Virus record (IMG/VR): IMGVR_UViG_3300037189_014295
Location: 1-35,684 of that record
Origin: a virus
Strand: one strand, 5' to 3'
DNA: 35,684 nt
Position 1 is the stretch's first letter. The number at the start of each line of letters is the position of its first letter. Positions 1 through 35,684 of the stretch are shown in pieces. A program made the position numbers and the translations under genes. The notes under the pieces were generated by a model that was not told where the DNA came from, searched no databases, and saw only the letters and a list, made by a program, of their open reading frames with translations.

Positions 1-635
1 ACCCAAACATTCTTATTGCTGACCCAACAACAACAGCGCCAGGAGTTACTCGCACAATTGATGTTGCTTCAGCGGTTGCGGGACAGTACTTTTCAACAGA
101 CCGTCAGCGTGGAGTCTTTAAGGCACCAGCTGGTTTAAATGTTCGCATTGGTGGGGCTGTAAGTGTTACAGCGCTAACTAACACAGAACTTGATTCCATG
201 AACGTAGCGGGAGCCCCAGTTAATGCAATTCGTTTTGTTTCTGGCTCTGGCATTGTTGTTATGGGCGCTCGTACCCTAAAGCAGGGATATGTTGACAAGT
301 ACGTACCAGTTCGTCGTAGCCTTATTTACTTGGAAAAGACTCTCTCTAACCTAACACGTTATGCAGTCTTTGAGCCAAACGATGCAAAGCTTTGGCGTCA
401 ACTAACAGCTACAGCACAAAATTTCCTTAACGATTTTTGGCGTCAAGGAGGCCTTCGTGGAGATACCCCACAACAGGCATACTATGTACAATGTAATGCT
501 TCAAACAACCCATTAAATACGGTAGACGCTGGGGAAGTCCACCTTGATATTGGAGTTGCTCTACAACGTCCAGCAGAGTTCGTCGTCATTAAGATTAGCC
601 AGTATGACGGCGGCGTAACCATCACCACCGCATAA
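1..635 (+). CDS. Tail sheath protein, C-terminal part (5' truncated)
   Basis: The open frame runs in from the window edge (codons in phase from base 3) and stops at 635, leaving about 211 residues. The visible part matches the C-terminus of contractile tail sheath proteins: an AGLNVRIGGAV-like segment, then YVPVRRSLIYLEKTL, RYAVFEPND, LWRQL, NFL and a WRQGGLRG turn, ending in a strand-rich tail. In this family the C-terminal domain packs against the tube and links neighbouring subunits of the contracting sheath. The tail tube gene follows 12 nt downstream with its own AAGGAG site, the usual sheath-tube pair. The N-terminal half and start lie outside the window. The assignment is firm because both the protein motifs and the gene order agree. 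Confidence 0.93.
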   Translation, partial: PNILIADPTTTAPGVTRTIDVASAVAGQYFSTDRQRGVFKAPAGLNVRIGGAVSVTALTNTELDSMNVAGAPVNAIRFVSGSGIVVMGARTLKQGYVDKYVPVRRSLIYLEKTLSNLTRYAVFEPNDAKLWRQLTATAQNFLNDFWRQGGLRGDTPQQAYYVQCNASNNPLNTVDAGEVHLDIGVALQRPAEFVVIKISQYDGGVTITTA

Positions 636-647
636 GGAGAAAAATAA

Positions 648-1253
648 ATGGCAGCTAGAACATCTTTGGTACGGTGGGGTACTCACGCTACTGACCCACT
701 TCGCAATTTTAAATTCTATGTAGAATTTGTTGCATCATCTAACTCAGGAACCCCATTTGATGACCGCATCAAAACTTTTAGTGGTGGATTTTCACAGGTG
801 CAGGGATTGAATATCAATACACAATCTATTGCATACCGTGAGGGTGGATACAACACCACCGTTCACCAGATTCCTGGAATGACTACCTTTACACCTATCG
901 TGCTAAGCCGCGGTATGGTTTACGGGCAGGACCAAGCAATTACATGGATGCGTGGACTTTTTGCAGCAGCTGCAGGCCAAGGCCTATCAACTGCTGGTAA
1001 AGACTTCCGTTTAGACATGAAAATCTATGTCAATGACCATCCAGTAACCAACACCTCCAACGCAGATGCTGGAATTGCTGTTCCACAGGTCCAGTTCCAC
1101 ATTCACAACGCCTGGTTGTCAAACTTGTCTTTTACGGACTTGAATGCAACCGATAACAACATCCTCTTTGAACAAATGACTTTTGTTCACGAAGGACTAT
1201 CTGTATTCTTTACAGATACATCAACAGGCGAAGCTAAACCAACTCTTACCTAA
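648..1253 (+). CDS. Tail tube protein (gp19-like)
   Basis: This 201-residue protein is of the T4 gp19-type tail tube family that builds the inner tube through which DNA passes. Family signs are an N-terminal PLRNFKFYVEF strand, a GGFSQVQGLN turn, a REGGYN segment, a central MVYGQDQAITWMRG region and the closing FEQMTFVHEGLSVFF strands. The length fits the family. ATG 648 is preceded by AAGGAGAAAAATAA, a good ribosome binding site. It sits directly behind the sheath gene and ahead of the assembly chaperone and tape measure, the canonical order. Nothing looks broken. Function rests on family resemblance and position. Confidence 0.93.
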   Translation: MAARTSLVRWGTHATDPLRNFKFYVEFVASSNSGTPFDDRIKTFSGGFSQVQGLNINTQSIAYREGGYNTTVHQIPGMTTFTPIVLSRGMVYGQDQAITWMRGLFAAAAGQGLSTAGKDFRLDMKIYVNDHPVTNTSNADAGIAVPQVQFHIHNAWLSNLSFTDLNATDNNILFEQMTFVHEGLSVFFTDTSTGEAKPTLT

Positions 1254-1276
1254 TAATGAACTAAGGAGAACAAAAC

Positions 1277-2062
1277 GTGCCACAAATTACGGACCCTAAT
1301 CAGATTAATAAGCTTGCTGAAGAATTGACGGCTGGGCCTCAGGCAGTAGTAACTACTGAGGCACCAGCTGACAATTTGGTTAGCTTGCCAGGTGGATTTA
1401 TAACCCCAATGGGCGTTATTAAAACCGCTGAGGTAAGAGAACTTAATGGCCTAGATGAGGAAGCAATTGCTAAATCTGGAAGCACAGCAAAAGCTCTTTT
1501 GACAATCCTTAACAGGGGGTTGGAAAAAATTGGCGACAAAAAGCCAACAAAAGAAGACTTTGATGAAATGCTTTCTGGAGATAGGGATGCAATTCTTTTA
1601 GGTATTAGAAAAGTAACTTTTGGTAACGAAAGTGAGTTCAACCAATATTGCTCAGTTTGCGATAAAACACAACTGTTTAATATTAACTTAACCGAAGACG
1701 TGAAGGTAACAGAGTTGGAAGACACTGTTAACGACCGCCGTTGGAAAGTAAAAATTAAAGCTGGTATTGCAGTAGTTGCACTACCTAATGGAATTACTCA
1801 AAAGAAGATTATGGAAAACGCGGACAAGACACTTGCCGAGTTAAACACAATGATTCTTTCTGGGTGCTTGTTATCACTAAACGAATCACCTACATCGCCC
1901 TCCACCGTTCTTGAACTTGGAATAGCAGACCGAGAAACTCTAATCACAGAGATTGTTAACCGTAACCCAGGTCCACGCCTCGGGGAGGTGACCAAGGCCT
2001 GTGAGGTATGCGGAACAGAAACTGATGTTCCACTTAGCCTCGCTGCTTTGTTTCGACTATAA
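1277..2062 (+). CDS. T4 gp26/gp51-like tail assembly or baseplate hub protein
   Basis: This 261-residue protein starts at GTG 1277 behind an AAGGAG site. It carries two CxxC pairs, C125/C128 (YCSVC) and C242/C245 (CEVC), which could bind one zinc. The middle has the LLGIRKVTFG and FNQYCSVC pattern of the T4-type baseplate hub family (gp26-like). Its place between tube and tape measure is where phages encode tail assembly chaperones that load onto the tape measure. Its 3' end overlaps the next ORF by 62 nt in the +1 frame, so a minor frameshifted product is possible (see the site at 2051-2054). Whether it is a hub subunit or a chaperone cannot be decided from sequence alone; a tail assembly role is likely. 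Confidence 0.7.
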   Translation: MPQITDPNQINKLAEELTAGPQAVVTTEAPADNLVSLPGGFITPMGVIKTAEVRELNGLDEEAIAKSGSTAKALLTILNRGLEKIGDKKPTKEDFDEMLSGDRDAILLGIRKVTFGNESEFNQYCSVCDKTQLFNINLTEDVKVTELEDTVNDRRWKVKIKAGIAVVALPNGITQKKIMENADKTLAELNTMILSGCLLSLNESPTSPSTVLELGIADRETLITEIVNRNPGPRLGEVTKACEVCGTETDVPLSLAALFRL

Positions 2063-2204
2063 AGATACAGACTACGAGTATTTGATGGACCAGTACGAAG
2101 CTATCGCAAGAGAGTTTACTGGTTTCACATTAGCTGACTTAAGAAGTCTTTCTTTTAGAGAACGTAAAAATTGGTTAGAAAGAACTAAGAGATTTAGAGG
2201 GTAA
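2001..2204 (+). CDS. Overlapping +1-frame ORF upstream of the tape measure (chaperone extension or separate protein)
   Basis: This open frame overlaps the end of the preceding gene by 62 nt and stops 2 nt before the tape measure ATG. The part beyond the overlap encodes a charged helical segment, including YEYLMDQYEAIAREFTGF, LADLRSLSF and RKNWLERTKRF. This resembles the helical second part of phage tail assembly chaperones. It may be made by +1 slippage at TTT_C (2051-2054), which would fuse it to the upstream protein after LAALF. Alternatively it may start independently at GTG 2001, which has a strong GGAGGTG motif 10 nt upstream, or at ATG 2025. The conserved position supports it being a real gene; the mode of translation is unresolved. 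Confidence 0.6.
   Translation: MRYAEQKLMFHLASLLCFDYKDTDYEYLMDQYEAIAREFTGFTLADLRSLSFRERKNWLERTKRFRG
2051..2054 (+). other. Candidate +1 ribosomal frameshift site (TTT_C)
   Basis: In the 0 frame the ribosome reads TTT then CGA, CTA and TAA (stop 2060-2062). A tRNA-Phe can re-pair from TTT to TTC one base on, after which the frame reads GAC TAT AAA GAT and continues to 2202. A slow CGA in the A site would favour this. The product would join LAALF to DYKDTDYEY. There is no poly-G slippery run of the kind used for -2 shifts. This is inference from layout and codons. Confidence 0.4.
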
Positions 2205-2206
2205 CG

Positions 2207-4459
2207 ATGGCTAAAAAGCAAGACTTAACAGACCTAGTTCTGTTAAGTGACAAGCTTAAAACCAATCTTAAAGACTCCTCTGACTACGCCAAAAAACTTA
2301 GTGAGAACTTAACCGCAGCATCTAAAGCTGGCGGTAGTCTCTCAAATCCTGGTGGTGGTCAAGGGTCTACTACCGCTGCGCCAAAGAAAGAAGACACCAC
2401 ACTTAAAGATGGTGGTGGAAGCGCATTTGCTGGTCTTGGTGGAACATTCCTGCGAGGAATGGGAAACTTTGGTCTCTCACTTCCAGGAATAGTTGCTCAA
2501 GCATTACCCAGTCCAGCTGAAGCTGCTGCTTATCAACTAAGTACTGCTCGTCAAGGATTCTTTAGCCGAATGGGCTTTGGCAATATGGGGGCCCTGCAAA
2601 AATCTATATCTGCTGGTGGAACTGCTATTAGCAAAACTGATGCTGTGGGTGCTATCTCAGCCCTTCAATCACAAGGCATTTATAACGTTGGAACATATGG
2701 CAAAGGCGTTGCTGGTCTTTCAAATTACGCTCCAGGATTAGGTTTAGAAGGAACCGCCACTGCGTCGGCGTCAATGAACCAAGCAAAATCTGTAAACTTC
2801 ATGAACCAAATTGGCGTTCAAGTTCGTGGCGCGGACGGTTTGGCTCGAAATCCAAACGATGTAGCTAATGAACTTGTAGACAAAATTTGGCAATCAACGC
2901 CTCCCCTACAAGCAGGTGGCAACGAAGCGTATATGTACCTTCAGGGCTCTTTACAACCAGGCAATCAACTTTACTTAATTCTTAATACATATGTCCCTGA
3001 TGCAAACCTTCGTCAAATTGTTATTACTAAACTTTTTGCTAAAGCAAAAGGACTACCTAAAAACCCAAGCAAACAACAGCTTAAAAATGCTGGTATTACT
3101 ACTGATGTTGTTAACAAAACAAGCAATTACAACACAGCCCAACTTGGCTTAACGCAAAATACGCAAGCAGATATTAATGCTGGTACTGCTACTGCCCTTC
3201 AGCACCTAACAACTGCTACAAATAAGTTTTCGGAAGTTGTTGGACAAATGCATGGACTTCTTAAAGCTTACGGATATACAAGCACAATGCTTGGTGGCAT
3301 GAATGGGGCTGTTGGCTCTCTCGTTGGTTCATTCCTTGGAAGTGTTATGGGCCCAGTAATTGGTCACCTTGCCACTGGGATTATGTCTAAAGTATCGCCA
3401 GCTTTAGCAACAACTCTTACTAAAGTAATTGGTGGATTTGGTGCTGTTGCTACCGCGGCTTTTGCTGGCATCTCTGGATACAAGGGTGGAAAAGACAAAC
3501 ATTGGAGCTGGGGTAATTTTGCATCTTCAATAATTGGTGGAGCTGTTTCTGGCGCAATGATTGCTGGGCCGTGGGGTGCCCTGGCGGGAGCGGTTGGAGG
3601 GGGTGTTGTTTATACTGGTGGTTACGCAGCTGGCGGTGGTTTTTCAAAAAACCCAACGGATAACAAAAGCCAAAATGGCAGTGGTGCTGGTAGAGGCACT
3701 GCTGCTCAACAAATTTCTCTTCAAGGAGCAACTCCACAAGCTGGCTATGCTCTTATGACGGCTGCGTCTCAAATTGGAGTTCCCTACTCTTGGGGTGGCG
3801 GTGGAACTAATGGCCCATCTGTTGGAATTAACCAAGGGTCAGACACTGTGGGGTTTGACTGCTCTGGGTTTGTTCAATATGTATTTGCTAAACAAGGAAT
3901 TCCTCTTGGGGGAACAACCTACGTTCAAATTAAACAAGGCCGTGGAATCCCACCACTTCAAGCACAACCTGGTGATTTGCTTTTCTTTGGTACCCAAGGA
4001 ACGCCACATCACGTAGGTATCTATATGGGTAATGGAAAAATGATTGAGTCTCCTCACACAGGAGCTGCTGTAAGAATCCGCGGTGTAAACCTTGGAGATG
4101 TTATGGCATGCCGCCGTGTACTACAGGACGGCAAAGGTAGCGCAATTAACTTTGGTGGTTTTGCAGGTGGTGGTGCTGGCGGTGCAACAAGTACTGGTAT
4201 TTCTGGTGCCCCAGGAACAATTTTATCTTCAAATGCTGTTGGAACAACCGTAGGTTCTGGGGTTACGGCTAATGCAATTGGTGGCGACAGGGGTGGCTCG
4301 GCTGGTACTGGCATGTCTATGTCATCATCTAACGGCAATATAATTATTAATGTCAGCGTTCCACCTACTACCAGCCCAAACTCTGCTGCTGACACAGCTA
4401 AAATAGTTAGCGGGGCTGTTACAAAGGCAATGAGTGCAAAATCGGAGGCTAACAGATGA
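2207..4459 (+). CDS. Tape measure protein with NlpC/P60 peptidase domain
   Basis: At 750 residues this is the second longest gene of the tail block, in the tape measure position. The N-terminus is helical and low in complexity. Three hydrophobic Gly/Ala-rich segments (about residues 362-395, 407-430 and 441-477) are typical of tape measures that insert into the host membrane. Residues about 505-635 form an NlpC/P60 cysteine peptidase: C552 in DCSGFVQYVF, H602 in HHVGIYMG, and a third polar residue, H617, in ESPHTG. Such domains cut cell-wall peptides and probably open the peptidoglycan during DNA entry. The Ser/Gly-rich tail ends with a short strand and helix. The stop overlaps the next ATG. 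The domain call is strong, as is the tape measure role. Confidence 0.88.
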   Translation: MAKKQDLTDLVLLSDKLKTNLKDSSDYAKKLSENLTAASKAGGSLSNPGGGQGSTTAAPKKEDTTLKDGGGSAFAGLGGTFLRGMGNFGLSLPGIVAQALPSPAEAAAYQLSTARQGFFSRMGFGNMGALQKSISAGGTAISKTDAVGAISALQSQGIYNVGTYGKGVAGLSNYAPGLGLEGTATASASMNQAKSVNFMNQIGVQVRGADGLARNPNDVANELVDKIWQSTPPLQAGGNEAYMYLQGSLQPGNQLYLILNTYVPDANLRQIVITKLFAKAKGLPKNPSKQQLKNAGITTDVVNKTSNYNTAQLGLTQNTQADINAGTATALQHLTTATNKFSEVVGQMHGLLKAYGYTSTMLGGMNGAVGSLVGSFLGSVMGPVIGHLATGIMSKVSPALATTLTKVIGGFGAVATAAFAGISGYKGGKDKHWSWGNFASSIIGGAVSGAMIAGPWGALAGAVGGGVVYTGGYAAGGGFSKNPTDNKSQNGSGAGRGTAAQQISLQGATPQAGYALMTAASQIGVPYSWGGGGTNGPSVGINQGSDTVGFDCSGFVQYVFAKQGIPLGGTTYVQIKQGRGIPPLQAQPGDLLFFGTQGTPHHVGIYMGNGKMIESPHTGAAVRIRGVNLGDVMACRRVLQDGKGSAINFGGFAGGGAGGATSTGISGAPGTILSSNAVGTTVGSGVTANAIGGDRGGSAGTGMSMSSSNGNIIINVSVPPTTSPNSAADTAKIVSGAVTKAMSAKSEANR

Positions 4460-6099
4460 GTGTAAAGATTACTCAAGATGCTATTGATGCGTGGTATGCA
4501 AAAGCCTCTAAGACTGAAAAAAGTAAGTATGAAACTTTTAAAACCACGCATGATTCACAACTTGTTACTTTAAACAAAAAGTACAACGATGCTAATAATG
4601 AGGTTAACGGCTGGGCTACATCTAACGCTAATATTAAAGCTGGTTCAAAGCCAGCAAGTAAAACAACCCGTGTCCAAGTTTTTCCTGCTGTTGAAACGTT
4701 TCCTCCAGTATACCCACCAAATAAGCCCTACACCAACTTTGAGTTTTTTAATGAGCCACTTCCAACTGGTAGCGGAACTTTGTACACTCTTAACAACTTT
4801 TATGCTCAAAAATATTACACTGGAGCTTCGGGATATGGATGGCCACAAACATCAAATTCAATAGTCGAACTATCGCAACTTTCTACTACGGGTCGGTATG
4901 TTTTGGTTTACCTTGCTTGGGCTAACTCTTTTTACACAAACCCAGCAATTGTTAAATACTTTAACCATTTAATCTATTTAGCTGGTACTCAATCTGGTGA
5001 GCCAGCTGGAACTGAAGCTACTTTACAAGAATATATTACAAAGTATCAAGCAAGAGCTAAAGAAGTTACAAAACTATTTGCGCAACAAAAAACAGCTTTA
5101 GATAAAGCAAAAACTGATATTGCTGCAGAAAATGCTGATTATGAATCAAAATTACGTAACCTTATCTATAAAACTGGTGTGGGAACCTCAACAACTGCAG
5201 CTGCTGCTGCTCCTGTTAAACCACCGCCAAATACAACGTCACCAGAGGCAACGCCCTCATACACCCTTGGAAAAGATTGTGAATTTAACTTACCACCCCA
5301 TAAGTGGAGTCTTCCAACACCTCCAATAAATGTTTTAAACGGCGAGTCTGTTAATAAGTCCGACCAATCTGAAGATGACCGAAGGGGTCGTTTTTGGACT
5401 TGGCGAGCAAGCGACCAAAAGTTTACATCTGAGGGCGCTGATAAAGTTGATGCTGTTGGAAAAACTCGTAGGCCAACAAAATACGGTTTTCAATTTTTGT
5501 GGAACCCAGAAACATGGTCAAGTAGCGTACAAATTAACCCAGACGTAACCCCCAATAGCCCGCAGTATTGGGCTACCTCACTTCCCGTATTTCCTAGTGG
5601 ACAGAATATGTCATTCAATATTGTGGTTGACAGAGTTAATGATTTTGCGTGTTTTGGACCTCAAACCATAAAACCAACCCAACAGTGGTCACCAACATCG
5701 TTTCTTGATTCTGCTAACGCAGCTCGTATTGCCTTGGAAACTCAAAGAGAACAAACAATGATTAATTTTGCGGAGTTTTACAAGGGTAGCAACATAATTA
5801 ACCCACAAGCAAAAATTGACGATTTAATGAAGCGTGGGACTTTGGCTGACATTGAATATATTTATAAAGTGTGTAACGGAGACGGGTGGACAAGGCTAGA
5901 CCAGAACACATCTGATATTGGTTTTTTAATGATGACTTTAGTTGAGATTGAACTGGGACCTAATCGTTATTTAGGATACCTTAACAGCTTGGGTATTGAA
6001 CACACATTTTTTACAGAAAACATGGTTCCCCTTAGAACAAATGTTTCATTGCAGTTTGTTTTGATGGCGTCCGCTCGAGTTGCCGCAAAGAAAGCATAA
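4456..6099 (+). CDS. CIS-tube-type tail tube/baseplate adaptor with long N-terminal extension
   Basis: This 547-residue protein has its ATG overlapping the tape measure stop. From about residue 270 the C-terminal part resembles the contractile-injection-system tube family (Afp7/Pvc7-like and T4 gp48/gp54-like caps): EFNLPPHKWSLP, KYGFQFLWNPETWSSSV, a MSFNIVVDRVND strand, then GPNRYLGYLNSLGIEHTFF and PLRTNVSLQFVL. Such proteins join the first tube ring to the baseplate hub. Residues 1-270 are not typical of the family. They include an aromatic- and Pro-rich stretch and a Lys/Glu/Gln-rich probable coiled coil at about 185-240. A separate LysM-like protein follows at once, whereas Pvc7-type proteins usually carry LysM on the same chain. 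Confidence 0.75.
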   Translation: MSVKITQDAIDAWYAKASKTEKSKYETFKTTHDSQLVTLNKKYNDANNEVNGWATSNANIKAGSKPASKTTRVQVFPAVETFPPVYPPNKPYTNFEFFNEPLPTGSGTLYTLNNFYAQKYYTGASGYGWPQTSNSIVELSQLSTTGRYVLVYLAWANSFYTNPAIVKYFNHLIYLAGTQSGEPAGTEATLQEYITKYQARAKEVTKLFAQQKTALDKAKTDIAAENADYESKLRNLIYKTGVGTSTTAAAAAPVKPPPNTTSPEATPSYTLGKDCEFNLPPHKWSLPTPPINVLNGESVNKSDQSEDDRRGRFWTWRASDQKFTSEGADKVDAVGKTRRPTKYGFQFLWNPETWSSSVQINPDVTPNSPQYWATSLPVFPSGQNMSFNIVVDRVNDFACFGPQTIKPTQQWSPTSFLDSANAARIALETQREQTMINFAEFYKGSNIINPQAKIDDLMKRGTLADIEYIYKVCNGDGWTRLDQNTSDIGFLMMTLVEIELGPNRYLGYLNSLGIEHTFFTENMVPLRTNVSLQFVLMASARVAAKKA

Positions 6100-6100
6100 A

Positions 6101-6382
6101 ATGACTATTACAGCAAATTCTCGTTACTATTACTCAGATATTGAATATATTCAATTAGAGGCTGAGGGTGATAACAAACCAATTGTTTTTTACGAGTTTG
6201 GTGATATTGGAACTCTTGCATTTAAAAAACACATATACGTTCAAGGTGAGCGTTTAGACCAACTTGCTAACCAATACTACAATAAACCAACTTTGTGGTG
6301 GTACATCCTTGAAGCAAACCCATCTATTCAGGACTTTCAAAACCTTCGACCTGGCACAGAGTTGGTTATTCCAAATGTTTGA
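6101..6382 (+). CDS. Small LysM-like (gpX-type) tail protein
   Basis: This 93-residue protein starts at ATG 6101, one base after the preceding stop. An in-frame TTG at 6080 is a poorer start inside the upstream gene. The C-terminal half is LysM/gpX-like: GERLDQLANQYYNKPTLWW, ILEANP, then LRPGTELVIPNV. In P2-like phages and contractile injection systems this module sits in the tube-baseplate adaptor near the hub and probably does not act on the cell wall. It follows the CIS-tube gene and precedes the hub gene, whose ATG overlaps its last codons. The fold is recognisable; the structural role is from family and position. Confidence 0.78.
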   Translation: MTITANSRYYYSDIEYIQLEAEGDNKPIVFYEFGDIGTLAFKKHIYVQGERLDQLANQYYNKPTLWWYILEANPSIQDFQNLRPGTELVIPNV

Positions 6383-7691
6383 TTTTATAGACATTGAGTT
6401 GCCCGAGTCAGAAATTAAAAATGTGTTTGCTTACAGAACCGTTTTAACAATGTCTCAGTACGCACATGAGCATTTAACTATGTATTTAGAGCATTGGGAA
6501 CTTGACTACTCACAAATTAAATCTGGCTCACCAGTTAAAGTTACTTTAAAGTCTTTATACGGAAAAAAAGAATTTATTGGATATATCCATAAAGTAAGCG
6601 GTGATATCAGCCCAGGTAAGAATTTTGTTGAGATTACTGCAATTGGTGCAACGGTTACCATGAAACAAGCATCTCAAAAAATATGGTCCCAAGTAACAGC
6701 GGACCAAGTATTTACGGAAATATGTAAGAAACATCAATTTTCTTTTCACGCAACACCGCACGCAAGAGTGTATGACCACGTTGCTCAAGCAGGGAAGACT
6801 GATTGGGAGTTTTTAAAAACTTTTGCTCATAATATTGGTTACACGTTAAGGGCTGATGGTGCTGCTTTATATTTTGACCCTATTGGTAAAGACTTTAAAA
6901 CTTTAAAAGACTCGGCGCCATATTTTATTATGCGAGAAGCTAATGACCCAGATGGTTTTAATTTATACAGTTTTACCCCAGTTATTGGTGAAACAATTGA
7001 TTACGACAACGCAATTAAAGCAGCAAGTGCGGTTGCTGGTATTGACCTTGTAACAAACGACTCACTTGTTCAAACAAATCAAAAAAGGGCCACAACTACC
7101 AGAGCAAAGTCACAAAGTGAGTTTGTTGACCGTTTTGAATCAGACAGGGTTATTCCAAACTCCACGGCTGCTGGTTTTGAGTCTAAAGCTGCTGACGCTC
7201 GGTCTCAGTACCCGTATAGGGGGTATGTTCAAGTTTTAGGTGACGCCCGTATAAGGCCAGACATGCCAGTACTTTTAGACGGTCTTGGTAATGATTACAA
7301 TGGTCATTGGACTGTTTTAGAGGTAAAACATATTGTAAAACAAACAATGTTTATTACAGAGATGCTTGTTGGTACAGATTCTTTAGGTAAATCCACTACT
7401 GGAAATAGCGCAGCAGAGACTGTTCCAGTTAGGGTTATTACTCCCAATAAGCCGTCTACTACAAAAAAACCTAAAGTTAAACTAATTAAAAACACAGCAC
7501 CTAAAAATAATAAAGCATCAAATAGTGGATTTGGTAAAACAAAAAATAGACCTCAACCAAAAGTGGCTGTAGCTACTAAAGGCTCTTCTAGTAAATGGGT
7601 TGGAACCTCTGGTAATCTTGCCGTTGTTCCAGCCAAAAATAATGCTTCGCCAGCAGCTATTGCAAAATTAAGGAGTCTCGGTGTCAGATAA
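6375..7691 (+). CDS. Baseplate hub protein (phage late control D / gp27-like)
   Basis: The protein is 438 residues from ATG 6375, which overlaps the upstream stop. The frame is open further upstream, but ATG 6375 gives the natural N-terminus FDFIDIELPE. The GPD/VgrG-hub signature is clear: FAYRTVLTM, YIHKVSGDISPGKNFVEITAIG, KIWSQVTADQVFTEICKKH, then TDWEFLKTFAHNIGYTLRAD. The last roughly 80 residues are Lys/Thr/Asn-rich and probably flexible. In T4 and P2 this protein forms the trimeric hub that joins tube and spike. The spike gene starts within its last codons. Confidence 0.87.
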   Translation: MFDFIDIELPESEIKNVFAYRTVLTMSQYAHEHLTMYLEHWELDYSQIKSGSPVKVTLKSLYGKKEFIGYIHKVSGDISPGKNFVEITAIGATVTMKQASQKIWSQVTADQVFTEICKKHQFSFHATPHARVYDHVAQAGKTDWEFLKTFAHNIGYTLRADGAALYFDPIGKDFKTLKDSAPYFIMREANDPDGFNLYSFTPVIGETIDYDNAIKAASAVAGIDLVTNDSLVQTNQKRATTTRAKSQSEFVDRFESDRVIPNSTAAGFESKAADARSQYPYRGYVQVLGDARIRPDMPVLLDGLGNDYNGHWTVLEVKHIVKQTMFITEMLVGTDSLGKSTTGNSAAETVPVRVITPNKPSTTKKPKVKLIKNTAPKNNKASNSGFGKTKNRPQPKVAVATKGSSSKWVGTSGNLAVVPAKNNASPAAIAKLRSLGVR

Positions 7692-8160
7692 ACATTACGG
7701 GTTATTTAGGGCAATTTGTAAAGATAATTCTGACCCTACTGACAAAAACCGCATTAAAGTCTCAATTCCCTCTCTTTTTGGAAATGATGAGCTTACGGAT
7801 TGGATTCCTGGTTGCATGCCAGTGGTTACTAACGCCGAACACCCAGACCACCTTGCACACACCGCTGCCCAAGTTGCCGCTTTGTTAACAAATCATTCAA
7901 CTACCATTACAAGCAGCTCAGTAAACGACGGGGGTACGGGTTCGAGTGCGCATTCCCACACTGTGGCAATTAACTTAGCGCACGCGGGAAACAGCGGAAC
8001 GTTAAAGCATGCACACGAAACCAGTACTGATGAGTTGGACACCAATACGGTTACACCTGAACACACGTACCACAGAGCGGTCCCTGACATAAATCAAATT
8101 GTCTGGGTTATGTTTGAACAAGGCGATATTAATTTTCCAGTTTGGATGGGGGTCTACTAA
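7681..8160 (+). CDS. Baseplate spike / gpV-gp5-like OB-fold protein with His-rich insert
   Basis: This 159-residue protein starts at GTG 7681. N-terminal residues 5-50 (HYGLFRAICKDNSDPTDKNR, then KVSIPSLFG and the following WIPGCMPV) and C-terminal residues 138-159 (IVWVMFEQGDINFPVWMGVY) form the split OB-fold of phage baseplate assembly protein V/gp5. Between them lies an insert of about 85 residues (51-134) with 11 histidines, including HSH (91-93) and HAH (110-112). There is no C-terminal beta-helix or lysozyme domain. In the family this protein sits on the hub as the central puncturing spike. The HxH motifs recall those that bind iron at the tips of P2-type spikes, but here they are in an insert. 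Confidence 0.82.
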   Translation: MSDKHYGLFRAICKDNSDPTDKNRIKVSIPSLFGNDELTDWIPGCMPVVTNAEHPDHLAHTAAQVAALLTNHSTTITSSSVNDGGTGSSAHSHTVAINLAHAGNSGTLKHAHETSTDELDTNTVTPEHTYHRAVPDINQIVWVMFEQGDINFPVWMGVY

Positions 8161-8576
8161 TGGCGTATTCAGACGAGGGTAAGTCTATTGGGTTTCCGTT
8201 TTCTATAGATGCTTCTGGGTCAATTTCTTTTACAGAAGATGAGAGCGTTATTTGGGAAAACAGAGTCCGTTGTGTTCTTTTAACTAATGTTTCGGAAAGA
8301 GTTATGAGACCAGACTTTGGCTCTAGGCTTAGTGACCTGGTTTACGAAAATGATTTTGGTCAAACAAAAATTGCCGAAAAAGCTGCGTCAGCAGCCTTTA
8401 CTAAATGGTTTCCTAGCCTAAAACTTGATAGTGTATTAGCTGTTGCGGACTCGGTAAACGGTGGATTATTGGTTCAAGTTGACTATACTTTACCTAGCGG
8501 GCAAAAGCAGCAGACTGCTGCAAAAGTGACTGTAGCTACATTAAATCGCTACGGTGATATTGTAGTGGGAGGATAA
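8160..8576 (+). CDS. Baseplate wedge protein (gp25/gpW-like)
   Basis: The protein is 138 residues from ATG 8160, which shares its A with the upstream TAA. A GPW/gp25-type core is visible: GFPFSIDASGSISFTEDE, IWENRVRCVLLTNVSERVMRPDFGSRLSDLVYE, an alpha-helical stretch and a final VDYTLPSGQ strand. The R-x-x-R-P-x-F-G-S-x-L pattern is the family hallmark. In T4 and P2 it holds the sheath-to-wedge junction and helps start sheath assembly. It lies between the spike and gpJ-like genes as expected, with no defects visible. Confidence 0.9.
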   Translation: MAYSDEGKSIGFPFSIDASGSISFTEDESVIWENRVRCVLLTNVSERVMRPDFGSRLSDLVYENDFGQTKIAEKAASAAFTKWFPSLKLDSVLAVADSVNGGLLVQVDYTLPSGQKQQTAAKVTVATLNRYGDIVVGG

Positions 8577-8577
8577 A

Positions 8578-10059
8578 ATGGCATCTGATAATTATGTACC
8601 ACAAGTTGACTACACAACCCGTGATTACACAGCAATTTCTGATGAACTTAAAAACCTCATTCAATACTACTTACCAGAGTGGACCAACCGCGACCCTTCA
8701 GATTTTGGTATTACCCTAATTGAGCTGTTTGCTTATATGGGAGACCAACTTAATTTTTACATTGATAGAGCAGCTAACGAATCATTTTTGACAACTGCTA
8801 GCCAACGTAAATCTGTTTTGCAAATTGCTAACCTTTTGAGTTATTCACCGTCTAACTCTCGAGCTGCAAGCGTTTCAATCACTTTTAGCAACTCAACATC
8901 TTCTCAGGTAACAGTTCCAGCTGGAACTAAGGTATCTACAACAACGGTGGTAAACGCAGATAATCAACAAATTGTTTTTGAAGTAGATAGCGATGTTATT
9001 GTTCCAGCAGCTGTTAGCATTACTCCTTTAGTTGCTTCTACCGTTACAGCTACGGCAACTGAGGGCGAAACTATTGATACTGACCCAGCGCAAGTTTCGG
9101 ACGGGTTAGCTAATCAAACATATCAATTGCTTCAATATCCCGTTGTAGACCGAAGCGTTAGTGTAACTGTAGACGGAACCCCATATAACTATGTAGTTAA
9201 CTTAATTGATTCCGCTGCGGATGACCCAGTATTTTCAACAACTTTTGACGCCTATGGTGCAACCTTTGTAACTTTTGGTGATAATACAAGTGGACGCATT
9301 CCTCCAATTAACTCCGAGATTATATTTTCTTACAGGGTTGGTAGTGGAAACGCTGGAAATATTGCTAACGGCTCTATTAAGAAAATTTTAGACTTAAATG
9401 TTGCTGGAATTACTGTGGCACAAAACGCTGCTGCATTTGGTGGTGCAGACCAAGAGTCTACTGATTCGATTAGAATTAACGCGCCAAAAAAGATATCTAC
9501 ATTAAACAGAGTGGTTTCTTTGAAAGATTACCGAGATTATGCAGTTACTAACATCTCTGGTGTAAATAAAGCAAACGCGGTTTCAAGTGTTTATACAAGT
9601 GTAATTTTGTATTGCGCCCAAGAAAGTGACCCTGGCTTTGATGCGGGACGTGCATCTGGGTATACTGCTAACTTTGACCAGTTAATTCTTGACGTAGCAA
9701 CAGAGTTTGCTGATGTAACAGCGCCAAGTGTAACAATTACGCCAATTCCTCCAACATATGTTGCTATAGACATATCTGTATCTATAGTAGTGGCTGCTAA
9801 TCGTCGTCAAAGCACTGTGGTTACTGCGGTAACTGCAGCACTTAATAATTTACTTACATTTTCTAATGTGGATTTTGGCTACTCTATTAAACAAGACGAT
9901 GTTCGTGTAGCTGTCTCTCAAGTTGATGGCGTATCTGGCTATACAATTACAAAATTAGCTAGAAGCGGCGGTAGCGGAGTTGCTGATGTAACTATTGCGT
10001 ATTATGAGATTCCAAAATCTGGAACCATAACACTTTCACCTTCTGGTGGAATTCTCTAA
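8578..10059 (+). CDS. Baseplate J-like wedge protein
   Basis: This 493-residue protein is of the baseplate J (T4 gp6-like) family, with ATG 8578 one base after the upstream stop. The N-terminal signature is TTRDYTAISDELKNLI, EWTNRDPSDFGITLIELFAYMGDQLNFYIDRAANESFL; the middle has VTVPAGTKVST and GDNTSGRIPP; the C-terminal region includes GGADQESTDSIRINAPK and VVSLKDYRDYA. In the family it forms the ring of wedge arms around the hub. Length and layout are complete. It lies between the gp25-like gene and a small structural gene. Confidence 0.92.
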   Translation: MASDNYVPQVDYTTRDYTAISDELKNLIQYYLPEWTNRDPSDFGITLIELFAYMGDQLNFYIDRAANESFLTTASQRKSVLQIANLLSYSPSNSRAASVSITFSNSTSSQVTVPAGTKVSTTTVVNADNQQIVFEVDSDVIVPAAVSITPLVASTVTATATEGETIDTDPAQVSDGLANQTYQLLQYPVVDRSVSVTVDGTPYNYVVNLIDSAADDPVFSTTFDAYGATFVTFGDNTSGRIPPINSEIIFSYRVGSGNAGNIANGSIKKILDLNVAGITVAQNAAAFGGADQESTDSIRINAPKKISTLNRVVSLKDYRDYAVTNISGVNKANAVSSVYTSVILYCAQESDPGFDAGRASGYTANFDQLILDVATEFADVTAPSVTITPIPPTYVAIDISVSIVVAANRRQSTVVTAVTAALNNLLTFSNVDFGYSIKQDDVRVAVSQVDGVSGYTITKLARSGGSGVADVTIAYYEIPKSGTITLSPSGGIL

Positions 10060-10073
10060 AGTAAGGACAGGTC

Positions 10074-10457
10074 ATGGCTTATTATCCAAGTAGTATCATT
10101 TCAACATTTACTACGCATCAAAACATTACTGAGATTATTGATGCTGCTCACCCTAACTTGATTCAAGCCGAGGTTGTTGCTATTGAAGGTGCAATTGGTG
10201 TAACACCCTACATTTCTGGTCCTTTCTCAACCACTAGAACATACGATGGAAGCGGTTCAGCAACCCCTAATATTGGAACTACTGTTTACGCTGGACAATC
10301 TACGTTTTCTAATTTAAGCGATAGACTAACAAACATAGAAAACCTTGCAGCAACAGCATACGCAAACGCTGCTGGTGCAGCAAGCAATACAAATTTAACA
10401 GCCGTATCGTCAAAAGTTGAAAACCTATATCGTATTGGGCTACTTGGCGGATTTTAA
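10074..10457 (+). CDS. Small virion structural protein of unknown role
   Basis: This 127-residue protein starts at ATG 10074 behind AAGGACAG. The segment ITEIIDAAHPNLIQAEVVAIEGAIG (split here: IIDAAHPNLIQ and AEVVAIEGAIG) resembles a short helix often seen near the N-terminus of phage tail appendage proteins. The rest is Ala/Thr/Ser/Asn-rich with a likely helical region in the second half (DRLTNIENLAATAYANA). It lies between two baseplate genes, so it is probably a baseplate-attached or fibre-adaptor protein. No domain can be named with confidence. Confidence 0.6.
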   Translation: MAYYPSSIISTFTTHQNITEIIDAAHPNLIQAEVVAIEGAIGVTPYISGPFSTTRTYDGSGSATPNIGTTVYAGQSTFSNLSDRLTNIENLAATAYANAAGAASNTNLTAVSSKVENLYRIGLLGGF

Positions 10458-10472
10458 GTTAGGGAGTAAGTA

Positions 10473-13232
10473 ATGGCACGGTATGGTGTTGACTATTACG
10501 GCAGAGGTTATTACGGAAACGTATCCCTAGCCGATTATGACGCAACCCCATTTTTTGCCACACCTATTGACTACGGTAAAATTTATATAAAATGGACAAA
10601 CCCAACTGGTAACTATACGGGTTTACGTTTACTTCGCAATAGCTATGGGTTTCCTCAAACCGCTGATGATGGTTTGGTACTGGTTGATACGGCAAGTGGT
10701 ACTCAGGTAGCTGGCGCTGTTCCTTCTGAGTATTTTGACCCATCAGGAGTTGTTCCACCTATCAGTCCACGACTTACAGATACGATTACCCACGCAAGGT
10801 CTAGAAATATTACTTCTTGGTCAAGAGCATCTAACTTACTAACGGTTTATGTAGATGATATTTTTGGAATTTCTCCTGGTGCAACTGTAACAATTTATGG
10901 GGATACTGGGGTTGACGGCTCTTACACGGTTAATGCTATTGATTCTGATACCTACAAAATTACTATTGTTTTAGCAACAGCTCAATCGTCTCTTTCTGGA
11001 ACTACTGGATATGTACTTTCTAATCAATTAGAACAAGAAGCTTTTTATTACTACTCAATTTTTGTTAAAACTTTAAGTAATACAAAATCTGTAACTGGCG
11101 CTATTGGTAATGGAACGGCTATTACTTATACAACTGGCTCGGCACATGGGTTCTTAACTGGAGCAATTATTGGTGTAACTGGGTTTAGCTCTACAACTTT
11201 TAACGTAACGGGTGTTGCAATTGCATCTGTCCCAACAAGTACTACCTTTACTGTTTTAAGCACTGTTACAGGAACTGCAACTTTATCTGCAAACGTTACT
11301 CCAATTGTGGGTTTAAATACGCAATGGGTTCGTGCTGGTAATTCATCTGGAATCTCCGTAAAAGATTACGGAACTCAGCCAAGACTCTATGACGCACTTC
11401 CAGACATTTATAAAGTTGATAACTACGCTGAGGCGGTTGACCAACAAGATAACCCAACTCTTAGAAGCTTCTTAGCAATTTTTGGTTTTTACTACGACCT
11501 AATGAAAACCTATGCAACTTTAATAAGTAATAGGTATGAAGTAGAAAAATTATCTGGGCAACTAATTCCTTCAGCACTACAACAATTTAATTTTACTTTT
11601 GAGCCAGAGCTTGGTCTTAAGCGCATGCGTGCTTTGTTAGCAAATGCTTTACCTTTATACCAAAGCAAGGGTTCTAGGTTAGGATTAAGCGATTTTATAA
11701 ATGCTTTTGTTGGGTTAGAAGCAGACATTTATCAAGGTAAAAATTTAATGTTAGATTACAACAACTCATCTTTTGAAGAGACTGCTGGTTTTTGGACTGG
11801 AACAAATGCAACAATTACAGCTGCTGCTGGCTCAAGTATTAACACGTGGTCAACTAGTGGAACTGTTATAACTTTAAATCTTAACTTTACCCCTAATTTT
11901 AACTCTGGCTCTCAAGTTAGAATTTTTGGAAGTAGTGGAGTTGATGCTAATTATACGTCGGGTGTTGTTGTTAGCAACAAAACTGTCACTATTACAACGG
12001 GAACAACGTATGGAACTACAAACGGAACTGGTGGTTACGTATATCCAACTATAATTGAGTCGTATGCAGAAGGAAGTAACCCATACAGTGTTGCTAATAA
12101 AACACTTGGTTTTGGAAAAATCACTGCAACTAGTTCAGGGACTTTAACTTTGGTTTGTGGTTCTTCTGACGCCGTTACAAAAGGTATACCAGTTACTTAT
12201 GCACAAACATACAGCCTAAGTGCCTATATTCGTTCAGCGGCAACAGCAAGAACTTTTAGCGCTGCAATCGAATGGTATGACTATAAAGGTATTTTACTTA
12301 GTACCAGTGCAACTGGAACTGTATCTTCTACAACCTCTGGTTGGGTAAAACTTTCTTGTAATGGAAAAGTTGCTCCAAGTGGCGCTGTTTTTGCGGTTCC
12401 AAAAATAACTATTGCCTCTGCTGTCTCAACTGAAGTTCACTATATTGATGCTGTTCAATTTGAAAAAGCAGCAACTTCTACTTGGTACCAGGATGCTAGA
12501 GAGCTGCAGATTTTTGTAAGGGCTGACAGAGTTAATGAACTAAAAAACCCTAACTTTGAATATGCAACAACATCTCCGTGGGGGGTAACTGGTGGAACTT
12601 TAGCTGTTGCAACTGATGAGTACGTACCAAATCTATCCTACAATGTTCCTACTAGCGCGGGTGCTGGTGAAGTTTATGCTTCTGGTACTGGCGCTGTTGC
12701 AGTTGTATCAGCAACATCTACCTCAAATTATATGAAGGTATATGAAGGTAACGCATATACTTTTAGTGGTTATTTTGTTATGTCTACAGATGGAAGCCCT
12801 ACAATTGCTCAACAAGTTTATTTAGGCATTAAATGGTACGACAGCTCTTACAATGTTCTTTTTGAAGATTTATCTGAGTTAAACACTTTGCCTTTTTCTG
12901 TAGCTGGATTTGACAGACTTCACATCACCTCTACAGCACCAATTGGTGCGGCATATGCTGTTGCTGAAATTCTTTGGCCTTACCCAACTGCAGCTGGTTA
13001 CGGGATTCTTATGGACTCATTGATGTTTGAAAAAAGCGCATTTGCTAACGACTACTTTGATGGTAACTATGGTTATGCAGATTCTGCTGACTTGGTGTGG
13101 GAGGGAACCGCTAACCAAAGTCGAAGCCACTACTACCGAAATCGTGGCGCTATCTACTACCGCCTAAAAGCAACGCTCCCAGATTTCTTGCCAACAGGCT
13201 CAACGTTTGCAACTTATTACGCACAGCCTTAG
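10473..13232 (+). CDS. gpI-like baseplate protein fused to carbohydrate-binding-like domains (probable receptor-binding protein)
   Basis: At 919 residues this is the longest gene in the window, with ATG 10473 behind GGGAG. Residues about 303-430 resemble P2 gpI-type tail protein: LPDIYKVDNYAE, FLAIFGFYYDLMKTYATLI, RALLANALPLYQSKGSRLGLSDFINAFVG. Two jelly-roll CBM4/9-like domains follow: about 424-685, split by an inserted beta unit, and about 688-865. Each starts with an Asn-rich NSSFEE or NPNFEY motif and ends with an IDAVQFEK or MDSLMFEKS strand. Three related beta units lie at about 113-165, 206-270 and 456-510. The gpI part would anchor to the wedge and the CBM-like part bind surface glycans. 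The binding role is inferred. Confidence 0.75.
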   Translation: MARYGVDYYGRGYYGNVSLADYDATPFFATPIDYGKIYIKWTNPTGNYTGLRLLRNSYGFPQTADDGLVLVDTASGTQVAGAVPSEYFDPSGVVPPISPRLTDTITHARSRNITSWSRASNLLTVYVDDIFGISPGATVTIYGDTGVDGSYTVNAIDSDTYKITIVLATAQSSLSGTTGYVLSNQLEQEAFYYYSIFVKTLSNTKSVTGAIGNGTAITYTTGSAHGFLTGAIIGVTGFSSTTFNVTGVAIASVPTSTTFTVLSTVTGTATLSANVTPIVGLNTQWVRAGNSSGISVKDYGTQPRLYDALPDIYKVDNYAEAVDQQDNPTLRSFLAIFGFYYDLMKTYATLISNRYEVEKLSGQLIPSALQQFNFTFEPELGLKRMRALLANALPLYQSKGSRLGLSDFINAFVGLEADIYQGKNLMLDYNNSSFEETAGFWTGTNATITAAAGSSINTWSTSGTVITLNLNFTPNFNSGSQVRIFGSSGVDANYTSGVVVSNKTVTITTGTTYGTTNGTGGYVYPTIIESYAEGSNPYSVANKTLGFGKITATSSGTLTLVCGSSDAVTKGIPVTYAQTYSLSAYIRSAATARTFSAAIEWYDYKGILLSTSATGTVSSTTSGWVKLSCNGKVAPSGAVFAVPKITIASAVSTEVHYIDAVQFEKAATSTWYQDARELQIFVRADRVNELKNPNFEYATTSPWGVTGGTLAVATDEYVPNLSYNVPTSAGAGEVYASGTGAVAVVSATSTSNYMKVYEGNAYTFSGYFVMSTDGSPTIAQQVYLGIKWYDSSYNVLFEDLSELNTLPFSVAGFDRLHITSTAPIGAAYAVAEILWPYPTAAGYGILMDSLMFEKSAFANDYFDGNYGYADSADLVWEGTANQSRSHYYRNRGAIYYRLKATLPDFLPTGSTFATYYAQP

Positions 13233-13241
13233 TATGTAGTC

Positions 13242-13505
13242 ATGGATGCGCTACTTCTTGTCTCTTGCTTTACAGCTTTTTTTATAGCTGTTATTGACCG
13301 CCTAATCAGTTTAGGTATTTTTAAAGCACTTGTTGCAATTGCCTTTTCTGTCCTGGGTTGTTACCTTTTGGGTGATTTTGATGTATCAAGGTATATTTTG
13401 ACGGCGGTTGCTAGTTCTTTTTTGGGACCTTTGTTGGCCCTAGCAGCCGACAGGTTATCTACTTTTACTCGGACACTACAGATACCCGCTAGACCTCCGA
13501 AGTAA
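13242..13505 (+). CDS. Small membrane protein, candidate holin
   Basis: This 87-residue protein has two to three hydrophobic segments (about 4-20, 26-46 and 49-70) and a basic, proline-ending C-terminus (RLSTFTRTLQIPARPPK). That size and charge pattern suits a holin, and it lies at the end of the tail block where lysis genes often sit. No lysin gene is next to it. ATG 13242 has no clear ribosome binding site, so translation may depend on the upstream gene, 9 nt away. Membrane localisation is well supported; the holin function is a guess. Confidence 0.5.
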   Translation: MDALLLVSCFTAFFIAVIDRLISLGIFKALVAIAFSVLGCYLLGDFDVSRYILTAVASSFLGPLLALAADRLSTFTRTLQIPARPPK

Positions 13506-13516
13506 TCGGGTGTAGT

Positions 13517-13545
13517 CTGACCCTCCCTTCTACGAGAGGAGTCAG
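13517..13545 (+). promoter_or_regulatory. RNA hairpin covering the Shine-Dalgarno site of the first replication-module gene
   Basis: CTGAC-CCTC (13517-13525) can pair with GAGG-A-GTCAG (13536-13545): nine base pairs with one bulged A and a 10-nt loop. The 3' arm includes the GAGAGGAG ribosome binding site of the GTG at 13548. When folded it would hide the site. It could control translation at the boundary between the tail and replication modules. Pairing is seen; function is inferred. Confidence 0.4.
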
Positions 13546-13547
13546 CC

Positions 13548-14240
13548 GTGGCTGAACCGACTTACCTGCTAGTTGCAGGAAATGGCAAGACCAGCAGAAA
13601 CAATGTTGAAGCACTATTGAATGATTATGTAGTTCTTCTGCGCCAAAGAAAAAATGAACCCATCATTGTCCTTGTGTATGACGATAAGCCGTCAGAGGGT
13701 CAAGTATGGGCATCTCACTACGCCAAAGACCAAGGCATAAGCTGTGTGGTTTACACACGCAAGGACGCCTCTACAATGGCTGTACAGACCGCAACTCTAT
13801 ATGAGTCAGAGACTCCCTACAAGGAAGCCTCAAAACTCGTCAAGGGCGATTCTCTGGCTTACGGCTTCCTACTATGGGATGACGAAGACCAGTCATGTTT
13901 TGATGCATTAAGCACTTTCTCGTCAAAGGGCATTAGCTGTTATGACCTAACAAACGGCCTGTATGACATCGCCCCAGCATCGGGTCTAAAGCCCGTAACG
14001 ACCCCTCAGCCGCCCGTACAGGAGCGGATTGTCCACAAGGCTCAAGAAAAACTTGAAGAGTCTGTAGAGGACGATGAGGAGGAGTTTGAGGATGAGGATG
14101 AGGATGAGGAAGAAGAAGACGAGGTAACCCAAGACGAGGACATGGAAGAGATTTACCTAGCTATAGAGACAATGGGCAAGGTTATGGCTCGTGGGTTCTT
14201 TGCAGAGTTTCGTGCTTTGATGGAGAAAGACGGAAAGTGA
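13548..14240 (+). CDS. Hypothetical Rossmann-like protein with acidic linker
   Basis: This 230-residue protein has GTG 13548 preceded by GAGAGGAG. Residues 1-150 look like an alternating alpha/beta (Rossmann-like) domain: YLLVAGNGKTSRNNVEALL, a IIVLVYDD strand, ISCVVYT, then LAYGFLLWDDE. This suggests, without proving, a nucleotide-binding fold. Residues about 172-201 are almost entirely Asp and Glu. A short C-terminal helix (EIYLAIETMGKVMARGFFAEF) follows. Acidic tails of this sort can mimic nucleic acid or hold basic partners. It opens the replication block and overlaps the initiator-like gene by 4 nt. No function can be assigned. Confidence 0.6.
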   Translation: MAEPTYLLVAGNGKTSRNNVEALLNDYVVLLRQRKNEPIIVLVYDDKPSEGQVWASHYAKDQGISCVVYTRKDASTMAVQTATLYESETPYKEASKLVKGDSLAYGFLLWDDEDQSCFDALSTFSSKGISCYDLTNGLYDIAPASGLKPVTTPQPPVQERIVHKAQEKLEESVEDDEEEFEDEDEDEEEEDEVTQDEDMEEIYLAIETMGKVMARGFFAEFRALMEKDGK

Positions 14241-15115
14241 TATCAGCAAGGGCGCAAGGAATTTACCTGCAGATGGTAATTGCTGGCAGAGTCATGTCTG
14301 CTGTTGAATTGCAATTAGTGTTTGCAGAGGGGCGTGATGCCCTACAGACAGCAATTAATGAGTTAAAAGATGTTGGACTAATTGAAACTAAAAAAGCTAA
14401 AATTGAAGACAGTTTTGTTAGTTACAGCGGATTCCTAGTCCCTGAAAACCCGTCCCTGGAAATCCGTCGTCTATGTGAGCTACTTAGCCAGTATAGCCAA
14501 TATAGATATATAGCTAATACAGCTAAAAGCTTAACTAATTCATCAGAAAAAAATTCTGATGAAGAAACCTATAAAAAAATTTCAACTCCTATGGAAGCGT
14601 GGAAAGAACCTGTGAGACCAGAAGACCGAGATTATTTTGAAGAGCAAGAACGCGAACGCGTTAAAGCAATGGCTCGCGCCCAAGAAGCTTACAACGAGCA
14701 GAAGCAAGAAGCTCATGAGGAGAAGCTTGCAATACGCGATAGGGACCACGCCAACCCCGACACATGGTCGCATTCCGATTCAGCTTATGAGTTTGCTAAT
14801 CAGCTTCATGCGCGGTGGGATGTCTTACCTTGGCGACCTGGCAAAAGTAGATTCATACCCGCCTTAGCAGCTGCTCGTAAAAAACATGGGACTAAAGGGG
14901 CTATAGAAAAACGCATGACTGAAATATTTCTGGCTTCACCCATAGTGCAGACCATGAAAGACCCTGAGCAGATATGGAAGTTTTATATAAAATCTTTTGG
15001 CTCTCTTCTAGAACAAGCACGCTATTCCATGCCAAGTAATGCTAAGTTACAGTCTCTTGAAGAAGAGGGGGCAGCAGACATGGCTGAATTAATGGAGGGG
15101 CTAACCGATGTATAA
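14237..15115 (+). CDS. Winged-helix protein, probable replication initiator/helicase-loader partner
   Basis: This 292-residue protein starts at GTG 14237, overlapping the upstream stop. Residues 1-70 form a probable winged helix (IYLQMVIAGRVMSAVELQL, AINELKDVGLIETKKAK). A charged, low-complexity linker spans about 80-160. The C-terminal part (about 185-290) is helical with aromatic motifs (RWDVLPWRPGKSRFIPAL, EQIWKFYIKSFGSLL). This plan, with a DnaC-like loader next, resembles phage O-type and DnaD-like initiators. The linker-coding DNA contains 9-bp repeats and a palindrome, as lambda O contains ori. The role is inferred from architecture and neighbours. Confidence 0.6.
   Translation: MISARAQGIYLQMVIAGRVMSAVELQLVFAEGRDALQTAINELKDVGLIETKKAKIEDSFVSYSGFLVPENPSLEIRRLCELLSQYSQYRYIANTAKSLTNSSEKNSDEETYKKISTPMEAWKEPVRPEDRDYFEEQERERVKAMARAQEAYNEQKQEAHEEKLAIRDRDHANPDTWSHSDSAYEFANQLHARWDVLPWRPGKSRFIPALAAARKKHGTKGAIEKRMTEIFLASPIVQTMKDPEQIWKFYIKSFGSLLEQARYSMPSNAKLQSLEEEGAADMAELMEGLTDV
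14485..14528 (+). repeat. Five degenerate 9-bp tandem repeats (candidate iterons)
   Basis: Consecutive units read TAGCCAGTA, TAGCCAATA, TAGATATA (8 bp), TAGCTAATA and CAGCTAAAA. They lie inside the linker-coding part of the initiator-like gene, giving the protein a weak SQY-type repeat, and are followed by an AT-rich palindrome. Iteron arrays inside initiator genes mark origins in lambdoid phages. The repeats are visible; origin function is inferred. Confidence 0.45.
14539..14563. repeat. Perfect 10-bp inverted repeat with A5 spacer
   Basis: TTCATCAGAA and TTCTGATGAA flank AAAAA, and an AT-rich tract (CCTATAAAAAAATTTC) follows. It lies 10 bp downstream of the 9-bp repeats within the initiator-like gene. 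It could be part of an origin, as in lambda where iterons adjoin an AT-rich palindromic region. The repeat is seen; the role is inferred. Confidence 0.5.
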
Positions 15116-15803
15116 ACCAGAAGAGTTAAAAATACGTCGACGAACTTGGTTAAAAGTTTCTGGTGTCCCAATCAATTCAGTCGGTTGGCTACTTAAGGAT
15201 TGTTCCGACATTGAATCTGATGTTGTTACTTCCCTACGGGGGTGGATGTCCCACGTAAAGTCTAAAAGAATTATTCGCGCCTACGGCCTTAAAACTTGCG
15301 GTAAAGGTTTGCTTATGACTGGTATGCCAGGATTTGGTAAAACAACCCTTGCCTCATCCATTCTTCAAGAGATGATTACAACTTTTTCTTTAGAGGAGTT
15401 TGATGTCAAAGACACAGTTCTAGTACGCCCATGTTATTTTGCTTCTTATAACAAGATTCTTGACCTCAAGGGTAGTGTTATTGGCGGGGATGTTACAGAG
15501 TCTGACATTAAGCTTTTTCAAGGCATTATGGGTGAATGCAAAGATGATGCTTATAACATCAGAGTTTTGGTTGTAGACGACGTTGGTAAGGAGCATAAAA
15601 GCCTGAGCGGTTGGCAGGTTAACGTCCTACACGACATAATTCGAAACCGCCACACAAACGGTTTTCCAACCATTGTCACGACTAACTTAGTCCCAGATGA
15701 CTGGGAAGACATGTATGGTCCCGCGACACGTTCCTTTTTAAAGGAAGCTTTTTCGACTATCCCCGTTAAAACAGTGAGAGGTGATTTAAGATTAAGAACA
15801 TGA
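15108..15803 (+). CDS. DnaC/IstB-like AAA+ helicase loader
   Basis: This 231-residue protein starts at ATG 15108 and overlaps the upstream gene by 8 nt. AAA+ motifs are plain: Walker A GMPGFGKTT with K78, Walker B VLVVDDVG, a sensor-1-like PTIVTTNL stretch, and a C-terminal arginine-containing RSFLKEAF segment. Such ATPases load the replicative helicase onto the origin. It sits between the initiator-like gene and, two genes on, the DnaB-like helicase. The length is typical. The ATPase call is firm and the loader role very likely from context. Confidence 0.87.
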   Translation: MYKPEELKIRRRTWLKVSGVPINSVGWLLKDCSDIESDVVTSLRGWMSHVKSKRIIRAYGLKTCGKGLLMTGMPGFGKTTLASSILQEMITTFSLEEFDVKDTVLVRPCYFASYNKILDLKGSVIGGDVTESDIKLFQGIMGECKDDAYNIRVLVVDDVGKEHKSLSGWQVNVLHDIIRNRHTNGFPTIVTTNLVPDDWEDMYGPATRSFLKEAFSTIPVKTVRGDLRLRT

Positions 15804-16099
15804 CCAGCAAGGCAAAGCTCCTCCAAGTGTTCCTAAGTAGAAACACCACACCTGGCCCTGGAGTTTTTGAGGTTAGCGTAGATGAGAGCGACAACCTGTA
15901 CTGCAACTGCCCAGGATTTAGTAGTAGGCGAACATGTAAACATGTTAAGTTCGTTCTTACACGAATTGAAGAAAACGGTGGAACTTATCCATTGGAAATA
16001 TCCAATCGAGCAACACCTGATGATGCAGAAGCAGCTAAGTATTCACACATAGCATTTAGAGATTTTATTATTAAGTATGGGAAAATAGAGGTTTTTTAA
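15800..16099 (+). CDS. SWIM-type zinc-finger protein
   Basis: This 99-residue protein overlaps the loader stop by ATGA. A SWIM motif CxCx8CxH is present: C35, C37, C46 and H48 (YCNCPGFSS then CKHVKFV). SWIM fingers bind zinc and act in DNA binding or protein contacts, often in recombination proteins. The rest is a small helical tail. Because it is translationally coupled to the loader and lies ahead of the helicase, a role in replication or recombination is plausible, but no defined activity can be named. Confidence 0.75.
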   Translation: MTSKAKLLQVFLSRNTTPGPGVFEVSVDESDNLYCNCPGFSSRRTCKHVKFVLTRIEENGGTYPLEISNRATPDDAEAAKYSHIAFRDFIIKYGKIEVF

Positions 16100-16102
16100 A
16101 AT

Positions 16103-16528
16103 ATGCAAAAAGGGGATATAAGTAACGCGTTACCCAAACGTTACTTAGTGCATGCGGACTTAGTGAGGATAGAGACGCCTGAAATTAAAAAGGCGCTAGG
16201 TTTTATTCCTGTAATCAAAAAAAATATTTCTTACGACAATGCTTTATTGAGTCGTTTTTATTTACATACAACCCGCGTTGGTGAGACTTTAGAACTTATC
16301 GGTACAGGTATGTCTTCAGAAGATTTAGAACAACTGTTTGAATATTTAGACCGTATTGGTACAAATCCTTTTAGGTATTACACAGCATATGAATCTATTG
16401 AACATGTTGTTGCAGAACTCCCCTATCGTCCAGAAGTTGCAGGTGTGGTCGATTTACCTAATCGAATGCTAAGGTACGGACACTGGGGTATGGCCTTTGT
16501 AGATTTCTTTGGGGGTGCACGTGAATAA
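16103..16528 (+). CDS. Hypothetical protein in the replication operon
   Basis: This 141-residue protein starts at ATG 16103, four bases after the upstream stop, without a strong ribosome binding site. It is mixed alpha/beta with a notable aromatic C-terminal part (LPNRMLRYGHWGMAFVDFFGG). No motif is recognised. It lies between the SWIM protein and the DnaB-like helicase and overlaps the helicase start, so it is probably co-translated with replication proteins. Confidence 0.6.
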   Translation: MQKGDISNALPKRYLVHADLVRIETPEIKKALGFIPVIKKNISYDNALLSRFYLHTTRVGETLELIGTGMSSEDLEQLFEYLDRIGTNPFRYYTAYESIEHVVAELPYRPEVAGVVDLPNRMLRYGHWGMAFVDFFGGARE

Positions 16529-17750
16529 CGAATTACGCTTATTACACAAAGCAGTTTCCAATAGAGACCTAGCACCACTGTTTCTTCGTGGAGTAAACGA
16601 CTCTTGGTTTTCTAACGAATCAGACCGTAGATTGTTTATGTACATTAGAACTCACTTTGCTGAATACAGCGAGTGCCCAAGTGAACAGGCCATTAAAGAT
16701 AACTTTCCAACCTTTGAGTTATCTGTCGTAGAGGATTCAATTGAGTACTTACTTGACTGGCTTGCAGCAGCACGCCGTAAAGAAGCAACTATCAAAATGC
16801 TTGGTAGTGCAATTAATATCCTTGAAAATGAAGAAGACCATGAAGCTGCTCTTCTTGCCCTACAAGGCGGTCTTGTAAAGTTAGATGAAGACGGCTACTC
16901 AGTCAGCAGAGATATTGATTTGATTGACGACCCAGAAAAACGTTTTGATGAATACCTTCACCGCAAAAATACCCCAGATGGAATGTTGGGTTATAGGACT
17001 GGATTCCCAACTATTGATGCGACCATTAGCGGTTTACAGAATGGGCAATTCATAGTTGTAGCAGCGTTACCTAAGACTGGAAAGTCAACACTATGTCTGC
17101 AGATGGGGATTAACATTCACAATGCTGGACACAGCGTTATGTTTCAATCTTTTGAAATGAGTAACACAGAGCAAGCATCTCGTTACGATGCTATGCGCTC
17201 CCGACTATCACATCACCGATTAATTACTGGAACCATGACTACCGAAGAAGAGTCTCGTTACCGTTCCACTTTGCGTACTTTAGCTCAGTACAACGCTGGC
17301 TTTAAACTTGTTGACTCATCGGCTGGCCTTACCGTAACTGGTATTGCTAATAAGATTCAAACTTTGCAGCCAGATGTTGTTTTTATTGACGGTATGTATC
17401 TTATGGTTGATGAGCAAGGTGCTGAGCCTGGCTCACCTCGCGCCCTAACTAACATTACACGTGGACTTAAGCGCCTAGCACAGAAGACCAATAAGCCAAT
17501 TGTTGTTTCTACACAGTACCTTTCCCATAAGACCAAGGCTGGTAAAGCAACACTCGATTCTATTGGTTACGCCTCATCGTTTGCTCAAGATGCCGACGTG
17601 GTTCTTGGCTTAGAGCGCGAAGATGATTCGGTAAATGAGCTTCGTACGTTAAAGATTATGGCTAGCCGTAACTCAGGCCCAGCAGAGATTACTCTGACAT
17701 GGGAATGGGATGTAGGTGTCTTTAAAGAGATTGACGAATCAGACCTATGA
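16521..17750 (+). CDS. DnaB-like replicative helicase
   Basis: The chosen start is GTG 16521, five bases after GGGGGT; GTG 16515 and TTG 16509 are in frame too. The protein is about 409 residues. A helical N-terminal domain (to about 130) is followed by a RecA-like ATPase: GFPTIDATISGLQNGQF, Walker A LPKTGKST (K188), FQSFEMS after the first strand, Walker B VVFIDGMYLM, and VVSTQYLSHK with a following arginine-rich end. This is the DnaB family core that forms a hexameric 5'-3' helicase at the fork. The primase follows with an ATGA overlap. Confidence 0.88.
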   Translation: MNNELRLLHKAVSNRDLAPLFLRGVNDSWFSNESDRRLFMYIRTHFAEYSECPSEQAIKDNFPTFELSVVEDSIEYLLDWLAAARRKEATIKMLGSAINILENEEDHEAALLALQGGLVKLDEDGYSVSRDIDLIDDPEKRFDEYLHRKNTPDGMLGYRTGFPTIDATISGLQNGQFIVVAALPKTGKSTLCLQMGINIHNAGHSVMFQSFEMSNTEQASRYDAMRSRLSHHRLITGTMTTEEESRYRSTLRTLAQYNAGFKLVDSSAGLTVTGIANKIQTLQPDVVFIDGMYLMVDEQGAEPGSPRALTNITRGLKRLAQKTNKPIVVSTQYLSHKTKAGKATLDSIGYASSFAQDADVVLGLEREDDSVNELRTLKIMASRNSGPAEITLTWEWDVGVFKEIDESDL

Positions 17751-18676
17751 CCATTGATGAAATGAAAGATTTATTAGAACGACTTAACATACCCGTCACT
17801 GGTATTAACGGCGGTGAAGTTGGTGCTCGTTGCCCTGGACATTTTGAAAGAACTGGAAAGCAAGACCGTAACCCATCATGGTCTATTAACGCCAGCACAG
17901 GCGCTCATCGCTGCTGGTCTTGTGGTTTTCGTGGGAGTCTTCAATTCTTAGTTAGTTACGTTGGCGGTATTGACGTTGAAGAGGTTTCTGAATGGGTTAA
18001 AACAAATTCAAAAGCACTTACAATTTCTTTTGAGCGGATGCTTAACTCACAAGATATGGTTGAAGAAAAGCTAGAAGTTCTTGAAGAGTCAATGTTGGCA
18101 CTCTATACAACTCCCCCTGCCCACGTTCTTAAAGCACGTGGGATAACTTTAGAGGCTGCTGAGCTATGTGAGATTCTTTGGGACCCCCGCAAGGAATGTT
18201 GGATTCTTCCCATACGAGAACCTATAGTAAATTCACTATGGGGTTGGCAAGAAAAAGCTTTTATAGGTCGTTGGTTTAGAAACCAGCCCGAAGGTGTTAA
18301 GAAAAGCCGCACTCTTTTTAACATCAATAGGTACTCAGGGCCAATGGTTCTTGTTGAGTCACCGTTAGATGTGGCCCGTTTGGCTTCCGTAGGAGTCTAC
18401 GGAGGTGTGGCTGCAATGGGCGCTTTAGTATCAAAAGACCAACTTCTGTGTATAGATAATGCAGATAAGTTAATAGTTGCTTTAGATAATGACGATGCTG
18501 GACACAGCGCTTCAGAGGAGTTACTCAAGTGGGCCAAAGCAAAAAACAAAGGAATTTGGTTCTTTAGCTATACCCACACAGATATGAAAGATGTGGGCGG
18601 TATGAGCAAGTCAGAGATTATGCAGGGGTTAGAAGAAGCCCGTCACTCAATACGTGGGAAGAAGGCATTGGCATGA
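17747..18676 (+). CDS. DNA primase (CHC2 zinc finger and TOPRIM)
   Basis: This 309-residue protein overlaps the helicase stop. An N-terminal zinc-binding domain has C29, H32, C56 and C59 (CPGH then CWSC). A TOPRIM domain follows with E204 in VLVESPLD and the D247/D249/D250 cluster in LDNDDAG. This is the DnaG-type primase plan that makes RNA primers. It is about half the length of bacterial DnaG and has no C-terminal helicase-binding domain. It is co-operonic with the helicase. Confidence 0.9.
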   Translation: MTIDEMKDLLERLNIPVTGINGGEVGARCPGHFERTGKQDRNPSWSINASTGAHRCWSCGFRGSLQFLVSYVGGIDVEEVSEWVKTNSKALTISFERMLNSQDMVEEKLEVLEESMLALYTTPPAHVLKARGITLEAAELCEILWDPRKECWILPIREPIVNSLWGWQEKAFIGRWFRNQPEGVKKSRTLFNINRYSGPMVLVESPLDVARLASVGVYGGVAAMGALVSKDQLLCIDNADKLIVALDNDDAGHSASEELLKWAKAKNKGIWFFSYTHTDMKDVGGMSKSEIMQGLEEARHSIRGKKALA

Positions 18677-19203
18677 TTATTGGACTTACAGGTTACGCAC
18701 AGTCAGGTAAAGATACTTTGGCTGGAATGCTTATTGGCCTTCACAAGTACGACAACAGAGCTTTTGCTGACCCCATTCGTAAATTGCTATATGAAACAAA
18801 TCCTTTACTTAAGTCAGAGTACAGAGTTAAGGGGCTTGTAGATGTACACGGTTGGAACAAGATTAAGGTTGATTACCCTGAAGCCCGAACCCTTCTCCAA
18901 AACCTTGGGGTCGCTGCACGCAATCTTTTTGGCGAAAACTTCTGGGTAGAGCAAGCATTGTCTGGTTTATCTAAGGGAGACAAAATTGTTATCACTGACG
19001 TCCGTTTCCCAAATGAGGCAGACGCAATAAAGGCTCTAGGTGGGCAGATATGGCGCGTTAAACGCATAGGTGTTGTAGCAGTAAATAACCATGAATCTGA
19101 AACAGCTATGGACGGCTATCCTGTTGACCAAATTTTTATTAACAACGGAACACCAGAAGACTTAATAGCTTTGCTCCAAGCACGGATGCGACAATTCGTA
19201 TGA
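18673..19203 (+). CDS. Deoxynucleoside monophosphate kinase
   Basis: This 176-residue P-loop protein starts MIIGLTGYAQSGKDTLA with K13, the pattern of phage dNMP kinases related to T4 gp1. FADPIRKLL, LLQNLGVAARNLFG and a VITDVRFPNEAD strand are also family-like. It would phosphorylate dNMPs to supply nucleotides for replication. ATGA-type overlaps on both sides tie it to the primase and helicase genes. The exact base specificity is not visible. Confidence 0.85.
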   Translation: MIIGLTGYAQSGKDTLAGMLIGLHKYDNRAFADPIRKLLYETNPLLKSEYRVKGLVDVHGWNKIKVDYPEARTLLQNLGVAARNLFGENFWVEQALSGLSKGDKIVITDVRFPNEADAIKALGGQIWRVKRIGVVAVNNHESETAMDGYPVDQIFINNGTPEDLIALLQARMRQFV

Positions 19204-20789
19204 CATTCCACGGCACCCTTCTTCCTTATCAACCAGAAGCCGTTGACCGCATGTGCTCTACTAAACGCATGTTGGTTGCTTACGACCTTGGTCTTGGTAA
19301 AACAGTTTTAACCATTGCAGCAGTCGAACGTTTGTTCGATAGCGGGGACATAACAGAGCCTGGTTTGGTAATATGTCTATCTAGCCTTAAATACCAGTGG
19401 GCTAATCAAATTAGGAAGTTTACTGATGGTACTTCAAACCCTGTGGTCATTGACGGAACACCGTCCAAACGGGCAGAGCAATACACGCGGCTCATTAATC
19501 GAGGGATTGATGAAGCTTCTTACATCATCCTTAATTACGAGCAAGTCGTCAACGACTGGGCATACATCGAAAAGCTTCCCAGAGGATTCGTGGTCCTCGA
19601 CGAAGCAACAGCTATCAAGTCTTTTAGGTCCAAGCGTTCCAAGCAAGTAAAAAAATTATCTGACTCACCGTACAAGTTTGCTTTAACTGGCACACCAATT
19701 GAAAATGGAAAACCAGAAGAGCTCTATAGCATCATGCAGTTTGTTAATGCTGATGTCCTAGGTCGTTTTGATATTTTTGACAAGAGTTTTATTGTTAGAA
19801 ACCATTGGGGTGGCGTAGACCGCTATCGAAACCTTCCCGTTCTTCATGAACGAATGAAATTAGCTTCTGTTAGAAAATCTCAAAAAGATGCTGACGTTGC
19901 CCCGTTTCTTCCAGACTCAATACATAAAGACCCCATTGATATTTTTTTTGATAGAAAATCAGCGCGTCTTTATGAACGTATTAAAAACGATATTCTTATA
20001 GACCTTGAAGAGGCACAGGTTCTTTTTGGTGCATCTTTTAACATCTTGGCTCACTATGGCTTTGAGCGTAGCGGTGGTGGTCCCGCCGATGAGTTACGAG
20101 GAAAGCTTATGTCCAAAATTGGGGCACTTAAGATGCTTTGCTCGCATCCAAATTTGCTACGTATCAGCGCTACCAAGTTTAAACAAATGAATAGTGAAGG
20201 CTCAGCTTACGCTGCTTCTTTATTAGAGGATGGACACCTTGATGGTGTTACTGACTCTCAAAAATTAAAAGCTGTATCTGAGTATGTAAACAACTTTTTA
20301 GATAATTCTTTAGAGAACAAAGTAGTTATATTTGCAACTCACGTAGACATGTTGCCCTTACTTGCTCACGAATTTGGTGAAGAACGTTGTAAGCTTTACT
20401 CAGGTCAACTTAACGCTAAAACAAAAGAGGAGAACAAGATTGCTTTCAATACAGACCCTAACATTCGTGTTCTTATTAGCTCTGACGCTGGCGGGTACGG
20501 AGTTGATTTACCTGCTGCCAACCTTCTTATTAATTATGACTTGCCGTGGAGCTCTGGCGCTGCTATTCAAAGAAACGGAAGAATCAAAAGAGCGTCTTCA
20601 ACGTGGGAAACAATAGTTATTCAAGATTTTATTATTACCAACTCTATTGAACGTCATCAGTACGACGCACTACAGCAAAAAAGTTCTGTTGCAAACGCAA
20701 TCATTGACGGTGAAGGCATTGATGATAAAGGCGGAGTACCAATTACACTCAGCAGTCTAAGTAAACATCTAAAATCAACTAACGTATAG
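19200..20789 (+). CDS. SNF2-like superfamily 2 helicase
   Basis: This 529-residue protein starts at ATG 19200 in overlap with the kinase. Motifs: Q-like LLPYQPEAVDRM, Walker A DLGLGKTVL (K34), Walker B VVLDEATAIKS (D134/E135), TGTPIENG (163-170), and in the second lobe SSDAGGYGVDLPAANLLINYD then QRNGRIKRAS. It belongs to the SNF2/UvsW-like translocases that remodel DNA-protein or branched DNA. In a phage with RecA-like and resolvase genes, branch migration or fork restart is likely. It ends two bases into a short repeated ribosome-binding segment. Confidence 0.88.
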   Translation: MTFHGTLLPYQPEAVDRMCSTKRMLVAYDLGLGKTVLTIAAVERLFDSGDITEPGLVICLSSLKYQWANQIRKFTDGTSNPVVIDGTPSKRAEQYTRLINRGIDEASYIILNYEQVVNDWAYIEKLPRGFVVLDEATAIKSFRSKRSKQVKKLSDSPYKFALTGTPIENGKPEELYSIMQFVNADVLGRFDIFDKSFIVRNHWGGVDRYRNLPVLHERMKLASVRKSQKDADVAPFLPDSIHKDPIDIFFDRKSARLYERIKNDILIDLEEAQVLFGASFNILAHYGFERSGGGPADELRGKLMSKIGALKMLCSHPNLLRISATKFKQMNSEGSAYAASLLEDGHLDGVTDSQKLKAVSEYVNNFLDNSLENKVVIFATHVDMLPLLAHEFGEERCKLYSGQLNAKTKEENKIAFNTDPNIRVLISSDAGGYGVDLPAANLLINYDLPWSSGAAIQRNGRIKRASSTWETIVIQDFIITNSIERHQYDALQQKSSVANAIIDGEGIDDKGGVPITLSSLSKHLKSTNV

Positions 20790-20802
20790 GAGCACAAATT
20801 GG
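20786..20802 (+). promoter_or_regulatory. 17-nt ribosome-binding segment with TTG start, copy 1
   Basis: ATAGGAGCACAAATTGG contains an AGGAG site and the TTG that starts the next gene. The same 17 bases occur at 34076-34092, again ending in a TTG start. Identity over 17 nt at two unrelated genes suggests a shared initiation module. Confidence 0.5.
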
Positions 20803-21362
20803 TAACGCCAGTAGAAGTTTTTTTAACTCGAGCAGAGTACAAACAGGCTATAGATGTTGGGGTTGAAAGAAGTTTTAAGCATCGACACGAAGACGGCGAG
20901 CGCCTTGGAACTACCTACAGGACTGGAAGAAAGCTTCCAGATATTGCAGGGGAGATTTTGGCTTGTATGGCAGAGCTAGCTGTTGCTAAATTTTATGAGA
21001 CTGAGTGGAACTCAGCTCCTTGGGATTTAAACATTCACTCAGATATGAAACGAGCCCCAGATGTTGAGCCTAATTTTGAGGTCCGCCGTATTAACGACCG
21101 CGGAGGAGCCCTTTCATTACGCCATGATGACGAGCGTTCTAAGGTAGCCGTGCTGGCTTATGTAGATTGGGAGAACTCACAAAAGGTTGTTCTGATAGGT
21201 GGAATCCTTATTGCAGATGCTATGGACTTATCTGTTGAGTCTAGTAAAGCCGTCCAAGGAGACAACTACATTCACTTTACCAAAGACAATAACTACGTAG
21301 TTATGCAGGATGGGCTTTATGATGTCCGTACATTTGACCCTGTTTTGACGCAGAATCGCTAA
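20799..21362 (+). CDS. Possible PD-(D/E)XK-fold nuclease-like protein
   Basis: This 187-residue protein starts at TTG 20799 behind AGGAG. A helix with GEILACMAELAVAKFYET is followed by DVEPNFEVRRINDRG and a strand-turn-strand region (AVLAYVDWEN then VVLIGGILIAD). The order Glu helix, Asp strand, ExR strand is like PD-(D/E)XK enzymes, though the usual final Lys is Arg, so it may be inactive or this reading may be wrong. It lies between the SNF2 helicase and an RHH regulator. The function is not proven. Confidence 0.5.
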   Translation: MVTPVEVFLTRAEYKQAIDVGVERSFKHRHEDGERLGTTYRTGRKLPDIAGEILACMAELAVAKFYETEWNSAPWDLNIHSDMKRAPDVEPNFEVRRINDRGGALSLRHDDERSKVAVLAYVDWENSQKVVLIGGILIADAMDLSVESSKAVQGDNYIHFTKDNNYVVMQDGLYDVRTFDPVLTQNR

Positions 21363-21374
21363 TAAACTAGGAGA

Positions 21375-21521
21375 ATGCCTAATGCACCCAAGACACCCAC
21401 ACGCACCATCCGCGTCGCAGACGACCTATGGAAATCCGTGCAGTACAAAGCCGCTAAAGATGGCGTTACAGTTACCAGTATCATTATTGCAGCTTTGGAA
21501 GCGTACCTAAAAGATGAGTAA
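21375..21521 (+). CDS. Ribbon-helix-helix DNA-binding protein (small)
   Basis: This 48-residue protein starts at ATG 21375 behind CTAGGAG. After a short Pro/Thr-rich start it has one RHH unit: the strand TRTIRVADDLWKSV, a first helix QYKAAKDG, the turn VTVTS and the second helix IIIAALEAYLKDE. Such proteins (Arc/CopG type) bind operators as dimers. It is alone in a stretch with few other genes and could control neighbouring replication genes. The next small gene begins inside its last codons. Confidence 0.8.
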   Translation: MPNAPKTPTRTIRVADDLWKSVQYKAAKDGVTVTSIIIAALEAYLKDE

Positions 21522-21657
21522 GCACTTAGACAAGATTAAAAAAGCTTTAGAACAACGAATTAGCTCTACGCCAAACGGTGCTGGCTATAAGAAACCTGGA
21601 AGCATGAATAAGAAAAAAACAGGCTACAGGGGACACAAGGCCAAAGGGGCCAATTGA
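21514..21657 (+). CDS. Small basic peptide, function unknown
   Basis: This 47-residue ORF overlaps the RHH gene by 8 nt (ATGAGTAAG). It is rich in Lys, Arg and Gly (LDKIKKALEQR, then GYKKPGS and GYRGHKAKGAN), which suggests nucleic acid binding. The tight overlap with the RHH gene supports translation. No family is recognised. Confidence 0.5.
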   Translation: MSKHLDKIKKALEQRISSTPNGAGYKKPGSMNKKKTGYRGHKAKGAN

Positions 21658-21713
21658 TTTGACAGCAGTACACCCAACGCATATTGTTGGGGATGAATCT
21701 AAGGGGGGTTCTT

Positions 21714-22121
21714 ATGGATACTACACAAATCCAAGCATATATTCGACAGTACGCTGGTCTAAGAGACCAATTAAAAGAAGCAGCTGAACGTCAATCACAA
21801 ATCAAAGCATTACTTGAAGAAGAGATTGACGCTAGAGGTGAGGTTGATGGGCGAGGGCACATAACTCTTGAAGTAGCCGAGCCAACCGTTGGTATTGCTT
21901 CTATTTCAAAACAAAAAAGAGTTACGCAATCGTTGGACATTGATGTTGCGGAGTCTTTATTAAAAGAAAAAGAACTATACGACTCATGCATCACCATGGT
22001 TCCTCAGATTAACGAGGATGCAATTATGGCCTCTTACTACGAGGGCAAGTTGACAGAAGAGGACATTGACAAAATGTTTAACAAAAAAGTTTCCTACGCA
22101 TTCCTTTTAAACAAGGGGTAA
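21714..22121 (+). CDS. Coiled-coil protein of unknown function
   Basis: The protein is 135 residues from ATG 21714, which has a strong AAGGGGGG site; an in-frame TTG at 21684 lacks one. Residues 1-40 are helical with a likely coiled coil (YAGLRDQLKEAAERQSQIKA), followed by a beta-rich part and a helical end (MASYYEGKLTEEDIDKMF). The layout is loosely like the host-nuclease inhibitor Gam, but no clear match exists. It precedes the MerR-like gene by two bases. Confidence 0.6.
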   Translation: MDTTQIQAYIRQYAGLRDQLKEAAERQSQIKALLEEEIDARGEVDGRGHITLEVAEPTVGIASISKQKRVTQSLDIDVAESLLKEKELYDSCITMVPQINEDAIMASYYEGKLTEEDIDKMFNKKVSYAFLLNKG

Positions 22122-22123
22122 GT

Positions 22124-22594
22124 ATGGAGAACGAGTTCATTGATGACTTGTTTGCTGACGTGGATAAGTTTTATCCTGGAAGTAAACGTAAGCGTCGTGA
22201 ATCTAAGCAGCCAGAGATTATTTCAACGGTTGGTTGGGACGCTAAGCCTTACATCAAGACATTACCTAACGGATTAGATGTTGAGATGTTTACCATCGGG
22301 GCTTTGGCTAATGCGCTTGGTAGACCAATACCAACCATACGACTGTGGATGAAAGAGGGAAACCTTCCCCATTCACCATACAGGCTCCCAACAAAAAAAG
22401 ATGTACATGGCAATGACCACGCTGGTCGCAGGCTTTACACAAGGCCTATGATTGAAGTAGCCATGGAACTATTTACGAAGGCTGGACTTATGAACGGCAA
22501 GCGTATAGAGTGGTCACAAAACCGTCAGGTATCAAAAGAGCTTGACGAGGCGTGGAGCAATCTACGCGAAGCCGACAAACTATCAAAGGAATGA
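22124..22594 (+). CDS. MerR-like helix-turn-helix DNA-binding protein
   Basis: This 156-residue protein starts at ATG 22124. Residues about 55-110 have a MerR/excisionase-type winged helix: MFTIGALANALGRPIPTIR, then LWMKEGNLPHSPYR and GRRLYTRPMI. The N-terminus is basic (GSKRKRRESK). There is no obvious effector domain. It may control transcription or act as an accessory DNA-bending protein. It is followed by the zinc-containing candidate ssDNA-binding protein. Confidence 0.72.
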   Translation: MENEFIDDLFADVDKFYPGSKRKRRESKQPEIISTVGWDAKPYIKTLPNGLDVEMFTIGALANALGRPIPTIRLWMKEGNLPHSPYRLPTKKDVHGNDHAGRRLYTRPMIEVAMELFTKAGLMNGKRIEWSQNRQVSKELDEAWSNLREADKLSKE

Positions 22595-22595
22595 A

Positions 22596-23288
22596 ATGAC
22601 AACAAACAAGACAGTACCATCTGCTGACAACTACATCGTTGAAGAGAGTGAATTCTCTGTCGATGAACGTCCAGCGCAAGCAACAAGCACATCATCAGTT
22701 GTTGCCTCAGGTTGGGATGCAGCCGACCTAGCAACACCACAGCAATCAGAAGGTTTTCCTACTGAGTACAAGCATTCTGAGCAACCACAGGTTGTAAAGT
22801 TCTTAGACCAAAATGGTCCATTTGCAGTATTCAAGTTGCACTTCTTAGCAGGAAAGCCTGGCAAAAAGTCTTACCTTTGCCTAAACACAAATGGTCAGAC
22901 TAACTGCCCACTTTGCTCAGTTCTACACCATAAGCCAGAAGATAAGAAAGCATTTTCTGTTGTTAATTTTTCTGCAGAAGGTGGTCCACAGCGCCAGATT
23001 CTTGTCGCAACACCACGTTTCTATAAGAACCTACACCTTGCCCACTTCTCACCACAGGGTCCTCTAACAAAGAACTACTGGTCAATTTCACGCACTGGCA
23101 AGATGCAAACAACCGTTTACCACATGCAGGCTATTAAAGCCCGTGACCTCTCAGAAGATTGGGCTCCGTTAAACGAGACCGATTGTGAGGCCTTCGTTGC
23201 TACCGCAACACCATTCGAGGCTTCGCTTTACCGCGAAACACCGTATGCAGAACTTCTTGAGATTGCACAAGAACAGCTCGGTAGTTAA
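22596..23288 (+). CDS. Zinc-binding protein, candidate ssDNA-binding protein
   Basis: The protein is 230 residues from ATG 22596, six bases after AAAGGA; the frame is open further upstream but ATG 22596 fits best. Residues 1-55 are disordered. A single zinc site is likely: C95, C104, C107 and H111/H112 (CLNTNGQTNCPLC then HH), set in a beta-rich core (FAVFKLHFL before; KKAFSVVNFS after). It ends with helices. It lies directly before DNA polymerase, where a phage often encodes its ssDNA-binding protein, and T4 gp32 also has a zinc site. The assignment is inference. Confidence 0.5.
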   Translation: MTTNKTVPSADNYIVEESEFSVDERPAQATSTSSVVASGWDAADLATPQQSEGFPTEYKHSEQPQVVKFLDQNGPFAVFKLHFLAGKPGKKSYLCLNTNGQTNCPLCSVLHHKPEDKKAFSVVNFSAEGGPQRQILVATPRFYKNLHLAHFSPQGPLTKNYWSISRTGKMQTTVYHMQAIKARDLSEDWAPLNETDCEAFVATATPFEASLYRETPYAELLEIAQEQLGS

Positions 23289-23290
23289 CG

Positions 23291-23296
23291 TATAAT
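23291..23296 (+). promoter_or_regulatory. Candidate -10 box (TATAAT) ahead of DNA polymerase
   Basis: A perfect TATAAT lies just after the upstream stop codon. A start about 7 nt later would fall at the first base of the 23304 hairpin. No good -35 is at 16-18 bp (TTGCAC at 23263 is 22 bp away), and there is no TGn extension. It is plausible but weak. Confidence 0.4.
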
Positions 23297-23303
23297 AGAG
23301 AAT

Positions 23304-23366
23304 ACTGAAGAGGCTTCGGTTATCCCCTTTCTTGAAGCCTCTTCAGTCTATTAAGGGGAAATAGAC
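23304..23366 (+). promoter_or_regulatory. Two-hairpin leader with complementary loops over the DNA polymerase ribosome binding site
   Basis: Hairpin 1: ACTGAAGAGGCTTC (23304-23317) pairs perfectly with GAAGCCTCTTCAGT (23334-23347), with a 16-nt loop containing TCCCCTT (23323-23329). Hairpin 2: GTCTATT (23346-23352) pairs with AATAGAC (23360-23366), with loop AAGGGGA (23353-23359), which includes the Shine-Dalgarno. The loop sequences are perfectly complementary over 7 bp. The start GTG is the next base. The stems overlap by 2 nt, so hairpin 1 would lose two outer pairs. There is no T-run, so it is not a standard terminator. This is probably a translational operator. Confidence 0.7.
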
Positions 23367-25343
23367 GTGGCATTAATTCTTACAAAAGAAGCCTTAAATG
23401 AAATGGTTTCTTATTACCTAACACAAGATGCTTTTGCATTTGACATTGAGACAATGGGTGAAGACGCCCTGCTGACCCCAATCAATACCGTTGTATGGAT
23501 TACTTTATCTACTTACGGTCGTACAGATGTTATTCCAATGGGGCATCCAAACGGTGAGTACATAGAAACTTTACGCCCATTAACTGGTCAGGGACAAAAG
23601 AGAGTGGATGCTGGATTACCTGCACGACCAAGTGATTATTCAGTAAGCGATAAGTTAGCAACTAAACTTTTTAGTGAGCCACCTGCGCAGCTTTTTCCCG
23701 CAGAAGTTTTTAACGCATTAAAACCTTTATTTTTTAACGAAGACATTTTAACTATTGGTCACAATTTAATCTTTGACCTTTGCTCTGTAACTAAATACTT
23801 TGGCGGTGAGGTTCCAGTAGGGCCTTATTTTGACACCATGGTTGCTTCTTTTATTTATGACAACCGCAACAAGGGACGTTGTAGTTTAGACGAGTGCCTT
23901 AAGCGGGAGTTAGGGTACGAAATGGTTAAGGGCGTTGGTAAAGCTATTAATAAGTTTTCTTTTTCTGAGGTTCAAAAGTACGCGTATTTAGATGCAAAGT
24001 ACACATGGGAACTGTGGAAGAAACTAATACCAAAACTGGAAGAGGCTAAAGTTACTAAAGTAATGGCACTAGAGATGGATGTCTTACGCGTTCTTTGCGA
24101 CATGAAGTTAACTGGCGCACTTATTGACCAAGTCTCTTTAAAGCTTTTACACGACCAGTTAGAGATTGACATTGACTTAAAGCGTGCTGAGATTTATAAA
24201 GCAGCTGGCCGTCATTTTAATATTAACTCAATTCCAGAGCGTCAAGCTTTGTTATACAAGCCTAAGGCAGAGGGTGGTCGAGGACTGAAGACATCAATCA
24301 TGACCGTTAAAGGTAAAGATAAAAAGATGAATTCAGAGCAAGAGATTGTTTACACAGATTACTCCACCTCAGCAGAAGCACTTGCTGAGAACGCTGGCAA
24401 AGACCCACTTGCTAAGTTACTTGTGGAGTACGCAGATTTAAATAAGTTGATGACTACCTACGTGATTCCTTACTTAGGCGGGGATGTTACTAAGACAGTT
24501 AACGGTACTTCTAAGATAGAGACACGAGAAAGTCTGCTTATTAACGGACGCATTCATTGCGACTTTGTGCAGATTGGCGCAGAAACTGGACGTTTCTCTA
24601 GTAAGAATCCTAATCTGCAGAATGTTCCCAACCCAGCTACCGCCCATGGTAAGGCTATTCGTAATCTGTTTATTTCCCCCAAAGGATACAAGTTAGTGGT
24701 TGCAGACTACTCACAGATTGAGCCACGCATCATTGCGTCTATGTCAGGTGACCCAATTATGTTAGAGGCATATAGAAACAAAGAGGATATCTATACTGCT
24801 GTTGCTAACACGATGGGAGTTAACCGCGCCGCTGGTAAGACTTTGGTTCTTGCTATGGCTTACGGTGTAGGCCCAGATAAAATTGCAAGAAGCATTGGTT
24901 GCAAGCTTAAAGAAGCACGTGACCTGTTGTCTGACTTTGCCGAGAAGTTTTCTTCTATTGGCCTTTACAAGTTAAAGGTTATCGGTATAGCTAAGAAGAA
25001 CCGCTACGTTACAACCGTCACGGGTCGCCGTCGTTACCTTCCAGACATAGTTTCAAGGGACCGAGACCGTCAAGGCACAGCAGAGCGCCAAGCGTTTAAC
25101 ACCGTTATCCAAGGCACTGCAGCCGACATCATGAAAATTGCCATGGTCAGGGCACATAAAATGATTCCCAAAGAAGCTAGACTGCTTCTTACCGTTCACG
25201 ACGAACTTGTTACTATGACTCCAGAACACCTGACCGATGTAACCGTTAAAGCAATTAGAGATGCTATGGAGGATATTCACATGTTAAAGATTCCTTTAAT
25301 TGCAGACATCACCGTTGTTGACCGTTGGGGAGAGGCAAAATGA
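23367..25343 (+). CDS. Family A DNA polymerase with 3'-5' exonuclease
   Basis: This 658-residue protein has GTG 23367 eight bases after AAGGGG. The exonuclease domain has FDIETMG (D26/E28), IGHNLIFDLCSV and YAYLDAKYTWEL. The polymerase domain has motif A VADYSQIEPRI (D447), the O-helix RAAGKTLVLAMAYG (K491, L495, Y499) and motif C TVHDELV (H611/D612). The O-helix position usually Phe or Tyr (E. coli 762) is Leu, a variant known in many viral polymerases. It has no 5'-3' exonuclease. It is the replicative polymerase of this phage and sits behind a structured leader. Confidence 0.95.
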   Translation: MALILTKEALNEMVSYYLTQDAFAFDIETMGEDALLTPINTVVWITLSTYGRTDVIPMGHPNGEYIETLRPLTGQGQKRVDAGLPARPSDYSVSDKLATKLFSEPPAQLFPAEVFNALKPLFFNEDILTIGHNLIFDLCSVTKYFGGEVPVGPYFDTMVASFIYDNRNKGRCSLDECLKRELGYEMVKGVGKAINKFSFSEVQKYAYLDAKYTWELWKKLIPKLEEAKVTKVMALEMDVLRVLCDMKLTGALIDQVSLKLLHDQLEIDIDLKRAEIYKAAGRHFNINSIPERQALLYKPKAEGGRGLKTSIMTVKGKDKKMNSEQEIVYTDYSTSAEALAENAGKDPLAKLLVEYADLNKLMTTYVIPYLGGDVTKTVNGTSKIETRESLLINGRIHCDFVQIGAETGRFSSKNPNLQNVPNPATAHGKAIRNLFISPKGYKLVVADYSQIEPRIIASMSGDPIMLEAYRNKEDIYTAVANTMGVNRAAGKTLVLAMAYGVGPDKIARSIGCKLKEARDLLSDFAEKFSSIGLYKLKVIGIAKKNRYVTTVTGRRRYLPDIVSRDRDRQGTAERQAFNTVIQGTAADIMKIAMVRAHKMIPKEARLLLTVHDELVTMTPEHLTDVTVKAIRDAMEDIHMLKIPLIADITVVDRWGEAK

Positions 25344-25849
25344 GTCGTTTATTTGATTGGTTTAAAAAGAAAAAAGACCAAGAGCCTTTGTTTGATTTAG
25401 AAAACGCTCCAGAAACTGAATTTCTTGCGGGTACTACTTTAATGCGGTGGTACCTATACGATTTAGACGTTGCAAACCCAGAAGAATTGGCAAACCGTTT
25501 AGCGCTTCCATATATTAGTGAAGAAGGTTCTGAAAAAGAAAAACAAGATAGCGATATTCGCATGAGCCTAGTAGAAAACTATGAACCTTTTATAAAAATG
25601 ATGGCTGAGATAAGCGGAACTGTTATTAATAAAATACAAGATGAGTACTTTGAAACTCACCTAAGAGACCATTTCCCTGACGTAACCGACGAGGAGATTG
25701 TTTCCTTAAGAGAGGTTAGGGCTGAGAACGCAGAGTTTTTTGACCAAATAGGTTTTGCAGCAGCGTTATTTACGTTATCCGTAGGCTTTCATGTAGGATT
25801 ATTCCTTCCAGGACCCGTACTACAAACAAAGGAACAAGATGAGCTCTAA
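25340..25849 (+). CDS. Hypothetical protein coupled to DNA polymerase
   Basis: The protein is 169 residues from ATG 25340, which overlaps the polymerase stop by ATGA. The N-terminus is basic (SRLFDWFKKKKDQ); the remainder is acidic and helical (ENYEPFIKMMAEISG, EEIVSLREVRAENAEF). A hydrophobic stretch near 150-160 (AALFTLSVGFHVGLFL) could be a membrane segment or a buried helix. No domain is recognised. Coupling to the polymerase suggests a replication-linked role. Confidence 0.6.
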   Translation: MSRLFDWFKKKKDQEPLFDLENAPETEFLAGTTLMRWYLYDLDVANPEELANRLALPYISEEGSEKEKQDSDIRMSLVENYEPFIKMMAEISGTVINKIQDEYFETHLRDHFPDVTDEEIVSLREVRAENAEFFDQIGFAAALFTLSVGFHVGLFLPGPVLQTKEQDEL

Positions 25850-26198
25850 TTGGTGGGCAAGCAAACTCGGTGGTCAGCCAACCACCACATCAGCACCAGC
25901 ACAGGCATCACCGCAATATCAGATGCCACAATCACAGCCAGTTCCAACACAACAACCACCGTTCATACCATCACAACAACAATCATCTCGTTGTCCTGGT
26001 TGCGGTAGCGGTAACTATGGCGGAACCACTGAGTCCCGTCCACGTTGTTACGATTGTGGTTACCCAATTCAACAATCAGGCAGCGGTGTTGGTAAGGGAA
26101 TTACAGGCGGACCACAAGCAACAGGTCCAACTCAAGCAGCAGTACAAGTGCCAACGGGCGGTTGGAATCCACAAGGAATCATTGGACGTATTGAATAA
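25839..26198 (+). CDS. Gln/Pro-rich protein with a zinc ribbon
   Basis: This 119-residue protein starts at ATG 25839 within the upstream gene. Residues 1-45 and 80-110 are rich in Gln, Pro, Thr and Gly and look disordered. Between them lies a zinc ribbon, RCPGCGSGNYG and RCYDCGY (CPGC then CYDC). The C-terminus ends WNPQGIIGRIE and shares bases with the recombinase start. It may contact nucleic acid or a replication partner; the function is unknown. Confidence 0.65.
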   Translation: MSSNWWASKLGGQPTTTSAPAQASPQYQMPQSQPVPTQQPPFIPSQQQSSRCPGCGSGNYGGTTESRPRCYDCGYPIQQSGSGVGKGITGGPQATGPTQAAVQVPTGGWNPQGIIGRIE

Positions 26199-27259
26199 TG
26201 AAAACATCAGGAGCATTACTAAAAGCAATTAACGGCATTAATAAAAAACTAGGCGATGACACAATTGTTAAAGCTTCTGATGTTAGAAAAGATGTAGCAG
26301 CAAGGTTTCCAACAGGCTCCCTTGCATTAGATTGTGCACTTGGTGGAGGTTGGCCAGTCAATCAATGGCATGAATTAGTTGGGGAAGCTAGTAACGGCAA
26401 AACTGCTATTGCCCTTAAAACTATTGCAGCCAATCAAAAGCGCGACCCTGATTTCACAACCGTGTGGGTAGCCGCTGAACAATGGGTGCCATCATATGCA
26501 GAAATGTGTGGGGTAGATACCTCCCGTGTATACGTCATAGCAGATAACAGATTAGAGGAGGCTTTAGATGCCGTTGTTGAAATCGTTCAAACCAAGGATG
26601 TGGATTGCATTGTTATTGATAGCCTTCCTGCCCTCGTTCCTAACGCAGAAGATGAGAAAGAAATGGGCGAGGCAACGGTAGGTCGTGCTGCCCTTGGACT
26701 TAATAAGTTTTGGAGAAAGATTGGTAAGGCGTCACGTAGAAGTTTAGTTCACGCCGAACGCCCATTCATTGGGCTTATGGTCAATCAGTGGCGTTCAAAG
26801 ATTGGGGCATATGGCGACCCTAGAACAACCCCTGGAGGCCAAGGCAAAGATTATGCTTATTTCACCCGTTTAGAGATTAAGCGCGATGATTGGATTAAAC
26901 AAGGCACAGGTTCTGATGCCCCAAAGGTTGGGCAAACCATCAAGGTTAGGGTGTTAAAGAACAAGACAACAGCACCACAGCAGGTAGCTTTGTTGGATTT
27001 TTATTTTTCAAACACCGAGAGATTTGATGCTGGGGATTTTGATTCAGCAAAAGAGATTTTGGCACTAGGTATTATCAATAAAGTCATTGTCCGTGCGGGC
27101 GCGTACTATCGGTATGCCGAACGTCAATGGATGGGGCAGGATGCTATGCTTGCTTCATTGAGGGAAGAAATTGACCTCAAAGAGACACTGGAGAAGGACG
27201 TTCTAAACAGCGTTCTGTTGAACTCAAAATATGTTGCTGAGCCTTCTGATGAAGAGTAA
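26198..27259 (+). CDS. RecA/UvsX-like recombinase
   Basis: This 353-residue protein starts at ATG 26198 in TAATG overlap. Walker A is GEASNGKTA (K68), the catalytic-acid strand is VWVAAEQWV (E94), and Walker B is CIVIDSLPAL (D141). The start FPTGSLALDCALGGG is the RecA-type opening of the core. It would form filaments on ssDNA and drive strand exchange for recombination-dependent replication and repair. A UvsX-like phage recombinase rather than host-type RecA is likely from length and divergence. The resolvase gene overlaps its end. Confidence 0.9.
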   Translation: MKTSGALLKAINGINKKLGDDTIVKASDVRKDVAARFPTGSLALDCALGGGWPVNQWHELVGEASNGKTAIALKTIAANQKRDPDFTTVWVAAEQWVPSYAEMCGVDTSRVYVIADNRLEEALDAVVEIVQTKDVDCIVIDSLPALVPNAEDEKEMGEATVGRAALGLNKFWRKIGKASRRSLVHAERPFIGLMVNQWRSKIGAYGDPRTTPGGQGKDYAYFTRLEIKRDDWIKQGTGSDAPKVGQTIKVRVLKNKTTAPQQVALLDFYFSNTERFDAGDFDSAKEILALGIINKVIVRAGAYYRYAERQWMGQDAMLASLREEIDLKETLEKDVLNSVLLNSKYVAEPSDEE

Positions 27260-27590
27260 GGGACAGAAAGAGTCAAAGAAGCACGAGGTACGACTCGCTA
27301 AAGAAATCGGTGGGAAACGAAACGCTGGGAGTGGCGCTTTCTGGAGTCGGAAGGGTGATGTTAGAGCCGCTGATGTTCTTATTGAACATAAGTGGACTGG
27401 CAAAACTCAATTTACCGTCAAAGCGGTAGAACTTGAGAAGATAGTTACAGAAGCAATTCTGGACCATCGCACACCCGTCCTCGGATTCCATCTCAACGGT
27501 GAAAACTACGTGATGCTTACTGAAGACGATTTCTTGGAGTTCTACCATAAACTCCAGGAGCATCTTAATTGTACAAAGGCGACGAGTTAG
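27249..27590 (+). CDS. Hjc-like PD-(D/E)XK nuclease, probable Holliday junction resolvase
   Basis: The protein is 113 residues from ATG 27249 inside the recombinase end; an upstream TTG at 27231 is less likely. The active-site order fits the archaeal Hjc type: E13 in KKHEVRLAKEIGG, a GSGAFWSRKGDV turn with D37, and E46-H-K48 in LIEHKWTGKTQF. Such enzymes cut four-way junctions. The gene is coupled to the recombinase and overlaps the WhiB gene by 22 nt. A general VRR-NUC type nuclease is the alternative. Confidence 0.7.
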   Translation: MKSKGQKESKKHEVRLAKEIGGKRNAGSGAFWSRKGDVRAADVLIEHKWTGKTQFTVKAVELEKIVTEAILDHRTPVLGFHLNGENYVMLTEDDFLEFYHKLQEHLNCTKATS

Positions 27591-27877
27591 ACCGTTGGGA
27601 AAATCATGCTAAGTGTCGAGGGTTAGACACAGAACTTTGGTTTCCACCCAGAGATAAAGCAAAATATAAAGACATTGCTGATAAAGCAAAGGCTATCTGT
27701 CTAGGTAAGGATGGTAAACCTGAGTGTCCAGTGCGCAAAGAGTGTTTGCTCTACGCGCTCAAAATGGATGAACAGCACGGTATCTGGGGTGGATTAAGCC
27801 ACAGAGAGCGCAACGCTTTACAACGTAAGGCAACTCGTAATAAGATGTCTGTTAAGGAATGGATATCAAACAACTAA
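27569..27877 (+). CDS. whiB: WhiB-like iron-sulfur transcription factor
   Basis: This 102-residue protein starts at TTG 27569, behind AGGAG nine bases upstream. The Wbl signature is present: C16, C44, C53 and C59, then GIWGG (71-75) and a basic HTH-like tail (HRERNALQRKATRNK). Spacing is C-x27-C-x8-C-x5-C. Typical Wbl proteins have C-x2-C in the middle, so there is an extra six residues (LGKDGKPE) there. The family binds a 4Fe-4S cluster and acts with the main sigma factor. It is confined to Actinobacteria and their phages and supports that host. Confidence 0.85.
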   Translation: MYKGDELDRWENHAKCRGLDTELWFPPRDKAKYKDIADKAKAICLGKDGKPECPVRKECLLYALKMDEQHGIWGGLSHRERNALQRKATRNKMSVKEWISNN

Positions 27878-27886
27878 AGGGGAATC

Positions 27887-28771
27887 ATGTCAGTCAAACC
27901 ATCTAGCACTATGAAGAAGTTCTTAGAAGCAGGTAAAGCAGATACTCGAGTATTAGGTAAAGCTGAGCGACATATTCTTAGTCGACCACTTGATACATCA
28001 CGTAGAACAGATGTTCTACATCCATCAGAGATGTCAAAGGTTGCTACATGGTGCCACCGTGCATCTTATTTTCAAATTTTAGGTTACGCCCCACCACCAC
28101 GTAAAACACGCATCGGATTACAGACGCAAATGGTGTTTGATGAGGGCCACTACATTCACGCTAAATGGCAAAAGCTTTTTGCTGAAATGGGGATTCTTTA
28201 CGGTACTTGGAAGTGTTGGGTTAAGGGTTGCACAGCCCGCGAGTGGGGTATGCCTTATCCAGAGTGCCCTAATGGTCACGGACTAATGGAAAACTACGCA
28301 GAAGTTCCATTGTCTTACGCACCTTTACATTTTGGAGGTCACGCTGACGGTTGGATTGTTGGCTGCGGTGAGGGCATGTTGCTTGAAATTAAATCAATTG
28401 GTGAAGGAACCTTCCGTTGGGAAGCACCAGAAATGCTTTACGACAACGATAATGATATTAAAAAAGCTTGGAAAGCTTTAGAAACCCCTTTTACTAGCCA
28501 CATTTACCAAGCACAAATTTATTTAAAGTTGCTTGAACTAATTGACAACCCAGATGCACGCGAACATCCAATTCCCCAACAAATTTTATTTTTGTATGAG
28601 TCAAAAGCAACACAAGAATACAAAGAGTTTGTTATTCCTAAATCAGATTTTGGCATTACGGAAATTTTTGATGCTTGTCAGGTAATTGCTGACTGCGTAA
28701 AGGCAAAAACTCCTCCAGCATGTAACGTACAAGGCTCAGCTCTATGCTCATCATGTAAGGATTACGTATGA
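27887..28771 (+). CDS. Cas4-like PD-(D/E)XK nuclease with extra zinc knuckle
   Basis: This 294-residue protein starts at ATG 27887 behind AAAGGGG. C56 and a C-terminal trio C279, C287, C290 could hold an iron-sulfur cluster, as in Cas4/AddB. The nuclease core has H88/H91, D154 in GGHADGWI, E167 and K169 in LLEIKSIG, and Q208 in YQAQIYL. An additional CCCH set (C110, C115, C127, H131) sits between. Such enzymes process DNA ends. No cas1 or CRISPR array is present, so a recombination or end-processing role is likely. Confidence 0.82.
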   Translation: MSVKPSSTMKKFLEAGKADTRVLGKAERHILSRPLDTSRRTDVLHPSEMSKVATWCHRASYFQILGYAPPPRKTRIGLQTQMVFDEGHYIHAKWQKLFAEMGILYGTWKCWVKGCTAREWGMPYPECPNGHGLMENYAEVPLSYAPLHFGGHADGWIVGCGEGMLLEIKSIGEGTFRWEAPEMLYDNDNDIKKAWKALETPFTSHIYQAQIYLKLLELIDNPDAREHPIPQQILFLYESKATQEYKEFVIPKSDFGITEIFDACQVIADCVKAKTPPACNVQGSALCSSCKDYV

Positions 28772-29250
28772 TTACATTAAAGACAGGACCTGGCAGCACA
28801 GCAGTTGTTCACGACTTAGTGCAGCAGGGTTATGGCCCATCAACCTCATTTAACGACTCAGTACCTCGTCTACCTCAAGATTTAACTGAGGTTTCCGACC
28901 AAGATTTGATGTCTTTATTTCAGTCTTTTGTAGAGTACAACAATTTTATGCTGCTACAGCTGTCTTGCGCTCGCGTTGACGAAGAGACATCTTTGAAGTC
29001 ATTAGAAAAGGCCCAGGCAAAAATTTTGGTTGAAGCCCCCAAAGGTGAAACAGTAGCCAAGACAAAAGCAAAAATGGTCTTGGATACTGGCCTTGAACTA
29101 ATGGATTCAGATTATCAAGTCCGCCATAATTATCATGAGATTCTTAAAAGTATGCAAGCTGGCGTATCCGAAAGCACCAAGGTTGTTAGCCGTGAAATTA
29201 CCCGTAGAACTTCAGGAAGTTTTAATTCTAAACAGCGCATGATGACATGA
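28768..29250 (+). CDS. Hypothetical helical protein between Cas4-like and RuvC-like genes
   Basis: This 160-residue protein has its ATG overlapping the upstream stop. It is mostly helical with an acidic, Leu-rich middle (DQDLMSLFQSFVEYNN, SLKSLEKAQAKILVEA) and a basic tail (REITRRTSGSFNSKQRM). No recognised domain was found. Its position between two nucleases implies a role with recombination proteins, but this is context only. Confidence 0.6.
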   Translation: MITLKTGPGSTAVVHDLVQQGYGPSTSFNDSVPRLPQDLTEVSDQDLMSLFQSFVEYNNFMLLQLSCARVDEETSLKSLEKAQAKILVEAPKGETVAKTKAKMVLDTGLELMDSDYQVRHNYHEILKSMQAGVSESTKVVSREITRRTSGSFNSKQRMMT

Positions 29251-29786
29251 AAGTTTTTTATAAAGGCGTTGTGGACGAACACCCAGTATTTCTTGGGATT
29301 GACCAGTCATACAGTGGTTTTGCTATAACAGCTTATGTAAACGATGAAAATTATTATACTGAAGTATATAAATCTGATAAACGCGGGATTGAACGATTGC
29401 GCGATATTCAATCGCACGTGATGAACTGGTTACATGAGTTTGACAAGATTACAGATGTTGCCATGGAGGGATATGCTTTCGGTTCCCAGATGGCTAACAT
29501 GCTTGGAGAGCTTGGTGGCATGGTCAAGTTAACATTGTTAGATTTTGGCATTTACCCACTTATCGTCCCCCCAACTAGCCTTAAAAAGTACGTAACTGGT
29601 AAAGGAAATGGGATTTCTAAAAGTCAGATGCTTTTGTACGTGTATAAGAAGTGGGGCGCTGAGTTTACTGACGATAACGCTGCAGATTCCTACGCTTTAG
29701 CAAGACTGGTATCGGGCAAGCACTCAACCGAATACGAAAAAGAAATTTACGACAAGCTTTCGGACCCTAAATTTAGGGAAAAATAA
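29247..29786 (+). CDS. RuvC-like Holliday junction resolvase
   Basis: This 179-residue RNase H-fold protein overlaps the upstream stop. It has LGIDQSYSGFAI (D19), DVAMEGYAFG (E74), VPPTSLKKYVTGKG and the closing DDNAADSYALA acid cluster (D142/D143/D147). These are the four acidic positions of RuvC-type junction resolvases. It is the second probable junction nuclease in the window, next to the recombinase group. The spacing and fold support an intact enzyme. Confidence 0.85.
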   Translation: MKVFYKGVVDEHPVFLGIDQSYSGFAITAYVNDENYYTEVYKSDKRGIERLRDIQSHVMNWLHEFDKITDVAMEGYAFGSQMANMLGELGGMVKLTLLDFGIYPLIVPPTSLKKYVTGKGNGISKSQMLLYVYKKWGAEFTDDNAADSYALARLVSGKHSTEYEKEIYDKLSDPKFREK

Positions 29787-30100
29787 TGAAGCTTCCCAAG
29801 CCTGATTCGGTTAATTTTTCTGGGATGTCTATTAAAGACCAAAATAAGTATTATGCGCGACACGTCCGTGGATTAATCACATTTATCTTACAACAAGACG
29901 ATTTTCCTGATAAGTTTCGCGATGCATTAGAAACTATAGACGATTACACATTCTACTTGTGTGACGAGATTGGGACAGGGTTCATGGAAGAAGACAATTT
30001 CTGCGAAGATAAAGGCTGCGACGGGGTTTGCGATTGCGGTGATGGCACAGTTACTATTGAGCCATGGGAAGAAAAAGAACCGTTAGAAGATGACGAATGA
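29786..30100 (+). CDS. Small acidic protein with Cys cluster
   Basis: This 104-residue protein starts at ATG 29786 in TAATG overlap. A helical N-terminal half is followed by an acidic Cys-rich tail (FCEDKGCDGVCDCGDG) and a Glu/Asp end. The four close Cys could bind metal. No family is recognised. It is the first of a run of short genes after the resolvase. Confidence 0.58.
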   Translation: MKLPKPDSVNFSGMSIKDQNKYYARHVRGLITFILQQDDFPDKFRDALETIDDYTFYLCDEIGTGFMEEDNFCEDKGCDGVCDCGDGTVTIEPWEEKEPLEDDE

Positions 30101-30279
30101 TTAACGATTCCGATAAAAGCGAATTTTTTATTTGGCTTAACAACGGAATAGACCGAGGTTGGGTAACAGAACCTTTCTGTTGTACTCACGATGGCGGCCC
30201 CATAACAGATGAGGAATACGCAGCAATGGATGAAGGCGACGATATCTGTTTTTCACACATCAAAATACTGGAGGATTAA
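30097..30279 (+). CDS. Small CxxH-like phage protein
   Basis: This 60-residue protein overlaps the upstream gene (ATGA). GWVTEPFCCTHDGGPITDEE then DEGDDICFSHIKI resembles short phage proteins with a Cys-His pair that could bind a metal ion. The function is unknown. It belongs to the same run of small genes. Confidence 0.6.
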   Translation: MINDSDKSEFFIWLNNGIDRGWVTEPFCCTHDGGPITDEEYAAMDEGDDICFSHIKILED

Positions 30280-30528
30280 ATGATGGCATTTGGCGGTTCA
30301 AAAGCAACAACCGATAACGAATTACGTCAACGCGGATATATGACGCCTGATGAGTTTATTGACGCGCTAACACCAGGTTTAAAAGAGTACATGATTAGTA
30401 ATTGGGGACGAAACGGTCAGCTAATGCATCCCGAAGATTTGGCTACAACAGCTTCAATTTACATGGAGGTCGCATATCGAGTAATAGCCGATATGTATAC
30501 AGCGTGGCAAAACCAATACGACAACTAA
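30280..30528 (+). CDS. Small hypothetical protein
   Basis: This 82-residue protein follows a GGAGGA site; a second ATG at 30283 has the better 7-nt spacing. It is helical (DNELRQRGYMTPDEFID, DLATTASIYMEVAYRVI) with no recognised domain. The next gene starts inside its 3' end. Confidence 0.5.
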   Translation: MMAFGGSKATTDNELRQRGYMTPDEFIDALTPGLKEYMISNWGRNGQLMHPEDLATTASIYMEVAYRVIADMYTAWQNQYDN

Positions 30529-30716
30529 AACCAGATTACTCGGGCAACCTTGACCACGCAGAAGAGGTTCGCCACGAGTGCTGTTGTGGTTCTTTTTTGT
30601 GGACTTTAAAGGCCAGTTTTGAAGATTATGAGCTGGCTTCATACTTTCTAGATATGGAGTGCGCCCTTTGTGGCAGTTTTGCTAAAGCCCCAACCCCGTT
30701 AGATAAACCCTTTTAA
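30504..30716 (+). CDS. Small Cys-rich (zinc ribbon-like) protein
   Basis: A GTG at 30504 gives 70 residues; the frame is open upstream, and a start there would overlap the previous gene almost wholly. Two Cys groups, HECCCGSF and ECALCGSF, form a probable zinc ribbon. The ribosome binding site is weak, so coupling is likely. It fills what would otherwise be a gap. The identity is unknown. Confidence 0.45.
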   Translation: MAKPIRQLKPDYSGNLDHAEEVRHECCCGSFLWTLKASFEDYELASYFLDMECALCGSFAKAPTPLDKPF

Positions 30717-30748
30717 CCAGACATAAAAAACCGTTGTTGTCATACTAA

Positions 30749-30768
30749 TAGTCCAAACACTAGGACTA
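30749..30768. promoter_or_regulatory. Inverted repeat ahead of the SpoVS-like gene
   Basis: TAGTCC and GGACTA pair across an 8-nt spacer (AAACACTA), 3 nt before the AAAAGGA ribosome binding site of the next gene. It could be an operator or a small hairpin. There is no T-run and it does not overlap the binding site. Confidence 0.35.
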
Positions 30769-30782
30769 CAAAAAGGAACACA

Positions 30783-31070
30783 ATGACATCGGACACCACA
30801 GATAATTCCGAACAGTTTTTACGCGTCTCGGCTAGCTCAAATCCTCAATCAGTAGCATCAGCTATCGCTCATAGTATTTATGACACTAAAACAGCCAAGA
30901 TTCGCGCAGTAGGCGCAGGAGCTGTAAACCAAGCTGTTAAAGCAATTGCCATAGCCCGTGGATACACCGCGCCACGAGGAATGGACTTAATCTGCATCCC
31001 TGGATTTGCAAGCATTGAGAGCCATGATGGTCAAATTAGTGCCGTTGTATTTGCCATAGAAGTACGTTAA
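30783..31070 (+). CDS. SpoVS-like (stage V sporulation protein S family) protein
   Basis: This 95-residue protein starts at ATG 30783. The family signature is nearly unbroken: LRVSASSNPQSVASAIAHSI, IRAVGAGAVNQAVKAIAIAR, GYTAPRGMDLICIPGF, then VVFAIEVR. SpoVS is a small Alba-fold, probable nucleic acid-binding protein required late in Bacillus sporulation. Finding it alone in a phage is unusual. It has its own leader with an inverted repeat and is followed by a possible promoter. A role in chromatin, transcription or RNA binding is possible; the host effect is unknown. Confidence 0.88.
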   Translation: MTSDTTDNSEQFLRVSASSNPQSVASAIAHSIYDTKTAKIRAVGAGAVNQAVKAIAIARGYTAPRGMDLICIPGFASIESHDGQISAVVFAIEVR

Positions 31071-31079
31071 GACTGTATT

Positions 31080-31108
31080 TTGCTGTAAAAAACCCTATTC
31101 TGTATTAA
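31080..31108 (+). promoter_or_regulatory. Candidate sigma-70-like promoter (TTGCTG-N17-TATTAA)
   Basis: TTGCTG (31080-31085) and TATTAA (31103-31108) are 17 bp apart in the 60-bp spacer between the SpoVS-like gene and the basic-protein cassette. This is a moderate match. It could drive the following block. Confidence 0.4.
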
Positions 31109-31130
31109 ACCTTAGGCCAAAGGAAACCAA

Positions 31131-31460
31131 ATGAAAAAAGATTCAACAAAGAATCCAAACACACTAGCAACGGAACATGCTCCAGACATTGCTACAAATG
31201 TGAAAGCACCAAAGCCTGAAAAAGGCAAGCTTATGAAAAAAGGCAACACCGCATCAGGCGGAGCAGGCGGTACCACAGGTAACCGCAAGCACGGCGGTAA
31301 GTTAACTTCAGGAGCACGCTACGGTATCAGTGTTAAGTTGTCAGGTGGCACATCCCCAGAAGCTGGTGCAACACAGAGCAACGGACGCATCATTGCCCCT
31401 TCAATAAACCGCACTCGTCCTAATTTTCAGGACGGTATGGCTGGCGACACAGCCCGATAA
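31131..31460 (+). CDS. Basic Gly-rich protein, function unknown (cassette gene 1)
   Basis: This 109-residue protein starts at ATG 31131 behind AAAGGAAA. It is rich in Lys, Gly, Thr and Asn, with a GGAGGTTGNRKHGGKL stretch and few hydrophobic residues, so it is probably disordered and could bind nucleic acid or act in the virion. It starts a run of eight consecutive small genes without recognised domains. Confidence 0.6.
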   Translation: MKKDSTKNPNTLATEHAPDIATNVKAPKPEKGKLMKKGNTASGGAGGTTGNRKHGGKLTSGARYGISVKLSGGTSPEAGATQSNGRIIAPSINRTRPNFQDGMAGDTAR

Positions 31461-31463
31461 AAA

Positions 31464-32003
31464 ATGCCTAGCGCACATCAAAATGTTCAGTCGCTAGGTG
31501 CTGGTGGTTTATACGGAACTAACACTACTTACGGTGGTGGCGGAGTCCCAGTTGCTCGTTCAGAACTTGACTTCCTTCGCTTAGGTGTAGGCAGAGAACC
31601 TTCCGCAGAATACCCAGACGGCTATCTAGGAACAATCCGCTCACGACGCGACGACCGCGGCCGTGCTAATAGTGGTTCCGAAAGACTTTTACAGGGCGTA
31701 CAAACACGCGTAACACAGCGTAGTTATCAACGTGGAGTTCACCGCGGCGAGCGCATTGACCAATCAGATTATTACTATCCAGATAACTTACGACCTGACC
31801 GAGGTATTAAACGTCAGATGCGTAGTGCACAAGTAGGAAACGTATGGCAAAGCAAACGTAATGCTATCAATCCCGATTTAGTGCCCGCACCACACTTAGT
31901 AAATGATGGAAAAGCAGGACCAGCAGCAAAGGGTTCTGCACCAGGTGAAATTGACAAACGACGTGCAGACCAGTGGGCACGCATGAGACCGAACGCGAGA
32001 TAA
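31464..32003 (+). CDS. Arg-rich hypothetical protein (cassette gene 2)
   Basis: This 179-residue protein starts at ATG 31464, three bases after the upstream stop. It is Arg-rich with GTIRSRRDDRGRANSG and QRSYQRGVHRGERID and a YYYPDNLRPDRGIKRQM segment. Little hydrophobic core is seen. No domain is recognised. Its high positive charge suggests contact with nucleic acid or an acidic partner. Confidence 0.6.
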   Translation: MPSAHQNVQSLGAGGLYGTNTTYGGGGVPVARSELDFLRLGVGREPSAEYPDGYLGTIRSRRDDRGRANSGSERLLQGVQTRVTQRSYQRGVHRGERIDQSDYYYPDNLRPDRGIKRQMRSAQVGNVWQSKRNAINPDLVPAPHLVNDGKAGPAAKGSAPGEIDKRRADQWARMRPNAR

Positions 32004-32005
32004 AT

Positions 32006-32299
32006 ATGTTAGGTAAAGCATTAGGTATGGCAGCTAAAGGCGCTATTGCAGGTGTCAAAGCAGCAAAAGCTGGTGGTGATGCACGAGCAGTTACTAAAGC
32101 ATCAATTCACGGTGCGGGAGTTCCACAAGTTGGTGGAGCCGTAGATAAAGCTGTTGACTGGGGATTTAATAATGCCCCTATGGCTATGGACGTAGCAAAA
32201 CGTCAAGCACCAGTTATTGCAGACCGTGCAAAAGGAATGGCACAAGGAATTTCAGATAAGTTGCGCGACGGAACAACTCCTAAACCTTTGGATTGGTAA
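32006..32299 (+). CDS. Ala/Gly/Lys-rich helical protein (cassette gene 3)
   Basis: The protein is 97 residues from ATG 32006; the open frame is longer but this ATG follows the upstream stop by two bases. The N-terminus is an Ala/Gly/Lys helix (MLGKALGMAAKGAIAGVKAA), amphipathic and possibly membrane-associated. The rest is basic. No family was recognised. Confidence 0.6.
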   Translation: MLGKALGMAAKGAIAGVKAAKAGGDARAVTKASIHGAGVPQVGGAVDKAVDWGFNNAPMAMDVAKRQAPVIADRAKGMAQGISDKLRDGTTPKPLDW

Positions 32300-32302
32300 T
32301 AA

Positions 32303-32656
32303 ATGCCAAACATGCCAGACGGTGTTTATAATCGTAAACCTTGGGTAGCACCACTTGAAGCCGCATACCCGCCGCAAGAATATCTTGGACCTTTTGCAAG
32401 CAATCAAGAACGCCTTTTATCTCAAGCACTCGCTTCCCAGACTATGTTAGATGCGGAAATACAAGAATACGTGCGACCACCACTTCCACAAATTGAACTT
32501 TTCCCAGCTCGTTATGGGTATGTCACCACAGAGTACGGAATTAATGACATCATTGAGGTATCAGGACGGGTACCGCAGCGTAATGAGTCTGACTATAGCC
32601 AGACTCCTAACACCCAGGAATCCACTAGCCGTAACACTCTAGGAGGTTCAATCTAA
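32303..32656 (+). CDS. Hypothetical protein (cassette gene 4)
   Basis: This 117-residue protein starts at ATG 32303, three bases after the upstream stop. It is Pro-, Gln- and Tyr-rich (YPPQEYLGPFASNQERLLS) with a more ordered middle (QIELFPARYGYVTTEYG) and a Ser/Thr-rich end. No domain is recognised. Its stop shares bases with the next ATG. Confidence 0.6.
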   Translation: MPNMPDGVYNRKPWVAPLEAAYPPQEYLGPFASNQERLLSQALASQTMLDAEIQEYVRPPLPQIELFPARYGYVTTEYGINDIIEVSGRVPQRNESDYSQTPNTQESTSRNTLGGSI

Positions 32657-32889
32657 TGGCGATTGACGACCCGCGCCTGATGACAGACTCCACAGGAGAA
32701 GGTATGGCAGGAGCCACTGACGTGCGCTACTCCACACAACAAGAATTAAAACGAACCATGTACAACGGTTCTAAGTCTTGCAAGAATTGTGGTTACTCAA
32801 TGACCCCAGTCCAAGCATTACTAAAAGATTTATGTCCATCTTGCACTAGACGTAGTGCACAGAAACGAGTGAAAGGCCGAATGGCATGA
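32656..32889 (+). CDS. Small zinc-ribbon protein (cassette gene 5)
   Basis: This 77-residue protein starts at ATG 32656. A four-Cys site, SCKNCGYSMT and DLCPSCTRR (CKNC then CPSC), is followed by a basic tail (RSAQKRVKGRMA). It is a likely zinc ribbon, with nucleic acid contact possible. It overlaps the next gene by 4 nt. Confidence 0.65.
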   Translation: MAIDDPRLMTDSTGEGMAGATDVRYSTQQELKRTMYNGSKSCKNCGYSMTPVQALLKDLCPSCTRRSAQKRVKGRMA

Positions 32890-33092
32890 CAGTACGCAAA
32901 GCACGCTCAGAGAATGCATCATTGTTGGAAGGCGCAACTGACGGTAAGTACCGTAAGCGTCGCCCAAATACAACAGTTGCACCAGGAATGGGTGACCAGA
33001 AGGTTGTACAAAACCGTCAAGGCCTGCACCCATATATGAACTATGGCTTCATTAACAGTGAAGAGCCAGCAAAGGTTAACCCAGGCGCATAA
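32886..33092 (+). CDS. Small basic protein (cassette gene 6)
   Basis: This 68-residue protein starts at ATG 32886 in ATGA overlap. It is basic and low in complexity (RKARSENASLLEGATD, YRKRRPNTTV) with an ordered-looking NRQGLHPYMNYGF. The function is unknown. Confidence 0.55.
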   Translation: MTVRKARSENASLLEGATDGKYRKRRPNTTVAPGMGDQKVVQNRQGLHPYMNYGFINSEEPAKVNPGA

Positions 33093-33094
33093 CC

Positions 33095-33355
33095 ATGGCT
33101 GTTAAAGACCGTGCCAACGACCCTAAGCGCGTACCAAAAATAAAAGTTGAAGGTGCCGCTGGTCCTCGTGCAAAAAAGTTTAACGGTGGAAAAAACCGTG
33201 ACAAATTTGTGCAAGATTACATAAGCGGTCGCGTTGACCAAATTGGCGCTGGCGGTACTTGGACAACCAAGGAAGCTGATACGTCAGGAATTATCAAAAA
33301 CTCAACAGGTACTACAGGCAAGATTCGACGACTAGGAAGTGCAGCTAATGGCTAA
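33095..33355 (+). CDS. Small basic protein (cassette gene 7)
   Basis: This 86-residue protein starts at ATG 33095, two bases after the upstream stop. It is Lys/Arg-rich (RANDPKRVPKIKVEG, GPRAKKFNGGKNRDKF) with no visible domain. It ends inside the next gene's start. Confidence 0.55.
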   Translation: MAVKDRANDPKRVPKIKVEGAAGPRAKKFNGGKNRDKFVQDYISGRVDQIGAGGTWTTKEADTSGIIKNSTGTTGKIRRLGSAANG

Positions 33356-34046
33356 GAAACCAACCCCACCAATTTCGTTCCCGCGTGAAAAGGCTGAAAA
33401 ACCAAAACCTTCAAAAAGGGTCACAGTTGCCCGCCCTGGTAGTAAAGAAGCCAGAGCTATCGCTGGAAAAAGCGAAGCAAAACTAATTGGACTTAGCGCA
33501 CCAGCCGATAGCGAAAACACTCCTCAACATAAGCAAAACAAGCGTGACGGGTTTACAACAAATGTACGCACCCATGGTGCACCAAAGTATGTATCTAACA
33601 GCTTAGGTAAAGGCACACAGACCATTCGCCCTAGCGATTCACAGTTAGAAAGCCATCAATCAGCGGGAGCAGAAGCAAGTCGTTCAGCAGAACTGCCACA
33701 CGGTAAGAACAATCCAATTTTTACTGCTGGCTCACCAGAACAAAAAGCTGCTAACGCACATCTCGATGACCCAATGGCAAAATCAACAAGCCCACTACTG
33801 CGCGAAAAATACCGCAAAATGGCTGACTTGACACACAAATTTGTTTCATCTACTAAGCCAGCAGAAAAGGAAGCTCACCGTGCAGCTTTCCACGCTTTGA
33901 GCGGTGGTAAACGTACGAATGGTATTTCTGGCCCTTGTTCAACAGGTGGCTGCACCCGAACAACCGACAGCAACACTGGCTCCTGTGAAGGCGGCAAATG
34001 TAATGTTGAAACACCTGCATCAGTAGGAGCTCGTCCAAGAGGATAA
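33348..34046 (+). CDS. Basic protein with Cys-rich end (cassette gene 8)
   Basis: The protein is 232 residues from ATG 33348, nine bases after AGGAAG; GTG 33339 has no spacing. Lys/Pro/Ser-rich at the start (PREKAEKPKPSKRVTVARPG), it has one probable helix near 150 (LLREKYRKMADLTHKFV) and ends with CSTGGC and CEGGKC. It is likely disordered, with a possible metal-binding tail. The function is unknown. Confidence 0.6.
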   Translation: MAKKPTPPISFPREKAEKPKPSKRVTVARPGSKEARAIAGKSEAKLIGLSAPADSENTPQHKQNKRDGFTTNVRTHGAPKYVSNSLGKGTQTIRPSDSQLESHQSAGAEASRSAELPHGKNNPIFTAGSPEQKAANAHLDDPMAKSTSPLLREKYRKMADLTHKFVSSTKPAEKEAHRAAFHALSGGKRTNGISGPCSTGGCTRTTDSNTGSCEGGKCNVETPASVGARPRG

Positions 34047-34075
34047 CTGCTAGACTGCACCACCTCGTAGCACTA

Positions 34076-34092
34076 ATAGGAGCACAAATTGG
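34076..34092 (+). promoter_or_regulatory. 17-nt ribosome-binding segment with TTG start, copy 2
   Basis: The segment is identical over 17 nt to 20786-20802, again containing AGGAG and a TTG start. The upstream 30 nt (TGCTA...TAGCA) could form a weak hairpin. This is a second use of the same initiation context. Confidence 0.5.
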
Positions 34093-34619
34093 CAGATATT
34101 AAAGACATAGCTCATAAAGAGTTAAAAGAACCACAGATTCGATTGCTTGTTTGTCGTACCTGTAAGTCAGCCGAAGAGCTACCAGACCACGAAGGTCGAC
34201 CAGAAGACGACGTCCTACTTAACATTACAGTGGAGCGCCATCAAAAACCAGAGCCACACATAGGTTTGCTATTTAAATTTCCAGTTAAGTACTGGGCTCG
34301 CAAAGATGTCAAAGAATCCATTATGAAACAGATTCAAGAAGGTTCAACAGGACTTGACGTATTTGGTACTAATTTCTACGAGACCAAATCAACCTTCCAA
34401 GAAGACGCTATGAAGTGTTTCAGTTTGCATTTACGCCCATCGAACGGGTGTTCGGATTACAAAATCAGCAGCAAAGAGTTAAAACCTGGAACAGAGAAAG
34501 ACCGACGCAAAGAGGGGCTTGGTGCCTCTACCGCCGCCAAAGTTTTTTTGTGCGATTTCTGTCCAGCCAAAATGCATTATCAAAAGAAATCGTTTGACTC
34601 CAAGGGCTTGTTTAAATGA
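34089..34619 (+). CDS. Zinc-finger protein of unknown function
   Basis: This 176-residue protein starts at TTG 34089. It has CRTC near the start (residues 22-25) and CDFCPAKMHYQKK near the end, so possibly one shared zinc site. The middle is mixed alpha/beta (LLFKFPVKYWARKDV, GLDVFGTNFYETKST). No family was recognised. It overlaps the next ATG by 4 nt. Confidence 0.6.
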   Translation: MADIKDIAHKELKEPQIRLLVCRTCKSAEELPDHEGRPEDDVLLNITVERHQKPEPHIGLLFKFPVKYWARKDVKESIMKQIQEGSTGLDVFGTNFYETKSTFQEDAMKCFSLHLRPSNGCSDYKISSKELKPGTEKDRRKEGLGASTAAKVFLCDFCPAKMHYQKKSFDSKGLFK

Positions 34620-34885
34620 TTCAAGCAGAAACAGCTTTTATTGTTATTAAGTCGCAAGACGGTACCTATACAGCTATCACTGACCTTAAAGCTGAACTAG
34701 AGGTTGCCCGCCCAGCGTCAGAGTTAGATGTCAAACGAGCCAGCCGAGAACTAGCCGAAGCTGTCCAATTGAAGGATATTGCCCGAATTGTCGCATCTGT
34801 AATGACACAATCACCCCCAGATGATACTTCCAAAGTTGCCAACGCTGTGAGACAATCATTGTTGGAGAAGGGCCTTCTCCAGTAG
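34616..34885 (+). CDS. Small helical hypothetical protein
   Basis: This 89-residue protein overlaps the upstream stop. A short strand (AFIVIKSQDGTYTAI) is followed by three likely helices rich in Ala, Val and Arg (VKRASRELAEAVQLKDIARI, VANAVRQSLLEKG). There is no recognised domain; an oligomeric DNA-associated role cannot be ruled out. Confidence 0.55.
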   Translation: MIQAETAFIVIKSQDGTYTAITDLKAELEVARPASELDVKRASRELAEAVQLKDIARIVASVMTQSPPDDTSKVANAVRQSLLEKGLLQ

Positions 34886-34900
34886 ATACAGGGGGCAAAA

Positions 34901-35107
34901 ATGTTCGTCGAGATGACATGCAATTGTGGAGCATCATTTCAAATGGATGTCGAAGCAGAGAATACTGTTTTGATGTTTGCACATAAATTTACAACTTCAC
35001 ACGAGTTGTGTGGATACATGACGCCAACAGCTTCAGACGTTTCTGAAAAAACAAAGCGGTATGATATTAGTTACCGCGAAAGAAAGAACGAGCCAGAGGA
35101 GATGTAG
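34901..35107 (+). CDS. Small CxC-containing protein
   Basis: This 68-residue protein starts at ATG 34901 behind GGGGGC. CNCGASFQM and HELCGYM include three Cys and a His that might bind a metal. The end is acidic and basic mixed. The function is unknown. The next gene begins at the base after its stop. Confidence 0.55.
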   Translation: MFVEMTCNCGASFQMDVEAENTVLMFAHKFTTSHELCGYMTPTASDVSEKTKRYDISYRERKNEPEEM

Positions 35108-35684
35108 TGGATTACTACGAGGTGTTGGCCAACAAAGCAACTCCCGTAGAGTCACAACCTGGTGAGACGTCTTATTTCAGCGAGCCAGCAGCTGGTTTAG
35201 ACCCACGGCTATTTAGGAACGACCGCCTGATTCCAGGAATTCGCTCAGCTATTTTATCTACCGCATTTACCTACTTGTCCAGAGATTTCCAAGACCCAGA
35301 GTCTTGGTCTAACGTCTGGCTCGCAGGTTCTGGCGTATCCCGTCAATGGGCCGCCCATCGAGCCCCAGCAGATTTAGATTGCCTTATTGGCGTTGACTAC
35401 GTAGCCTTTCGTCAATCCAATCCCAAGTATGTAGGATTTAGCGACCAAGAGATTGCCTCAACCCTCAACGAAGGGTTTAGCACAGAATTAAATAAAGATA
35501 CATCCAATTTTATGGACACTTACGAATTAACTTTTTATGTAAATGTTCGAAGCAACATTGTCGACATTAAGCCTTACGCAGCTTATTCACTCACAGCAGA
35601 TGACTGGACTGTCACACCAGTTACCCAGTTACCAGCACGCAAAAAAGACTGGGACCAGCGCGTAAGTGGTGATACGAATTTAGC
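35108..35684 (+). CDS. Nucleotidyltransferase-like protein (3' truncated)
   Basis: An open frame begins with GTG 35108, directly after the upstream stop, and runs off the window end (about 192 residues). WLAGSGVSRQWAAHRAPADLDCLIGVD has the GSG...DLD pattern of nucleotidyltransferases, where two acidic residues bind metal, followed by a helical and strand-rich part (VNVRSNIVDIKPY). It could modify RNA or a small molecule. The C-terminus is missing, so no substrate is named. Confidence 0.6.

Follow-up and report, generated by a model that had tools for sequence, protein, structure and literature searches.

The junction between the gene for a gp32-like single-stranded DNA-binding protein (SSB) and the gene for a family-A DNA polymerase probably carries a conserved cis-acting leader that would fold as an H-type pseudoknot, sequester the Shine-Dalgarno (SD) region of the polymerase gene and thereby throttle polymerase translation. 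This leader, found in a viral DNA window of 35,684 nt (the whole stretch that was analysed), is conserved over 93 distinct SSB-polymerase junctions of viral contigs. Comparison of these junctions establishes a hairpin stem (stem 1) acting on the + strand, its location between the SSB and polymerase genes, the complementarity of its loop to the polymerase SD, and the joint loss of the loop C4 and the G4-type SD. Upon transcription, a strong hairpin would form right after the SSB gene; its C4 loop would then pair with the G4-type SD of the polymerase, in competition with the anti-SD of the 30S subunit, and polymerase translation would stay low unless something opens the pseudoknot. Pairing of the loop with the SD in vivo and the resulting lowered initiation are what we infer from these comparisons.

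In the window, stem 1 consists of 14 perfect base pairs (Table 1; coordinates re-checked on the sequence) closing a 16-nt loop, GGTTATCCCCTTTCTT, at 23318-23333. The UCCCCUU segment of this loop is exactly complementary to AAGGGGA, the SD region of the polymerase, whose GTG start lies at 23367; the coordinates, arms, both loops and GTG position given by the initial annotation all proved exact. Loop:SD pairing is calculated at -11.5 kcal/mol vs -7.3 kcal/mol for anti-SD:SD pairing, and the folding of the leader beats 200/200 shuffles (z -3.4). Both strands of the window were scanned for hairpin loops with a complement of at least 6 nt located no more than 22 nt downstream; on the + strand the hairpin at 23304 is the sole match (15 bp including one extension), while 10 first-order Markov (dinucleotide-like) shuffles of the window gave 0-1 such devices with stems of at least 12 bp. 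Scan and folding together place both the hairpin and the loop:SD complementarity beyond chance. Just 5' of the hairpin, a TATAAT at 23291-23296 is accompanied by no good -35 element at 16-18 nt and may be a coincidence; a transcript starting after it, near 23303, would begin at the foot of the hairpin.

Table 1. Features of the SSB-polymerase junction in the 35,684-nt window.
Feature	Position	Strand	Sequence or basis
gp32-like ssDNA-binding protein (SSB), zinc motif, 230 aa	22596..23288	+	AF2 model and VIA-align
Spacer from SSB stop to hairpin, 15 nt	23289..23303	+	8-15 nt in 41 C4-loop representatives
Stem 1, 5' arm	23304..23317	+	ACTGAAGAGGCTTC; covariation across 37 representatives
Loop L1 (GGTTA)	23318..23322	+	Sequence
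Stem 2, 5' strand (TCCCCTT; loop UCCCCUU, complement of SD)	23323..23329	+	Sequence; C4 kept in relatives
Loop L2 (TCTT)	23330..23333	+	Sequence
Stem 1, 3' arm	23334..23347	+	GAAGCCTCTTCAGT; covariation across 37 representatives
Hairpin 2 of the initial annotation (GTCTATT 23346-23352/AATAGAC 23360-23366)	23346..23366	+	Present in the window and in 97-100% relatives
Loop L3 (CTATT), linker to SD	23348..23352	+	Sequence; geometry model
Stem 2, 3' strand (SD region AAGGGGA)	23353..23359	+	Loop:SD vs anti-SD:SD energy
Family-A DNA polymerase with 3'-5' exonuclease domain, GTG start, 658 aa	23367..25343	+	PF00476, PF01612, PHROG 17

The polymerase reading frame is assigned through its matches to PF00476 (E 8e-90), PF01612 (E 6e-16) and PHROG 17. 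The protein encoded upstream has a zinc-type CPLC motif, and its AF2 model (mean pLDDT 76) finds its best VIA-align matches in RB69 gp32 (Z 10.7) and T4 gp32 (Z 10.2), clear of other candidates; on its own, Foldseek had no significant match for this model, and the matches came from VIA-align run over the same candidates. Judged by its model, the upstream gene product folds like T4/RB69 gp32, which supports the candidate ssDNA-binding protein of the initial annotation. In the Streptomyces phage LuckySocke, the gene at the position of the SSB is annotated "SSB protein". The two genes share a frame (23286 to 23367, 81 nt), and read-through of the SSB stop codon into the polymerase was rejected because a second in-frame TAA precedes the polymerase start. 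In the surrounding region, the reading frame upstream of the SSB (window 22124-22594) gives a weak hit to a MerR-type helix-turn-helix that falls short of the curated cut-off, and a UvsX-like recombinase (26198-27259) and a Cas4-like exonuclease (27887-28771) are later genes of the same replication block.

Relatives were collected from viral contigs by scans with either protein, the polymerase or the SSB, and more than 400 candidate loci matched; among the matches listed, at least 179 loci have both genes and a readable stretch between SSB stop and polymerase start, 93 of which are distinct. Loop:SD counts also run over 93 leaders, namely 91 of these junctions (two very short ones omitted) and two Streptomyces phages. 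Representative sets comprise 57 leaders for swaps of tails, 52 of the main group (41 with a C4 loop and 11 without) and 37 for alignment, the latter drawn from clusters of at most 80% identity. In nearly all leaders the hairpin starts a few to about 15 nt past the SSB stop, and, among the 52 representatives of the main group, its stem measures 13-20 bp. The Streptomyces phages LuckySocke and BRock, whose polymerases are about 39% identical, have a hairpin in the same place with a loop lacking C4. In two other Streptomyces phages, pSt2308 (L326, 153-395) and GiJojo (L327, 156-395), a small reading frame before the polymerase overlaps the polymerase start, so that the leader hairpin cannot occur there in its usual form.

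Stem 1 behaves as a real RNA helix of the + strand. Among the 37 aligned representatives, all consensus pairs (10/10) have changed on both sides, the stem sequence being almost wholly replaced among relatives with its pairing kept. The covariation score, which spans the ten pairs of stem 1 and six loop:SD pairs, is 0.633 vs 0.223 after shuffling (0/500 reaching it) and at most 0.205 with slid partners. With a strand-neutral helix finder, the median helix score of the representatives is 12 vs 5 in shuffles, and the mismatches within stems amount to 43 G-U vs 2 A-C. A palindromic DNA adjoining a replication gene could conceivably serve at the DNA level, as a cruciform, a replication origin or a protein-binding site, but such a role is scarcely credible given that the element is always located between SSB stop and polymerase start and that the G-U excess reveals selection on the + strand RNA; this asymmetry rules out the opposite strand as well, and the cruciform and the palindromic protein site were rejected on its account. 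Compensatory changes in the mRNA strand have preserved the stem, as in an SD-sequestering H-type pseudoknot leader.

The second helix of the proposed pseudoknot pairs the loop with the SD. C4 is present in the loop of 72/93 leaders, a C4 loop with a G4 tail in 58/93, and at least five contiguous complementary nucleotides in 60/93; the usual loop is CCCC or CCCCUUU, followed by GGGG within the SD, and the core C3:G3 is nearly invariant in the alignment of 37 representatives. Around this core, the flanks match by clade: CCCCUUU faces AAAGGGG (L118, L062), CCCCUAA faces UUAGGGG (L064, L094), UAUCCCC faces GGGGAUA (L130) and AUCCCC faces GGGGAU (L083, L102). One leader (L008) has no C4, and its loop ACUUAU has AUAAGU as counterpart at the start codon. 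Across 57 representatives, a leader's own tail fits its own loop better than swapped tails do (z 4.0 for energy, 4.8 for length); within leaders having both C4 and G4, covariation of the flanks is modest (z 2.2 for length, 1.2 for energy), as C4 facing G4 explains most of the match. The downstream SD is calculated to pair more strongly with the loop than with the anti-SD in 37/41 C4-loop representatives vs 0/11 of those without a C4 loop, as in an SD-sequestering pseudoknot.

On the polymerase tree, the loop C4 and the G-type SD disappear jointly in no fewer than three well-supported clades (L048/49/53/61; L074-L111 with L081/L103; L171/178), where the SD takes forms such as AAGGAA or AAGGAG. 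In independent pairs on this tree the SD goes the way of the loop 2.9 times and the opposite way 0.1 times, a count that is too small for significance (sign test, median p 0.25), and the tree alone cannot separate gain from loss. Clades devoid of any loop:SD match still have the hairpin.

Several leaders depart from the common pattern in their own ways. In L091 and L092 the loop CCCCUUU is kept and the SD is gone (CCUAAACUAUUUAUG), suggesting a C4 loop that either has survived the loss of its partner or has a different target. The loops of L037, L024, L062, L059 and L072 read CCCCUUUCU, one base off the tail of the 16S rRNA, CCUCCUUUCU; these loops are an anti-SD mimic reaching slightly past the paired part. 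In L122 and L125, the loop contains a small extra hairpin (GCTG/CAGC) on the 5' side of ACCCCUUU. A YAGR motif (CTAGGT, ATAGACT, CACAGACT) stands about 6 nt before stem 1 in 39/52 representatives vs 24% after shuffling, within the spacer between SSB and hairpin (window 23289-23303 and relatives); it fits a promoter poorly, as transcription would then begin within the stem.

The initial annotation had described the element as a kissing-hairpin operator, in which a second hairpin (hairpin 2) shows the SD as its 7-nt loop (AAGGGGA, 23353-23359) to loop 1 within the same molecule. This arrangement is perfect in the window and in its 97-100% relatives, and a stem of 5 bp encloses AGGGG in L024; beyond the closest relatives, hairpin 2 appears weakly in a few others. 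Across the 37 representatives, however, hairpins presenting GGG in their loop show no excess over shuffled flanks, whether stems of at least 4 bp (43% vs 39%) or at least 5 bp (19% vs 14%) are counted. Moreover, hairpin 2 is worth -4.5 kcal/mol, which is weak vs about -15.6 kcal/mol (before penalties) for the loop:SD helix, and the two stems share two bases (23346-23347). Kissing hairpins are thus a very unlikely form of the element, in which a conserved second hairpin presenting the SD is not found. With conservation seen for loop:SD pairing and none above chance for hairpin 2, the structure supported by the comparison is an H-type pseudoknot between loop 1 and a single-stranded SD region. 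What stands of the initial proposal is a conserved leader with a loop that pairs with the SD of the polymerase.

The geometry of the H-type pseudoknot was assessed with a crude A-form rigid-helix model, checked against the known deep-groove distance of about 10 A. According to this model, stem 2 can form beside an intact stem 1 in the window, L024 and L118, and a coaxial form would require the opening of 1-4 bp at the foot of stem 1. In members with tight loops (L064, L130), either stem-1 pairs must open or the side-by-side form fails. The warning in the initial annotation that a compact geometry is demanding was therefore fair.

A role unrelated to SD pairing must also exist for the hairpin, which survives in clades that have lost loop pairing; mRNA 3'-end stability, processing, partial termination and protein binding are candidates. 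This raises the question as to whether the hairpin alone is what is conserved, acting as a 3'-end stabiliser, a processing site or a weak or partial intrinsic terminator of the abundant SSB message, thereby lowering the polymerase relative to the SSB and leaving loop:SD pairing secondary or incidental. Such a role agrees with retention of the hairpin where loop:SD pairing is absent and in Streptomyces phages whose polymerases are 39% identical, with a U-rich stretch past the stem in several relatives and with a d'Aubenton Carafa terminator score above 0 in 12/41 C4-loop representatives. The median score is nevertheless negative (-12.2 for C4-loop representatives, -31.5 for the others), and the window itself scores -45.6; a hairpin acting alone leaves unexplained the association of the C4 loop with the G4 SD, the loop:SD advantage in 37/41 representatives and the joint loss. 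We regard this explanation as rather unlikely, and the SD-sequestering pseudoknot as the better account of the leader.

A covariance model of the leader, run on 20 whole viral records, gave a single strong match (E at most 2e-8) in each of 16, the remaining records giving weak matches except that of L012, which gave none; the secondary matches read in three records (G002, G004, G008) are not C4-loop devices and were discarded as further copies in the same phages. In a protein-blind scan with the pattern CCCCTTTC-N16-32-TTAAGGGG, at least 29 of the matches listed have hairpins of at least 14 bp, all in loci encoding the same SSB and polymerase, while outside the family at least 8 of the matches listed have stems of just 9-13 bp and at least 43 are without such a hairpin. 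One of the outside loci (L214) has a 13-bp hairpin upstream of a glycosyltransferase-like reading frame with its own GGGG SD elsewhere, and is a probable coincidence.

SD-sequestering H-type pseudoknots are known from the SAM-II and preQ1 riboswitches and from the S15 rpsO operator. Like these, the phage leader binds up the SD region in a pseudoknot; unlike them, it belongs to a phage gene, has a very long stem 1 and lacks a conserved ligand-binding core. A metabolite riboswitch of the SAM-II/preQ1 type, in which the SD is likewise the 3' strand of the pseudoknot helix, shares this topology, but no aptamer core is conserved here, sequence being free to vary in the stem and over most of the loop, and Rfam gives no match at gathering threshold or at a meaningful E-value, noise alone appearing at E 0.1-3; a riboswitch is accordingly a highly improbable identity for the leader. 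A search of open-licence papers returned no description of this SSB-polymerase leader element.

Two T4-type operators offer the closest phage parallels. The leader of gene 32 in T4, T2 and RB69 contains a pseudoknot operator through which gp32 autoregulates its synthesis; in T4 this pseudoknot is about 28 nt long, lies about 67 nt upstream of the start without the SD inside, and nucleates protein binding (PMC3014915, PMC535899). The element described here resembles it as a pseudoknot in the leader of a phage replication gene, with a gp32-fold SSB encoded adjacent, and in controlling translation, a control inferred here from sequence. In contrast to the gene 32 operator, the SD itself forms one strand of the pseudoknot, whose stem spans 13-20 bp; furthermore, the element is located not upstream of the gp32-like gene's own start but after that gene and before a family-A polymerase, which sets it apart from the gene 32 type. 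In the T4/RB69 gene 43 operator, the family-B polymerase binds a hairpin of 16-18 nt whose loop has the conserved sequence -UAAC-, with no evidence of a pseudoknot (PMC3014915). Like the present element, it is a leader hairpin of a gene for a phage replicative DNA polymerase, but here the polymerase is of family A, the long stems are unconserved in sequence, and the loop, with a C4(UUU) motif and otherwise variable, pairs with the SD, so that the gene 43 type does not apply either.

Because a gp32-like gene adjoins the leader and T4 genes 32 and 43 provide precedents, feedback by the SSB or the polymerase is attractive: speculatively, one of the two proteins could stabilise the pseudoknot as an operator. 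A specific version, in which the gp32-like SSB or the family-A polymerase would bind the pseudoknot and repress polymerase translation in proportion to free ssDNA, is possible, if doubtful. The sequences point to no particular ligand, and no conserved protein-recognition sequence is found in the stem or most of the loop, the conserved parts being just C4/G4 and the upstream YAGR.

Among cultured phages, the nearest relatives have Streptomyces as host. When the polymerase alignment was searched against bacterial genomes, just distant PolA relatives (25-35%) came up and no host was identified; the host of this large group of uncultured phages is probably to be found among freshwater actinobacteria. 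In these very diverged phages, an SD-trapping pseudoknot absent from Rfam appears to be conserved where the gene for a gp32-fold SSB adjoins that for a replicative family-A polymerase, and would extend the translational control of replication proteins beyond the T-even phages. The element is small enough for a simple reporter test, and its relatives constitute a natural series, in which loop pairing is gained or lost with the hairpin retained, suited to dissecting its function. If feedback by the SSB or the polymerase holds true, this leader would be a second viral pseudoknot in translational feedback, coupling the levels of SSB and polymerase in a widespread group of phages.
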